From the NCBI GenBank assembly GCA_002083825.1, contig DAZV01000037.1:1-64000 (forward strand): DNA of 64,000 nt, written 5' to 3'. The notes under the pieces were generated by a model. That model was not told where the DNA came from and searched no databases. It worked only from the letters and a program-made list of their open reading frames with translations. The position numbers were made by a program, and so were the translations under genes. This stretch comes from Candidatus Sericytochromatia bacterium S15B-MN24 CBMW_12. Its GTDB lineage: Bacteria; Cyanobacteriota; Sericytochromatia; S15B-MN24; UBA4093. How positions within the stretch are numbered: position 1 is the first letter of the stretch; each line of letters begins with the position of its first letter. Positions 1 to 64,000 of the stretch are shown here, in pieces.

Positions 1-707
1 CCACCCCCATCCCCAACGGACTCGACTCCTTCGGCCTCCCGCTGGCCCCCACCACCAACCACCCCCTCGGGACCGACGACCTCGGCCGGGACGCCTTCGC
101 CCGCTGGCTCTTCGGCGCCCGCGTCTCCCTGACCGTCGGCTTCAGCGCCACCGCGCTCGCCGGAATCATCGGAGTCACCCTCGGCATCCTCGCCGGCTTC
201 CGCGGAGGCTGGGTCGACATGCTCCTCATGCGCTTCACCGAGGTCGTCATGGCCTTCCCCACCCTGCTCCTGGCCATGGGTCTCGCCGCCGTACTCCCCA
301 CCCACCCCGCCATGGTCGTCCTCACCCTGGGCATCGTCGGCTGGACCGCCATCGCCCGCCTCGTCCGCACCATGACCCTCTCCCTGCGCGAAAACGAGTT
401 CATCGACGCCGCCCGCGCCATGGGAGGATCCCCCCTCTGGATCCTCCGAAAACACCTCCTTCCCAACCTCTCCGGAGCCATCGGCTCCCTACTGGCTCTC
501 AAACTGGCCGACATGTTCCTCCTCGAAGCCGCACTCAGCTTCCTGGGACTCGGCATCCGTCCCCCCACCCCCTCCTGGGGCAACATGATCCACGACGGTC
601 AACTCTACTTCCGCGACGCCCCCTGGCTCTTCATGGCCCCCGGCCTCGCCATCTTCACCGTCGTCCTCGCCTTCAACCTCCTTGGCGACCGCTGGGGACG
701 CCGCTAA
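1..707 (+). CDS. dppC: Dipeptide/oligopeptide ABC transporter permease (DppC/OppC family), 5' truncated by window edge
   Basis: Open frame continues to the window start (NHPLGTDDLGRDAFARWLFGARVSL); EAA-type loop and C-terminal ALSFLGLGIRPPTPSWGNMI signature of DppC permeases. Confidence 0.93.
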   Translation, partial: TPIPNGLDSFGLPLAPTTNHPLGTDDLGRDAFARWLFGARVSLTVGFSATALAGIIGVTLGILAGFRGGWVDMLLMRFTEVVMAFPTLLLAMGLAAVLPTHPAMVVLTLGIVGWTAIARLVRTMTLSLRENEFIDAARAMGGSPLWILRKHLLPNLSGAIGSLLALKLADMFLLEAALSFLGLGIRPPTPSWGNMIHDGQLYFRDAPWLFMAPGLAIFTVVLAFNLLGDRWGRR

Positions 708-800
708 CCCCCTAAACACACCACTTGTAGCCAATCCTCGCCCTCCCCGACACTTGCTCGATCGGTTTGACCCTCGCCCTCGCCGGGAATGAGGGGGGCA

Positions 801-1336
801 TGCTCGAACTCGAGGGCTTCACCCAACGATCCACCGTCCTGCCGGCCTCCCCCGAGGAGGTCTCCCGCTATTTCTCCGGCAACGATCTGCTCCTCAAGCA
901 ACTCGTCGGAGCCGAGCGCGTCTCCCGCATCGCCCCCCAGCGCTTCCTCGTCTCGGTCGGTCGCTTCGAGGCCCTCGGCATCGTCATCGATCCCCACTTC
1001 GAGGTCGTCTTCGAGGATCTTCCCGGCCTCACTCGCATGGACTCCGCCTCTTGCCGGGTCGTCACCTCCGAGAACCTCGAACTCGAACTCTCCGCCGGCT
1101 TCTCCGGCGAAGCCCGCTTCGAACCCCATCCCGACGGCTGCCTCCTCACCTCGTGGAGTGCCGCCCGGGTCGAAATCCTCAGCCTCCCCCCCCTGCTTCG
1201 CGGACTCCCCCGAAACATGATTCAATCGGTCGGATCGACCGTCATCAACAAGGCCCTCGAAGCCATGAGCGCCCGCTTCGTCCCCCTGATTCGCGCGGAC
1301 TTCGAACGCTGGAAAAGCCAATCCGTCCCTTGTTGA
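801..1336 (+). CDS. Conserved hypothetical protein, possibly DUF1997-like
   Basis: ORF 767-1336; internal ATG at 801 (MLELEGFTQRSTV...). Sits between dppC and the substrate-binding protein gene. Family call is weak, from general resemblance only. Confidence 0.5.
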
Positions 1337-1385
1337 CCCCCCCGCACTTTGGTAGGCTGAGGGCAAACCATTCGGAAGAAGGACC

Positions 1386-2954
1386 ATGCTAAAGAAATTC
1401 GCGCTCGCCACCATGATCGTTGCAGGATGCTCCGGAACCCCAGGCGCCTCCGATGCCATTCTCAACATCGGCCTCCAGGATCCTCCCAGCACCCTCGACC
1501 CCGCCATCGCTTACAACATCCCCGCCGTCGGCATCTCGCACCTCATGTTCAATGGTCTCGTCGCCTTCGATCCCCAGGCCAAGGTCGCCCCGGATCTCGC
1601 CGAAAGCTGGACCATCAGCCCCGACGGCCTCGAATACCGCTTCGCGCTGCGCGACGGCGTGACCTTCCACGACGGCCAACCCTTCACCTCGGCCGACGTC
1701 AAGTATTCGCTCGAACGCGTCCTCAAACCCGCGACCAAGTCCCCCGGTTCCGCATTCTTCCGCCAGATCGTCGGAGCCCCCGACGTCATCTCGGGCAAGT
1801 CCCCCCATGCCGCCGGCATCCGGACCCCCAGTGCCCGCGAGGTCGTCATCCGTCTCGCAGCTCCCCAGAGCTACTTCCTCCAGCTGTTGGCCATGGGTTT
1901 CGGCTCCGTCGTGCCCGAGGGCCGGGCCGACGATCCGAGCTTCGCCAAGCACCCCATCGGCACGGGGCCCTTCGCCTTCGAACGCATGATCATCGGTCAG
2001 CGCCTCACCTTGACCAAGAACCCCCGCTACTTCCGGCCCGACGCGGCGAAGCTCGACGGCATCGAGGTCCACCTCGGCCTCAACGAGCAGCTCGAAACCC
2101 TGCGCTTCGAGCGCGGCGAACTCGACGTTCTGGGTGTCTTCCGCAACATCGGAGCCGCCGACTACGTTCGCCTGAGTCGGGATCCCAAGTGGAAAGACGC
2201 CTTTCTCGACGCCGCCGACAACTCGGTCCACTACCTCGGCCTCAACACCGGGATGAAGCCCTTCGACAACCCCAAGGTTCGCGAAGCGGTGGCCCGCGCT
2301 ATCGACAAACGCAAGCTCGTGACCTTGCTGAACGGGCGCGCCGTGCCTGCCGAGGGCATGCTGCCCCCGTCCCTGCCGGGCTTCGACCCTGCCCATCGGG
2401 GCTATCCCTACAGCCCCGATCGGGCCAAGCAACTGCTGGTCGAAGCCGGCTTCCCCGAGGGCTTCAGCACGGCCTACTGGACCTCCAACTCGCAGACTTC
2501 TCTGAAGGTGGCCCAGCAGATTCAGGTGGATCTGTCTCTGGTGGGCATCCGGGCCGAACTCAAGCCGGTCGCCTTCCCGACGCTCTTGGCGGGCGTGAGC
2601 CGCCCCGGTAACGCCCCCATGTTCGGGGGCAACTGGAGCCAGGACTACCCGGATCCCTCCAACTTCCTGCCGACGCTCTTCCACTCGCGTCAGATCAAAC
2701 CTTCGAACTCGGTCAACACCACCTTCTTCCAGGACGCGGCGACGGATCGCGCGCTGGACGAGGCCGAACGTCCCGGCATCGAATCCGCCCGCTTCGACAC
2801 GTACCGCCTGGCTCAGACGCGCATCATCGCCCAGGCTCCGGTGGTGCCGCTCTACCATCCCAAGAACGTGGACCTCGTTCAGCCCTGGGTGAAGGGTTAC
2901 CGGATCCATCCGGTCTGGCCCCTCGATCCGACCGGGCTGTCGCTCGCGAAATGA
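1386..2954 (+). CDS. ABC transporter substrate-binding lipoprotein (SBP_bac_5, DppA/OppA-like)
   Basis: Signal peptide with lipobox-like VAGCSG; DPPSTLDPA, YRFALRDGVTFHDGQPFTSADVKYSLER and NPRYFRPD motifs typical of the family. Confidence 0.94.
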   Translation: MLKKFALATMIVAGCSGTPGASDAILNIGLQDPPSTLDPAIAYNIPAVGISHLMFNGLVAFDPQAKVAPDLAESWTISPDGLEYRFALRDGVTFHDGQPFTSADVKYSLERVLKPATKSPGSAFFRQIVGAPDVISGKSPHAAGIRTPSAREVVIRLAAPQSYFLQLLAMGFGSVVPEGRADDPSFAKHPIGTGPFAFERMIIGQRLTLTKNPRYFRPDAAKLDGIEVHLGLNEQLETLRFERGELDVLGVFRNIGAADYVRLSRDPKWKDAFLDAADNSVHYLGLNTGMKPFDNPKVREAVARAIDKRKLVTLLNGRAVPAEGMLPPSLPGFDPAHRGYPYSPDRAKQLLVEAGFPEGFSTAYWTSNSQTSLKVAQQIQVDLSLVGIRAELKPVAFPTLLAGVSRPGNAPMFGGNWSQDYPDPSNFLPTLFHSRQIKPSNSVNTTFFQDAATDRALDEAERPGIESARFDTYRLAQTRIIAQAPVVPLYHPKNVDLVQPWVKGYRIHPVWPLDPTGLSLAK

Positions 2955-3868
2955 ACGGCATCCTCAAGCGACTCCTGGGTGCGTTCGCCGTCTGGCTCGG
3001 AGTCGCCACCCTCGCCTTCGCCCTGACCTACGTCATTCCCGCCGATCCGGCCAAGACCCTGGCCGGAGCCCAGGCGGATGCGGAAACCGTGGAGAGCATC
3101 CGGCGGGAACTGGGGCTCGATGCGCCTTCGCCCGTCCAGTACGTTCGCTACATGGGTGGAGCCCTGCGAGGGGACTTCGGGACTTCCTACGTGACGGCTC
3201 GGCCGGTCATGCCGATGATCCTGGAGCGCCTGCCGGCGACCGTCGCGCTCGCCCTGGGCGCGGTCGGGGTCTACATCGTGCTCGGGATGGGATTGGGACT
3301 CTGGGGCGGATTGAAGCCGAGGGGAATGGCCGACAGGTTCGGCGTCGTCATGGCTGCCGGCGGGGTCTCGGTACCGTCCTTCTGGTTCGGGCTCGCCTTG
3401 CTTTACGTCTTTGCCTATCGCTTCCCGATCTTGCCGCTCGGCGGGTACGGAACGCCCCTGCACGTGATCCTGCCGGCGATCACCCTGGGGCTCGGGGGGG
3501 CTGCCTACTACATCCGGCTCCTGCGTCAGAGCCTGCAGGAGGTCATGCGGCAGGATTACATCCGAACGGCCAGGGCCAAGGGGCTTCCGGAGTCCCGGGT
3601 GATCGCCAGGCATGCGTTGCGCAACGCGAGCCTTCCCATCGTGACCCTGCTGGGAATCGACGTCTCGCATCTTCTCGGCGGCGCGGTGCTCACGGAAAGC
3701 GTCTTTGGGTGGCCGGGGATCGGCAGCCAGGCGATGCAGGCGATCGCCACCATGGACGTCCCCGTGATCATGGGGACGGTGCTGTTCGCCGCGACGGCGA
3801 TCGTGATGGTCAACCTGATCGTGGACGTGATCACCCTCTGGATCGACCCCCGCGTCGCCAGCCTCTGA
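2951..3868 (+). CDS. dppB: Dipeptide ABC transporter permease (DppB family)
   Basis: Overlaps upstream stop by 4 nt (ATGA); DYIRTARAKGLPESRVIARHALRNASLPIVT and ESVFGWPGIGSQAMQAI motifs. Confidence 0.94.
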   Translation: MNGILKRLLGAFAVWLGVATLAFALTYVIPADPAKTLAGAQADAETVESIRRELGLDAPSPVQYVRYMGGALRGDFGTSYVTARPVMPMILERLPATVALALGAVGVYIVLGMGLGLWGGLKPRGMADRFGVVMAAGGVSVPSFWFGLALLYVFAYRFPILPLGGYGTPLHVILPAITLGLGGAAYYIRLLRQSLQEVMRQDYIRTARAKGLPESRVIARHALRNASLPIVTLLGIDVSHLLGGAVLTESVFGWPGIGSQAMQAIATMDVPVIMGTVLFAATAIVMVNLIVDVITLWIDPRVASL

Positions 3869-3990
3869 CCCTCCGTCGGCATCGACCCGGGCAGCGCCCG
3901 TAAAGGCCCACGATCCGGGGGGCTAGGCGGTTGCCTGCTTCCTGTGCTAGACTGCTTTCGAGGGTTTCCCTTGTCAAGCGGAGGTGCGCG

Positions 3991-4836
3991 ATGACGGATG
4001 TGGGACTGCAAGGCGATCAATCCCCAGCACCGGAGAAATCGATGGATAACGCGATGGATCGAAAGAACGCAAAAATGGCGTCCGACAAGACCCCGGAGCG
4101 GACCAAGGCCTTTGCCGGCATCTCTCCCCAGCAAAAAGAGAAGCTGGTCGCTGATCATCTGCCGCTCGTCAAGAAGATCGCGCGGGGTTTGGCCCGCCGT
4201 AGCACCGATCCGGTCGAAGACCTGATCCAGGTGGGATCGATAGGCCTTCTCGAGGCCATCGAGCGCTACGAGACCGGCCACAACACCGAGTTCAAGACCT
4301 ACGCAGTTCACTTCGTCACCGGTCACATCCGGCACTACCTGCGCGATCGCCAGAACCTGCTTCGCGGCCCGCGCGTGCTCCAGGAGCTCTCCTACCGCCT
4401 GAGCCAGGTCACGGCCCGGCTCACCCAGGAGTTCGGCCGCGAGCCCAACAACCAGGAGCTGGCAGACATCCTTCAGGTCAGCAAGGAGCAGGTCGACGAG
4501 GTCAAGGTCTACGACCGCCGCGTTACGGTCCTCTGGCTCGACCAGGAGGGCAACGACTCGGATGACGACGAGCAGCGCTCGTTGCTCGAAAGCCTCTCGG
4601 ACCCCCGATTTTCCGCGGATTCCCGCGAGGAGACCGACGAGAAGCTGGTCCTGGCCGAAGCGATGTCCCGCCTTCCCGAAGGCCAGCGTCAGCTGCTCGA
4701 GATGCGCTACTTCCACGACCTCACCCAAGCCGAACTTTCGCGCCGGCTGGGAATTTCGCAGATGGAAGTCTGCCGACGCCTCAAGAAGGCCGAGAAGCAG
4801 CTCAAGTCGGTCCTGCTCCCCAACCAGAAGCACTAG
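3991..4836 (+). CDS. RNA polymerase sigma factor, SigB/SigF/SigG (group 3) type
   Basis: Region 2 (LVKKIARGLARRSTDPVEDLIQVGSIGLLEAIERY), region 3 and region 4 HTH (TQAELSRRLGISQMEVCRRLKKA). RBS ggaggt before ATG 3991. Confidence 0.92.
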   Translation: MTDVGLQGDQSPAPEKSMDNAMDRKNAKMASDKTPERTKAFAGISPQQKEKLVADHLPLVKKIARGLARRSTDPVEDLIQVGSIGLLEAIERYETGHNTEFKTYAVHFVTGHIRHYLRDRQNLLRGPRVLQELSYRLSQVTARLTQEFGREPNNQELADILQVSKEQVDEVKVYDRRVTVLWLDQEGNDSDDDEQRSLLESLSDPRFSADSREETDEKLVLAEAMSRLPEGQRQLLEMRYFHDLTQAELSRRLGISQMEVCRRLKKAEKQLKSVLLPNQKH

Positions 4837-4880
4837 ATCGGTCGGCGGGGTTTTCCCCGCCGATGTCCTCCGGAGGCGAG

Positions 4881-5894
4881 ATGATCTCCCAAAGCTATCG
4901 GCAGCTCCTGGAAGGTCGGTCCCTGGCGCGTCCGCAGGCCACGGCCCTCATGGATAGCATCTTCGGGGGCGAGGCGACTCATGTGCAGGTGGCGGCCCTG
5001 CTCACCGCGCTCAAGATGAAGGGCGAGACCTCCGACGAGGTCGCGGGCTTCGCCGACTCGATGCGCGCGCATGCCCTGGCCTTTCCGGCCGAGGGCGAGG
5101 GAATCGACACGTGCGGGACGGGAGGCGATCGCGCCGGAACCTTCAACCTCTCGACCACCGTGGCCTTCATCGCGGCGGGAGCCGGCCTGAAGGTCGCCAA
5201 GCATGGCGGGCGCTCGGCCAGCAGCCGAACGGGTGGGGCCGACGTGCTCGAAGCCCTGGGAGTGGACATCGAGATGTCGCCCGAAACCGCCGCGCGTTGC
5301 CTGGAAACGATCGGAGTGACCTTCCTCTTCGCCCCGCGCTACCATCCGGCCATGCGGCATGTCGCTCCGGTGCGACGCGAACTTGGCATTCCCACGGTCT
5401 TCAACGTCCTGGGCCCCCTCTGCAATCCCGCCAGGCCCCGCCGACAGGTGCTGGGAGTGTACCGGGCCGAACTGGTGGAGCTGGTCAGCCAGGCACTGCT
5501 CGAGCTCGGATCGACCCATGCCATGGTCGTCCACGGCCGCTCGGGGCTCGACGAGATGGCCCTGGACGGCCCGACCCTGGTAGCCGAGCTCCAGGACGGC
5601 ATCATCCGGCGCTACGAGGTTCACCCCCGTGACCTCGGCCTCGCCCAGGCCCCCGTCTCGGCGCTGGCGGGCGGAGACGTCTGGGAGAACGCGCACATTC
5701 TACGCGCCCTACTCGAAGGCGCCGACCGCGGTCCGCGGCGGGATGCCGCGCTCCTCAACGCCGCAGCCGCCATGCGGGTGGGGGGAATCGCCGCCACCCT
5801 GCAAGAAGGAGTCGAGCTCGCGCGCGAAGCCTTGGACTCCGGCGAGGCGCTCAGAAAGCTTGGCGATCTGGTCAAGCTGTCCCGACAGAATTAA
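4881..5894 (+). CDS. trpD: Anthranilate phosphoribosyltransferase
   Basis: DTCGTGGDRAGTFNLSTTVAFIAAGAGLKVAKHGGRSASSRTGGADVLEALG and FNVLGPLCNPA signature. Start at 4881 (or 4863). Confidence 0.96.
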   Translation: MISQSYRQLLEGRSLARPQATALMDSIFGGEATHVQVAALLTALKMKGETSDEVAGFADSMRAHALAFPAEGEGIDTCGTGGDRAGTFNLSTTVAFIAAGAGLKVAKHGGRSASSRTGGADVLEALGVDIEMSPETAARCLETIGVTFLFAPRYHPAMRHVAPVRRELGIPTVFNVLGPLCNPARPRRQVLGVYRAELVELVSQALLELGSTHAMVVHGRSGLDEMALDGPTLVAELQDGIIRRYEVHPRDLGLAQAPVSALAGGDVWENAHILRALLEGADRGPRRDAALLNAAAAMRVGGIAATLQEGVELAREALDSGEALRKLGDLVKLSRQN

Positions 5895-6032
5895 CTCCCA
5901 GGGGATCCCAAACGATACGGGTCAAGCTGCTGAGCTCGCGGCAAGATGCCGTAGGCGCTGGCTAATCCGCCCCCGATACGACATAGATCCCCGAAAAAAC
6001 TCCCGAACCTCGCGTTTTTTCGAAGCAAGCCC

Positions 6033-6061
6033 TTGCAATTGCAAGCGCTTCTGCCTATAAT
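6033..6061 (+). promoter_or_regulatory. Sigma70-type promoter upstream of the HU gene
   Basis: TTGCAA (6033-6038), 17-nt spacer, TATAAT (6056-6061). Confidence 0.7.
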
Positions 6062-6165
6062 CTCGCTAGATAGCCAGGCAAGCTGGCTTGTCATGCGGGT
6101 TTTCCCGGTATTACCAGCATGTGATCCGTCCATTGAGCCAGTTATGACAGAAGGGAAGACGTGGG

Positions 6166-6474
6166 ATGAACAAAGAGGAACTGATCAAGCAGATTAGCAC
6201 CAAGGCGAAGGTTTCCCAGAAGGAAGCCGGCGAGTGCCTGAACGCGACCATCGAGGCCATCTCGGTGGCCCTCTCCAAGGGTGACAAGATCACCTTGGTG
6301 GGCTTCGGCACCTTCCAGGTTCGCCAGCGGGCTGCTCGCGAGGGCCGCAATCCGCGCACCGGCGCCGTCCTGAAGATCCCCGCCAAGAAGTCTCCCGTCT
6401 GGACCGCGGGCAAGACGCTCAAGGAGCGGGTCGAGGGCGGCAGCAAGAAGAAGGTCGCCGCCAAGAAGAAGTAG
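6166..6474 (+). CDS. hup: HU family DNA-binding protein
   Basis: MNKEELIKQISTKAKVSQKEAG...GFGTFQVRQRAAREGRNPRTG; Lys-rich C-terminal tail. Confidence 0.97.
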   Translation: MNKEELIKQISTKAKVSQKEAGECLNATIEAISVALSKGDKITLVGFGTFQVRQRAAREGRNPRTGAVLKIPAKKSPVWTAGKTLKERVEGGSKKKVAAKKK

Positions 6475-6495
6475 CTTTCTTTCGAGACCAAGCTT

Positions 6496-6532
6496 GCGCG
6501 AAGGCCCCGGGCAGTGCCCGGGGCCTTCGCGC
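6496..6532. terminator. Candidate bidirectional hairpin between convergent hup and leuS
   Basis: Perfect 18-bp inverted repeat GCGCGAAGGCCCCGGGCA / TGCCCGGGGCCTTCGCGC with 1-nt centre; no long T-tract. Confidence 0.6.
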
Positions 6533-6580
6533 TTGCGTACCTCCCAAGTGCGCCCCGGGAGTTCCCGGGGCTCGCGGGGG

Positions 6581-9010
6581 CTACTTGACGACCAGGTTGA
6601 GGAGACGGCCGGGAACCAGGATCTTCTTGACGATCTCCTTGCCGGCGAGCGCCGCCTGGGTTTCAGGCAACGCGAAGGCCAGCGCTTCCACCTCGCTCTG
6701 CGAGGCGTCGGCGCCGACCAGGACCCGCGCGCGAATCTTGCCGTTGATCTGAACGGCGATTTCGAGCTCGTTCTCCTTGGTGAGCGCTTCGTCCCAGGTC
6801 GGCCACTCGGCGTAGGTGATGGTCTGCCTGTTCCCCAACCCCTCCCAGAGTTCCTCGGCGAGGTGGGGAGCGTAGGGGGAGAGAAGCTTCACGAAGGCCG
6901 TCATGGCCGCCAGCGGGAGCTGGTCCTGTTTGTAGGCCTCGTTGATGAAGATCATCAGCTGCGAGATGGCGGTGTTGAAGCGCAGCGTCTCGGTGTCCTG
7001 GGTGACCTTGGCGATGGTCTTGTGAAGCGTGCGGGTGAAGGTCTCGCTAGCCTGGGCATCCTCGCGGATGGCGGGATTCAGGCTGCCTTCCTCGGTGACG
7101 AAGAGGCGGTAGACGCGGTTGAGGAAGCGGAAAACGCCGTCGATCCCGCTGGAATTCCAGGGCTTGGTCGCTTCGAGCGGTCCCATGAACATCTCGTAGA
7201 GTCTCAGGGTGTCGGCGCCGGAATGCGCGACGATGTCGTCGGGGTTGACGACGTTGCCGCGGGACTTCGACATCTTCTCGCCGTTCTCGCCCAGGATCAT
7301 GCCCTGGTTGACCAGCTTGTGGAACGGCTCCTTGGTGGAGACGACACCGAGGTCGTAGAGCACCTTGTGCCAGAAGCGCGCGTAAAGCAGGTGAAGGACG
7401 GCGTGCTCGGCTCCCCCGACGTAGAGGTCCGCCGGCATCCAGTACTGCTCCTTCTCCTTGGAGACGAGCGCCTGATCGTTTTTCGGGTCGAGGTAGCGCA
7501 GGTAGTACCAGCAGCTACCGGCCCACTGGGGCATGGTGTTGGTTTCCCGGCGGGCGGGCCTGCCGGTCTCGGGGTCGACCGTGTTGACCCAGTGCGAGAC
7601 GTTGGCGAGCGGGGATTCCCCGGTTCCGGAAGGCTTGATCTCGTCGATCTCGGGCAGCAAGAGCGGCAGCTCCGACTCGGGGAGCGCCTTCATGGTGCCG
7701 TCTTCGAGGTAAATGATGGGAATGGGTTCGCCCCAGTAGCGCTGACGGCTGAAGAGCCAGTCACGCAGGCGATAGGAGACCTTCTTGTGGCCGGCCCCCT
7801 GCGCTTCGAGCCAGGCGATCATCTTGGCCTTGGCCTCCGGGACGTTCATGCCCTCGAGGAAGCCGGCGTTGACGAGTATGCCCTCGCCGGTGTAGGCGGC
7901 TTGCGAGACGTCGCCGCCGGCGACCACCTCGACGATGGGAAGTTCGAACTTCTTGGCGAACTCCCAGTCGCGTTCGTCGTGCCCGGGCACCGCCATGATG
8001 GCACCGGTACCGTAGGTGGCGAGCACGTAGTCGGCAATCCAGACCGGGACGGGCTGGCCGTTCGCGGGGTTGGTGGCGAAGGCCCCGGTGAAGACCCCCG
8101 TCTTCTCCTTGGCGAGTTCGGTGCGTTCCAGGTCGCTCTTGTAGGAAGCGGCTTCCTGGTAGGCCTTGACGGCCGCGCGTTGCTCCGGCGTGGTGAGGAG
8201 GTCCACCAGCTCGTGCTCCGGGGCGAGGACGGCGTAGGTGGCGCCGAAGAGGGTGTCCGGGCGGGTGGTGAAGACCGTCAGGACGCGCGCGCCCAGGCTG
8301 GGAAGCGCGAAGTCGACCTCGGCGCCCTCTGAGCGACCGATCCAGTTCCGCTGCATCTCCTTGAGGCTATCGGGCCAGTCCAGTTCGTCGAGGTCGGCGA
8401 GCAGGCGGTCGGCATAGGCCGTGATCTTGAGGATCCACTGGCGCATGGGCTTGCGGACGACCGGGTGTCCTCCGCGTTCGGACTTGCCGTCGATGACCTC
8501 CTCGTTGGCGAGGACCGTTCCGAGAGCGGGACACCAGTTGACGGGGACCTCCGCGACGTAGGCGAGGCCCATTTTGTAGAGCTGGAGGAAGATCCACTGG
8601 GTCCACTTGAAGTAGTCGGGGTCGGTGGTGCTGAGTTCGCGGTCCCAGTCGTAGGAGAAGCCGAGCATCTTGATCTGGCGGCGGAAGGTATCGATGTTCT
8701 GCTTGGTGATGACGGCGGGCTGCTGACCGGTCGAAATGGCGAACTGCTCGGCGGGCAGGCCGAAGGCGTCCCAGCCCATGGGGTGAAGCACGTTGTAGCC
8801 GCGGAGGCGCTTGTAGCGACTCACGATGTCGGTGGCCGTGTAGCCTTCGGGATGCCCGACGTGAAGGCCCGCTCCGGAGGGGTAGGGGAACATGTCGAGG
8901 GCGTAGAACTTGGGCTTGTCGGAGACGTCGGAAGCCTTGAAGGTCTTGTTTGAATCCCAGTACTGCTGCCACTTTGGCTCGATCGTTTGGAAATTGTACT
9001 TGCCGTGCAT
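6581..9010 (-). CDS. leuS: Leucyl-tRNA synthetase
   Basis: [24 protein letters not shown] (HIGH region) and [10 protein letters not shown] (KMSKS) motifs; 809 aa. Confidence 0.98.
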
Positions 9011-9099
9011 CTGCTGCTCCTAGTTGCGAGTTTGGATGGGCCATTATACCACCAAGCACGTGATGACGAGCTTAGCGCCCCGCCGCGTGGCGCGGATCG

Positions 9100-9756
9100 T
9101 CACGGCCAGTTCCGCTCCAACTTCTCCAGTTGATCGCGGCTGGCCTTGAGGTGGACGCCGTCGTCGTCCACGGCGCTGACCCAGCTCAGCGGCACGGAGA
9201 CGTCATGGGGGAAGAGGAAGCCCTTGCGGATGACGAAGCCGGTCGCGCGCTCATGGTCCGGGTCGACGAGGACCTCCTCGATCCGCCCGCAGGATCCGTC
9301 GGTGCAGAGGACCGGCAACCCCTCCGTGATGGCGACCTCTCCCGCGGGGATGTGGTGGTGTTCGATCCGCAAGGGGCCCGGGTTGAAGACGCCGAGATCG
9401 GGAAGGGGCAGGATGGCGCAGCCCTCACCGTAGGGAGCGGCCATGTCGGAGGACGGCAGGCAGTAATCGGTGGATAGGTAGTCGGGGAGGTCCTTCAACT
9501 CGTCCGCGCCGACCTTGAGGACGATGCCCTTCGGCCCGAGCCGCCCGACCATGGCCATGGGAAGGACCACTTCCCGTCCGTCGCCTATCCGGACGATCAG
9601 ATGGGTGACTTCCGCCGACCTGGGCTCCAGGACCACCTTTTGCAGGCGTCCACAGCGCCCGTCGAGGCAACGGATCTCGGCGTCGAAGCGCAGCGACTCC
9701 GGGATGGCCTTCTCTTTCATGCGATCCTCCATGCGATCCTCCATGCGATCCTCCAT
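9100..9756 (-). CDS. PRC-barrel domain protein (two PRC-barrel-like halves)
   Basis: Two internal halves with PRC-like beta-rich pattern (EIRCLDGRCGRLQKVVLEPRSAEVTHLIVRIG; PVLCTDGSCGRIEEVLVDPDHERATGFVIRKG). Start ambiguous: four tandem in-frame ATGs. Confidence 0.8.
   Translation of the reverse strand: MEDRMEDRMEDRMKEKAIPESLRFDAEIRCLDGRCGRLQKVVLEPRSAEVTHLIVRIGDGREVVLPMAMVGRLGPKGIVLKVGADELKDLPDYLSTDYCLPSSDMAAPYGEGCAILPLPDLGVFNPGPLRIEHHHIPAGEVAITEGLPVLCTDGSCGRIEEVLVDPDHERATGFVIRKGFLFPHDVSVPLSWVSAVDDDGVHLKASRDQLEKLERNWP
9721..9756 (-). repeat. 12-bp tandem repeat x3 (ATGGAGGATCGC on minus strand)
   Basis: Three exact copies of gcgatcctccat at 9721-9732, 9733-9744 and 9745-9756; encodes MEDR-MEDR-MEDR. 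Confidence 0.95.
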
Positions 9757-9786
9757 GCGATTCCCCCTCCGGTCAGCCACTCCTTT

Positions 9787-9819
9787 CCGGCTGTTTACCG
9801 GCTGCTTGCCGGCTGTCTG
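9787..9819 (+). repeat. Three imperfect 11-bp direct repeats (ccggctgttta/ccggctgcttg/ccggctgtctg)
   Basis: Read directly from sequence; phased at 11 bp, upstream of the PRC-barrel gene. Confidence 0.8.
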
Positions 9820-10046
9820 CACGACCTGCTATCCCCTGCTTGTCTGGTTTCGAGCGGGGCCCGGGTTCCGGGAAGTAGCCCCGCTCATCCTAGCAAATCG
9901 CGAAGGCCGAGTTTGCCCTTGCGAAGGCCGGATCTTGGCCCGCTGGGGTCCGTTGCCCCGGCGCGGCGGTCGGCTCGCGTAGAGTCCAACCCCATCTCCG
10001 GAACCGTGGGGGAGGAGGATCCCGTCCCTTGGCGCGGAAGCGGGCG

Positions 10047-10076
10047 TTGACAGTCCAAAACGCCCGGAGATACAGT
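10047..10076 (+). promoter_or_regulatory. Possible promoter upstream of KGG-repeat operon
   Basis: TTGACA (10047-10052), 18-nt spacer, TACAGT (10071-10076). Confidence 0.4.
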
Positions 10077-10257
10077 ACGGAAAAAGATTAATGAAAATTA
10101 ACCAAAATTCTTGTCGGCAGTCGACAGCCGAGGAGCCGAAAAGCCGCCAGGAGATTGCGGCGACCTGAGTTTGGGGAGCCTTGAGGTTGGGGAGCCTGAT
10201 GAATGAGCGCCCGATCCCAACTGGCGGAGACATGGCGGGAAATAAAGGAGGGATACC

Positions 10258-10662
10258 ATGGCGCGCAAGACCACGACGCCACGCGAGGCGGCTCCCAAGG
10301 CAAGCGGCGAGCTTTCGGTTCGCGAAGCTGGGCGACTGGGGGGAAACAAGGTCAAGGAAAAGTACGGACCCGACTTCTACTCGGAGATCGGGACCAAGGG
10401 GGGCGAATCGGTCCGCCGTGAAGTCGAGACGGGCGGCCTGCCCAAGGACTTCTATTCTCAGATCGGCCAAAAGGGGGGCAATGCAGTCAAGGCCGAGTAT
10501 GGCCCCGAGTTCTACTCGCAGATCGGCCGCAAGGGCGGCAATAAGGTGAAGGAAACGTACGGACCCGAGTTCTACTCGCAAATCGGGACCAAGGGCGGAA
10601 ACAAGGTACGTGACCTGATCAATGCGGGAAAGGCCCAGCTTGAGGGCCGCAAGGAGAAATAG
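10258..10662 (+). CDS. KGG-repeat stress protein (GsiB-like), four repeat units
   Basis: Repeats of ~20 aa, e.g. KGGNAVKAEYGPEFYSQIGR; four FYS(E/Q)IG units; RBS ggagg. Confidence 0.9.
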   Translation: MARKTTTPREAAPKASGELSVREAGRLGGNKVKEKYGPDFYSEIGTKGGESVRREVETGGLPKDFYSQIGQKGGNAVKAEYGPEFYSQIGRKGGNKVKETYGPEFYSQIGTKGGNKVRDLINAGKAQLEGRKEK

Positions 10663-10740
10663 GCGAAGCGTCCTCCGAACGGCCTCGGGCATCCGGGGCT
10701 TTCAGACCGGGGGCATCTGAAAGGAAAGGCGAGGTTCCCA

Positions 10741-11061
10741 ATGCCTGAGAAGAAGAAACGGGATATCGAGAAACCGAAACAAGGCGACATGACCGTTCGC
10801 GAAGCCGGACACCTCGGCGGCGAGAAGGTCAAGGAGAAATACGGACCCGAGTTCTACTCGGAAATCGGCCAAAAAGGCGGCGAGAAAACCGCCGAGACCC
10901 ACGGCCGCGAGTTCTACCAGGAGATCGGCCACAAGGGCGGCGAGACCGTCAAGGAGAAGTACGGCCCCGAGTTCTACTCGGAAATCGGCCACGAAGGCGG
11001 CCAGAAGGTCAAGGATCTGATCGAGAAGGGGAAAAAAGTCGAAGAAGAAGAAAAACAGTAG
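10741..11061 (+). CDS. KGG-repeat stress protein (GsiB-like), three repeat units
   Basis: MTVREAGHLGGEKVKEKYGPEFYSEIGQKGG...; three FY(S/Q)EIG units. Confidence 0.9.
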   Translation: MPEKKKRDIEKPKQGDMTVREAGHLGGEKVKEKYGPEFYSEIGQKGGEKTAETHGREFYQEIGHKGGETVKEKYGPEFYSEIGHEGGQKVKDLIEKGKKVEEEEKQ

Positions 11062-11082
11062 CTCCCTGGAAAGGAGATCTTC

Positions 11083-11316
11083 ATGGCGAAGCAACCAGAG
11101 AACACGGGCGGCATGTCCGTCCGCGAAGCCGGCCGAAAGGGCGGCAATGCCGTAAAACAGAAATACGGCCCGGAGTTCTACTCCGAAATCGGCCAAAAAG
11201 GCGGCGAGGCGGTCCTACGCGAGCGCGGCCCCGAGTTCTTCTCCGAGATCGGCCACAAGGGCGGTCAGCGCGTGAAGGAACTCATCGAGGAGGGCAAACG
11301 CCGGACCACGAAGTAG
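11083..11316 (+). CDS. KGG-repeat stress protein (GsiB-like), two repeat units
   Basis: MSVREAGRKGGNAVKQKYGPEFYSEIGQKGGEAVLRERGPEFFSEIGHKGG; RBS aaggagat. Confidence 0.9.
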   Translation: MAKQPENTGGMSVREAGRKGGNAVKQKYGPEFYSEIGQKGGEAVLRERGPEFFSEIGHKGGQRVKELIEEGKRRTTK

Positions 11317-11328
11317 CGTTCAGACCGA

Positions 11329-11358
11329 GAGGCCGGGATCCATGCGGATCCCGGCCTC
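11329..11358 (+). terminator. Hairpin downstream of KGG-repeat operon
   Basis: GAGGCCGGGATCC-atgc-GGATCCCGGCCTC, perfect 13-bp stem; no clear T-tract. Confidence 0.5.
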
Positions 11359-11547
11359 CGATCGTCGGCGAAAAGCTGACCCCGTTTCGCCCGCCCTTGC
11401 CCAGCGCCTTGACCTTCCGAATCCAAGCCGTTCGCAAGCCGACCAGGAGCGAGAAACGGCGTAGACCTGCGGTTCCCGGGATGATAAAATCTGGTAAGCA
11501 ACCCTTTCCGGCCCCGCCGGCCATGTCCAAGAAGGAAGCCAAGCCGC

Positions 11548-13482
11548 ATGTCCACGTCCGTCAAAGATTCCGCGGAGGCCTCCGCCGGCCCCGAACGGGA
11601 GCTGACGCCGCAAGAGCGCGAGCTCGAGTGGTATCACACCGTCTACAAGGGCGACACCATGCCCCAGCTCACCGTCCGTTCCGTCGTTATGGGCGGCGTC
11701 CTGGGCGGCGTCATGTCGCTCTCCAATCTCTACGTGGGACTCAAGACCGGTTGGGGACTCGGAGTCGCCATCACCGCCTGCATCCTCTCCTACGCCATCT
11801 GGACGAGCTTCCGGAAAATCGGCCTGGTCAAGACGGACATGTCCATCCTCGAGAACAATTCCATGCAGTCGACCGCCTCGTCGGCGGGCTACTCGACCGG
11901 GGGCACCATGACCTCGGCGATCGCTGCCTACCTGCTGGTCACCCAGGCCCACCTCGACTTCGGAACCCTCATGGCGTGGACCTTCTTCCTCGCCATGCTC
12001 GGCGTCATGCTGGCCATCCCCATGAAGCGTCAGATGATCAACATCGAGCAGCTCCGCTTCCCCTCGGGCACGGCGGCCGCGGCCACCCTCAAGAGCCTTC
12101 ATGCCAAGGGCACCGAGGCAGTGACCCAGGCCCGCATGCTGTTCTGGGCCATGGGAGTCGGCGCCATCGTCGCCTGGTTCCGCGACGGCATGGCCTGGCT
12201 GGGTAGCCGCCTGGCCGACCCCGCCATGTTCAAGGACCTCCCCATCTTCGCTCTCCCCTCCGCCCTCAAGGGCTTCATCGAGCGGCTCACCATTCCGGCG
12301 CTCATCGAGTTCCCCGGTCTGAAAATCGCCGGCCAGCCCCTCATCAAGTGGACCATCGCCTTCGAAGCCTCCCTCATCATGATCGCCGCCGGCGCCCTCA
12401 TGGGCTGGAAGGTCGGCTGGAGCTTGCTCCTGGGCGCCGTCATCAACTACGGCATCGCCGCCCCCTACATCTGGGAGCGCTTCCCGGGAGCCATCACCGC
12501 CCTCAGCTACCGGGGCATCGTCAACTGGAGCCTCTGGGCCGGCGCCTCCCTGATGGTCACCTCAGGCTTGCTGGCCTTCGCCATGCAGTGGAAGACCATC
12601 GTTCGCGCGCTGAAGCCCCGCAGGTCTGCCGACGGCAAGGCCGAGATCGACCCGCTGGCGGCCATCGAGGTTCCCTCGAGCTGGTTCTGGGGCGGCACGG
12701 CGTTTGCGGCCCTCGGCGTCATGACCATCATGCACTTCGCCTTCCACGTCTCGCCATGGATGAGCATCATCGCGGTCATCATGACCTTCTTCCTCTCCCT
12801 GGTCGCCTGCCGAGCCACGGGTGAAACCGACACCACCCCCATCGGCGCCATGGGCAAGATCACCCAGCTCACCTACGGCATGCTCGCTCCGGCCAGCATG
12901 GTCACCAACCTCATGACGGCCTGCGTGACGGCTGGTGCGGCTGGCTCTGCCGCCGACCTCCTCACCGACCTCAAGAGCGGCTACCTCCTGGGCGCCAACC
13001 CCCGCAAGCAGTTCCTGGCCCAGTTCGCCGGCATCTTCGTCGGTACCGCCGTGGTCGTGCCGATGTTCTACGTCCTGGTCCCCACCGCGGACATTCTCGG
13101 CTCGGACAAGTTCCCCGCACCCTCGGCGCAGGTCTGGGCGAGCGTCGCCCAGTTGCTCAGCAACGGTGTCGACAGCCTGCATCCCGCGGCCCGCGCCGGC
13201 CTGCTGATCGGCGGTCTGATCGGGATCCTGCTGCCCTTGCTCGATAAGTTCGCCCCCGCCAAGGTCAAGCCCTTCATTCCCTCGGCGATGGGCCTGGGCC
13301 TCGCGCTCGTCATCCCTGCCTGGAACGCCATCTCGATGTTCCTGGGCGCCCTGATCGTCCTCGTCTGGGAGCGGTTCAGCCCTCGGACCGCGGCGCTCTG
13401 CATCATCGCGATCGCCTCGGGAATCATTGCCGGCGAGAGCCTCATGGGAGTCGCCGTGGCGCTCCTGGGAGTCCTTCCCTAG
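11548..13482 (+). CDS. OPT family oligopeptide transporter
   Basis: 644 aa multi-TM; LTVRSVVMGGVLGGVMSLSNLYVGLKTGWGLGVAITA and IPMKRQMINIEQLRFPSGTAAAATLKSLH motifs. Confidence 0.9.
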   Translation: MSTSVKDSAEASAGPERELTPQERELEWYHTVYKGDTMPQLTVRSVVMGGVLGGVMSLSNLYVGLKTGWGLGVAITACILSYAIWTSFRKIGLVKTDMSILENNSMQSTASSAGYSTGGTMTSAIAAYLLVTQAHLDFGTLMAWTFFLAMLGVMLAIPMKRQMINIEQLRFPSGTAAAATLKSLHAKGTEAVTQARMLFWAMGVGAIVAWFRDGMAWLGSRLADPAMFKDLPIFALPSALKGFIERLTIPALIEFPGLKIAGQPLIKWTIAFEASLIMIAAGALMGWKVGWSLLLGAVINYGIAAPYIWERFPGAITALSYRGIVNWSLWAGASLMVTSGLLAFAMQWKTIVRALKPRRSADGKAEIDPLAAIEVPSSWFWGGTAFAALGVMTIMHFAFHVSPWMSIIAVIMTFFLSLVACRATGETDTTPIGAMGKITQLTYGMLAPASMVTNLMTACVTAGAAGSAADLLTDLKSGYLLGANPRKQFLAQFAGIFVGTAVVVPMFYVLVPTADILGSDKFPAPSAQVWASVAQLLSNGVDSLHPAARAGLLIGGLIGILLPLLDKFAPAKVKPFIPSAMGLGLALVIPAWNAISMFLGALIVLVWERFSPRTAALCIIAIASGIIAGESLMGVAVALLGVLP

Positions 13483-13543
13483 CGCCTGCGGCCGTTTCGA
13501 GAAAGACGTTTTTGCTCTGAAGCGACCACCGGCAACTCGGAAT

Positions 13544-13582
13544 CAGGTCCCGCTCACCTCGCGTGAACGGGACCTGGTTTTA
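13544..13582 (+). terminator. Rho-independent terminator after OPT transporter gene
   Basis: CAGGTCCCGCTCAC-ctcgc-GTGAACGGGACCTG (13/14 plus wobble) followed by gtttta. Confidence 0.75.
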
Positions 13583-13606
13583 TCAGGTCACTGAACGGAA
13601 AGCGCA

Positions 13607-14488
13607 TCAAAGTGAGATCTCAAGCACTCCAATGGATCGCTTTCCATCCTTGATCGGCCCATGAACATACAGTAGACCGTCTCGGCCTACGGCAAAGTCC
13701 TCAACCAGATTGATGGGTTCGGAATTCATTCGAAGCTCATCCCGATTCCAGAATCGAATGAGCTCACCATGAGTTGAAAAGACATAAATCCGTTCAAGGG
13801 TTGACGCCCAGATGTTGCCGACCGGGTCAAAGCGAACGTGGCAAAGGCCTTCCTTTTCGAACGAGTAGTGCCCATTTGCATGAGTCACACCGTCCATATG
13901 AAACAACAACTTTCCGTCGAAAGAATACTTATACAATCGATCGACAGGGAATCCCCCGAGAACGAACGTATTCTCGAAAGTTGCAACCGACGAGGGAAGG
14001 CTGAGAGGATAATCCCAAAAGGGCTCATCGACATCGTCAGGACAAGCGATCTCGAAGTCGCTCAGATTACATTCATCATGTTTGCAATATCTGATCACGC
14101 GCCCGTTGCCGTCTACCATGTAGAAGAAGAGCGAACAAGCTGCGATCACCCCCCCTTCCGGAGTCACCGAGAAGTCCTTCCTAAATCTGTAATCTGGCCC
14201 AATAACGGCAAACTCGCTCGTTATATGCGTCTTCGTATTGAAGCGCCATAATTGAGAGTCCAGGTAGAGATACAAATTGTCTTGAGCATCCGCCGCAACG
14301 ACCTCGAGGTAGCGTGGAATGAGATCCTCGTGGATTCGAATAACCGTCGCTGGCGGCAGAAGCTCGCCGCATTTCTCGTCGGCGACGAAAACCACGTCGT
14401 TAGGTCCCCGGATGAACTTTGGGTAGTACTGATCGGCTTCGCTGTATCCACACCAAACGACTCTCGGCGGCATTTGTCCTCCCTTCAT
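13607..14488 (-). CDS. Hypothetical protein, beta-propeller-like, low-GC gene
   Basis: 293-aa ORF with repeated DxxGNIWAST/GRDGLLYVHG/DAQDNLYLYL blade-like motifs; visibly lower GC than neighbours. Confidence 0.7.
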   Translation of the reverse strand: MKGGQMPPRVVWCGYSEADQYYPKFIRGPNDVVFVADEKCGELLPPATVIRIHEDLIPRYLEVVAADAQDNLYLYLDSQLWRFNTKTHITSEFAVIGPDYRFRKDFSVTPEGGVIAACSLFFYMVDGNGRVIRYCKHDECNLSDFEIACPDDVDEPFWDYPLSLPSSVATFENTFVLGGFPVDRLYKYSFDGKLLFHMDGVTHANGHYSFEKEGLCHVRFDPVGNIWASTLERIYVFSTHGELIRFWNRDELRMNSEPINLVEDFAVGRDGLLYVHGPIKDGKRSIGVLEISL

Positions 14489-14569
14489 CCGAAGCGACTC
14501 GCCCGGGCATCAAAAGCCCAGAAAAAGAGCGGGCTGCGTACGTGCAACCCGCCCCGAAGGCAAATCCGA

Positions 14570-15478
14570 CTACTGCTTGAGCTTGGGATCCAGGGCGTCT
14601 CGCAGGCCGTCGCCCACGAAGTTGATGCTCGCCACCGTCAGGAAGATCAGCAATCCCGGGTAGAACGCCAGCCAGGGAGTGGAAATCATGTACTGCTGGG
14701 CGTCGGTCAGCATGTTCCCCCAGGACGGCGTCGGCGGCTGAATCCCGAAGCCCAGGAAGGAGAGCGCCGACTCCAGCATGATGGCGTCAGCCACCCCCAG
14801 GGTGGCCGCCACGAAGATGGGAGCCAGGGCGTTGGGCAGCATGTGCCGGAGCATGATCCAGATCGACGAGGCCCCTTGCGCATGGGAAGCCTCGATGAAC
14901 TCCTGGTTGCGCAGGGCCAGGAACTCGCCTCGGACCAGGCGCGCCACGCCCATCCAACTGGTCGCGCCGAGGATGAGCACGATGATGGCAAGGTCCTTGC
15001 CCAGGAACTTCATCATGACCATCAGGAGCATGAGGATGGGAATCGAAAGGAAAACGTCGGTCACGCGCATGCCGGCCGTATCCACCCACTTGCCGAAGTA
15101 GCCGGCAAGTCCGCCCACGATGGTGCCGATCACGAGCCCGAGCAGGGCGACCGAAAGGCCCACCGAGAGGGAGATGCGCCCCGCGTGCATCAGACGGGTG
15201 AAGATATCCCGTCCCAGTTCGTCGGTGCCCAGCAGATGCGTCAGGGACGGCCACTGCTGGTTCGAGTGGGGGAGATCGATGCCGTCGAAGGTGTACGGCG
15301 AGAGCAAGGGCCCCACGAAGGACATGAGCACGAGCCCGAGCAGGGCAAAGGCCCCGATGACGGCCATGCGGTGCCGCAGGAAGCGGCGCAAGACCATGCG
15401 CCAGTAAGGCTGGGGGGGATCCGCGAACTCCGCTGTGGGGCGATCCGCCGCGGCCGAGGTCGAGACTTGCGTGGACAT
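14570..15478 (-). CDS. dppC: Dipeptide ABC transporter permease (DppC family)
   Basis: HLLGTDELGRDIFTRLMHAGRISLSVG; SALSFLGFGIQPPTPSWGNMLTDAQQYM. Confidence 0.95.
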   Translation of the reverse strand: MSTQVSTSAAADRPTAEFADPPQPYWRMVLRRFLRHRMAVIGAFALLGLVLMSFVGPLLSPYTFDGIDLPHSNQQWPSLTHLLGTDELGRDIFTRLMHAGRISLSVGLSVALLGLVIGTIVGGLAGYFGKWVDTAGMRVTDVFLSIPILMLLMVMMKFLGKDLAIIVLILGATSWMGVARLVRGEFLALRNQEFIEASHAQGASSIWIMLRHMLPNALAPIFVAATLGVADAIMLESALSFLGFGIQPPTPSWGNMLTDAQQYMISTPWLAFYPGLLIFLTVASINFVGDGLRDALDPKLKQ

Positions 15479-15486
15479 GAACCCTC

Positions 15487-16440
15487 CTAGCTGAGTCGGA
15501 TGCGCGGATCCAAGAGCGCGTAGATCATGTCCGCCAGCAGGTTACCGATGACCACCAGGCTGGCGGAAATGGTCAGAATCGCCATCAGGACGGGATAATC
15601 GCTCTTGGTGAGGGCGTCGAAGAAGAGGCGCCCGACCCCCGGCCAGGTGAAGATGGTCTCGGTCATGATGGCTCCCGCGAACAAGGAAGGAAGCGAAAGA
15701 GCCACCACCGTGACGACCGGGATCAGGCCGTTGCGAAGCCCGTGCTTGACGATGACGGCCCACTCGCCGAGGCCCTTGGCCCGGGCGGTGCGGATATACT
15801 CCTGCCGCACGACCTCCAGCATGCTGGAACGCGTGTAGCGGCTCCAGGATGCAATTTGCAGAATACTCAACATGGAGGCGGGCAGGATCAGGTGGGAGAG
15901 AACGTTGAGGGGATTGCCCTCTTGCCCGTAATCCGAGAAGCCGCCGGCAGGTAGCCACTGGAGGGTGGACGCGAAGATGATCATCAGGACGATTCCGAAC
16001 CAGAACGGCGGCAGCGAGTAGCCGATGAACGCCAGGGTGGTCACGCTGTAATCGAACTTCGAGTACTGTTTGATGGCCGAGAGGACCCCGAGCACGACGC
16101 CTATCAGGAGCGAGAAGCCCATGGCCACGGACATGAGAAGGAGCGTGGCGGGCAGGCGTTCGCCGATCATCTCCATGACCGCGCGGCCGGTGAAGAGGGA
16201 ATGCCCGAAGTTGAGTTGCGCGACCTCCTTGAGCCAGTAGAGGTACTGGACGACCGGAGGCTTGTCGAGTCCCATGGCCACCTTGATGGCCTCCAGGTCC
16301 TCGGCGCGGAGGTGGGGGTTCTCGCCGTAGACGGCAAGGGGACCGCCCGGGGCCAGCTGCATGAGCGAGAAGACCACGGCGGTGATGACGAGAAGAAGGG
16401 GAATGGCACCCAGGAGGCGCCGGATAACGTACGATCCCAT
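15487..16440 (-). CDS. dppB: Dipeptide ABC transporter permease (DppB family)
   Basis: MGSYVIRRLLGAIPLLLVITAVVFSLMQLAPGGP; EYIRTARAKGLGEWAVIVKHGLRNGLIPVVT. Confidence 0.95.
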   Translation of the reverse strand: MGSYVIRRLLGAIPLLLVITAVVFSLMQLAPGGPLAVYGENPHLRAEDLEAIKVAMGLDKPPVVQYLYWLKEVAQLNFGHSLFTGRAVMEMIGERLPATLLLMSVAMGFSLLIGVVLGVLSAIKQYSKFDYSVTTLAFIGYSLPPFWFGIVLMIIFASTLQWLPAGGFSDYGQEGNPLNVLSHLILPASMLSILQIASWSRYTRSSMLEVVRQEYIRTARAKGLGEWAVIVKHGLRNGLIPVVTVVALSLPSLFAGAIMTETIFTWPGVGRLFFDALTKSDYPVLMAILTISASLVVIGNLLADMIYALLDPRIRLS

Positions 16441-16443
16441 TGC

Positions 16444-18081
16444 TTACTCCGTTAACTGCCATTCATGTGCGTTCCAGAAGTTGCTGTTGGCCGCGCCGCT
16501 CGGCTTGAAGTTGAGAAGCTTGGCGGAGGCGACGTCGAGGTTGGTCCACCAGAGCAGCGGAATCATCGGGACGTCCTCGGCGAGGATGGCCTGCGCGCGC
16601 TGGTAGATCCGCTTGCGCTCCTCGCGATCCAGCGAGACCAGGCCCGCTTCCAGCAGGCGATCCATCTCGGCGTTCTTCCAGCGAACCTGGTTTTGCCCGT
16701 TGGGCGGCATCGCCTTGGAGTGCCAGAGGTAGATGTTGTTGGGATCCACGTTCGAGACCCAGGCGTAGAGCGACATGTCGAACTTGCCGCCCCGGAGGTG
16801 GCCATCGGGATAGGGCCCGAAGAGGATGGCGCCGGGGTAGTTGTCGATGGTGAGATCGATGCCGACCTGCTTCATGTAGTGCTGAACGAGCAGCTCGGTC
16901 AGCTCCCGGGGCTTGCGCCCAGCCGTCGAGGAAATCTTCACGGCGAAGCGCAGGCCGTCCTTGACCCGGACGCCGTCGCTTCCGACCTTCCATCCGGCCT
17001 CGTCGAGAAGGGCCTTGGCCTTTTCGGGATCGAAGGGGTAGCGGTTCTCGACCTCGGGATTGTAGTGGTAGTTGAGCGGACTCTTGTCCGACCAAGCTTC
17101 CAGCCAGAGTCCCTTGAAGATGTACTGGGAGATTTCCTTCTTGTTGATGGCGTGGGCGATCGCCTGCCGCACCCGGCGGTCCTGGAAGTAAGGCTTTTCC
17201 AGGTTGAGGTCGATATGCTCGTAGGTGGCGGCGGGCGTCTCGTAGATCGTCATTCCATGCAAGCTTTTCAGCGCCTGGTACTGCGTGATGGCCGCATGCT
17301 GGTAGAGATGCAGGCCCCCGCTCTTCAACTGCACGAAGGCCGAGTTCTCGTCGGGGATGAACTTGTAGATGATCCGATCGAGGTGGGGCTTGCCGCGCCA
17401 GTAGTCGGGATTGGCCGTCACGGTGATGGAGTCGCCGGACTTCCAGCTCTCGAACTTGAAGGGTCCCGTGCCCACGGGGGCGCGGTTGAAGGGATCCTTG
17501 TTGAGATCCTTGGAGTGCTCGAGAAGGTGCTTGGGAATCAGCTTGTCGTACATCTCGACGTAGGGAGCGTAGAGCTGGTCGAAGTGAATTCGCACGGTAT
17601 GCGGATTGACTATCTCGACGCGGGAGACCTTGTCGTAGCCTTCACGGCTCACGACCTTGACCTTGGTGTTCATGTAGACCGCATGGGTGAAGGCCACGTC
17701 ATCGGCCGTGAACGGGTGGCCGTCGTGCCAGCGCACGCCCTTGCGAAGCTTGTAGGTGACGACCATGCCCTTGCCCACCCGCTTGACTCCGCCGTTCTCC
17801 AAAGTGGGGACTTCCTCGGCGAGGTCGGGGATGTACTTCAGCTCGTTGTCATAGGTGACGAGGCTGCTCAAGATGGGCGTGACCACGTCGGTGGTGGCCA
17901 GCATGCTGGAGATGACCTTGTTGAGGGCATCGGGTTCCTGCTGCTCCTGGACGATGACCGTCCCGCCTTCGATGGGTTTGCCGGGGGCCGAAACGACCGG
18001 GTGCTCTCCTTGCGGAGAGCACCCGGTAAGCAAGACGGCAGCAACGACGGAAGCGACGAAAATGCTCTGATTCTGCTTCAT
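16444..18081 (-). CDS. Peptide ABC transporter substrate-binding lipoprotein (SBP_bac_5)
   Basis: Lipobox VLLTGCSPQ; KGVRWHDGHPFTADDVAFTHAVYMN; FNRAPVGTGPFKFESW. Confidence 0.95.
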   Translation of the reverse strand: MKQNQSIFVASVVAAVLLTGCSPQGEHPVVSAPGKPIEGGTVIVQEQQEPDALNKVISSMLATTDVVTPILSSLVTYDNELKYIPDLAEEVPTLENGGVKRVGKGMVVTYKLRKGVRWHDGHPFTADDVAFTHAVYMNTKVKVVSREGYDKVSRVEIVNPHTVRIHFDQLYAPYVEMYDKLIPKHLLEHSKDLNKDPFNRAPVGTGPFKFESWKSGDSITVTANPDYWRGKPHLDRIIYKFIPDENSAFVQLKSGGLHLYQHAAITQYQALKSLHGMTIYETPAATYEHIDLNLEKPYFQDRRVRQAIAHAINKKEISQYIFKGLWLEAWSDKSPLNYHYNPEVENRYPFDPEKAKALLDEAGWKVGSDGVRVKDGLRFAVKISSTAGRKPRELTELLVQHYMKQVGIDLTIDNYPGAILFGPYPDGHLRGGKFDMSLYAWVSNVDPNNIYLWHSKAMPPNGQNQVRWKNAEMDRLLEAGLVSLDREERKRIYQRAQAILAEDVPMIPLLWWTNLDVASAKLLNFKPSGAANSNFWNAHEWQLTE

Positions 18082-18096
18082 CTTTGCGCCCCAGAC

Positions 18097-19128
<1,032 letters not shown>

Positions 19129-20103
19129 TTACTTGGACTCCTTCGTCAACCAGCAGCGCACGAGGTGGCCTTGCTCGACCGTATCGAGGGCGGGAACCTC
19201 CCGGCACTTTGCCATGTAGTGCTTGCAGCGGGGACCGAACGAGCAGCCCTGCGGCAACTTGGCCAGATTGGGTGGCTGTCCTTCGATGGGCTGTAGCCGT
19301 TCCTTGCGCTCGCCGAGCTTGGGAATCGAGTTGAGCAAGCCCTGGGTGTAGGGATGCTTGGGGTTTCTGAAGAGCGTGTGGACGTCGGAGTACTCGACGA
19401 CCTTGCCGGCGTACATGACCGCCACGAAGTCGCACATCTCGGCCACCACTCCCATGTCGTGGGTGATGAGCACGATGGCGGAGTTGCGCTCGTCGCGAAT
19501 TTCGCGCATGAGGTCCAGGATCTGGGCCTGAATCGTGACGTCGAGGGCCGTGGTCGGCTCGTCGGCAATCAGGAGATCGGGCTCGCAGGAGAGCGCCATC
19601 GCGATGATGGCGCGCTGGCGCATGCCGCCCGAGAACTGGTGGGGGTAATCATCCACCCGCGACTCGGGGCTGGGGATGCCCACCGCGGCGAGCATGGCGA
19701 TGGCCTTCTGGCGCGCATCGGCCTTGCCGAGCTTCTGGTGGAGGATGATGGCTTCCATGATCTGCTCGCCGATGGTCAGGACCGGGTTGAGCGACGTCAT
19801 GGGGTCCTGAGAGATCAGGGCGATCCGGTTGCCCCGGATCTCGCGCATCTCGTTCTCGCTGAGATTGAGAAGATTCTTGCCTTGGAAAAGGATCTGACCG
19901 CCGACGATCTTGCCCTGCGGCTGGGCCACGAGACGCATGATGGAGAGCGAGGTAATGCTCTTCCCGCAGCCGGATTCACCGACGATGCCCAGGATCTGGC
20001 CCTTCTGGACCTCGAAGTCGACCCCATCTACCGCCTTGACGATGCCTTCTTCGGTGGTGAAGTGGGTCTGCAACCCCGAAACCTTGAGCAACGCTTCTGC
20101 CAC
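19129..20103 (-). CDS. dppD: Peptide ABC transporter ATP-binding protein (DppD/OppD)
   Basis: Walker [13 protein letters not shown]; signature [15 protein letters not shown]; Walker [14 protein letters not shown]-terminal Cys-rich oligo_HPY region. Confidence 0.95.
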
Positions 20104-20352
20104 GGATCCTCCTCAGAACACGCCCTGGGGCGCCGGTACGATCACCTTTTCATTAGAGCAAGCTCGTTTCTTCAGGACAGCGAGAGATGGAAATACGCCC
20201 CATGATCCCTCACGGCGTTCTCTCGCTGCCTTAATCAACAGCCGCTGGCGCTAAATGGCCGCAATGGGCACTCATATAGCGAAAAAGGGGGAAGATCAAC
20301 TCTTCCCTCCCGGAAACGTTAACATACTGCCCCCTCCCTGTCCAGTGGAGGC

Positions 20353-20414
20353 GGGGCTTTGCGGCATCCGTCCCCGGAAGCGCCGCGGCGTTATCAGTTT
20401 CGCCGCAAAACCCC
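20353..20414 (-). terminator. Possible structured terminator downstream of WYL-domain gene
   Basis: GGGGCTTTGCGGC ... GCCGCAAAACCCC (12/13) enclosing palindrome CGCCGCGGCG. Confidence 0.35.
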
Positions 20415-20435
20415 ATCCTTCAGGCGCGGGGAGTG

Positions 20436-21017
20436 TCAACCTTCCTCCTCGTCGTCATCGAGATCGAAGTACTCCTCGAGGGAAAACGCCTGAGGGGGTT
20501 CGAAGGCGTAGGGCGTGAGCGTGGCTTCCTTGATCCGATCCACGCGGAATACCCGCATGTCCTCGCGCAGGTGACAGTAGGCCACCATCCAGAGGAGATT
20601 CCCCTCCGGCTTGAGCCCGTAGGGGTCGACCCGCCGGGTCGTGAACTCCTCGCGGGTCATCGAGTAGTAGTTGATCTCGACCGAGAGGCTCTCGGCCAGA
20701 CCTTCCTCGATCACGGGACGGGTTTCCGTGATCGAGTACATCGGCAGGGGATGCGAGGAATCCGCCGTGATGGCCTGCAGGGGATCCACCGAGGCCATCA
20801 CGATGTCATCGACGATCTCGTCGGTCATCGCCACCAGATCGGTCGGAATCGCTCCGCTGAGCTTGCTCATCAAGCCCGACATGAGCTGCTCCTGCGACTT
20901 CCCATTGAACTCGATCGCCTCGACCATCTCGTCGAGAAGCTTCAGCCCCACCAAGAGGAGCACCGCCTCGTCCATCGAGAGACGAAGCGGGAGCTTTGAG
21001 GGTTCTTGCAAACGCAT
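20436..21017 (-). CDS. WYL-domain protein lacking an evident HTH
   Basis: RRVDPYGLKPEGNLLWMVAYCHLREDMRVFRVDRI matches the WYL core; 193 aa total. Confidence 0.75.
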   Translation of the reverse strand: MRLQEPSKLPLRLSMDEAVLLLVGLKLLDEMVEAIEFNGKSQEQLMSGLMSKLSGAIPTDLVAMTDEIVDDIVMASVDPLQAITADSSHPLPMYSITETRPVIEEGLAESLSVEINYYSMTREEFTTRRVDPYGLKPEGNLLWMVAYCHLREDMRVFRVDRIKEATLTPYAFEPPQAFSLEEYFDLDDDEEEG

Positions 21018-21233
21018 CTCCTCTCGGAATCAAAGCGGCACGGGAAGCGGATTTGAGCCTTGCCATGGTCGGATAGGCTTGATTACCCGGTCATCTTACG
21101 GGGACGGGTCCCATCTGTCAAACGCATCCGAGCCCCGGCCCCACGGTCCTTCCTCAGAGATTCGAGCAAGCGCCCCATGGGTATGAAGCCCTCGTTCACC
21201 GAGGGAAAGATTGCACGCTGAGGGGTCCGAATC

Positions 21234-23093
21234 ATGAGACAGCAGAGGGCATGGGCGTTGGTCCTGGGACTTGCGACGCTTGGTCTGGCCGGATGCGAGA
21301 CGTCCGATCTGACCATCGCCGACAACGACTACCTGAACCTGCCAACCGGACAGCGGACCGCCCGCGGTGATACCCTGCCCGGCACGCTCCCTCCCGGCGG
21401 CGCATCCGGAAACGGCTCGACCGATAGCGGATCCACCGGAGGCGAAAGCCCGATCGGTGAAACCGGAACCAACCCTTCCAGCGTCAGCCTCGCGGAGGCC
21501 CTCTGGATCGGAGCCCTCTATCCCGGTAGCTCGCCCGTCAACGTCGCCATCTCCCAGGCCCCCAAGGGCTTCTTGGCCCTTGCCGCCGCCACCGACGTCG
21601 TCTCCCCCCTCTCGGTGAACTGGGCCATCCAGGGCGCTTACCAAGCGTTCGGCTCCGCTCCCGCCCTTCAATCGCTCGGCCAGACGCGCCTCCCCTCGGA
21701 TCGCTCGGCCAAGGAAGTGGAACTGCGCGAGCGCCTCGCGACGATCTCCCGTCCCGCCATGTCCCGCTTCGACGCCCAGCATGTTCCGATCCGACAACTC
21801 GCTCAATCGCCCACCTACGTGAAGATCGACAGCACAACCCCCAACGTCGAGGTCGTCGTCAAGCACAGCGAAAGCGGCATCACCGAAAACGGCGCCACCC
21901 GCCAAAAGTTCGTCATCCTCGTGGACAAGCGAGACGACGCCACCCTCTTCAGCGACAGCTACGGCAAAAAGCTACTCGTCGACCTCGTCAAGGAAATAAA
22001 GGAACAGATCTACCCCACGAACCGCCAGCTCTTCGGCAACGACCCGACCGCCGGCGAAGGTCAGGTCAAAGGCCTCGGAATCGAGACCGACACCACCTAC
22101 TTCGTGATCTCGCGAAGCGTCAACAACGACAGCAACATCACCGACAACGGCAAGGGCCAAGAAACCAGCACCCTCGGCTACTTCTACCTCGGCGACCTCC
22201 TGAGCGACGATCCCTACAACGGGGGCACCGCCCACTCCAACCGCGCCAAGATGCTCTACCTCGCCTCGAGCCAGGTCTACGAAGCCAAGGTCGGCATGTC
22301 CATGAATGACCTCTCGGACTTCAACGATCTCTGCGGAACGATCGCCCACGAGCTCCAGCACCTCCTCTTCTCATGGGGCCGCATCCAGGCAATCGGATTG
22401 AGCGGACGATTCGCCGAAAACCTATCCTACGCTGACGCATGGATCGACGAGGGGCTCGCCATGGTCGCCATGGCAGCCAACGGCTACGGCCCGGAAGGCT
22501 TGAAGTCCGGCACTCAGGTGGCCCTTCACGATCGGGCGTTTCTCGAAGAAGCCCCCCTTTACTCCCTGACGAACTTCTACGCCAAGCGACCCAACCAACA
22601 CCCCACTCCGGCAGGACAGTGGGTGGAAAACCCCAACGATGCTTATGGCATGGCTCACCTCTTCGCCCAGTACATGGTCGATCAGCAGGGAAGCGACATC
22701 ATCGGGAAGATTCTCGCGAGCACCAAGAACTTGAAAGCCGACGGAGCCATGGAGGCCGCGAACATCAGCCCCACGGGCATCGTCGCGGATGCCCTGAAGC
22801 AAGACGGCGGAAACCTGGCCGTCCTGTTCGGTGACTTCGCGACTGCCCTGGCCCTCGACGGGACGCCCACTCTCGCGGCGGGCTCCACCTCATTCTGGAA
22901 GCGCTACGGGATCAGCGGAGTCAACATTCGCTCGGTGAGGCTCGGCGGCCCCAAGGCGAGCACCTCCTCACCCTTGGCCCCTCGGCCCTTCGGCGTGACC
23001 TACCTCAAGCCGGACAGCCTACCCACCAGTTCGTCGGCCCTCAAGCTGACCGGCGGAAGCGGTCTCAGCACCCGTCTCATCCTTCACAAGTAA
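21234..23093 (+). CDS. Putative secreted zinc metallopeptidase lipoprotein (M30/gluzincin-like)
   Basis: Signal peptide with lipobox LGLAGCETS; HELQHLLF (HExxH) and downstream WIDEGLAM providing the second Glu. Confidence 0.75.
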   Translation: MRQQRAWALVLGLATLGLAGCETSDLTIADNDYLNLPTGQRTARGDTLPGTLPPGGASGNGSTDSGSTGGESPIGETGTNPSSVSLAEALWIGALYPGSSPVNVAISQAPKGFLALAAATDVVSPLSVNWAIQGAYQAFGSAPALQSLGQTRLPSDRSAKEVELRERLATISRPAMSRFDAQHVPIRQLAQSPTYVKIDSTTPNVEVVVKHSESGITENGATRQKFVILVDKRDDATLFSDSYGKKLLVDLVKEIKEQIYPTNRQLFGNDPTAGEGQVKGLGIETDTTYFVISRSVNNDSNITDNGKGQETSTLGYFYLGDLLSDDPYNGGTAHSNRAKMLYLASSQVYEAKVGMSMNDLSDFNDLCGTIAHELQHLLFSWGRIQAIGLSGRFAENLSYADAWIDEGLAMVAMAANGYGPEGLKSGTQVALHDRAFLEEAPLYSLTNFYAKRPNQHPTPAGQWVENPNDAYGMAHLFAQYMVDQQGSDIIGKILASTKNLKADGAMEAANISPTGIVADALKQDGGNLAVLFGDFATALALDGTPTLAAGSTSFWKRYGISGVNIRSVRLGGPKASTSSPLAPRPFGVTYLKPDSLPTSSSALKLTGGSGLSTRLILHK

Positions 23094-23122
23094 GGCCGAT
23101 TCACCGACTAACCGCGCCGCGC

Positions 23123-26113
23123 TCAGAACGAGACGCCCCACGTCGTGTAGAACTGAACTCCCCCCCCCGGACTCAGTCCCTGGGCAGCGCCCAGGCGGAT
23201 CTCGGTGGGAACCTGGTTGAGGAAGATCTTGGCCCGGCCTTCCAGCCCGAGGCCGTGCTTGATGCGTCCGAGCGTGAGCTCGTCACGGCTGCCCGCCAAC
23301 CCTACGTCGTAGAAGGCCGCCCCGTGCAGGGTATCGAGGAAGAACGGCAGCGTTCCGAGGCCCGAGTGCACTTCCAAGACCGGGAAGCGGTATTCCATGC
23401 TTCCCGCGAGCAGATGGCTCCCCTGCAGGATCCCATAGCCGTAGCCCCTCAAGGGAACCGCGCTGACGTCCCCGATGAACCGAAGATCCGTGTAGATCGA
23501 GGGAAGCGTCGAGAAGGATCCTCCCAGGACGTAGTCGCCGCCGGGCCTCCCCAGATTGAGCCCGCCAGCCATGCGCCAGCCGAGCACGTGACGCTTCCAG
23601 GGCAGGGCATGATAAGAACGGTAATCCCCGCTCAGGCGGTTGAATCCGGACTGCCCTCCCAGGCCGGAGGGTGCCAGTTCGTAGGTGAGCGAGCCGAGGT
23701 TTCCGCTCTCGGGGCTGATGGCGAAGCTCGGGCGGAAGTTGTCGGCGTGGCGCCACTGGGCGTAGACCGAGTGGGTGAGGCCTTCGGGGGCCGCGGCGAT
23801 CGCCCTTTCCAAGCTCGCGCGCTCTCCCGCCTCCAGCCCCGCTGGATCCGTCACCGGCTGCGCGCCTTGGCGTTTCAGGACACCGAGTTCCGAGACCGAC
23901 CGGAAGCGATACCCCAACGTCAAACTGTCTCCCATGACCGAAAGATGCCCCAGCGCCTGGCTCGGCATGCCGGGAACGGTGACTCCGAAGTCCCCCTGGA
24001 CCCGCCGGATTCGGCGCTCCAGGGTCTGGCCCACCCCGTAGAGGCTGGGCAGGTCACTCAAACTGAGGTTGAGGCTGGGGGAAAGCTCGTCGTTCTGGTA
24101 ATACAGCGAGTAGAAGGGGCGCTGGCTCACGAGCTCCGCTCCCGCCGACAGGTAGACCTGGTGCTTGAGCAAGACATCCAGACCGTAGGTCGTCGCTCCC
24201 AGCCAGAGGCCGTGGGAGCCGTAGTCCCCGATGGGGCTCCAGACCTTGGGCGTGAGGGTCGGCCAGGGAGAGTAGGGGCGAGAAGGAAAGGGCGTGGGAT
24301 CGAGCGGTAGCGTCTCGCCTCGGGCTTCCGGCAGGGCGGCCAGGGAGCCGTCGGTTTCGAAGGCCAAGGCGGGCCCTTCGATGGGCCGCCAGGTTTCCGG
24401 CTCGAACGGCATGAGGTGGATGTCGAAGCCGCGAGAAGTGTAGAGCGAAAAGGCGAGTTGCCGGCCATCCGGGGAGACGGCGGGCTCCAGGGCGCCGCCG
24501 ACCACGTTGGTCACCTGAAAGACCTTCTCGTCCGCCAGCCTCACGGCATGCAGGTTGAAAACCCCCGTGCGATCCGAGCTGTATAGGAGCCACTTGCCGT
24601 CAGGGCTCCAGGCGGGCGCGGTCTCCACGGCCAGATCGCGCATGAGCGGCCGCATGGCGCCCGTCGCGGGGTCGATCAGGTAGAGATCCCGGCAGCCGTC
24701 CTTCCAGACCGAGGCGGCGACCTGCGTTCCGTCAGGCGACCAGGCGAGACCCGAGATCTGCATGCCGTCCGAGCCCTGGGTCAGACGCTCGATGAGCTGG
24801 CCATTCTCGTCGAAACGCGCCAGATCGCTGCGCCCCTTGCCGTTCAGAACCGCCAGGATCTGCTTTCCATCCGGCGAGACCGCCGGATCCTTGGCGCGCA
24901 TGCCGGTGGTGAGTCGTTTCACCTTGCGCGCGTCAACATCCAGCCGGTAGAGGTCGAAGACGGAGTTGAAGCGATTCACGTCGTCGTAGGCGGCGAAGAG
25001 GAGCTGCTTGCCGTCGCGGGTGGGCTGGTAACTGCCGAAAGGGCTCTTGTAGATCATGCGGCGCGGCGGCTTGCCGTCGAGCGCGTCGCGAAGAAGCACG
25101 GAGAACTCGCCTCGGACGTACTCGGGGTAAAGCAGGTTTCCGTCGGGAAGCCAGCGGGGATGCCGGTGATAGCCTCCCGAACGGGTGACGGCTCGGCTAT
25201 CCGTGAGGGCGTGGCGCCGGATGCCTTCAAGCTGCCGCTGGGCCCGCGCCTTCAGGAAGGCGTGGAGTTCGCCCCAGAGGACGTAGGCGTCCTTGCCGGG
25301 AATGACCTGCCTGATGGCCCAGTTGATGCCCAGGAGGGGCATGGCGGCGTACTGATGGGCGATTCGGGCCGGCACGTCGGCCCCGTAGGTCGAGATCATG
25401 TAGCGATAGAAGTAAGTGCCGTAAAGGTAGGCGCCGTTCCCGCCGGGGCCGCCGCCCAGGTAGGGCGCGCCCGCCTGGTCGATGGAGGCGAGCTTGCCGT
25501 CGAGGGCGAGGCTGCGGAGGATCATGTCGAAGTCGCCCTCGCGGCCGCGGCCGCCGGTGGTGAATTCGGTCTCCATGTGGACGGCCAACCCCTCGATCAG
25601 GAAGCTGGGCTGGATGAGGTTGGGGTAGAGGGCGCGCCCCAGGAGGCGATTCACCCAGTCGGAGACGCCGTCGGTGGTCTCGAGGTGAAGGATGTGGGTG
25701 TACTCGTGGGTGATGAGGTGCTTGAGCCAGGAGTCATACTTGCCCCAGAGCATGTCCTGATCCGGGGGCGTGAGGTAGAGCTGGATCTGGTTGTTGGGGT
25801 AGGGAAAGGCGAAGCCGTTGGTGGTGTCCTGGCTGTCGAGGAGGACCAGTTCCGTGCGCATGGTGGGCGCGTGGCGCATGACCGGGACGAGCTTGGAATG
25901 GGCCTCCTCGGCGAAGTGGGCGGCTTTCTGGGCGATCGCCTCGTACCCCTCCACGTAGTTGACCCGGAAGTGAGGCGTCTCCAAGGTATGCCAGCGCAGC
26001 GCCGGATCGATGGTCGTGGCAGCTTGGGCGAAATGGGGGGTCGCCAGCAGCAAGGACGCGGCAAGCAGCGCACGGATCCGCAATCGAGACTCGCTTTCTA
26101 TCAACGCATTCAC
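23123..26113 (-). CDS. Large envelope protein: gluzincin-like N-terminus, TolB/PD40 beta-propeller, C-terminal outer-membrane beta-barrel
   Basis: Signal peptide; HEYTHILHLE plus FLIEGLAVHMETEF; repeated SPDGKQ/WSPDG blades; C-terminal QFYTTWGVSF ending in Phe. Confidence 0.8.
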   Translation of the reverse strand: MNALIESESRLRIRALLAASLLLATPHFAQAATTIDPALRWHTLETPHFRVNYVEGYEAIAQKAAHFAEEAHSKLVPVMRHAPTMRTELVLLDSQDTTNGFAFPYPNNQIQLYLTPPDQDMLWGKYDSWLKHLITHEYTHILHLETTDGVSDWVNRLLGRALYPNLIQPSFLIEGLAVHMETEFTTGGRGREGDFDMILRSLALDGKLASIDQAGAPYLGGGPGGNGAYLYGTYFYRYMISTYGADVPARIAHQYAAMPLLGINWAIRQVIPGKDAYVLWGELHAFLKARAQRQLEGIRRHALTDSRAVTRSGGYHRHPRWLPDGNLLYPEYVRGEFSVLLRDALDGKPPRRMIYKSPFGSYQPTRDGKQLLFAAYDDVNRFNSVFDLYRLDVDARKVKRLTTGMRAKDPAVSPDGKQILAVLNGKGRSDLARFDENGQLIERLTQGSDGMQISGLAWSPDGTQVAASVWKDGCRDLYLIDPATGAMRPLMRDLAVETAPAWSPDGKWLLYSSDRTGVFNLHAVRLADEKVFQVTNVVGGALEPAVSPDGRQLAFSLYTSRGFDIHLMPFEPETWRPIEGPALAFETDGSLAALPEARGETLPLDPTPFPSRPYSPWPTLTPKVWSPIGDYGSHGLWLGATTYGLDVLLKHQVYLSAGAELVSQRPFYSLYYQNDELSPSLNLSLSDLPSLYGVGQTLERRIRRVQGDFGVTVPGMPSQALGHLSVMGDSLTLGYRFRSVSELGVLKRQGAQPVTDPAGLEAGERASLERAIAAAPEGLTHSVYAQWRHADNFRPSFAISPESGNLGSLTYELAPSGLGGQSGFNRLSGDYRSYHALPWKRHVLGWRMAGGLNLGRPGGDYVLGGSFSTLPSIYTDLRFIGDVSAVPLRGYGYGILQGSHLLAGSMEYRFPVLEVHSGLGTLPFFLDTLHGAAFYDVGLAGSRDELTLGRIKHGLGLEGRAKIFLNQVPTEIRLGAAQGLSPGGGVQFYTTWGVSF

Positions 26114-26283
26114 CGCCTCATGTTACCGCAAAAAAACTCCCACGCTCCGCAAAAGCCGCCCGCTTTCAATTTCGGCTCCGAAAGTCGGGCCATCCCTGGC
26201 CACCGGCGAAGCGCGTTTAGCCTACCGACCGAAGGGCATAAGGAAATGAACCCCGTTCGAAGCGCAAAGGACACGGAGAGGGC

Positions 26284-29200
26284 ATGAAGCAGCACCTGAT
26301 CAAACTCGTCATCGCAGGAAGTCTTTTGATCCTCGGATCGCCCGCCATGGCCGCCACCAGCTACGAACCGGGGATCGACTGGCGAACGATCGAAACGCCC
26401 CACTTCCGTGTCAACTACCCCGTCGACCTCGAGGACATCGGGCGACGGGTCGCAGCCTATGCCGAGGACGCCCACCAGAAGGTGGCTCCGCACATGCAGG
26501 CCGAGCCCTACGAAAAGACCGAAATCGTCTGCTTCGACACCTACGACGACACCAACGCCAACGCCAGCAACTACCCGCATAACCGGATTCTCCTGAACCT
26601 CCATCCCCCTTCCCCGGATGCCGGCCTCCCCGTGGGGCGCTATGACGACTGGATTCGCTACGTCGTGCTCCACGAGTACACCCACATCCTTCACCAGAAC
26701 CAAACGCACTGGGGCATCAACCAACTCAACCGAGTGCTCGGCAAGGTCTTCTTCCAGTTCCTCGCCATTCCCGGCGTCCCCAGCTTCGTCACCGAGTACA
26801 TCCCGACCCTGCTCTCCGACTCGCCGCGCTTCATCACCGAGGGCTGGGCCGTCCATACCGAATCCCTCTTCACTCCGGGCGGCCGCGCCAAGGAAGGCTA
26901 CGGCGACATGCGCCTGCGCATGGCCACCCTCGACCATTCGCTACACACCCTGGATCAGGTCAACGGCAGCTACCTGCTCGACTGGCCCGCCGGCGGCAAC
27001 GAATACGACTACGGGACGGCCTTCTTCCAGTACGTCGCCACCACCTACGGCGAGGACGCCCCAAGCCGGATCCTCAAGGTCTTCGGACGCATGCCCTGGC
27101 TCGGCATCGACTTCGCGGTCAGCCAGGTGCTCGCGGGAAAAACCTGCGCGTCGCTCTGGGACGAGACCATGGGCTGGCTCCACAAGCGCTATGCCACCCA
27201 AGCGCGCGAGATAGCCCAGCATCCGCTCACCGTCTCCCAGGCGCTCACGACCTCGGGACGCTACCATCATCACCCCCGATGGCTATCCGACGGCTCGCTA
27301 CTCTTCACCGAATCCTACAAAGGCAAGGGCTCGAAGCTCCTGAAACGCTCAGCCACCGGCGAAACGAAAGCCGTGATGAGCAAGGACCCGCTGGGAGACT
27401 TCGCTCCGAGCCACGATGGCCAAAGCATCACCTACGCCATGCAGAGCGGCGACGAGAGCGCCTTCAAGAGCTACTCGGATCTCTTCCGCTTCAACCCGGA
27501 AACCGGCGAGAGCAAGCGCTTGACCCACGACATGCGCGCCTCGGATCCCGCCGTCTCGCCGGACGGCAACCGGCTCGTCGCGGTCGTCACCGAGCAGGGC
27601 ACTAACTATCTGGTTCTGCTGGATGCCGAGGGAAAGCGCTTGAAGTCGCTAAGCGAGGCCACGCCGTTGAGCACCTACGCCAATCCCACCTGGTCGCCGG
27701 ACGGCAAGCAGATCGCCGTCTCCCGCTGGGTACCGGGAGGATATCAGCTCGTGACGGTCGACCCCGAGAACGGCGACACCCAGGAGCTGACGCCTCCGGG
27801 CGCCCTGGACTTCTACCCGTCCTACACGCCGGACGGCCGGCACATCCTCTTCACGTCCGATCGAACGGGCGTCTACAACCTCTACGCCCTGCGCCTCTCC
27901 GACCGCGCCCTCTTCCAGGTCACCAACGTGATGGGCGGTGCGTTCCAGGGACGGGTCTCGCCGGACGGCAAGACGCTCGCCTTCATCAACTACGGAAGCA
28001 AGGGGTTCGACCTCCATCAGATGCCCTTCGCGTCCGAATCCTGGCGTCCCGTTTCGCCGGAAACCGTGCTCGCCAGCGACTTCGAGGGCCACTTCACGCC
28101 GTTCGCCCAGCAGCCGGCGACTCCGGTGGACATGGCCACGGCGCTTTCCGCCACGCCGCGAGCTTACAATCCCTGGCCCTCGGTTGCCCCCAACGGCCTC
28201 GTTCCCCTGATAGCTCAGGACGAAGGTGGCCTGGCTCTGGGCCTTTCCGCCTTCGGGCAGGACGTGCTGCGGCAACATACCTACTACGTCCTGGGCGGAG
28301 CGGGCCTCACGTCAGGCAAGCCCATCTACGGCTTCCTCTACCAGAACGACCAGTTACAGCCCTCGCTGTCTTTGACCTATTTCCGGTCACCCGGAGCGAG
28401 CGCCTACTTGATTCCCGTCGGGGATCAAGTGACCTTCGGCCGCCTCTGGCAGGATCAACAGATGCTCGACCTCAACATGAGGCTACCCGGCATTCCCTTC
28501 CCGCTTCTCGGCGCCAACTGGGTCACCGGAGACTCCTACGTCGTGGGGTTCCGGGCAAAACATGCCCAGAACTACGCCCTCAGCACGATCGACCGCAGTC
28601 AGGTCGTCCGCTTCGAAGGCAGCGACGCGAACGCGCTGCCCCGCTTCGAACTGGCCGGCGACCCCGGTCAGAGCAACTCGCTCTACACCATGTTCCAGCG
28701 AGCGGACAACTTCACCCGCTCCTACGGGGTCAGCCCCGAAGGCGGCTCGCTTTCGACGCTGGGATACGAGATGGCCACGCCGCTCCTGGGAGGACAGGCG
28801 AGCTTCGACCGGGTCTGGGGAGATTACCGCCGCTACGTCTCCCTGCCCTGGCAGCATCATGTGCTGGCGTTGCGCGGGACCATGGGATTGAACTGGGGCA
28901 AGAACGGCGGGCACTTCTTCGTGGGCGGCATCGATGCCCCTCACTTCCTCTCGCAGGTGGATCTCACGGCGGCCACCGACGTCTTCGACTCTTCACTCGC
29001 CATGCGCGGCTACGGCGTGGCGGGGATCGGCAACAAGGCGGCGTTGTTGAGCGCCGAGTACCGATTCCCCCTACTGGAAGTCAACAAGGGCCTGTGGACC
29101 TTGCCTTTCTACATGGAGCGGCTCTACGGGGTTCTGGGCTACGACGTCAGCAACACTTGGGACTCGCCCTTCAGCAGTATCCGCCAGTTTCAAGCCGCCG

Positions 29201-29358
29201 AGACCGTGCACGGCGCCTCGGCCGAGTTACGCAGCAAGCTGACACTCTTCCGCTACCTGCGCACGGACTTCCGGCTGGGAGTCGCTCAGGGATTGGTCAC
29301 CACGACCATGGCTCAGCCGGCGACCCAGCTCATCATGGGCTTCGGAACGACGTTCTAG
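26284..29358 (+). CDS. Paralog of the 23123-26113 protein: gluzincin-like + PD40 propeller + beta-barrel
   Basis: HEYTHILHQN plus FITEGWAVHTESLF; SPDGNRLVAVV/WSPDGKQIAVSRW blades; C-terminal LIMGFGTTF. Confidence 0.82.
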   Translation: MKQHLIKLVIAGSLLILGSPAMAATSYEPGIDWRTIETPHFRVNYPVDLEDIGRRVAAYAEDAHQKVAPHMQAEPYEKTEIVCFDTYDDTNANASNYPHNRILLNLHPPSPDAGLPVGRYDDWIRYVVLHEYTHILHQNQTHWGINQLNRVLGKVFFQFLAIPGVPSFVTEYIPTLLSDSPRFITEGWAVHTESLFTPGGRAKEGYGDMRLRMATLDHSLHTLDQVNGSYLLDWPAGGNEYDYGTAFFQYVATTYGEDAPSRILKVFGRMPWLGIDFAVSQVLAGKTCASLWDETMGWLHKRYATQAREIAQHPLTVSQALTTSGRYHHHPRWLSDGSLLFTESYKGKGSKLLKRSATGETKAVMSKDPLGDFAPSHDGQSITYAMQSGDESAFKSYSDLFRFNPETGESKRLTHDMRASDPAVSPDGNRLVAVVTEQGTNYLVLLDAEGKRLKSLSEATPLSTYANPTWSPDGKQIAVSRWVPGGYQLVTVDPENGDTQELTPPGALDFYPSYTPDGRHILFTSDRTGVYNLYALRLSDRALFQVTNVMGGAFQGRVSPDGKTLAFINYGSKGFDLHQMPFASESWRPVSPETVLASDFEGHFTPFAQQPATPVDMATALSATPRAYNPWPSVAPNGLVPLIAQDEGGLALGLSAFGQDVLRQHTYYVLGGAGLTSGKPIYGFLYQNDQLQPSLSLTYFRSPGASAYLIPVGDQVTFGRLWQDQQMLDLNMRLPGIPFPLLGANWVTGDSYVVGFRAKHAQNYALSTIDRSQVVRFEGSDANALPRFELAGDPGQSNSLYTMFQRADNFTRSYGVSPEGGSLSTLGYEMATPLLGGQASFDRVWGDYRRYVSLPWQHHVLALRGTMGLNWGKNGGHFFVGGIDAPHFLSQVDLTAATDVFDSSLAMRGYGVAGIGNKAALLSAEYRFPLLEVNKGLWTLPFYMERLYGVLGYDVSNTWDSPFSSIRQFQAAETVHGASAELRSKLTLFRYLRTDFRLGVAQGLVTTTMAQPATQLIMGFGTTF

Positions 29359-29387
29359 CGAACTTTTCGTTCGAGCTGCCAGGTTGC

Positions 29388-29594
29388 TTACTTGCGCGGG
29401 GATCCGGAATTTCCGGATCCCCGCGCCTTCTTTGTTGGCTCGCTGGCGGCAAAAGTGCGGCCGGTCACTTGAAGGAACGCCATCACCAGGACGTAGAGCG
29501 CGAAGATCGTCGCGACGATCAGGACTAGCCAGCTGAGCAGGGTGGAAAAAAGCATCGTGAGCGAGCTAAACATCTTGGCCCCTCCTTGGTTCAA
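29388..29594 (-). CDS. Small single-TM membrane protein
   Basis: 68-aa ORF with hydrophobic MLFSTLLSWLVLIVATIFALYVLVMAFL; RBS-like ggagg upstream. Confidence 0.5.
   Translation of the reverse strand: MNQGGAKMFSSLTMLFSTLLSWLVLIVATIFALYVLVMAFLQVTGRTFAASEPTKKARGSGNSGSPRK
29394..29426 (+). terminator. Intrinsic terminator of the 26284-29358 gene
   Basis: Perfect 16-bp IR GCGCGGGGATCCGGAA-t-TTCCGGATCCCCGCGC followed by cttctttgtt on + strand. Confidence 0.7.
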
Positions 29595-29763
29595 TTCGGC
29601 CCCAGCCTATCACCGGGGGACTCCGGAGTCGCCAGGCAAGCGCGACCGACCAGGTCAGCCCCAAAGCTTAACGGAGCTTTTGCCCGCCATTAACCGCCTG
29701 GACACAAGCCCCCCCGTCGAGACGCGGATAAGAACCTAGACCCGCATCCGATAGGAGGACGCC

Positions 29764-30771
29764 ATGATCGCTGGAGTGCCGAGCCGCCCTTACGCCCCCA
29801 CCCGTTCCGCCATGGCCGTTCGCGCCGGGGGCGCCGCGCCCCAAGCCTCCGGAGTGGTTCAGCCCCCCGCGATCGTCGCCCAGCCCCAGTCGGTCGCCCC
29901 GATGAGCTTTGACTTCGCCAGCCTCTTCGAGGGCGTCAAGAAGTTCTTTAGCGGCATCCTCACTTTCGTCAAGAGCCTCTTCAAGCCCAAGGAAGATACC
30001 AGCACGGTGGATGCCGATACCCAGGCGATCGCCAAGGCCTATAACCTGCTTCCCACCAAGGACAACGTCAACGCCTTCCTCGCCGAAGCGCGTTCCTACG
30101 AGCAGAACGGCACCCTGGGGCCGGGCAGCCCCAACGCCGCTGCCGTCACCGAACTGCAGGGAGCCCTCAAGAACTGGGGCTTCAGCGTCACGGTAAACGG
30201 TTCCTTCGATAACGCCACCGGCGAAGCCATCAAGGCCTTCAAGAAAGCCAACGGCCTCCACCAGACCTACAAGTCCACCGATGGAAGCTGGGCCGTCAAC
30301 GAGTATCTCGATAACGCCACCCTCGCCAAGATCCAGCAGTTGCTGAACTCCGGGCAAACCCCACCCACCACGCCACCTGCCACTCAACCGACGACGCCGC
30401 CTCCCGCCACGACCACGCAACCGGGCAGCATCAACTACGCGGCCATCGCCACCCAGTACAAACTCGAAAACAGCGAGACCAACGTCAAGGCCTTCCTCGC
30501 CGAGGTCCGCGAATATGCCAACAACGGCACCCTCGGACCCGACTACCCCAATGCCGAGGACATCGCCGAACTTCAGAACATCTTCAAGTCCTGGGGCTAC
30601 GCCGTCACACCGACCGGAAACTGGGATGCGGCCACCAGCCAGGCCATCATGAAGTTCAAGGTCGACAACAGCCTGCACCAGTCCTACAAATCCACCGATG
30701 GAAACTGGGCCGTCAACGAGTACGCCGATCCCCAGACCCTCGCCAAGATCAGCGCGAAACTCGGCTCCTAA
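29764..30771 (+). CDS. Protein with two peptidoglycan-binding (PG_binding_1-like) domains
   Basis: Two repeats (VTELQGALKNWGFSVTVNGSFDNATGEAIKAFKKANGL; IAELQNIFKSWGYAVTPTGNWDAATSQAIMKFKVDNSL) joined by a T/P-rich linker. Confidence 0.85.
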   Translation: MIAGVPSRPYAPTRSAMAVRAGGAAPQASGVVQPPAIVAQPQSVAPMSFDFASLFEGVKKFFSGILTFVKSLFKPKEDTSTVDADTQAIAKAYNLLPTKDNVNAFLAEARSYEQNGTLGPGSPNAAAVTELQGALKNWGFSVTVNGSFDNATGEAIKAFKKANGLHQTYKSTDGSWAVNEYLDNATLAKIQQLLNSGQTPPTTPPATQPTTPPPATTTQPGSINYAAIATQYKLENSETNVKAFLAEVREYANNGTLGPDYPNAEDIAELQNIFKSWGYAVTPTGNWDAATSQAIMKFKVDNSLHQSYKSTDGNWAVNEYADPQTLAKISAKLGS

Positions 30772-30789
30772 GCCAGGACGCCTTCAGCA

Positions 30790-30828
30790 CGAAGCCCCCT
30801 TGCCCTCAATGAAGGCAAGGGGGCTTCG
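30790..30828. terminator. Hairpin terminator between convergent genes
   Basis: CGAAGCCCCCTTGCC / GGCAAGGGGGCTTCG, perfect 15-bp stem. Confidence 0.65.
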
Positions 30829-30834
30829 GCGCGA

Positions 30835-31509
30835 TCACGATCCGATGCGCGCTGATTTCCCCTGGCGCCGCTGTGGCGACACCGGGAACCAGGCTCCCGA
30901 CAGTGAGACGAATTGCCCTTCGGCGGCATCGTAAGCGAAGACCTCGCCGGTATCGATCTGATAGACCCAGCCATGCAGGAGGAGATCGCCCGAGGCCAGC
31001 CGGTTGGCGACCGAGGGCAGGGTACGCAGGTTTTCGAGCTGGACCAGGACGTTCTCCTCGATGGTGGCCGTGAGAAGCGGTTCTCCTTCGAGGTGAGGGT
31101 AGTTCTCGCGCATGATCCGCGCGGTCGCCTCCGCGTGCGTCAGCCAAGCAGACATGGCCGGCAATTCGCCCAGCGAAGCGGGATCGAGCAGGCCGGTCAA
31201 GGCCCCGCAGTGAGAATGCCCGCAGACGATGATGTCCGTGACCCCGAGCGAGACCACGGCGAACTCGATGGTCGCATGCTCGCCGTTGGCGGGGGCCCCA
31301 TGAGGCGGAATGATGTTCCCGGCGTTGCGAAGAATGAAGAGTTCTCCGGGCTCCGTCTGGGTGAGCAAATTTGGGTTGATGCGGGAATCGGAACACGTGA
31401 TAAAGAGTGCTTCCGGACTCTGCCCCTGCGCCAGACGCTCGAAGAGATCCTTTCGGGATCTGAAGGCATTCCTCTGAAATTGGTGGATGCCTTGAACCAG
31501 CTTTTGCAT
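30835..31509 (-). CDS. Beta-class carbonic anhydrase
   Basis: [13 protein letters not shown] and [10 protein letters not shown] Zn motifs; start at MQKLVQG with RBS aaggag. Confidence 0.93.
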
Positions 31510-31669
31510 GCGGGAGTTACTCCTTACTGCTGACACTCTAAAGGGAAATTCGGGAAGGAGTCCAGCCTTGGTTTTCATGCGGCGGGAGGATGGCCTGATT
31601 TGCTAAATCGACAAGATAGCGTCATGATATCAATAATGACGTAACCGAGGGTAGGGACGGAGGGGGAGG

Positions 31670-32770
31670 ATGGCGGACGAGGAACGGATTTACGCCTTGC
31701 TCTTGCTGCGAGTTCCGGGCATCGGGTCGCGCCGCGTCAACCGGCTTCGCGATCGCTTCGGTTCGCTGTCGGCGGCTTGGCACGCGCCTCACTGGGAGCT
31801 GCTCCGGACCCCGGATCTGGGCCCGAAGACGCTCGAGGCCTTGGAAGCATGCCGGAAATCGGGGGGCGCTCTCGACGAGGCGCGTCGGGAGGCCGAAACC
31901 CTCGATCGGGATGGCATCTCCATGCACCTGCTCGGCGATTCCCACTACCCTGCTTTGCTTTGCGAGATAGCCGATCCCCCCGCGGCCCTGTTCGTACGGG
32001 GGGAGTTGCCCCTCCACGGCCCGATGGTCGCCCTCGTCGGCACCCGTGCCGCCAGCTCCTACGGCCTCAGGACCGCTCGGCGCCTGGGCTGCGAGCTGGC
32101 CGAACGCGGCGTGATCGTGGTGAGCGGGCTCGCCATCGGGATCGACGCGGCGGCCCACGCCGGCGCCTTGTCCACGGGACTGACCGTCGCGGTGCTCGGC
32201 TCGGGAGTCAATCACGTGACTCCCGCCTGCAACCGCCGGCTGGCGCGAGCGATCGTCGACGGCGGGGGGGGAATTCTCAGCGAGTACCCTCCCGGGACGC
32301 CGGCCGCACCGGGACAGTTCCCCGCCCGAAACCGAATCGTCAGCGGCATGTGCCACGTCACGGTGGTGGTCGAGGCTCCCTTGCGCTCGGGGGCGCTGAT
32401 CACGGCGGACCTCGCCCTGGAGCAAGGTCGGGACGTGATGGCGGTGCCGGGGGCCATCGATGCCAGCCAGAGCGCGGGCAGCCTGGCGCTCCTGAGCCAG
32501 GGAGCGAAAATCGTCACGGGGGTCGATGACGTGCTGGAGGACCTCCCTCGCGATTGGCAGCCGCGACCCGTCCGGGCGTCCCTGCCGCGCGATCTTCCGG
32601 CCGACGAGGCCCGCATTCTCGCGGCCCTGGGAGCGGATCCGCGGCATGTCGACCGGGTCGGCACCATGACCGGGCTACCGACAGCAGTAGTCACCGGCCT
32701 CCTCCTGGTGCTAGAATTGAAATCCTTTGTCGTTCAGCTCCCCGGCAACTTTTACATCCGTCACCCTTAA
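31670..32770 (+). CDS. dprA: DNA-processing protein DprA
   Basis: VALVGTRAASSYGLRTARRL, GLAIGIDAAAHAGAL, FPARNRIVSGM motifs. Confidence 0.95.
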   Translation: MADEERIYALLLLRVPGIGSRRVNRLRDRFGSLSAAWHAPHWELLRTPDLGPKTLEALEACRKSGGALDEARREAETLDRDGISMHLLGDSHYPALLCEIADPPAALFVRGELPLHGPMVALVGTRAASSYGLRTARRLGCELAERGVIVVSGLAIGIDAAAHAGALSTGLTVAVLGSGVNHVTPACNRRLARAIVDGGGGILSEYPPGTPAAPGQFPARNRIVSGMCHVTVVVEAPLRSGALITADLALEQGRDVMAVPGAIDASQSAGSLALLSQGAKIVTGVDDVLEDLPRDWQPRPVRASLPRDLPADEARILAALGADPRHVDRVGTMTGLPTAVVTGLLLVLELKSFVVQLPGNFYIRHP

Positions 32771-32829
32771 GTGGCGCTGCGCCGCGGATCGGGGAGCCCA
32801 TTCCGCGGGCCTAATCTCAAGAGGTATTT

Positions 32830-35142
32830 ATGGCAGCCAAGTCGCTGGTAATCGTAGAAAGCCCCGCCAAAGCCAAGACCATCGCGAAGATCCTGGGCAA
32901 GGACTTCTTCGTCAAGGCTTCCGCGGGCCACATCCGGGACCTTCCCAAGAAGGGGCTCGGGGTGGACGTCAAACGTAACTTCCAGCCGCAATACGAGGTC
33001 TTGCCCGAGAAGGCCAAGGTCGTGAACGAACTGCGCGAAGCCGCCATGGAAGCCAGGGACATCTACCTCGCCCCCGACCCTGACCGAGAAGGGGAGGCGA
33101 TTGCCTGGCATCTCGCCAGCATCCTCGAGGACCTCGCCAAGCCCATGCGCCGGATCGAGTTCAACGAGATCACCAAGGACGCCATCCTGCGGGCCATCCA
33201 GAATCCTCGCGACATCGACCAACCGCGCGTGGATGCCCAGCAGGCCCGCCGCGTGCTGGATCGCCTCGTGGGCTACAAGATCTCGCCGCTCCTCTGGACG
33301 AAGGTCCGTCGCGGCCTCTCCGCCGGCCGCGTGCAATCCGTCGCGGTCCGCCTGATCTGCGACCGCGAGGACGAGATCCGCAAGTTCCAGCCCAAGGAAT
33401 ACTGGTCCCTCACCGCCGAGTTGCTCAAGGGAACCGCCAAGACCTCCTTCAACTCGGAACTCGCGCGCTGGAAGGGAAAGAAACCCGACATCGGCTCGCA
33501 GGCCGAGTCCGACTCCATCGTCGCGGCACTCGAGGGCGCCGAGTACGCGGTCACCAAGGTCGCGACCAAGGATCAGAAGCGCCAACCCTCGGCCCCCTTC
33601 ATCACCTCCACCCTGCAACAAGAGGCCTCCCGGCGTTACGGCTTCACCGTGAAGCGCACCATGACCCTCGCCCAGCAGCTCTACGAGGGAATCGACCTGG
33701 GATCCGAGGGTCCGGTCGGCCTCATCACCTACATGCGTACCGACTCCGTGCGGATCGCCGACGAGGCATGGGAAGAAGCCAGCCAGTATATCGCGGAGCG
33801 CTACGGCAAGCAGTACCTGCCTCCTAGCCGCCGTACGTACGCTTCCAAGAAGGGTGCGCAGGAAGCCCACGAAGCCATTCGCCCCACCTCGATCGTCCGG
33901 ACTCCCGAATCGGTCAAGGCGAAGCTGACCCCGGATCAGTTCAAGCTCTACCGGGTGATCTGGGATCGCTTCGCAGCCAGCCAGATGGCCAATGCCGCCC
34001 TCGCGGTGACGTCGATCGACATCACCGCCGCCGAGGGTATCTTCCGCGCCTCCGATACCAAGATCGTCTTCGCCGGCTACCAGGCCGTCTACCTGGAGAC
34101 TCCCGAGGAGGACGAGGAAGCCGAGAAGAAGCCCTCCAAGCTGCCCGACCTCAGCGAGGGAGACAAGCTCAAGCTGAAGGCTCTCCAGCCCAAGCAACAC
34201 TTCACCCAGCCGCCCCCGCGCTTCACCGAAGCGACCCTCGTTCGGACGCTCGAAGAAAAGGGTATCGGACGCCCGTCGACCTACGCCCCGACCATCGCCA
34301 CGGTCCAGGATCGCGGTTACGTCGAGAAGGACGGCCGGGCGCTGACTCCCACCGAACTCGGCATGCAGGTCAACGAGCAGCTGGTCCAGCATTTCCCCAA
34401 CATCGTCGATCCGAACTTCACCGCCGACATGGAAGACAAGCTCGACGCCGTCGAGACCGGCGAACGCGAGTGGCAGGCGATCATCTCCAACTTCTACGAG
34501 CCGTTCCAGCAGACCCTCAAGATCGCCGCCAAGGAAATGAAACCGGTGGCCATCCCCGCCGGCGAGAACTGCGAGACCTGCGGCGCCGAGATGATGATCA
34601 AGTCGGGCCGCTTCGGCGAGTTCATGGCCTGCTCCAAGTATCCGGAGTGCAAGACCACCAAGCCCATCATCAAGAAGGCGGGAGTGGGCTGCAAGATCCC
34701 CGGCTGCACCGGCGACGTCATCATCAAGGGCACCCGTACGGGCAAGACCTTCTACGGCTGCGAGCGCTACCCCGAATGCACCTTCACCTCATGGGATCAG
34801 CCCACGGACACGCACTGCGTGAAGTGCAGCACCTACATGGTGATCAAGCGTTCCAAGGCGGGCCGCAGCTTCCTGCTCTGCTCCAACGTGGACTGCAAGA
34901 ACATCCAGAACCTTCCCAAGAAGTCCGCATCTTCCGATGGCAAGGGCGACAGCGAGGCGGAGGAAAGCGGCAACGACGCGATCCCCGCGGGAACCCTGGA
35001 AGCTCTCGGCGGCGCGTCCCCGGCAATCGGAACGGAAGCCGGTACCGAGCCCGAAGTCAAGGCCAAGGTGGTCCGCAAGCGCGCTCCTAGCAAGCGCGCC
35101 AGCGCCGCCTCCGAGGCTCCTGCCGATGGGCAGGAGGGCTAG
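32830..35142 (+). CDS. topA: DNA topoisomerase I with three C-terminal zinc ribbons
   Basis: [20 protein letters not shown]; active site [14 protein letters not shown]-terminal CETCG..., GCKIPGC..., CVKCS... ribbons. Confidence 0.98.
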
Positions 35143-35143
35143 C

Positions 35144-36517
35144 ATGCGGGCCAAGGTCATCGGCGGCGGTCTGGCAGGCTCCGAGGCAGCCTGGCAGCTC
35201 GCCCGGCGGGGCATCGACGTCGACCTCTACGAGATGCGTCCCCAGGTTTCCACCCAGGCGCATCACACCGATCGCCTCGCGGAGCTCGTCTGCTCCAATT
35301 CGCTGGGATCCTTCGGCATGGGCAACGCCTCCGGGCTGCTCAAGGCCGAGATGCGGAAGCTCGGCTCGCTCATCCTGCAGGCGGCGGATCATGCCCAGGT
35401 TCCCGCGGGCGGAGCGCTCGCGGTCGACCGGGATCGCTTCGCAGCCTTCGTCACCGAGGCCATCGCCAACCATCCTCGGATCACCCTGCACCGGGAGGAG
35501 TATCACTCCCTCGGCGTGGACGAATTCACCGTCATCGCCACGGGCCCGCTCACCTCGGAAGCCCTCGGCGAGGAGCTGCGCCGGCACACCGGCGAAGAGC
35601 ACCTTCATTTCTACGACGCGGCGGCCCCCATCTTGACGCTCGAGAGCCTGGATATGGATAAAATCTTCCGCCAGGCCCGCTACGACAAGGGCGAGGGGGA
35701 ATACCTCAACTGCCCCATGACCCAGGAGGAATACGAGGCCTTCTGGCACGCCCTGACCGAAGCCGAAGGAGCCGTCCTCCACCTGGGCGGCGAGGAGAAG
35801 CATTTCTTCGAGGGCTGTTTGCCGGCCGAGGTCATCGCGCGGCGCGGAATCGAAACCCTGCGCTTCGGCCCCATGAAGCCCGTGGGACTCACCGATCCGC
35901 GAACCGGCCGACGTCCCTACGCCGTGGTCCAGCTCCGGCAGGACAACGTAGCGGGCGACCTGTACAACATGGTGGGCTTTCAGACCCAGCTGAAGTGGGG
36001 CGAGCAAAAGCGCGTCTTCCAGATGATCCCCGGCATGGAGCAAGCGGAGTTCGTGCGGCTCGGGGTGATGCATCGCAACACGTACCTGGCGTCCCCCGCC
36101 TTCCTCGACGCCACGCTGCAATGGCGCGAACATCCCAACTGGTTCGTGGCCGGACAGCTCATCGGGGTGGAAGGCTACACCGAGTCCACGGCAGCCGGTT
36201 TGATTGCCGGCATCAACCTGGCTCGCGCCATGCGGTGCGAAACCCCCCTGATCTTGCCTCGAACGACCATGCTAGGCTCGCTCCTGCACTACGTCTCTCA
36301 CGCGGATCCCAAGTCGTTCCAGCCGATGAACTCCAACTGGGGGATCATCGAGGCCTGGCCGGTCAAGATCCGCGACAAGGCCCAGCGGCACCAGCTTCAG
36401 GCCGAGCGATCGCTCGCCGACCTTGAAGCCGCCATGGCGGGCGAAGTCGCTTTGTCTACGCCTCCCTGCGAGGCCCGGTTCACCCTGCGGGATCCGTCCG
36501 TCAATCAACCGAGGTAG
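35144..36517 (+). CDS. trmFO: Methylenetetrahydrofolate-tRNA (uracil-5-)-methyltransferase TrmFO
   Basis: [62 protein letters not shown]. Confidence 0.96.
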
Positions 36518-36523
36518 TGTCTT

Positions 36524-37159
36524 TTGAAAGCGGGATTCTACGCGACGACCTCGCATCATGGCTGGATCGAGGTCATCTGCGGGTCGATGTACTGTGGCAA
36601 GACCGAAGAGCTGATCCGTCGGATCAAGCGCGCCGAGATCGCCCGCCAGAACGTCCAGGTCTTCAAGCCCATCATCGATATCCGGTATTCCCCCGAAGAC
36701 GTCAGTAGCCACTCGGGAACCCGGTACCGGGCCGTGAGGGCCAACGGGTCCGACGAAGTTTGGCGGCTAACCGACGAATCGACCGAGGTCGTGGCCATCG
36801 ACGAGGTGCAGTTCTTCGACGACGACGTGATCGAGGTGATCCAGGCGCTCGCCAATTCCGGCAAGCGCGTCATCTGCTCGGGGCTCGACATGGACTTCCG
36901 CGGCGAACCGTTCGGCATCATGCCACGCCTTCTGGCCCTAGCCGAGCAGGTCGAAAAACTCACCGCCATCTGCGTCCAGTGCAACGCTCCGGCAACCCGC
37001 TCGCAGCGTCTCATCGACGGCCAGCCGGCCGAGTGGGACGATCCGGTGATCCTGGTGGGCGCCCAGGACCAGTACGAGCCCCGGTGCCGCAGCTGCCACG
37101 TCGTTCCCGTTCGCCCCGGAGTCACCCAGCTTTCCTTTCCAAGCGTGGATCGCGCCTAG
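36524..37159 (+). CDS. tdk: Thymidine kinase (TTG start)
   Basis: [18 protein letters not shown]-loop; [21 protein letters not shown]; Zn-binding CVQC...CRSC. Confidence 0.95.
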
Positions 37160-38029
37160 ATGCATCCCAAGGAGGCGTTCGGCCTGTACTTGGAAATCGA
37201 GCGCAACCTATCCCCCCATTCGCTTCGCGCCTACCGCCAGGATCTCGAGATGTTCCACGTCTTCCTGTCGGATATCCCCCTTGAAAAAGTCGACTACCGC
37301 CTGCTCAGGCGATTCCTCGGTCACCTCAAGCAGCAAGGCTACGAACGGTCGACCATCGCCCGACGGATGGCCACCCTTCGCACCTACTTTCGTTTCCTGG
37401 CCCGGGAACGCCTGGTCCCCGGCAACCCGACGCTGGGCGTTCAAAGCCCCAAGCTGACCCGCAAGCTTCCCAGCTTCCTCGACTGGGACGAGCTCCAGCG
37501 CCTGCTCGCCATTCCCGACGAAAGTCCGCTCGGACTACGAGATCGGGCGCTCCTCGAGCTACTCTACGCCACGGGCATGCGGGTCGGCGAAATCGCCGAG
37601 CTCGATATTCGAAGGCTCGACTGGGAAGAAGCCGAGATCCGCGTGCTCGGCAAGGGCAACAAGGAGCGCATGGTTTTGATGAGCGATAATGCGATGCGCC
37701 ACCTCCGGAGGTATCTTGACGAGGCCCGCCCCGCGCTTCGTCCTAGATCGACCGATCGACTCTTTCTCAACCGCGGCGGGACTCCCCTGAGCCCGCGTTC
37801 CATCCATCGCATGCTCACGGCCCACGCGCGCAAGGCCGGAATCGCCAAGGCCATCTCCCCCCACACCATGCGCCACACCTTCGCGACCCACCTGCTCGAA
37901 GGCGGGGCCGACCTGCGCGTGGTCCAGGAACTCCTGGGGCACGTCAGCCTTTCCACCACCCAGATCTATACGCACGTCAGCCAGGATCGCCTGAAGCAGG
38001 TCTACCAGCAGGCTCACCCCCGCCCATGA
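37160..38029 (+). CDS. XerC/XerD-type tyrosine recombinase
   Basis: ATGMRVGEIAEL (R), KGNKERMV (K), SPHTMRHTFATHLLEGGADLRVVQELLGHVSLSTTQIYTHV (HxxR...H...Y). Confidence 0.95.
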   Translation: MHPKEAFGLYLEIERNLSPHSLRAYRQDLEMFHVFLSDIPLEKVDYRLLRRFLGHLKQQGYERSTIARRMATLRTYFRFLARERLVPGNPTLGVQSPKLTRKLPSFLDWDELQRLLAIPDESPLGLRDRALLELLYATGMRVGEIAELDIRRLDWEEAEIRVLGKGNKERMVLMSDNAMRHLRRYLDEARPALRPRSTDRLFLNRGGTPLSPRSIHRMLTAHARKAGIAKAISPHTMRHTFATHLLEGGADLRVVQELLGHVSLSTTQIYTHVSQDRLKQVYQQAHPRP

Positions 38030-38112
38030 CGTTGCGAGTCGCCAAGCCGCTATGCTATCCTGAGGGACCCACCTCCCGAGGTGGTATGTTGGGAAATCTG
38101 AGAGGGTGACGC

Positions 38113-39246
38113 GTGACCAGCACGGACAAGGCAAGAACGGTCAAACCCTCTCTCGACGCGCAAGCGCTCTCCTGTCCGACTTTTGAGGTCCAGGAGCCGA
38201 TTCTCGCGGAGCTGCTAAGGAACTGGCAACTGCTCGTGGGAGCACCCGATGCGCTAGTGCTCGAAGCCCGGCGGGTTCTTTGCACGCTCGATTGCGAGGA
38301 CCGGCCGCTTCCGGAAATGGCGATAGCCTGGGTTGACGCCTTCCAGGAGCAAGGCCTTGGCCTGCGGCACGCCATGAGCCTCTTCATGGAGGCGCAGTTC
38401 CGCCTCTCAAAGCCGGATGCTGGGCGACTGGCCCGGTTTCAGTTGCATGTCGCCGAGGCGTTCGAACAACGCTGGCACGAAACCCAGAAACGACACTTCG
38501 ATGAGCTGAGGTCGACCAACCGAAAACTTCAGGAAGTCGACAAGAACCGCGCCGACTTCATCTCATCGCTCTGCCATGAGCTGCGCACTCCCCTTACCGC
38601 CATCGCCGGCGCCTCCGAACTCTTGCTGGAGGACTTCGTCGACGAGCTCAGCGGTTCCCAGGAAGAGTACATTTCCATGATCTCCCAGGGCGCCTTCCTG
38701 CTCCGCAGGCTGATCGACGACGTACTCGATCACGCGAAGCTCGATGCCAAGCGCTTAGATCTCAATCCCGAACCCTTGGACGTGATGCAACTGATTCGCG
38801 ACATCGAGATTCTGGTCGCACCCTTGCTCAACGAGAAGGCTATCCGCTGGGATCTCGACGTGCTCGACCCCCTGCCCTTGATTTTCGCGGACGCGGTTCG
38901 CATCCGCCAGGTCCTGCTCAACCTGCTCTCCAACGCCATCAAGTTCACGCCCCATGGGGGACAAGTCAGCATCCGAGCCTGGCTCGAGAAGTCGACTGGT
39001 CGAAAGCCCCCCCTCTTGGCCCTCAGCATCTCCGACACCGGATGCGGCATTTCCCCCGAGAACCAAAAGCTCGTCTTCGAGCGCTTTCGTCAGGTCGGAG
39101 GGCGCGAGGCGCGAGGCACCGGGCTCGGGCTCCCCATTGCCAAGCGCTTGGTGGAACTTCACGGGGGGCGCATCACGCTCAGAAGCGCGGTCGATCAGGG
39201 CTCGACGTTCACTTTCACCATACCGCTCGCCGACGACCTATGCTAG
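38113..39246 (+). CDS. Sensor histidine kinase (cytoplasmic, novel N-terminal region)
   Basis: H-box SLCHELRTPLTAIAG; N-box LLNLLSNAIKFTPHGG; G-boxes DTGCGISPENQ and GTGLGLPIAKRL; GTG start. Confidence 0.93.
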   Translation: MTSTDKARTVKPSLDAQALSCPTFEVQEPILAELLRNWQLLVGAPDALVLEARRVLCTLDCEDRPLPEMAIAWVDAFQEQGLGLRHAMSLFMEAQFRLSKPDAGRLARFQLHVAEAFEQRWHETQKRHFDELRSTNRKLQEVDKNRADFISSLCHELRTPLTAIAGASELLLEDFVDELSGSQEEYISMISQGAFLLRRLIDDVLDHAKLDAKRLDLNPEPLDVMQLIRDIEILVAPLLNEKAIRWDLDVLDPLPLIFADAVRIRQVLLNLLSNAIKFTPHGGQVSIRAWLEKSTGRKPPLLALSISDTGCGISPENQKLVFERFRQVGGREARGTGLGLPIAKRLVELHGGRITLRSAVDQGSTFTFTIPLADDLC

Positions 39247-39394
39247 GTTAAAGGGGGGACGGGTATGATTACCCTAGTGGTCTCGCGGCTCTGAATCAGT
39301 TATGCCGGGATTGCAGCGAACGTTCGGAAGACGAACGTCTGGAACTCGAAAGCAGAGCCAAGACATCACGAATACGAGTCTAGGGATCACTATC

Positions 39395-40996
39395 ATGGCG
39401 GACGCGACACAGACCGAGCAAAACCTGACCGAACTGGCCCTTCTGATGCATGAGATCGAAGGGGTTCGCCAGACGACCCTGCTGGTCGACGACCTGGCCC
39501 AAGGCATTCTCGAAATCCTGACGAATCGGTTCGGGCTCGCCCAGGCTATCCTCCTGCTGGACAACGATCTTTATGTCGCCGCCATGGTTCCGCGGGGGGA
39601 ACTCGAGATGGTTCCGGAGATCGTGCTGGAAGTCATGGCCGAGCGCGAACCTCGCGAAGGCGACTGGGATGGCCGCATGGCCTATTGCTCGCCGTTCTTC
39701 AACGATCATCGCTTCGAGGGAGCTCTCGTGCTCGCGGCGTCCGAGATCTTCACCTCGCCCCAGATCCAGGTCATCGCCTCCTTGATGCCGTTCGTGGCAC
39801 TGATGATCGAGCAACGACGAGGTCAAACTCGACTCGTCGAGCAGGAAAGGAAGCTCACGGAGCTCGGCGCCCTTTACGAGGACGCCCGCGAGCGAGCCGT
39901 CACGGACGGTCTCACCGGTCTTTACAACCACGCCCATTTCAAGGAGTTGCTCGCGCTGGAGTACGCGCGTTGCAAGCGCTATGGCCCTCCCCTGACGCTT
40001 CTGCTCGTCGATGTGGACCACTTCAAGAAAATCAACGATGCCTTCGGGCACCTGACCGGCGACGTGGTCCTGAGGCGGGTCGCCCAGGTCCTGAGGGGCC
40101 AGGTTCGCGACTGCGACTGGGTCGCGCGCTACGGCGGCGAAGAGATGTCGATTTTGCTACCCAGCACCGACCTCAAGGGAGCGATGGTGGTGGCGGAGCG
40201 TATTCGCCGCTTCATCCGCGACATGGTCTTCATCACCGAGGATAAGGTTCAGATCCCCGCGGTCACGGTCTCCATCGGAGTCGCCCAGCAGCGCAAGTCG
40301 GACACCCCCACCGAACTCATCAACCGCGCGGATCAGGCGCTTTACCGTGCGAAGGACAGCGGGCGAAATCAGGTTTGCGCGGAATGCGGCGAACTCTCCG
40401 TTCCCGCAGCCGAGAGCAAGGCCCATCACCAGGATTTCCTCACGACGATCGCCGAAATAGCCACCGACAGCGCCCTCACGGATCAGCTCCGCTCCACTTA
40501 CGCCGAGGACCTGGCCGAACTCGCCAACCGACTCGGTACGGCCGTCGGACTTTCCTCCCTGCAACGGCGAGACATGGTGCTGGCAGCGGCCCTGCTTCAC
40601 ATCGGAAAAATCGCCCTGCCCGAGGAAGCCCTCACCAAGCGCGACGACCTCGACGAAAGAGAGCTGGCCCTCGTGAAGAGCCATCCCCAGCTCTCCAAGC
40701 AGCTCGTGGAGCAGATTGCCGGCATGGGCACCGTCGCCGAGGTCATTCTCTATCATCACGAGCACTGGGACGGCACGGGCTACCCCTACGGCATCACGGG
40801 TCCCGCCATTCCGCTGGTGTCCAGGGTGCTGGCGGTCATCGACACCTTCCTCACCCGGATGAAAGGCGGGGCTGCAGACATCGAACTGGCCCGCTCGGAA
40901 ATTCTGCGCGACTCCGGCACCCGCTTCGATCCGGAGATCGTCAGCGAATTCGAGCGGCTACTCGAACTCCAGCTCCTCGCCATTCACGCGAGGTAA
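39395..40996 (+). CDS. GAF-like/GGDEF/degenerate HD-GYP protein
   Basis: GGDEF region DGLTGLYNHAHF...RDCDWVARYGGEEMSILLP (I-site RxxD present); HD-GYP region with HHEHWDGTGYP but ALLHIGK instead of LLHDIGK. Confidence 0.88.
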   Translation: MADATQTEQNLTELALLMHEIEGVRQTTLLVDDLAQGILEILTNRFGLAQAILLLDNDLYVAAMVPRGELEMVPEIVLEVMAEREPREGDWDGRMAYCSPFFNDHRFEGALVLAASEIFTSPQIQVIASLMPFVALMIEQRRGQTRLVEQERKLTELGALYEDARERAVTDGLTGLYNHAHFKELLALEYARCKRYGPPLTLLLVDVDHFKKINDAFGHLTGDVVLRRVAQVLRGQVRDCDWVARYGGEEMSILLPSTDLKGAMVVAERIRRFIRDMVFITEDKVQIPAVTVSIGVAQQRKSDTPTELINRADQALYRAKDSGRNQVCAECGELSVPAAESKAHHQDFLTTIAEIATDSALTDQLRSTYAEDLAELANRLGTAVGLSSLQRRDMVLAAALLHIGKIALPEEALTKRDDLDERELALVKSHPQLSKQLVEQIAGMGTVAEVILYHHEHWDGTGYPYGITGPAIPLVSRVLAVIDTFLTRMKGGAADIELARSEILRDSGTRFDPEIVSEFERLLELQLLAIHAR

Positions 40997-41018
40997 GCCG
41001 AGGCGCACGCGCATGGAG

Positions 41019-44000
41019 TTAAGCTTCTCCCACCCTGACGACGTGGTCGGTCCACTGCTCGAAGGTGTCATCGTGAGAGATGACCACCAGCTGGGTGAAG
41101 CCCTTCAACTGGCCGATGGAAACGGCGAGATTCTGGCGCCGATTCTCGTCCATGTTGGTGGTCGGCTCGTCGAAGAATGCGATGTCGATCGCCGACATCT
41201 CCTTGAGCAAGGCCAGTCTGACCGAGAGTGCCGCCGCCATTTGTTCGCCTCCCGAGAGGCTCGCGAAAGGCCGATCGCGGCCGTTCTCCTCGAGCAGGAT
41301 CTCGTAGTCGGGATTCCAGCGGAGATGGACGTGATGGTTGCCGGTGATGTCCCGGAAGAGCCTATCCGCCTCCAGCGAGATGCTCATCAGGTAAGCCTCG
41401 GTGATGAAGGGCCCCGCCTCCTTCAGCGTCAGTCGCGCGAACTCCACGAAGGTCGCCAGCACGGCGAGCCGTTGGCGCTCTTGGAGCTGATCGGCGAGCG
41501 CCACCTCGATACGCTTCATCTCGGCGATTTCCTTCTCCGTCACGCCGCGCTGCTGCTCCAGGAAATCGACGCTCTGCTCCATGCGAATGGCCTCGGACTT
41601 GTACGAGTCGACGCGCTCCTCGAGTTCCTGGTGTTCATCCTGGCGATAGGCCATGCGCGTCTCGGCAAGGGCCTTTTCGGTCTTGTTTCGGGTTTCGTTC
41701 AATGCCTCGAGCCGCGTCTGCGCCTCGGCAAGTACGGCCTGACGTGCGGGTAGCTCGGCTGCCGTGCCCGAGAGGGAGAGGTAGCGACGGTAACCAGGCT
41801 CCGCGGATTCCTTGGTCTCGGTCACGTGCTTCAAGCGCTCCGCCAGGTCCGCGAACGGCTCCAGCAAGCGAGCCAGCTCCTTCAAGTGCTCTTGCATGGC
41901 GGCTTCCCGCGCGATGCCCGCGTCGCGAGCGGCCTCCAGCGACGGACGGCGCTCGAGGTGCCTGGCGATCGCCCCGAGCCGGGAACGCGGATCCCCCAGC
42001 TCCTTGAGCCCCTTCTCCGCTTCCGCCAGCCTCGGCTTCCCCGCCGAAAGCTCGGCCAATCGCTTGCGAGCCTCCTCCAGCTCGGCCTGCCGCGACGTCG
42101 TCTCGATGGTCATCGCTTGAGCCTGACTCAGGATCCGCCCGTGTGACTCCAGTCTCAAGGCTGCTGTCTGCGCCTTCCTCAGATCCTCGGTGAGGCGCTG
42201 GAGTTCTTGCAGGCTCCGCGTCAGCGCCTCGGGATCCGGGCTGGTGCGGCCCAGTGCCTCGATCTCCCGGATCTGGGCCTCATGGACGCGGATGGCTTCG
42301 CCCAAGCTCCCATGCTGGCGCTCCAGCTCGGAAAGGCCCGAGACTTCCCGCTCGGCCGTCCTGGCCTCCTGGTAACGCCTGCGCAACGCGTCGCGCTCTC
42401 GCGTACGCTCGGCAAGCTCCCGTTCTCGCTCGGCAACCTGCACGGCGAAGTACTCCGCCGCGCTCTGCCCCTCCAGGATAGGACAGCCCACCAGCAAGAT
42501 GGGGCAGGCATTTCCCTTGAACTCCGTCCGAGCCTTCCGATCCCGCTCCAGGGCCCCTTCGATCCGCGAAACCTGGTCGCTCAGCGACTGGCCCTTTTCC
42601 CGGATGGCCGGCTCTTCTGCCGCCAAACCTTTGAGCTTCTGCTTCTTGGCGATTTGAACGGCAGCCGCTTCGCGCTCCGAAAGATCCTTGGCCAGCGACT
42701 CGCGAAGTAGCTTCAGGCGCTGGTCCGCGTCCTTCTGGGCGAGCAGCGTTTCCTGCAAGGCGCCATGCCGCAGATTGGCCTCGGCCAGTGCCGCCTCCCG
42801 GTCTGCCAGCCGCTCGGCCTCAGGCCGCAGGGCGTCGAGCTCCGCGAGCTCACGGGCGAGCGAATCCTGCTGCGAGGCGCGCGTGGCGAGCTCGCGATCG
42901 ATCTGCGCGACCCGGCTCTCCAGGGCCGCCGCCTCCGAGACCTGGCGCTCGTACTCCCGGACTTCCTTTTCCAGGGTTTCCTGGGCTTGCACCGCCGTCA
43001 CGAGATGCATCGATTCCTCGCGCTCGACATCGAGTACGCGCAACTGCCCGTCGATAGACTGGATCTCGGCCGCGAGCGCCGCGTGTTCGCGCTGCGAATC
43101 GGCCTGACGTTTGACGAGGGCCTCACGCTCCGAACGCTCCGCAGAGAGACGTTTCAAGCTGGCCTCGGCCTCCACGAAAGCGCGGTGATCGCTTGAGGCC
43201 TTGGCAGCCTCTTCGCCAGCCAAGCGCGCTTCCGTGACCCTGGAGGCCAGCGAATCGACTTCCTTGGCCGTCCCTTCCTGCTGGGTCGCCAGCAGCCGGA
43301 AGGCAGCTTCCTCGGCTTTCAAGCGGTCAGAGAGCGCGTCGGTCTCCTTGAGCCGCACCTGCCAAAGGGCCAGCTCGTGTCGGCATCCCGCGAGCTTTCG
43401 GGTCGCGTCCCCCAGTTGCAGCGCCAGTTGCTCGCGCTGCCGCTCCAGTTCCGGCAGCCTCAGGAGCTGCCCGTGGAAGCCCGCCAGGCGCATGTCCACC
43501 TCGTTCACCCGGGCGCTGAGGTGGGAATGGGTTTCCTTCAGCGCGTCGGAGGACTTGCGATACTCCTCGACGCGCAGCACCCGGTCAAAAACGGCCTTGC
43601 GACGTACCGCGCTCTCCGCGAAGACGGCCGTGAAGGTTCCCTGGGGCACTCCGATGGCCGTCCGGAACAGCTCTTCGAGGTCGGTTTCCGGTTCGACCCC
43701 CAGGTGCAAGCGCAGCCAGGACAGCACGTCGGTCTTTTGCTCGGCGAGCTTGGTCCTGGTCTGGGGATCGTAGACGTAGTAGCTGGTGCGGGTGTTGCGA
43801 ACGAGGGTGTAGGCGCGCCCGTCGAGGCTCGATTCGAAGGTGATTCGAACCGTTCCGACCTTGGCGCCCTTCCTCAGGAAGTCCTCCTTCTTGTAGGGAA
43901 GGGAGTCGAAGAGCGCATAGCCGATGGCCTCGAGGATGGTCGACTTGCCGGCGCCGTTGGGCCCCGAGATGGCGTTGGTGCCGGGGGTGAAGGTGTAGGT

Positions 44001-44051
44001 GGCCGATTCGTAGCGCTTGATGTCCTCGAGTTCGACCGAAACGATGTGCAT
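41019..44051 (-). CDS. sbcC: SbcC/Rad50-type SMC ATPase
   Basis: Walker A SGPNGAGKSTILEAIGYALF; long coiled coil; LSGGEQMAAALSVRLALL signature; FFDEPTTNMD Walker B. Confidence 0.93.
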   Translation of the reverse strand: MHIVSVELEDIKRYESATYTFTPGTNAISGPNGAGKSTILEAIGYALFDSLPYKKEDFLRKGAKVGTVRITFESSLDGRAYTLVRNTRTSYYVYDPQTRTKLAEQKTDVLSWLRLHLGVEPETDLEELFRTAIGVPQGTFTAVFAESAVRRKAVFDRVLRVEEYRKSSDALKETHSHLSARVNEVDMRLAGFHGQLLRLPELERQREQLALQLGDATRKLAGCRHELALWQVRLKETDALSDRLKAEEAAFRLLATQQEGTAKEVDSLASRVTEARLAGEEAAKASSDHRAFVEAEASLKRLSAERSEREALVKRQADSQREHAALAAEIQSIDGQLRVLDVEREESMHLVTAVQAQETLEKEVREYERQVSEAAALESRVAQIDRELATRASQQDSLARELAELDALRPEAERLADREAALAEANLRHGALQETLLAQKDADQRLKLLRESLAKDLSEREAAAVQIAKKQKLKGLAAEEPAIREKGQSLSDQVSRIEGALERDRKARTEFKGNACPILLVGCPILEGQSAAEYFAVQVAERERELAERTRERDALRRRYQEARTAEREVSGLSELERQHGSLGEAIRVHEAQIREIEALGRTSPDPEALTRSLQELQRLTEDLRKAQTAALRLESHGRILSQAQAMTIETTSRQAELEEARKRLAELSAGKPRLAEAEKGLKELGDPRSRLGAIARHLERRPSLEAARDAGIAREAAMQEHLKELARLLEPFADLAERLKHVTETKESAEPGYRRYLSLSGTAAELPARQAVLAEAQTRLEALNETRNKTEKALAETRMAYRQDEHQELEERVDSYKSEAIRMEQSVDFLEQQRGVTEKEIAEMKRIEVALADQLQERQRLAVLATFVEFARLTLKEAGPFITEAYLMSISLEADRLFRDITGNHHVHLRWNPDYEILLEENGRDRPFASLSGGEQMAAALSVRLALLKEMSAIDIAFFDEPTTNMDENRRQNLAVSIGQLKGFTQLVVISHDDTFEQWTDHVVRVGEA

Positions 44052-45320
44052 CTACCCCTCCTCGCCGCTCTGGGAAAGGGCCTGCGCCACGAAAAGCGCG
44101 ATGTCCGCGGGGGGATCCCCCGAAAGCGCTCGGTTCTTCAGCGAGACCAGGATCTGCGCGTAGCGCTCGGCCTCGGGGGCATAGCGGGAATCGCGCGAGA
44201 CCAGATCCCGCATGATCTCGCGTTCGAGCTGCTTTCGGTCGGTTCCGACGGCGAGGCCTGGAGCTACCGCGTACTCGGCGGGCATGGCGTCGTAACGCAG
44301 CCTCACCAGCAGGGGTTCGAGGATTCTCTCGACCAGGGCTTCCACCTGGGCGAGCACCAGTTCATGGCGCTTGAAGCCCAGCACTCCCGCGAGCGTGAGC
44401 TCGACGACGGGGCGATCGTCTCGCTGCTCGCGGTGGGCGGCAAGCATGCCTTCCAGGGCGGCCATGACCGCCTCGGGCGTCGATTGGCCCGTCACGTCGA
44501 AACGCAGGCGCCGAAATGCCCGCTGGGTCTCGAACTCCCGGTGATCGACGTGGCGGGCGGTATGCGCGCCCGACGCGGGGTCGACCGCCACCAGGTAAGC
44601 GCCTCGGACCTCGGCGAACTCGGCGACGTTGCAGCTCTCCAGGGAACCGGGATTGTAGATCCAGCCGCCTTCCTCGTAGCGCTTGTGGATATGGCCGAGC
44701 GCCAGGTAGGTCACGCCCGCCTGCTTGAGGGGGAGAAGTTGGGGGTGACTGAGTCCGCCCGAGTAGGAATCGATATAGCCCTCGAGCCCCGCGTGGAAGA
44801 GCAGGATCTGGGCGGGGCATGGCGGCAGGCGCGAGATGGCCTCGGCGAGCGGCGCGACGACCGTCGACGTGCTCGAACCGTACCACTTGGAGCCGATGAT
44901 CCGCACGCCCTCGTGCTCGATGTAGCCGCCGCGGCGCCCATCCCAGGGCTCCAGGGTCAGGCTGCCGCCATCGCCATGATCGGGTTCCAGGAGGCGGAAC
45001 CAATCCCAGTCCGAGAGGTAGCGCAACCAGCTGACCCCGTCGTGGGGACCGCTCCGGTCGTGGTTTCCCTCGATGGCATAGACCGGAATGCCGGCGTCCT
45101 TGAGTTCCTTGAAGACCACCGTCGCCTGCGTGAGGACTCGGGGCTCGATGTTGCGGCGGTCGAAGAGGTCTCCGGCGACCAGGACGAAATCCACGCCCTC
45201 GGCGATGGCGTAACGGCGGATGACCGCATGCAGGGCGAAGAAGAAGTCGCGCATGCGATCATCGTTCTGGTACTGGTTGTTTCCCAGGTGAATGTCCGCG
45301 AGGTGGAGGAACCGGAGCAT
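44052..45320 (-). CDS. sbcD: SbcD/Mre11-type nuclease
   Basis: FLHLADIHLGN, LVAGDLFDRRN, IEGNHDRSG, LGHIHKR phosphoesterase motifs. Confidence 0.95.
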   Translation of the reverse strand: MLRFLHLADIHLGNNQYQNDDRMRDFFFALHAVIRRYAIAEGVDFVLVAGDLFDRRNIEPRVLTQATVVFKELKDAGIPVYAIEGNHDRSGPHDGVSWLRYLSDWDWFRLLEPDHGDGGSLTLEPWDGRRGGYIEHEGVRIIGSKWYGSSTSTVVAPLAEAISRLPPCPAQILLFHAGLEGYIDSYSGGLSHPQLLPLKQAGVTYLALGHIHKRYEEGGWIYNPGSLESCNVAEFAEVRGAYLVAVDPASGAHTARHVDHREFETQRAFRRLRFDVTGQSTPEAVMAALEGMLAAHREQRDDRPVVELTLAGVLGFKRHELVLAQVEALVERILEPLLVRLRYDAMPAEYAVAPGLAVGTDRKQLEREIMRDLVSRDSRYAPEAERYAQILVSLKNRALSGDPPADIALFVAQALSQSGEEG

Positions 45321-45812
45321 CTAGCCCAGGACCTCCCGGACCCGGGCGGGCATGAGCTTCTTGAGGTAGTAGACGGTGGCGACGCTGAGCGCGATCAGGG
45401 CCATGCCCGGGATGAGCAGGGCGCGTCCGCCCATGAGGGGCAGGGCGAAGCCGATGAAAGCCGGAATTTCAAAGGCCGTGGCCGTCAGGATCATGCGCTT
45501 GCGTAGCATCTGAGCGCGGGGAGTGAGGCCGGGTTCGCGCTCCTTGGATCCGAGCTTGCGGGAGGGAAAGTCCTTCAGGGACTCGAGTCCCGTCCGCTTC
45601 CAGAGGAACCAGCCTCCGACGAGGGCCCCGGCGGTCAGGACGAGGGCTCCAACGAGGGCGGGAATGAGCAGGGCCGCGTCTCCGGGGAAAGATCCCGGGC
45701 GCAGCAGGATGAGAACCAGCAAGAGCCCGCCATAGAGCGCGCCCCAGATGAGCAGGGTCGAGAGGGATCGGTTGAGGCTTCGGGTCAGGTCGAGGGTCTC
45801 GCTGGCGGACAT
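45321..45812 (-). CDS. Multi-TM membrane protein of unknown function
   Basis: ~163 aa with about four hydrophobic helices; directly abuts sbcD. Confidence 0.7.
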   Translation of the reverse strand: MSASETLDLTRSLNRSLSTLLIWGALYGGLLLVLILLRPGSFPGDAALLIPALVGALVLTAGALVGGWFLWKRTGLESLKDFPSRKLGSKEREPGLTPRAQMLRKRMILTATAFEIPAFIGFALPLMGGRALLIPGMALIALSVATVYYLKKLMPARVREVLG

Positions 45813-46064
45813 CACGGCTCCCATTCATAGTCTTCATGAGGCGCGGAGCAAGGCGAAATCCCGTCCTCCGGCCGATCGTGGAAAGATGAGTCCCTTCATT
45901 CTAGCAGACGACTTCCCTGTAGGGTTCGATGGCGGGGCCGCGGGATACAGTTAGGTCGCAGGCAGAGATGCTGGCGCCTACCGGCAAGGTGGGCGCCACT
46001 GAGCTCTTGCGTCCGAGGCTCTCACCACGTAGCATGAGGCGCGAACGCGCTCAAGGAGGAAGTC

Positions 46065-46667
46065 ATGTCCCGTAAAACTCGAAACGTCCCTGTGAATGAT
46101 CCCGATCATGTTCCCCCGCGGAAGCGCTCGGCAGTCGTGGGAGTCGGAGTGGGAATTCTCGCCACCGGGCTCTTGCTGTCGTCGCTAGGCCCCCTGGTCA
46201 GCTTTATCGACATGGGCCCGGCTCCGGAATCGGCCAGCGACCATGCGGGGCACGGGGAAGTCGACGCGCGGATCGCGGCCCTTGAAGCCGAAGTTCGGAG
46301 CCAGCCCAAGGACGGCGCTCGCCTGGTCGCGCTGGGAGATGCCTACTACGACGCCGGACGCTATCCGCTGGCCGCCGAGACCTACGCCAAGGCCATCGGC
46401 GAGAAAGCCGGAACCCCCGACGTCCTGACGGACATGGGAACGGCTCTCTTCTATCAGGGCAAGACGAACGAGGCCATCGCCGCGTTCCACCGCGCCCTGC
46501 ACGATGCCCCGCAGCACCTCAACGCCCACATGAACCTGGGAGTCGTCTATCGGTCGGCGGGAAACGCCGTCGACGCCAAGGCGCACTGGACCAAAGCGCT
46601 CGGCCTGACGCAGGACCCCGAGCTGCAGAAGCGACTCAAGGTGCTGCTGCAGACGGTGGGCGGATAG
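46065..46667 (+). CDS. TPR-repeat protein with N-terminal membrane anchor
   Basis: VGVGVGILATGLLLSSLG TM; TPR pattern GDAYYDAGRYPLAAETYAKAI, GTALFYQGKTNEAIAAFHRAL. Confidence 0.85.
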   Translation: MSRKTRNVPVNDPDHVPPRKRSAVVGVGVGILATGLLLSSLGPLVSFIDMGPAPESASDHAGHGEVDARIAALEAEVRSQPKDGARLVALGDAYYDAGRYPLAAETYAKAIGEKAGTPDVLTDMGTALFYQGKTNEAIAAFHRALHDAPQHLNAHMNLGVVYRSAGNAVDAKAHWTKALGLTQDPELQKRLKVLLQTVGG

Positions 46668-46670
46668 GCT

Positions 46671-46871
46671 TCAGGTATTCTCCTGGGGAAGAACGATCCA
46701 GAGCACGACATAGAGCACCCAGAGCGGACCGGGAAGCAGGCTGAACAGCAGCCAGAGGATGCGCAAAACGATCGGCGGAAGGCCGAACCGGGCGGCAAGC
46801 CCCCCGCAGACGCCCGCGATGATCTTGTGGTTACTCGACCGGACGAGACGAGGCTTCGACGACGGGGTCAT
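46671..46871 (-). CDS. PspC-domain protein (single domain)
   Basis: HKIIAGVCGGLAARFGLPPIVLRILWLLFSLLPGPLWVLYVVLWIVLP. Confidence 0.88.
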   Translation of the reverse strand: MTPSSKPRLVRSSNHKIIAGVCGGLAARFGLPPIVLRILWLLFSLLPGPLWVLYVVLWIVLPQENT

Positions 46872-47334
46872 GGGACTCTCCTGTGGGGGCCTCGCCCGGG
46901 GGCAAGACGAGGGGGGCGGCAGGTTCGAGGGGCAAGACGATCCACGCGATCAGATACGCCAGCAGCGCGCCTCCCCAGCTGAAGACGATGGCCGCCACGG
47001 CCGCGAGCCTGACCAGTGCGGGATCCACCTTGAAGGTCTCGGCGAGGCCGCCGCAGATGCCTGCGACCATGCGTTCCTTGGCGGATCGGTGAAACCGCGG
47101 GGCGGGCTTGGGGGCGGTGCCGGAGGATGCCTTTTGCTCGGGAACCAGGATCCATGCCGCCAGGTATACCAGCGCGAAGGCCCCGCCGGTCAAGACGGTC
47201 AAGGTGACGAAGAGGAGGCGGATCCAGATGGGATCGACCTTCAGGTACTCGGCCACGCCGCCGGCGACTCCGGCGACCGTGCGATCGTCAAGCGAGCGAT
47301 ACAGGCGACGAACAGGGGAATTCGAGGGATTCAT
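46831..47334 (-). CDS. PspC-domain protein (two domains)
   Basis: DRTVAGVAGGVAEYLKVDPIWIRLLFV... and ERMVAGICGGLAETFKVDPALVRL...; RBS aggagg before ATG at 47334. Confidence 0.88.
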   Translation of the reverse strand: MNPSNSPVRRLYRSLDDRTVAGVAGGVAEYLKVDPIWIRLLFVTLTVLTGGAFALVYLAAWILVPEQKASSGTAPKPAPRFHRSAKERMVAGICGGLAETFKVDPALVRLAAVAAIVFSWGGALLAYLIAWIVLPLEPAAPLVLPPGEAPTGESHDPVVEASSRPVE

Positions 47335-47458
47335 GGAGACCTCCTGGCGGCAGTCGAGCGCGTGACCGCATGTCCGAACGGAACGCCCCGATTCTAGCCC
47401 CGATCGCATTCAAAGACAAGGGTCCCGCGGTCCGGAGCCCCCGATGCCGCGTCGTGCC

Positions 47459-48250
47459 TCAGAGGCTCCCGATGGCGATCGCCATCCCGATCCCCGTCCC
47501 AAAGAGCGCCAGCATCCGCCAGCTATCCCGCGCGCGCTTCCGCCGCAACGCAAGCGCCTGAAAGTCCAGAGCGACGGCGTGGAGGTTCGCGGCCAGATTC
47601 TCACGATCGTCCGGCGACGCCATCACCGATCCTATCAAGCGGTGCATCTCCTCGGAGTCGCAGCGGCGGGCCAGGCTCACCAGCGCCTCGTTTCGGCTGA
47701 TCCCCAGGCGGGTGTCCTGAAGGTACCGGAACCACTCCTCCTTGAGTTCCTTGCCCGCGATATGCCGGGAACGAAGCGTCATGCCGACCGCCGATTCGAA
47801 GGGCATCCCGACATGGAGGTAACAGGCGATGGTATCCACCCAGTCGGGCAACGTCGCAGCGAGGCGATCGCGCCGATACCGCGACGCTCCTTCGAGCAGG
47901 TTTCCGCCGAACATCCAGGCCAGCGCCGCGAGCGCCGTCCCGCCTACCAGCCCCCAGAGGCTCCCGGATCGATCCGCGAGCCATCCGGCGTACGCTATTC
48001 CCAGCAGACTCGCCAGCCCGACGATCGCCATGGCAAAGGGCTTTGGGGCCTGTTCCCCGCCGAAGGACCGGAAGACCTCGCCGAGGCGCATCGAGGCGCC
48101 CGTCCAGCCGCTCGCCACCTCGAAGCCGTCCACCTCGCCGAGCATGCTCAACCGCCGGGAAACCGCCCGCTTTCGTCTCAGCGACAGCGCCCTGAGCATG
48201 ACCAGCAGGATCAGCGTGCCAAGGACCAGCAATCCAAACAAGACCACCAT
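47459..48250 (-). CDS. Type II secretion system F-domain protein (TadC-like)
   Basis: T2SSF region LAATLPDWVDTIACYLHVGMPFESAVGMTLR; TM helices; start overlaps tadB stop. Confidence 0.82.
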   Translation of the reverse strand: MVVLFGLLVLGTLILLVMLRALSLRRKRAVSRRLSMLGEVDGFEVASGWTGASMRLGEVFRSFGGEQAPKPFAMAIVGLASLLGIAYAGWLADRSGSLWGLVGGTALAALAWMFGGNLLEGASRYRRDRLAATLPDWVDTIACYLHVGMPFESAVGMTLRSRHIAGKELKEEWFRYLQDTRLGISRNEALVSLARRCDSEEMHRLIGSVMASPDDRENLAANLHAVALDFQALALRRKRARDSWRMLALFGTGIGMAIAIGSL

Positions 48251-48251
48251 C

Positions 48252-48956
48252 TCAGCGCCTCCCCAGGGCGCCGTCGAAGCCCCCCCAAAGCCGGCGTCGG
48301 CCATCCAGAAGCTCGACGATGCGATCCAGGGCAGAAGCCAGCCTCTGACCCTTCTGCGGGTGATAGGCGATGGCCTTGGCCAGCATCTCCGTCTCAAGGA
48401 TCGGTATCCTTGCCGCCAAGCGCTCCAGAGCCTCGGCCTCCGGAACCCCCCGCGAGACGTCTTGCCTCACCCTGCCGAACTGCGACGCCACCGGCTGCAT
48501 TCCGCTACGTTCGACGGCTTCGAGGGCCGTGAAGAAGGAGTTGGTGGCCCTCAGTCGCTCGGCCATGAGACCCACGGCGAAGGGCAACTGGCGACGAATC
48601 AGCCGCATGCTCACGCCCTTCCAGAGCAAATCCCCGCAACCCAGAAATAGCACGAAGCTCAGAACGGCGACCAGACCCGGGAGCGGTCCCAGGAAACCCC
48701 AAGCGGGTCCCAGGAGCAGCCCCGCCAGGATCGCCAGCCGCGTCCTGCGAGCCAGTCGTATTCCGTGCTTCCGCGCGGGCGGTCTTCGCGAGCGCTTGCG
48801 GCTTTCGGAAACCGGAACCAAGGCTCCCCCCCCCGAGCCCATGGTCTCAAGGGTCCCCAGGCGGGTCTGGACCCCCGAACGCGTCCGAACCGGCACGAAG
48901 GCGAGTACGCCCAGGACCGTCGAGGTCACGGCCAAGAAGAGATACAGGTAAGTCAT
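48252..48956 (-). CDS. Type II secretion system F-domain protein (TadB-like)
   Basis: RQLPFAVGLMAERLRATNSFFTALEAVERSGMQPVASQFGRVRQDVSRGVPEAEALERLA. Confidence 0.82.
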   Translation of the reverse strand: MTYLYLFLAVTSTVLGVLAFVPVRTRSGVQTRLGTLETMGSGGGALVPVSESRKRSRRPPARKHGIRLARRTRLAILAGLLLGPAWGFLGPLPGLVAVLSFVLFLGCGDLLWKGVSMRLIRRQLPFAVGLMAERLRATNSFFTALEAVERSGMQPVASQFGRVRQDVSRGVPEAEALERLAARIPILETEMLAKAIAYHPQKGQRLASALDRIVELLDGRRRLWGGFDGALGRR

Positions 48957-48968
48957 TCCGGCTCCCCG

Positions 48969-50111
48969 CTAAGTTCCGAACCCATTAGGGGCCGGCCCCC
49001 GGCGCAACCAGTTCAATACGCCCTGCCAGGGCTGGGCGTGGTTCGCCACCAGGGCCATGGTCGGACGCGACTCCCCCAGGGCCGCGACCATGCGAGCGAG
49101 TTCCTTGGCGAGGGGCCCTCGCGGATCCGATTGGAGGATCGGGATCCCCTGATTGATGGCGGAACGTACGCGCCCCGGATCGTAAGGCATGATCCAATCG
49201 ATGGGACGCTTGAGGGTGCGAGCCATGTCCTCGCGCGAGACCTCGGAGCGCTCGCTCCAGCAGGCGAACTCGAAGCGCGAGGTATCGATCCCGTGATCCC
49301 GACAGAGCGCGAGCTCTCGCTGCATGGCGCGGAGATGGCTGAGATCGGGGGCCATCGGGACGTAAACCCGCTCGGCATGAGCCAGGAGTTCCCGGTTGAG
49401 TTCACGCAGCGAGGGATGGGTATCCGCCACGATCCACGCATCGCGCTGCAGAAGCCCCTGGAGAAGCTGTCCGAGCCGTGCGCCGGATAGCGTGGGCTCC
49501 GAGGACGAGCTCGCCAGGAGCTTGATCCCGGTCGGATGCGCCGCGAACGCTCCCTCCAGGCCATGCGCGGCCGATACCCCCGAGAGCCCCGGAGGCTGCA
49601 CGTTCAAGTAGAGATCCTGCTCGCCATGCTCCAGCGCACCGTCGAACAGGATCGTCTCGCGAGCCGTTCCCCGAACCAGCGCGATGGCGAGGTTGGTCGC
49701 CAGTTGCGATCGCCCGGAACCGCCCTTGGCGCCGTAGACGACCAGCAACTTGCCCCGAGAGGGCCGGGCCGAAGCCTTCCGGTCCGTCTCCGCGTGGATG
49801 CGCTCCAGCGCGGCCTCGAGATTCTCGAGCGACGTCACGCCTTCCATGCCTTCGGGGCCGTTCACCAGCAGCAAGCGGGCCTCGGGGACCGCCGCGCGAA
49901 GCTCCCCCAGGAGCCCCTCGAACGCTGCGCTCCAGGCCACGATCAAGAGGTCGGGCCGGCTCAGCGAGGCGAACCCGAGGGCTTCCTCGCCGAGAGCCTC
50001 GCCGATCAACGAGAAGCCCTCATGGGCCCGGACCCGGACTCCGACGGCGTTCCAGCCGGTTTCCTCCAGGGGGGCATGAGGGGAAGAAACCAGCAAGGTA
50101 CGCAGTCTCAT
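48969..50111 (-). CDS. CpaE/TadZ-like pilus assembly ATPase
   Basis: N-terminal receiver-like domain; VVYGAKGGSGRSQLATNLAIAL deviant Walker A; DLYLNVQPPGLSGV. Confidence 0.8.
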   Translation of the reverse strand: MRLRTLLVSSPHAPLEETGWNAVGVRVRAHEGFSLIGEALGEEALGFASLSRPDLLIVAWSAAFEGLLGELRAAVPEARLLLVNGPEGMEGVTSLENLEAALERIHAETDRKASARPSRGKLLVVYGAKGGSGRSQLATNLAIALVRGTARETILFDGALEHGEQDLYLNVQPPGLSGVSAAHGLEGAFAAHPTGIKLLASSSSEPTLSGARLGQLLQGLLQRDAWIVADTHPSLRELNRELLAHAERVYVPMAPDLSHLRAMQRELALCRDHGIDTSRFEFACWSERSEVSREDMARTLKRPIDWIMPYDPGRVRSAINQGIPILQSDPRGPLAKELARMVAALGESRPTMALVANHAQPWQGVLNWLRRGPAPNGFGT

Positions 50112-50440
50112 AGCGCCGAAGCTCCTTTGGACGACCGGGCGGGGCCCGCATCGATGATCTCGACCTTCAGGTCCGGGCCTTCCCACGAAAAGACGATCTG
50201 GCCCGGCCGATCATGTGAAACCACCACGCGTCGGACCTGACGGCCACCCGCCATCACGTCCGTGGCCGGAACGGGGGCCGCCAGCGCCGGCAGGATCAAG
50301 GTCGCCGGCTCCAGCTTGGCCATGGAGGGCATTTGCTGCTGGGTCACGTAGAGGGCAAGGGTTGCGAGCAGGCCGCAGCACGCGGCGATCATGACGCGTT
50401 GAAGCGTGAGTTGAGGCGTGAGTTGAGGCGTGAGGCTCAT
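50108..50440 (-). CDS. Small TM protein, first gene of the Tad-like operon
   Basis: ATG at 50440 with GGAGGT upstream; TM MIAACCGLLATLALYV; overlaps cpaE start by 4 nt. Confidence 0.6.
   Translation of the reverse strand: MSLTPQLTPQLTLQRVMIAACCGLLATLALYVTQQQMPSMAKLEPATLILPALAAPVPATDVMAGGRQVRRVVVSHDRPGQIVFSWEGPDLKVEIIDAGPARSSKGASAL
50404..50434 (-). repeat. 12-bp tandem repeat (gcgtgagttgag x2.6)
   Basis: Read directly; encodes LTPQ-LTPQ-LT at the N-terminus of the 110-aa protein. Confidence 0.9.
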
Positions 50441-50638
50441 GGGGGGGGACCTCCCTTCGTTGCATGCCCGGCACTCACCTTCGTTATGCCGCCCGGGGCT
50501 TTCGCCGACCTGAAGGCCATGTTTCGCGCGGATGAAGGCAGACGGAACATGGCCTTCATACCGGATTAACGACCCGACCATGCCGCGACAACACGGCATC
50601 GCTAGCTTAGAAGAGCGCCTTTTCACCAAGGAGGTTCC

Positions 50639-51748
50639 ATGAGCATCCGCGTTCCGGTCACCCTGGCGATCGCGCTTCTAGCCCCTCTGAGCGGCTGCTT
50701 CATGTGGCCCAGCACCAACGTGCAGCCGCCCGGCTGGGTCGAGCCGCCCGTCGAGGGCAGTTCGTACGCTCCGGGCCAGCCCTCCCAGAACCCCCTGATC
50801 GAGCTCTCGCGCCCCGGCTTGAGCGGCCTCTCCCTGGCAGGCAGCGCGGATCCCGGAGCCGCGGACGGCACCGCCGGCGCGGCCCGGTTCCAGGAACCCG
50901 AGGGCCTGGCGATCGCCCCCGATGGCACCGTCTACGTCGCCGAACCCTACGCCTACCGCATCCGGAAGGTGAGTCCAAGCGGACAGGTCTCGACGCTCGC
51001 GGGAGGCGCCCTCGGTCGAGCCGATGGAACCGGAAGCAGCGCCCAGTTCTTCGGACCCAAGGATCTGGTCGTCGGCGAAAACGGCATCCTCTACGTCGCG
51101 GACTTCGATGCCATTCGCCAGATCATGCCGGACGGCAGGGTCACCACCCTCGCCATCCAAACCACCGAAGGCCCCTGGAATCCCGTCGAACTCCTGGGCA
51201 TCGCCCGCACCACGGACGGCGCCCTGTTCGTCTCCACCACCACCGGCATCGACCGGATTCAGGGAGGTTTCGCCAGCCGCTGGGTCGGAGCCGACGCCAA
51301 GGGATTCCGTGACGGCGCCGGAACCGCCGCCTACTTCAACCTCCCCCGCAAGCTCGCAGTCGATAGCCAGAACAACCTCTACGTCGCCGACTTCGGAAAC
51401 CTCCGGATCCGCAAGGTCACCCCCAACCGGCAGGTCACCACCCTCGCCGGCACCGGGATCCTGGGCTTCACCGACGGGACGAGCACCCAGTCTCGGCTGA
51501 ACTTCCCGACGGGAATCACGGTGGATGGCGAAGGGAACGTGATCGTGGCCGACACGTACAACCATGCTTTGCGGATGATAGCCGCCGATGGGCGAGTCAC
51601 GACCCTAGCCGGAAACAATACCGCGGGGTTTCAGGACGGCCCTGCGGCCTCCTTGCTCTTCGATCAGCCCACCGACGTCGCGGTGGGGACGGACGGCCGC
51701 ATCTACGTGGCCGATCGCCAGAACCACCGCATTCGGGTCTTGCGATAA
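50639..51748 (+). CDS. NHL-repeat beta-propeller lipoprotein
   Basis: Lipobox PLSGCFMW; repeats DGTVYVAEPYAYRIRKVSPSGQVSTLAG, QNNLYVADFGNLRIRKVTPNRQVTTLAG. Confidence 0.9.
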   Translation: MSIRVPVTLAIALLAPLSGCFMWPSTNVQPPGWVEPPVEGSSYAPGQPSQNPLIELSRPGLSGLSLAGSADPGAADGTAGAARFQEPEGLAIAPDGTVYVAEPYAYRIRKVSPSGQVSTLAGGALGRADGTGSSAQFFGPKDLVVGENGILYVADFDAIRQIMPDGRVTTLAIQTTEGPWNPVELLGIARTTDGALFVSTTTGIDRIQGGFASRWVGADAKGFRDGAGTAAYFNLPRKLAVDSQNNLYVADFGNLRIRKVTPNRQVTTLAGTGILGFTDGTSTQSRLNFPTGITVDGEGNVIVADTYNHALRMIAADGRVTTLAGNNTAGFQDGPAASLLFDQPTDVAVGTDGRIYVADRQNHRIRVLR

Positions 51749-51757
51749 GGAGGCCGC

Positions 51758-52936
51758 ATGTCGTATCGCTTCCTGATCCTCGCGCTGTCGCTGAGCCTGG
51801 CGGCCTGCAGCGCCCCCCCGTCCTCCCCGGGCGGCAGCGCGACCCCGTCACCTGCGGGCAGCCCCACTGCGGCTCCGCTGCCCTCGAACTCTCCGCCAGT
51901 CGGCGAGCCCTTTCCCGAGTTCGACCCGCTCGTCCGGACCGTGGCGGGAGACGGAACAGCGGGCCACCAGGACGCCGCGGACGCCCGTCAGGGGCGGCTC
52001 GACGTTCCGACGGGCATGGTCGTGATCCGGGGCGATACCTACATCGCCGACTCCGCCAACCACCGCATCCGGCGGCTCACCTACGACGGCGCGCTGGAGA
52101 CGGTGGTCGGAACGGGCGATCGCGGCAACAACGGCGACGGCACCAATGGCCCCATGCTCATGCTGGACACGCCCTACAAGGTCACGGCCGACGAGGCCAC
52201 CGGAAACGTCTTCTTCAGCGAGCTGGGCGGTAACCTGGTCCGCTGCTTCGACATCACGCAGCGCGTCATCACGATAGCCGGCGGCGGAGACTTCCTTCCC
52301 GACGTGGGAACCTCCATGAGGGGAACCTACGTGCAACTCGCGGAGCCTGCGGGACTCGACTTCGACTCCGCCGGCGAGCTCTACGTGGCCGAGCGAGGCG
52401 GGCACCGGATCCTCCGGATTTCCCCCGACTGGATGGTGACGGTCGTGGCCGGAACGGGCTTCCCAGGCTTCGCGGGAGACGATGGCCAGGCGCTGGATGC
52501 CGAGTTCGACCGGCCCTCGGATGTTTTCGTGGACGACCGGGACAACCTCTACATCGCCGATACCGGCAACCACCGCATCCGGCGAATCGGCGTCGACGGC
52601 ACGGTCTCGACGGTCGCCGGAACCGGCGTGGCGGGTGACGCGGGGGACGGGGGGCTGGCGACGGAGGCGCAGCTGAACCATCCCACGGGCATCTCCATGG
52701 ACGCCTTCGGGAACCTCTACATCGCGGACTCGGAGAATCACCGGATCCGCCAGGTGAGACCGGACGGAACGCTGATCACGATCGCGGGGCAGATCTTCGG
52801 CGGCTTCGGCGGCGACGGGGAGTTGCCCGCCCGGGCCCGCTTCAACATCCCCACGGGGATTGCCGTCGCTCCGTGGGGATCCTTGCTCGTCGCCGACCGC
52901 GACAATCACCGCGTCCGGGAGTTCGGGATTCCCTAG
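51758..52936 (+). CDS. NHL-repeat beta-propeller lipoprotein
   Basis: Lipobox LAACSAP; repeats RDNLYIADTGNHRIRRIGVDGTVSTVAG, FGNLYIADSENHRIRQVRPDGTLITIAG. Confidence 0.9.
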   Translation: MSYRFLILALSLSLAACSAPPSSPGGSATPSPAGSPTAAPLPSNSPPVGEPFPEFDPLVRTVAGDGTAGHQDAADARQGRLDVPTGMVVIRGDTYIADSANHRIRRLTYDGALETVVGTGDRGNNGDGTNGPMLMLDTPYKVTADEATGNVFFSELGGNLVRCFDITQRVITIAGGGDFLPDVGTSMRGTYVQLAEPAGLDFDSAGELYVAERGGHRILRISPDWMVTVVAGTGFPGFAGDDGQALDAEFDRPSDVFVDDRDNLYIADTGNHRIRRIGVDGTVSTVAGTGVAGDAGDGGLATEAQLNHPTGISMDAFGNLYIADSENHRIRQVRPDGTLITIAGQIFGGFGGDGELPARARFNIPTGIAVAPWGSLLVADRDNHRVREFGIP

Positions 52937-53082
52937 CGACCGAGGCCCGTCCGCTTCGACCTCCGTCGGGGGCTCGAAGCTAGCGCCCGCGGCTGTTTCG
53001 TAAGGCAGCGAGGGATAGCCGTGACGTTGCCCCGATGCGATAGAGTCGTAGCCCTCGCTGGCCTGAAGAAACGTCGTTTGCT

Positions 53083-53898
53083 CTAGGAAGGTGTCGCCGG
53101 ATTCGCCTGCCGCTCGATCGGATAGCAGAGCGCGAGGTAATAGGGAACGAAACGCTCGCCTCGACCCTTGATAGCCAGGTGGATTCCGCACCAAGAAACG
53201 CGGGTTACCGTCCCGTTCAGCGGGCCAATCCAGAAGGACTCTGCCGGCTGGATGGGGGCGGTGATCGTGAATAGCAGGCGCACGAAAAGCGTCGAAGCGG
53301 TCAAGCCCAGGGGAACGGCTCCGAGGAGGGCGAGCCAGGGCAAAACCAGGTCCAGCCCGACGTTCCCGAAAGCGAGCATCGACGAGAGCCCCAGAGAGAT
53401 CGTCAGCGCGCCCGTGACGAAGGCGGGGAGCAGCGCGAATCGCAACCGGGTGCGGAGGAGCCATTGCGCGATGCGAGTTTCCCGCCGGAGGGGGGCGGGT
53501 GAGTCGATGCGCTCGCAATGGGAAATGAGCTCGGCCAGCAGCGCGGCCACCTCGTCCGGTCTCTCGGCGCGATCCAGTCGCTCGCCGATGCTCGTCACCT
53601 CGAGATCGGCCGCGTCAGACCAATCTTCCAGCCACTCGAGACGCTCGGTGAACTCGAACTCACGCTCCTCGATGCGAGAGACTGAGTCCCTAAGCTCGTC
53701 GAGTTCGCGCTGAAGCTCCGCTACGCGCTCCTCGTGGACGGTCGTGGGTCCGGGTTCGCCCTTGATGAACGCGATCAGATCCTGGGTCGAGGGTCCGCCA
53801 ACCAGGTGATGAGGGGCGACCGTGTTGCGATGAAAGACATCCTTCGATCGTGGCTGAGACGGGAAGGGGATCGGTTCGATCCAGATGGGCTGGCTCAT
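53083..53898 (-). CDS. Membrane protein with N-terminal coiled coil, two TM helices and a possible MscS-like beta-domain tail
   Basis: Overlaps motB stop by 4 nt; coiled coil VHEERVAELQRELDELRDSVSRIEE; tail GPLNGTVTRVSWCGIHLAIKGRGERFVPYYLAL. Confidence 0.7.
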   Translation of the reverse strand: MSQPIWIEPIPFPSQPRSKDVFHRNTVAPHHLVGGPSTQDLIAFIKGEPGPTTVHEERVAELQRELDELRDSVSRIEEREFEFTERLEWLEDWSDAADLEVTSIGERLDRAERPDEVAALLAELISHCERIDSPAPLRRETRIAQWLLRTRLRFALLPAFVTGALTISLGLSSMLAFGNVGLDLVLPWLALLGAVPLGLTASTLFVRLLFTITAPIQPAESFWIGPLNGTVTRVSWCGIHLAIKGRGERFVPYYLALCYPIERQANPATPS

Positions 53899-54629
53899 GG
53901 GTGTTTCTGCTCCGTCTTGGCGGGAAGCGCGGTCGTGCGCGGTTCCGGGTAGAGGCGAATGACGATCCGGCGGTTCTTGGCCTGGTTCGCGGGGATCGGC
54001 TTTCCCGCGGCATCTCGGTTGGGGATCTTGGCATGGATATCCGCGTAACCGGCTGCTTTCAGGCGGATCTTGTCGACATCCGCATCCAGCATGAACCTCA
54101 CGACGTTGGTCGCCCGGCGCGTGGAAAGCTCCCAGTTGGAGGGAAACTCGGCGGTCCGGATGGGGTTATCATCCGTGTGGCCTTCCACCTCGATGATGTA
54201 GCTCTTGTAGGTCTCGGTCTTGAGTTCCTCGGCGATCTCGGTGAAGGTCGGCTTGATGGCGGGCAGGAGATCGGCTTTTCCGCTGATAAAGAGAATGCTG
54301 GAGGCGAACTCGACAACGACGCCCTTCTTGTCCTGAGTGACCTCGACCTCGTCCTGGAGACCCTTGCTCTCGACGATGCGCTCGATTTGCTCACGTATCT
54401 CGGTCAGGGGCTTGGCGGTTTCCTTGCCCGAGAGGTCCTTCTGCATCTGGGAAGAGACCTGCTCGTAGGCGTTCATGTCGATATTCGACATCGCCAGGAT
54501 CATGATGAACAGCGCCATGAGGTTGGTGATGGTATCGGCGTAGGTGATGAGCCAGCCCTCGTCATCCTGAGGGACGCTCGAGCGGTTGCCGCCGAAGGGG
54601 CTTCGGTTTCGGCCGAAGGGACTGGCCAT
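53895..54629 (-). CDS. motB: MotB-like stator protein (OmpA/peptidoglycan-binding domain)
   Basis: WLITYADTITNLMALFIMILAMSNID TM with conserved Asp; OmpA region VEGHTDDNPIRTAEFPSNWELSTRRATNVVRFML. Confidence 0.92.
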   Translation of the reverse strand: MASPFGRNRSPFGGNRSSVPQDDEGWLITYADTITNLMALFIMILAMSNIDMNAYEQVSSQMQKDLSGKETAKPLTEIREQIERIVESKGLQDEVEVTQDKKGVVVEFASSILFISGKADLLPAIKPTFTEIAEELKTETYKSYIIEVEGHTDDNPIRTAEFPSNWELSTRRATNVVRFMLDADVDKIRLKAAGYADIHAKIPNRDAAGKPIPANQAKNRRIVIRLYPEPRTTALPAKTEQKHP

Positions 54630-54632
54630 GGG

Positions 54633-55457
54633 CTAGGCCCTCTCGGGGGCCTTCTCCCCCTTTTTCGCGTTGAAGTGATCGTAGTGGAAGGCCGGGTCCA
54701 TCAAGGCATTGAGGCGGTCCTGGACGTAGATCGGGGGTTTCTTCTGGGCGATCATGACGATTCCCTCGAGGAGCATGTAGCGGCGATGCCGCTCGATTTC
54801 CAGGACCTGCTGGGTCTTGGTGGCCGCCGGCATGAAGAGCAATCGCGCCGCCATGACCCCGTAGAGGGTGGCGAGGAGCGCCACGGCCATGGCCGGCCCG
54901 ATCTTCGAGGGATCGGAGCCCATGTTCGACATCATGATGACCAGACCGACGAGGGTCCCGACCATCCCGAAGGCCGGAGCATGCCCGCCCATCTGATGAA
55001 GAATCGTCGCGGGAACCATGCGGCGCTGATGCGCCGACTCGATGAAATCCCCCAGGAAGAGTCTGAGATCCGGTTCCTTGTAGCCGTTCATGAGCAGGGT
55101 CAAGGCGTACCTGAGAAAGCCGTCGAGCTTCTTGTCGGTGGCGGTCTGGTCCTCGATGGCGCCCAGACTCTGCTGCGAGAGGTAAGACCATTCGACCATC
55201 TGCTTGATGTCGTTGCGAAGCGTACTGGGCTGGATGGGCTGCATCACGAAGATCTTGAGCAGCGTGGTCATGGCCTTCCAGACGTAGCGGGTGCGGGCGC
55301 CGATCAAGGCAGCGGCCAGCGTTCCGCCGAAGATGATGGCGAAGGGTTCGAGGCTCCAGAACATCCCGAAGTTGTCGGTGTGCCCGGCGATCGCCCAGAG
55401 GGTCAACCCGAAGCCCATGACCAGACCCAGAACGGTTGAAATCGAGATCATCGGCAT
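54633..55457 (-). CDS. motA: MotA-like stator protein
   Basis: AFGMVGTLVGLVIMMSNMGSDPSKIGPAMAVALLATLYGVMAARLLFMP. Confidence 0.93.
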   Translation of the reverse strand: MPMISISTVLGLVMGFGLTLWAIAGHTDNFGMFWSLEPFAIIFGGTLAAALIGARTRYVWKAMTTLLKIFVMQPIQPSTLRNDIKQMVEWSYLSQQSLGAIEDQTATDKKLDGFLRYALTLLMNGYKEPDLRLFLGDFIESAHQRRMVPATILHQMGGHAPAFGMVGTLVGLVIMMSNMGSDPSKIGPAMAVALLATLYGVMAARLLFMPAATKTQQVLEIERHRRYMLLEGIVMIAQKKPPIYVQDRLNALMDPAFHYDHFNAKKGEKAPERA

Positions 55458-55467
55458 ATCAGCGCAC

Positions 55468-56622
55468 CTACCTGAACGCCAAGCCGAAGGTGGCGTGGTA
55501 GGCCATGCCGCCGTACGTCATCGTGCCTGCGAGCGTCGAATCGGACGCCATCTTCAGGCTCTGCTGGGGAATGTAGGTGAAGCCCAGGTTCATGAAGAGA
55601 TCGGGCGTGAAACGGAGCAGGAAGCCCATCTTCCCGGAGGACGGCTGCGCCAAGGCCTCGGAAAGCGAGAACGCGAGCCCCGGCCCCGCATACATGTTCA
55701 CGACGCCGATGCTGTTCGCGCCGACGAAAAGCGGATCGAGCCTCAGGAAGAACAGGGGAGTCACGTTGAGCATGCCGTGATACAGGCTGCGCTCGACCCC
55801 GCCGGCCTGGAGGTACTCCGCGTCGAGGCCGACGGCGAGATTCTCCCAGAAGTAGGTGTTTCGAAGCGCCATCATGCCCGCGCTCAACGAAAGATTGGCG
55901 TGCTTCCCGGCGCCGCCCGCCGGATTCGAGGCCCGGTGCGCCGCGAAGCCCGTGACTCCGGAATAGACGTAGACACCGTTATCGCGGGTCTTGCGCTCCG
56001 CTTCGTCGCGACGGGCCCGTTCGGTCCGGCGCGCCTCTTCCTCGGCCTTCGTGCGCATCAGCGCGGTCTGCCGAACGGCGTTGAAGTCGTAGGAGTAGCG
56101 GTGCGTCCAGACAATCTCGCCGTCGGAGGCGCGAACGAGCTTGAGATGGACCATGACGACCTGGTTGGTGACGAACGGCGCGTACATGAGCACGGCGTCC
56201 GCTCCGAGTTCCTTGGCCATCTCGCGCAGGCGCTCCGTCGACTCGATGGTCGTGCTGACCTGAAGGACCGTGGGCGTGGAGACCACGCGCCGGACCTTGG
56301 ACTCGCGCGACTCCAGCAGCTTGAAGCGCCTCAACGGGATCAGCAGCTCCTGGAGGCGATTCTCCACCAGCAGATCCAGCTTGTCGGTTTCGGGTCGGCG
56401 GCGCTCGTTGAAGAGGAAGACCCGGAGCAACGTCGGATCGACCTTGCCGATCTCCGCGGGTAGGGACGGCAGGATCTGCTCGGCCGCCTGCGCGTAGTTC
56501 AGAAGATCCGTCACCAGAGGCTCCGCGTCGGACTCGGCCGGCGCCGCGAACGCGGCGGGAGCCCCAAGGGACGCGGCGAGCGACAGCGCGAGGCCTCCCG
56601 AAAGTACCCAGTTAGCGCTCAC
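55468..56622 (-). CDS. Secreted protein with FlgO/CsgG-like N-terminal domain and C-terminal beta-barrel-like region
   Basis: Signal peptide; LREMAKELGADAVLMYAPFVTNQVVMVHLKLVRASDGEIVWTHRYSYDF; amphipathic strands ending HATFGLAFR. Confidence 0.65.
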   Translation of the reverse strand: MSANWVLSGGLALSLAASLGAPAAFAAPAESDAEPLVTDLLNYAQAAEQILPSLPAEIGKVDPTLLRVFLFNERRRPETDKLDLLVENRLQELLIPLRRFKLLESRESKVRRVVSTPTVLQVSTTIESTERLREMAKELGADAVLMYAPFVTNQVVMVHLKLVRASDGEIVWTHRYSYDFNAVRQTALMRTKAEEEARRTERARRDEAERKTRDNGVYVYSGVTGFAAHRASNPAGGAGKHANLSLSAGMMALRNTYFWENLAVGLDAEYLQAGGVERSLYHGMLNVTPLFFLRLDPLFVGANSIGVVNMYAGPGLAFSLSEALAQPSSGKMGFLLRFTPDLFMNLGFTYIPQQSLKMASDSTLAGTMTYGGMAYHATFGLAFR

Positions 56623-56624
56623 GA

Positions 56625-57299
56625 TTACCTCCTCCGATTCCGAATCCAGTCAAGGGCGTTGCGGGTATCCGTCAACCGCGGATCCAGCTCGAGGGCGCGA
56701 GACCAGGCCTCCTCGGCTTCGCCATCCCGGCCGAGCTTGAAGCAAAGCGAGCCTCTCAGGGCATGCAGCGTCGCCACTTCATCATCCACTCCGAGCGCGG
56801 CATCGACGGACTCCAGCGCCTGGCGGTAGCGTCCCTCCCGGGCGAGCATGGGCGCGCGGAACAGCGCATCGGCCACGATCCGAACCCGCTCGGATACCGC
56901 GGGAGTCGGCCTCGCGGAAGGATCCTGCGGCTTCGCCGGCAGAGGCGACGCCTCATCCGCGAGCAAGTACGGCTCGTAGGGTTCCTCGGAGTCCGACGAC
57001 GCGGAAGTGATCGCCTCGTCCATCCCGCCTCCGATTGGCGACCCGGAGGCAGGACTGGGTTCGGGAACGGGCGTGGGCTTGTTCATCTCGATGCGCAGGA
57101 AGAAATCCGGCTGATTCGTATCCAGCAGCGAGTCCACGTCCACGGTTTCTTGACCGCGTTTCAGGTGGATGAGGCCTTCGCGCTGCATAGGAAGCGGCGA
57201 GGACCAGACCTGCTGGATGAAGAGAACGGGGGCGGCGACGGCGAGCGTCAGACCGTAGGCGATCGCCCAGACCTGCCCGCGACTCGGCATGTTCGACAT
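56625..57299 (-). CDS. Membrane-anchored TPR-repeat protein
   Basis: N-terminal hydrophobic VWAIAYGLTLAVAAPVLFIQQVW; TPR APMLAREGRYRQALESVDAALGVDDEVATLHALRGSLCFKLGRDGEAEEAWSRALELDP. Confidence 0.8.
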   Translation of the reverse strand: MSNMPSRGQVWAIAYGLTLAVAAPVLFIQQVWSSPLPMQREGLIHLKRGQETVDVDSLLDTNQPDFFLRIEMNKPTPVPEPSPASGSPIGGGMDEAITSASSDSEEPYEPYLLADEASPLPAKPQDPSARPTPAVSERVRIVADALFRAPMLAREGRYRQALESVDAALGVDDEVATLHALRGSLCFKLGRDGEAEEAWSRALELDPRLTDTRNALDWIRNRRR

Positions 57300-57301
57300 C
57301 C

Positions 57302-59143
57302 TTAGTTACCTTCGCCCTTCGGAACGATCATCACGCGGGACGTCTGGCGAATCCGGTTGAGAAGATCGCGGCGCATGGCATCCCGGGCCGCGGGGTCCGC
57401 ATCGAGAAGGGAGGGGCCCGCCAGCGCCTCGTCGACGACCTGGCGACCCCGCACGTTCAGGGCTCCGGTCAGCGCGGCGACGACGTCGGCCGGCGCGTCG
57501 CGAAGCACCTCGGCGAGTTGCTCCCTGGGGAAGTCCCGGACCGCATCGCGCAGGGTCTCCATGCGAATCTTGGGAATATCGTCGAAGGCGAGGTAACTCT
57601 GCTTCACCTGCTGCAGGACCTGAGGATTCTGAGTCGAGAGTTCCTGCAAGATGCGCTGCTCCATCTGGCGATCGGAGTGATCCAGCAGACCGACCAGAAG
57701 TTCGATGCCGTTGGTGACGGACGTCGAGAAGCGCGGAGCCTCCGAGGCCTTGCGGGCGAGGTGCAGGGCGATGTCTTGAAAGGCCGCCATGGGAATCGCC
57801 GAGAGATCGCCCATGGCCGCCATGGTGGCTCCGAGCTCTCCGGGGTTCATCAACTGCATCAAGCCGATCGCGCGATGCGGGGGCAACTGGGAGTAAACCA
57901 GCGCCTGGACCCGCGGGGATTCCTCCTGCAGGACGAAGAGGAGCTGGGAATCTTCCAGGACTTCGAGGAAGGCGAAGGGATCCCGGCGTCGTGAAGTCGT
58001 CCGGCCGCCCGCGGCATGCCGATCCCGCGAGATCGCTCGAATCGCCTCGGCCATGGCCTGCTGAACCTCTTCGACGGGAACCTCGCCGCGTTCGAACCGG
58101 CTGAGCTCGATGGTGCGCCAGAGTTCATCCGACACGCCGGGAAAGAGCCGGCGACTGACACCCGTGCCGAGGGTCCGGACGAGGATCGCGGCGCGCTCCA
58201 TGCCAAGCTCCTGAGCCAAAAGCTGCCCCATGTAGCGTTCCGCGAGCTCGGGTTCGCTTAGAAGCAGCATGGTCAACTCGTGACGAAGCGCCTCGGCATT
58301 CGAACTTGCCGAATCGGCGCCCGACGCCACGGGAGCGGAGGGCCCGGAAGATAGCTGGACGGTAGCCGCGGCGGATTCGGGTGCCGGACGCCGGCGCGAA
58401 ACGAGCCATCCCAGACCGAGGCCGCCGGCTCCCGCCAGAAGCAACCAGACCCACGACGGCAGCGAACGCTCCATGGGCGCCGCACCCGTTTGGGTCGGAA
58501 AGTCGCGGCGGGTGATGTCGATGTCCAGGTCGCGCGCAAACTGATGATCCACCTTCTGGGTGATCATGTTCCGGATGAAGTCCTCATCCTTGCTCGTCAA
58601 GGACGAGGGCAGCACCACCGAGACCCGAAGACGCTCGATCTTGCGCTCCGCGAATTCCCGTTCCGGAGCGGCAGCCACCGGGGGGGACCAAGACGGCGGA
58701 GGGGTTGCAGCCGCCTGGACTTGGGGAGCGGGCCTCGCGCGCTCCGAAGAAAGGCCGGGCAGGACGGGCGGCTCGTCGCTGTCGTTCTCGACCATGCCCA
58801 GCGCGGGCAAGGGAGGATTGACGGGAGTCTGCGGGATCGGGGCCTGGGGCGCTCGCACGGCGATGGCCTCCGGTTCGGCGAGGAGAGCCTTGACTTGAAT
58901 GATGAAGTGCTCCGGGCCGAGATAGGCGCTCAAGTTGCGGTCCAGGCTCTCTTCGAGAAAGCGCTCGTAACTCAAGAGTCCCAGACCCGCTTCCGGGCGC
59001 GGCATCTCGGGGGGATTCTGCTGGGCGATGGCAGTCACGGGCAACAAGGCCACGCCCACCAAGGCAACCAGAACAACGGCTTTACGGCTCTTCAAGGGTT
59101 CGAAACCTCGCAACTCGGTCGAATGCTCTTTCGACGATACCAA
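57302..59143 (-). CDS. FliF(C-terminal)-like/FliG-like fusion protein
   Basis: Signal peptide; FliF-like YERFLEESLDRNLSAYLGPEHFIIQVKALL and KIERLRVSVVLPSSLTSKDEDFIRNMITQKVDHQFARDLDIDITRRDFP; TM PSWVWLLLAGAGGLGLGWLV; FliG-like QLLFVLQEESPRVQALVYSQLPPHRA and LLDHSDRQMEQRILQELSTQNPQVLQQVKQSYLAFDDIPKIRMETLRDAVRDFPREQLAEVLRDAPADVVAALTGAL. Confidence 0.78.
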   Translation of the reverse strand: MVSSKEHSTELRGFEPLKSRKAVVLVALVGVALLPVTAIAQQNPPEMPRPEAGLGLLSYERFLEESLDRNLSAYLGPEHFIIQVKALLAEPEAIAVRAPQAPIPQTPVNPPLPALGMVENDSDEPPVLPGLSSERARPAPQVQAAATPPPSWSPPVAAAPEREFAERKIERLRVSVVLPSSLTSKDEDFIRNMITQKVDHQFARDLDIDITRRDFPTQTGAAPMERSLPSWVWLLLAGAGGLGLGWLVSRRRPAPESAAATVQLSSGPSAPVASGADSASSNAEALRHELTMLLLSEPELAERYMGQLLAQELGMERAAILVRTLGTGVSRRLFPGVSDELWRTIELSRFERGEVPVEEVQQAMAEAIRAISRDRHAAGGRTTSRRRDPFAFLEVLEDSQLLFVLQEESPRVQALVYSQLPPHRAIGLMQLMNPGELGATMAAMGDLSAIPMAAFQDIALHLARKASEAPRFSTSVTNGIELLVGLLDHSDRQMEQRILQELSTQNPQVLQQVKQSYLAFDDIPKIRMETLRDAVRDFPREQLAEVLRDAPADVVAALTGALNVRGRQVVDEALAGPSLLDADPAARDAMRRDLLNRIRQTSRVMIVPKGEGN

Positions 59144-59221
59144 GGCTGGTCATCAGAAGCGGTGATTCGCGTCATAGTTTGCCGAGGTACAATGAAGTCA
59201 GCAAGTTCGGAGGCCACGCCC

Positions 59222-59761
59222 ATGACCGTCAATCATCTCGTTTCCGTCCTGACCGGATGCTCCTTGGCCCTCGCGGCGATCGCGGGGCCTGCCTCGGCGG
59301 AGCCCGCCGAGAAAGCCGCGAGCGGTTCCATCCAATTCCGGCTCCGGCATCCCGAACCCGGATCGCCCCAAGCTGGGACGTCCGAGCACGACGAGGCCAT
59401 CTGGGAGGACGTGAATCCCGCCTGGATTCGGGAAGCCCAGGAAGGCCTACTGGAGAGTCGCCACCCAGTCGCTCAAGGCGAAGATCCGAGGTCGACGCTT
59501 TCCGGCGCGGTCCTCTCCGGACTGACGCTGTTGCCGGTGGTCGGGCAGTTCGCCAATCATGAGTGGATGAAGGGGTTGCTCGTTCTTGGCACGGGTATCG
59601 GCCTCGCGACCGGCATCACCCTCGGAAACCGCCGCGGAAATCCCCAGTTGGTTCAGCTGGGCACCCTGGGGCTTTATCCGCTCGTGGGCTTCAGCTTGAT
59701 CGACGCTTACGGCACGGCGCAGCATCGTAACAGCCAGAAAACGGCGAGATCCGGCGACTAG
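59222..59761 (+). CDS. Secreted/membrane hypothetical protein
   Basis: Signal peptide GCSLALAAIAGPASAEP; two C-terminal hydrophobic segments; RBS ggagg. Confidence 0.6.
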   Translation: MTVNHLVSVLTGCSLALAAIAGPASAEPAEKAASGSIQFRLRHPEPGSPQAGTSEHDEAIWEDVNPAWIREAQEGLLESRHPVAQGEDPRSTLSGAVLSGLTLLPVVGQFANHEWMKGLLVLGTGIGLATGITLGNRRGNPQLVQLGTLGLYPLVGFSLIDAYGTAQHRNSQKTARSGD

Positions 59762-61041
59762 AAACGCAAGGTATTCGAGACCGAGTAGTAGGCGCCCCGA
59801 GCATGACCGCCGAAGCCGTTCATGGCGCCCATCGCGAGATCCAGGCGGAAGCCCGGAAAGTCGAGACCCGCCCCAGTGGCGAGCAGCAAGCCGCGATCCC
59901 CCCCCAGCGCGAAACCGGCCCGCAGCGGTAACCAATCCAGGGCGCGCAGCTCCGAGCCCAGTTTCAGCTCCGGGATGCTGGAAACGCCGTAGCCGTCTCC
60001 GAAGCCCGCCTGAAACTCCCCGCTGAGCGTCAGCGGCCGCCAGGGGCGAATTGCCCCGGAAAGCCTGGCGTAGGGCGGCAGCCACGTCTCGCGCGATGCC
60101 TCCACGCGGTCGCTCACTTGAAGCGCGTCGCGCGTGACCGCCCCGAAATCGGTGACGGACCCCGAGGCATCCACGATCGAGAAGGGATCCACCTTCAAGG
60201 TGTAGTCCTTGATCTGGATGCGGTTCCAGTGCATGACTCCGACGTTGCCGAGCACGGCGCCCCAGGTCAGACGCTCGCCGAGCACCCCCGCGACGCCAAA
60301 GTCCGCGGCGATGCCGTTCCCATGGGTGGAAACCTCCGTCTCGACGCGAGCGTCCGCCGAGAACTCCCCCGAATCGCTGATGCTCAGCAGCGATCCGCTG
60401 GCCTCGTTAACCCGCGCATAACCCAGACCCCGGAGATAACGCAGGTTCATCCCGATCCCTCCGTCCACGCCGAGCGGAAAGGCAAAGGAGGATCCGACCG
60501 CAGCATAGGCCGTCGCCAGGGATCCCTGGAGGTTATCGATCCGCACGTTGGGAACCGCGGCGTTGCCCTGGAGGGCTAGCGCGACGATATCCCGAGGAAA
60601 GTCGAGGCCCTTGGTGTCCGCGAGGGCATTCACGAAGAAGCCCGAATGGGACCCCGGCATGGCGAAGGCGAGCGTCGTCCCGGCATCGAGGATCAGACGC
60701 CAACCCGTTCCGGGAAGGCTCTCCAGGACCCCCTCGACGTTTTCGGGGGAAACCGATTGCGTATCGAGCAAGTTCGCGAGTTCGCCGATGGTGAGCACGT
60801 TGTTGCCGAACCCGAGGCTCAAGCTGGGAAGGACGGTGAGCGAGACGCGATCGCGGTTGCCGGCCTTGCCGAGCAGGGCCGGGTTCCAGAGCATGGCGTC
60901 CGCGTCATCGGCGATCGCCGTGTAAGCCCCCGCCATTCCCATGCTCCGGGCATTTGCCAAGGCCAGAACCGGCTGGGGCAACATTCCTGAGGCCAGAGCG
61001 AGGGCCAAGAAGCAGCGGGCGAGCGTCGTGGAGCGTCTCAT
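59758..61041 (-). CDS. Outer-membrane beta-barrel protein (TraF/PorV-like superfamily)
   Basis: Signal peptide then ANARSMGMAGAYTAIADDADAMLWNPALLGKAG, typical of this superfamily; C-terminal YYSVSNTLRF. Confidence 0.75.
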   Translation of the reverse strand: MRRSTTLARCFLALALASGMLPQPVLALANARSMGMAGAYTAIADDADAMLWNPALLGKAGNRDRVSLTVLPSLSLGFGNNVLTIGELANLLDTQSVSPENVEGVLESLPGTGWRLILDAGTTLAFAMPGSHSGFFVNALADTKGLDFPRDIVALALQGNAAVPNVRIDNLQGSLATAYAAVGSSFAFPLGVDGGIGMNLRYLRGLGYARVNEASGSLLSISDSGEFSADARVETEVSTHGNGIAADFGVAGVLGERLTWGAVLGNVGVMHWNRIQIKDYTLKVDPFSIVDASGSVTDFGAVTRDALQVSDRVEASRETWLPPYARLSGAIRPWRPLTLSGEFQAGFGDGYGVSSIPELKLGSELRALDWLPLRAGFALGGDRGLLLATGAGLDFPGFRLDLAMGAMNGFGGHARGAYYSVSNTLRF

Positions 61042-61044
61042 GCG

Positions 61045-63138
61045 CTACAGCCCCAGTTGCTTGGCATCGAGCAAGGCCTTGAACTCCGTGCCCAGGCGCA
61101 GGCGGAAGACGGCGGTGCTGCGGAGGAAAACCGGGCCGCTGGAACCCGGGGAGGTGAGACGGACGCCGAGCTTGCTCGCCTCTCGGAAGCGAACGAGATC
61201 CGCACCTTCGAGGAGGAGGTCGGTGGTCACGGAGTAACCCTGCTCATTTCCCAGCGCCAGGGTTAGCGTCAGGGCATCGGGGTCGCTGTAGGGATCCGGC
61301 GTCTTCGAGAAGAGCAGGTGCACGCCGAGGGGAATCTTCCAGCCGTTATCGACATGGACGTTGAGCACGAGACGCTGCAGGAGGGCCAATCGCGCGCGCA
61401 TGGTCTCATCCAGTCCCAGGTCCTTGGCGGGCGTCACGTCGTAGCCGGCAACCGGTAGGCCGGGGCCGAAGGCCGGGAACTCCAGCGCGAGCGGAATCTC
61501 GATCGCCAGCCGGCCCCCGAGGCGATCCGAGCGCGACAGCGTCACCGGCGCACCTCCCGAATCGACGGTCACTTGCCCACCGAACTCGAGTTCGGAGGGC
61601 AAGGCGTTCAGGATGTCCAGCAAGTTGGAGTTGTCTTGATCGATCCTGAGATCTTGCGCGCGATTCGCGGCGAAGGGGAGGCGGACCGGCCCCCCATCCT
61701 TGGCTTTGAGGCGAATCGGGGCGCCGGATGTCTTTCCGACGACGTCGAGGTCGATGGCGCCCGTCAACGCGCTCTGGTTGTCGAGGTGCAGGTTGAGAGC
61801 GACGGCGCCCAGCTTGACGTTCATGCGCGTGAACTCGGCGGGCAGTTGGATCGGGGTCGAGGAGGTGGCGAGCGAGAGGGTCCGGGTCACCGGGACGTCG
61901 ATGGACAGGAAGACGATGGGGGGCTGGATCGAGACCGAGCCTTCGATTTTCTGGGATCCGTCGGTGGTGAAGTAGGCTCCCGCGGGGCCGGTGGCGAGGG
62001 TCTCGGCGGTGACGTCGGCGACGATCTCGCCGTTTTCGGGGAGAATGCTGACTCCATCGAGGGAAAGAGTCACCGTCCGGGCCTCTCCGGAGGGGACGGA
62101 GAAGGTTTCGACCAAGGGGGTGGCCTGGCCGGTTCGGAAGAGGTTGCGGAAGCGCAGGGTCATGGCGGTGGTGAGGGGGAGGCGATTGTCGATGGAGATC
62201 GCGAGGCTGCCGGATTCCACCCGAATCGCACGGATGGAGTTCGAGGCGATGTTGGGATCCTGGATGTCGAGGGGGATGCGCTGGAGGGTCTGGAGGGACT
62301 GTGCGGGAAGGTCGAGCTTCACGCGGGCGGTGCGGATGTTCGCGAGGGTGAACTGCTCGAGGATCAAGCCGGTGGCGGGGGCCGCGAGGGTCTGCCCGCC
62401 CGGGACGCTCACGTAGAGTTCCACGTCGAGAACGCGGGTCAGGTAGGATCCGGCGACCAGGGGGATGCTCACGTTCTGGCGATTACCCGCGGGGATGAGG
62501 GGCATGACGGCGGTCCGACCGATTTCCGAGCGCACGCCGTTTCGGGTCGCGAAGAGGCGGAATTCAGGCTGGAAAGCCAGACCCAGGTTATTCACGAGCT
62601 GGAAGTCGAGGCTTCCGGCGGGTTGGTCCAGCTGGCTCTCGATGAACGGCGAGTCGGGAACGGTAAGATCCACGCCATGGTCCAGGGCGACGGGGAAAGG
62701 GAGGAGGACTCCCAGGACCGGGTCACCCTTGAAGAGGTCGCGGTAGGAGACCTGGATGGGCGGCAGGGTCATGGCGGGCATCTGGACCGTGTCCGAGTCC
62801 AGGACCTGAGGGGGAATCGCGGCGTTGATGGGCTGATCGATGCGAAGCTTATCGCCGAAGCTGACGGGATCGAGGTCCCGGCCCTCGGGAACGAACGTCA
62901 TGAGACCGTCGGCTCCGGTGACGACGCTCTTGTCGCCGAAGACAGCCTCTCGAACTCTTGAGTCGTCGAGCGAGAGGGTGACCTCGCCGAGGGGGATCTT
63001 GAGGTCGACCGGCCAGGAGGCGGATGGGGCGGAAGATCCGGTCTGCATGCGTTGCAGGGGCGCGAGCAGCTCCCAGCCGCACCCAGCGAGGGTAAGGGCG
63101 AGCAAAAAGAGCCAGAAGCGCGGTATCATGTGCGTCAT
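61045..63138 (-). CDS. Large secreted lipoprotein of unknown function
   Basis: MTHMIPRFWLFLLALTLAGCGWELL lipobox; ~697 aa of beta-rich repeats. Confidence 0.75.
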   Translation of the reverse strand: MTHMIPRFWLFLLALTLAGCGWELLAPLQRMQTGSSAPSASWPVDLKIPLGEVTLSLDDSRVREAVFGDKSVVTGADGLMTFVPEGRDLDPVSFGDKLRIDQPINAAIPPQVLDSDTVQMPAMTLPPIQVSYRDLFKGDPVLGVLLPFPVALDHGVDLTVPDSPFIESQLDQPAGSLDFQLVNNLGLAFQPEFRLFATRNGVRSEIGRTAVMPLIPAGNRQNVSIPLVAGSYLTRVLDVELYVSVPGGQTLAAPATGLILEQFTLANIRTARVKLDLPAQSLQTLQRIPLDIQDPNIASNSIRAIRVESGSLAISIDNRLPLTTAMTLRFRNLFRTGQATPLVETFSVPSGEARTVTLSLDGVSILPENGEIVADVTAETLATGPAGAYFTTDGSQKIEGSVSIQPPIVFLSIDVPVTRTLSLATSSTPIQLPAEFTRMNVKLGAVALNLHLDNQSALTGAIDLDVVGKTSGAPIRLKAKDGGPVRLPFAANRAQDLRIDQDNSNLLDILNALPSELEFGGQVTVDSGGAPVTLSRSDRLGGRLAIEIPLALEFPAFGPGLPVAGYDVTPAKDLGLDETMRARLALLQRLVLNVHVDNGWKIPLGVHLLFSKTPDPYSDPDALTLTLALGNEQGYSVTTDLLLEGADLVRFREASKLGVRLTSPGSSGPVFLRSTAVFRLRLGTEFKALLDAKQLGL

Positions 63139-63214
63139 GCCAGCAGTTTCTCCGAAATTCCGGGCGGAACGGCATCGAGCCGGTCTGCCGAGTATCATAT
63201 CAAACAAGCGAAAC

Positions 63215-63685
63215 ATGGACTGTGATGAAAGGCGGGAAGCCGTGGAAGACATGCCGAATACGACGATGACGCGCCCGGCCCTGGAGGCGATATACATGCG
63301 GCTCGCGGGCATGCTGGCGACGCGCAGCACGTGTTCGCGCCTGCAGGTGGGGGCCGTGGTGGCATCGCCCGACATGCGGGAGATCTTCGCGGTGGGTTAC
63401 AACGGGGGTCCGGTGGGCGGCTTCAACGATTGCCTGAGCGAGGAACCCGGTCGTTGCGGCCATGCCCACGCCGAGGACAACGCCTGCAACTTCGCTCCTG
63501 CGCGGGTTCCCAAGATCATGCTGGTGACCCACTTCCCTTGCCCCGCCTGCTGCGTCCGGATCGTCAACAAGCTGGGCTTCGAGAAGGTCTACTACCAGCA
63601 GGTCTACCGGGACCTGGCGGGGCTGGAGATCCTCGAGAATGCCGGCATCACCGTGGCCCAGCTGGAGCCCTGCATCGAGGGCTAG
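63215..63685 (+). CDS. dCMP/cytidine deaminase family protein (ComEB-like)
   Basis: HAEDNACNFA and PCPACCVRIVNKLG Zn-deaminase motifs. Start 63215 or 63251. Confidence 0.9.
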   Translation: MDCDERREAVEDMPNTTMTRPALEAIYMRLAGMLATRSTCSRLQVGAVVASPDMREIFAVGYNGGPVGGFNDCLSEEPGRCGHAHAEDNACNFAPARVPKIMLVTHFPCPACCVRIVNKLGFEKVYYQQVYRDLAGLEILENAGITVAQLEPCIEG

Positions 63686-63814
63686 CGTTGGCCCTGCCCG
63701 TGGTGCGGGCCCTCGGTCTCCGAACGCCCGCTCGACGCTTGCCAGGGGAGGTAAGATCCCGTTTAGGGCTCCCTGAAGTGAGGAGCTTTCGAGTAACGGG
63801 AGGAGAGTCCGCGC

Positions 63815-64000
63815 TTGAAACGAGCAGCCTTGAAGCCCGCCATCGGGCTCCTAGTTGGACTGTCATGCCTCGCCATGCCGATGCCGGTCATGGCCCATGG
63901 GGCCGCGAGCGATGACGCCGGCACCCTGTCCCGGCCGATCCCCGGCGGCGGAGGCGGGTTCGGGAGGATGGCCCGCGCCGACAAGACGGGGGGCGGTCAC
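63815..64000 (+). CDS. N-terminus of a secreted protein, truncated by window edge
   Basis: TTG start with RBS gggaggag; signal peptide LKRAALKPAIGLLVGLSCLAMPMPVMAHGA. Confidence 0.5.
   Translation, partial: MKRAALKPAIGLLVGLSCLAMPMPVMAHGAASDDAGTLSRPIPGGGGGFGRMARADKTGGGH

Follow-up and report, generated by a model that had tools for sequence, protein, structure and literature searches.

Here, we describe a gene from a Sericytochromatia bacterium that encodes in one chain a FliF-like RBM3 domain, a single transmembrane (TM) helix and a FliG-like region, and whose product, judged from its sequence and from those of its neighbours and relatives, is probably the subunit that forms both ring and rotor in a compact rotary motor distinct from the flagellum. 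The gene lies in a 64,000-nucleotide stretch of contig DAZV01000037.1, hereafter the window, where it heads an operon that continues on the same strand with genes for a TPR protein, an LpoB-like/outer-membrane-barrel protein, MotA and MotB (Table 1).

Table 1. The fusion gene, its domains and neighbouring genes in the window
Feature	Position	Strand	Basis and remarks
Predicted outer-membrane protein, DUF5723/TraF_2-like	59758..61041	-	operon membership uncertain
RBM3-TM-FliG fusion protein	57302..59143	-	613 aa; Pfam, PDB sequence search, alignment, AlphaFold2, profile comparison, Foldseek
RBM3 first half (helix + strand, residues 56-88)	58880..58978	-	AlphaFold2 model; hhalign to FliF RBM3
Proline-rich, predicted disordered insert at FliF beta-collar position (residues 89-167)	58643..58879	-	pLDDT < 50; hhalign
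RBM3 second half (strand-helix-strand, residues 169-215)	58499..58639	-	AlphaFold2 model; hhalign
Single TM helix (~residues 229-249)	58397..58459	-	hydrophobic stretch then RRRP, by eye in translation and alignment
FliG_N-like domain (residues 314-380), FliF-tail-like helix before it	58004..58204	-	PF14842 1.7e-4, 22.6 bits against a cut-off of 25; tail by eye
FliG_M domain, EHPQ loop changed to ESPR	57737..57949	-	PF14841 2.2e-8
FliG_C torque domain, R/R/E at K264/R281/D288	57347..57643	-	PF01706 3e-9; alignment
TPR protein B	56625..57299	-	PF07719; profile match to Marinimicrobiota tprB
Protein C: signal peptide, LpoB/FlgO-like periplasmic domain, small outer-membrane beta-barrel (predicted)	55468..56622	-	FlgO 0.037, sub-threshold; AlphaFold, Foldseek
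MotA	54633..55457	-	PF01618 2e-20; PomA/MotA-type NCBIfam matches below cut-offs; tree
MotB, plug and OmpA domains, channel Asp in 'TYADTITNLM'	53895..54629	-	PF13677, PF00691
Coiled-coil/TM protein F	53083..53898	-	4-base overlap with motB; not found near relatives; membership uncertain

A conserved fusion with a reduced periplasmic half

The fusion starts at a TTG codon, with a second TTG at 59095 right before the signal peptide, and its domains follow the order signal peptide, split RBM3, one TM helix, FliF-like tail and FliG N, M and C. Above cut-off, Pfam recognizes FliG_C (3e-9, residues 501-599) and FliG_M (2e-8, residues 399-469), and a phmmer search of the PDB returns FliG structures at 1e-11. 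A first-pass annotation had proposed a natural FliF-like/FliG fusion with a signal peptide, a FliF-like periplasmic segment, one TM helix and a FliG-like M/C region, and this description holds: the protein is read from one minus-strand frame, Pfam, profile comparison and the structural model agree on its parts, and the suggested search for the same domain order in other genomes recovered five full-length orthologues and one partial copy. The annotation was also right that a single chain fixes ring and rotor at a 1:1 ratio. Its proposed structural comparison came out clearly for FliG, as all 13 Foldseek matches with E<1e-3 to the AlphaFold2 model (mean pLDDT 58, from a shallow alignment of 4 sequences only) are FliG, and in part for FliF, whose RBM3/S-ring entries follow with probabilities of 0.7-0.97 but weak E values of 0.2-1.5, a level of structural support below that of FliG. 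Since the orthologues share this architecture in one frame, six consistent frames with that of the window included, and dN/dS is 0.15 for one orthologue pair (G007/G008), the fusion is a constrained gene and no frame artefact, and a pseudogene or an assembly error is ruled out.

In profile comparison (hhalign), the periplasmic part matches an RBM3 profile built from the FliFs of the analysed genomes with 97% probability (E 3e-11). Controls stay at 0.0-0.4% for 20 column-shuffled alignments and at 0.1-0.8% for three unrelated families; PF08345 (FliF_C) has no direct match in the window's protein. The earlier observation that RBM1, RBM2 and the first TM helix of FliF are missing is confirmed, as PF01514 (YscJ_FliF, RBM1/RBM2) finds no match in the fusion at E<=10, the signal peptide leads directly into RBM3 in 6/6 sequences, and the two-TM layout of FliF is absent. 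The proline-rich linker had been thought to take the place of RBM1/2, but the predicted structure runs from a helix and strand through an 80-residue disordered proline-rich stretch to a strand, helix and strand, which puts the linker within RBM3 itself, between beta-1 and beta-2. This is the position of the beta-collar in FliF, and hhalign places the linker there too.

FliG domains and torque sites

Compared with the FliG of the MotAB-FliG structure 8ucs, the FliG_C domain gives a TM-score of 0.82 (target length, 86 columns), and against the TIGR00207 FliG equivalog model the fusion scores 45.3 bits, under the cut-off of 226.7 bits. The alignment confirms the arginines that the first-pass annotation had placed at the K264-like and R281-like positions, and K/R at 264 and R/K at 281 are found in every fusion and Marinimicrobiota FliG aligned. 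The same annotation had described the torque charges as only partly kept, with no obvious D288/D289 pair; D289 is indeed lost from the fusions, as is R297, which the Marinimicrobiota FliGs lack too, but an acidic residue is kept at 288 in the fusion family, Glu in the window and Asp in five other fusions. Among the Marinimicrobiota FliGs, position 288 is D or E in L158, L159, L161, L163 and L165 and is deleted or replaced in the rest, and the deletion or replacement of the D288/D289 positions in most copies counts against a motor. The FliM-binding loop, present as EHPQ or ENPQ in the flagellar FliGs aligned, is degenerate in all fusions, that of the window included, and in the Marinimicrobiota FliGs; that the fusions keep the charges at 264, 281 and 288 while losing this loop supports a motor.

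The operon of the fusion

The order of the first three genes is kept in relatives where the contig allows, with MotAB following in G004, and in G010 the fusion is immediately preceded by a MotB gene. The presence of a dedicated MotA and MotB in the operon in both the window genome (G000) and G004 supports a motor. Pairs of MotAB that group with the window's were found on other contigs of G007, G009 and G010, where (L098-L100) they are followed, as seen by eye, by a GNAT-type acetyltransferase-like gene. All the parts expected of a stator are encoded in the window, namely the MotA channel domain and the MotB plug, channel Asp and OmpA domain; in the alignment, the MotB Asp is invariant and the TM3 Pro and E98-like Glu of MotA are kept. 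The MotA R90 position, by eye, is occupied by Gln in the window, by Lys or a similar residue in family f4 and by Arg in most Marinimicrobiota, and the Gln counts against a motor. A Zorya defence system was considered and rejected, as ZorB models recognize the window's MotB only through MotB homology and no ZorA, ZorC, ZorD or ZorE was found among the proteins scanned.

In its TPR part, TPR protein B reaches 99.3% (E 1e-20) with Marinimicrobiota tprB, while tprA, the TPR protein used as control, reaches 80% (1e-5). Protein C is predicted to combine an LpoB/FlgO-like domain with a small outer-membrane barrel, its AlphaFold model (mean pLDDT 60.6) matching LpoB, NspA, Ail and OmpA in Foldseek; profile comparison gives it no homology signal to Marinimicrobiota carb or to the tprB barrel, and the carb gene has no match in the window operon. 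At the other end of the operon, the DUF5723/TraF_2-like gene also adjoins the fusion in G004, there transcribed divergently. Beside the operon, at 50639-52936, lie two tandem secreted or lipoprotein-like proteins with NHL-type repeats, recognized by eye.

An unfused counterpart in Marinimicrobiota

A scan of genome contigs found nothing with the single window protein as query, but with an alignment as query it brought up the Neomarinimicrobiota contig L107. This contig carries a related operon in the order carb-tprA-tprB-motA-motB-RBM3only-fliG, with two TPR genes after carb and, before fliG, a gene for a FliF-like protein reduced to RBM3 (P0002), which matches PF08345 at 26.3 bits (cut-off 23.8) and has no PF01514 match. 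When the seven L107 genes were searched by tblastn over L107 and 20 further Marinimicrobiota neighbourhoods (L148-L167), motA, motB and fliG were present in the same order in 21/21; in some of them carb, tprA, tprB or the RBM3 gene scored under the limit of the search or lay beyond the contig end. Every RBM3-only protein collected (20/20) ends in a FliF-like helix with [IV]-x(2-3)-W[LMI], a tail of the FliG-binding type, and a similar helix stands right before FliG_N in the fusion, where, in our reading of the alignment, the loss of a stop codon separating neighbouring genes would leave it. The fusion corresponds to such a pair of neighbouring RBM3-only-FliF and fliG genes joined into one. The two operons correspond further in MotA and FliG, each of which falls in the same clade, and in the RBM3 profile match, the MotB tree being neutral.

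A FliG of the Marinimicrobiota type (E<=1e-40) occurs in 157/245 Marinimicrobiota genomes, FliF (PF01514) in 39/245 and SpoA (FliM/FliN) domains in 41/245. At least 124 of the 157 carriers have neither a FliF nor a SpoA domain, a count compiled by hand from the search outputs, and MAG incompleteness cannot plausibly explain these 124 joint absences. The Marinimicrobiota genome G393 has another motA, with two motB-like genes behind it (L158:16663-18891), about 7 kb from the RBM3-FliG operon.

Phylogeny and distribution

In the FliG tree, the fusions and Marinimicrobiota FliG fall on one side of a branch supported at 100/99 (100/100 without the orphan copies), with the flagellar FliG of their own class, of other members of the phylum and of flagellated Marinimicrobiota on the other. 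Constraining the fusion and own-class flagellar FliG to one clade is rejected (41.7 log units worse, p-AU 6e-5), and the MotA tree returns the same grouping of the module with Marinimicrobiota at 100/100; branches are long in all trees, including those of the fusions. The MotB tree, in which the module pairs form one group between Marinimicrobiota and flagellar MotB, neither supports nor contradicts this. Nor is the fusion a rearranged flagellar MS/C-ring: the window genome has a separate canonical fliF-fliG pair on contig 27, and with the trees this rules out the fusion as the MS/C-ring of the same genome's flagellum.

Full-length fusion orthologues occur in G004, G007, G008, G009 and G010, and a partial copy in G006, among 18 genomes of the class, all carriers belonging to one order (Tanganyikabacteria/Sericytochromatia). 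Searches covered two phyla, in which many genomes are incomplete MAGs, and the fusion was absent outside the class among 387 genomes drawn from the phylum; it was not found in the flagellated same-order genomes G002, G003 and G005, and a search of plasmids gave weak FliG matches only. All genomes that encode the full-length fusion have canonical FliF and FliG as well, and the window genome has just two FliG_C genes, the canonical one and the fusion. Orphan FliG copies of other families (L073, L077, L078) and G009:C1, a probable false positive, were set aside, no MotAB being recognized beside any of them in the gene lists. Highly diverged extra FliG-like genes occur in other families of the class (L085:8758-9825 in G015, L086 in G014, L087 in G001), again with no MotAB recognized beside them.

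Some genomes of the class carry a second, complete FliF whose C terminus continues into a FliG_M domain (L035:3840-5717 on the minus strand, contig 47 of G000; L093:8999-10930; L092:8654-10609 on the minus strand; L102:7525-9432). In G000 and G009 it lies in an operon flgB-flgC-fliE-fliF-flhA, with FlgI/FlgH/FlgG/FlgF (partly named by eye), and an NHL-type-repeat protein similar to those in the window adjoins the contig-47 operon. No FliG_C gene stands beside it in G000, and G011 and G012 are without any FliG_C match; the second FliF may belong to a flagellar-type system in which FliM attaches straight to the MS ring and a torque domain is missing.

A probable motor apart from the flagellum

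Because its FliG and MotA group with the Marinimicrobiota operon, and that FliG type is mostly carried without FliF, FliM or FliN, the module is most likely a MotAB-driven rotor apart from the flagellum. We infer that RBM3 domains would form a periplasmic ring anchored in the inner membrane and FliG_C domains a cytoplasmic cog, which MotA5B2 units, held to the peptidoglycan by the OmpA domain of MotB, would push by ion flow. The ring would turn with no export apparatus, rod, hook or filament and with neither FliM nor FliN, and its torque would probably be passed outwards to the operon's own TPR and outer-membrane proteins, driving movement over surfaces (that it is gliding-like is a guess) or another outer-membrane task. 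Most of the conserved surroundings, namely TPR and outer-membrane proteins, point to an envelope-spanning machine. On balance, we favour a flagellum-free motor family, in which MotAB drives a FliG cog on an RBM3-only ring linked by TPR proteins to the outer membrane, found across most Marinimicrobiota and gene-fused in non-photosynthetic relatives of Cyanobacteria. Such a family would either be left over from a rotor that had yet to acquire its export apparatus or have escaped secondarily from the flagellum.

What counts against a separate motor is that canonical FliF and FliG occur in all genomes with a full-length fusion, where a flagellum-linked role is possible. The fusion might then be an accessory of the cell's own flagellum, forming an extra ring that draws another set of MotAB units around the canonical rotor, while protein C takes a role at the outer membrane like that of Vibrio FlgO, in line with the weak FlgO match and LpoB/FlgO-like predicted fold of that protein. 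We regard this as unlikely, though worth keeping in mind: the fusion lies outside any flagellar gene cluster and has lost the FliM-binding loop, its FliG and MotA group with genes mostly from genomes without detectable flagella, and the flagellated order members G002, G003 and G005 do without it. It is improbable that the fusion lends a torque domain to the class's second flagellar-type system. Such a FliF with its own FliG_M and no FliG_C exists, and the fusion is the one FliG_C gene of the window genome besides the canonical copy; yet G003 and G005, near-complete genomes with two FliFs (one of the longer, 611-619-residue second type), lack the fusion, as do the genomes of families f5-f7.

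The module might also be a flagellum-derived ring or tether that has ceased to rotate and acts as an envelope scaffold or a MotAB-gated channel. The loss of D289 and R297, the deletion of D288/D289 in most Marinimicrobiota copies and the changed R90 of the window's MotA would fit this; the retention of K/R264 and R/K281 in every fusion and Marinimicrobiota sequence examined, the invariant channel Asp of MotB and the constant company of MotAB in Marinimicrobiota speak against it, and we consider it improbable.

Significance and comparison with known systems

FliG is regarded as a protein of the flagellum alone; if our reading as a separate motor is true, the module would be, to our knowledge, the first FliG-bearing motor outside the flagellum. 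MotAB-FliG torque generation would then be used outside flagella, a minimal rotor would be at hand for testing the evolution of the flagellar motor, and a motility or envelope machine would be suggested in an abundant, largely uncultured marine phylum. The 1:1 stoichiometry fixed by the fusion would help structural work. HMMs of fliG, fliM and fliNY are used as motility markers (PMC10359470), and fliG alone would over-call flagella. Neither a natural FliF-FliG fusion nor an RBM3-FliG-MotAB module was found described in a search of open-licence papers other than preprints, and a survey of MotAB evolution mentions FliG once, as the flagellar partner (PMC12505986).

The module resembles the flagellar motor in its RBM3 fold, FliF-like tail, FliG N, M and C domains with K264- and R281-like charges, and MotAB with channel Asp, plug and OmpA domain. 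It differs in that the fusion is one chain in place of two, without RBM1/2 or the first FliF TM helix and with its FliM-binding loop lost, that its operon has no genes for FliM/FliN, export, rod, hook or filament, and that its sister family resides in genomes without detectable flagella. TolQR, ExbBD, AglRS, GldLM and ZorAB (5:2 motors) likewise place a MotAB-type ion-driven motor outside flagella, apparently acting across the periplasm, and as far as we know they have no FliG cog and no FliF-type ring.

FliF and FliG are also joined in one chain in a Salmonella fliF-fliG fusion mutant and in engineered FliF-FliG fusions (PMC6079021, PMC11481574); because the Salmonella strain is motile, if chemotactically defective, a covalent 1:1 rotor can work. 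Those are mutants or constructs with a complete FliF, whereas the gene described here is naturally conserved, reduced to RBM3 and has non-flagellar relatives. The unfused Marinimicrobiota operon (L107, L148-L167) shares MotA, MotB, an RBM3-only FliF-like protein, FliG and a tprB-type TPR protein, and its FliG and MotA cluster with those of the window; it differs in keeping RBM3 and FliG as separate genes, in having carb and a barrel-like N terminus on tprB, and in an extra coiled coil between RBM3 and the TM helix.
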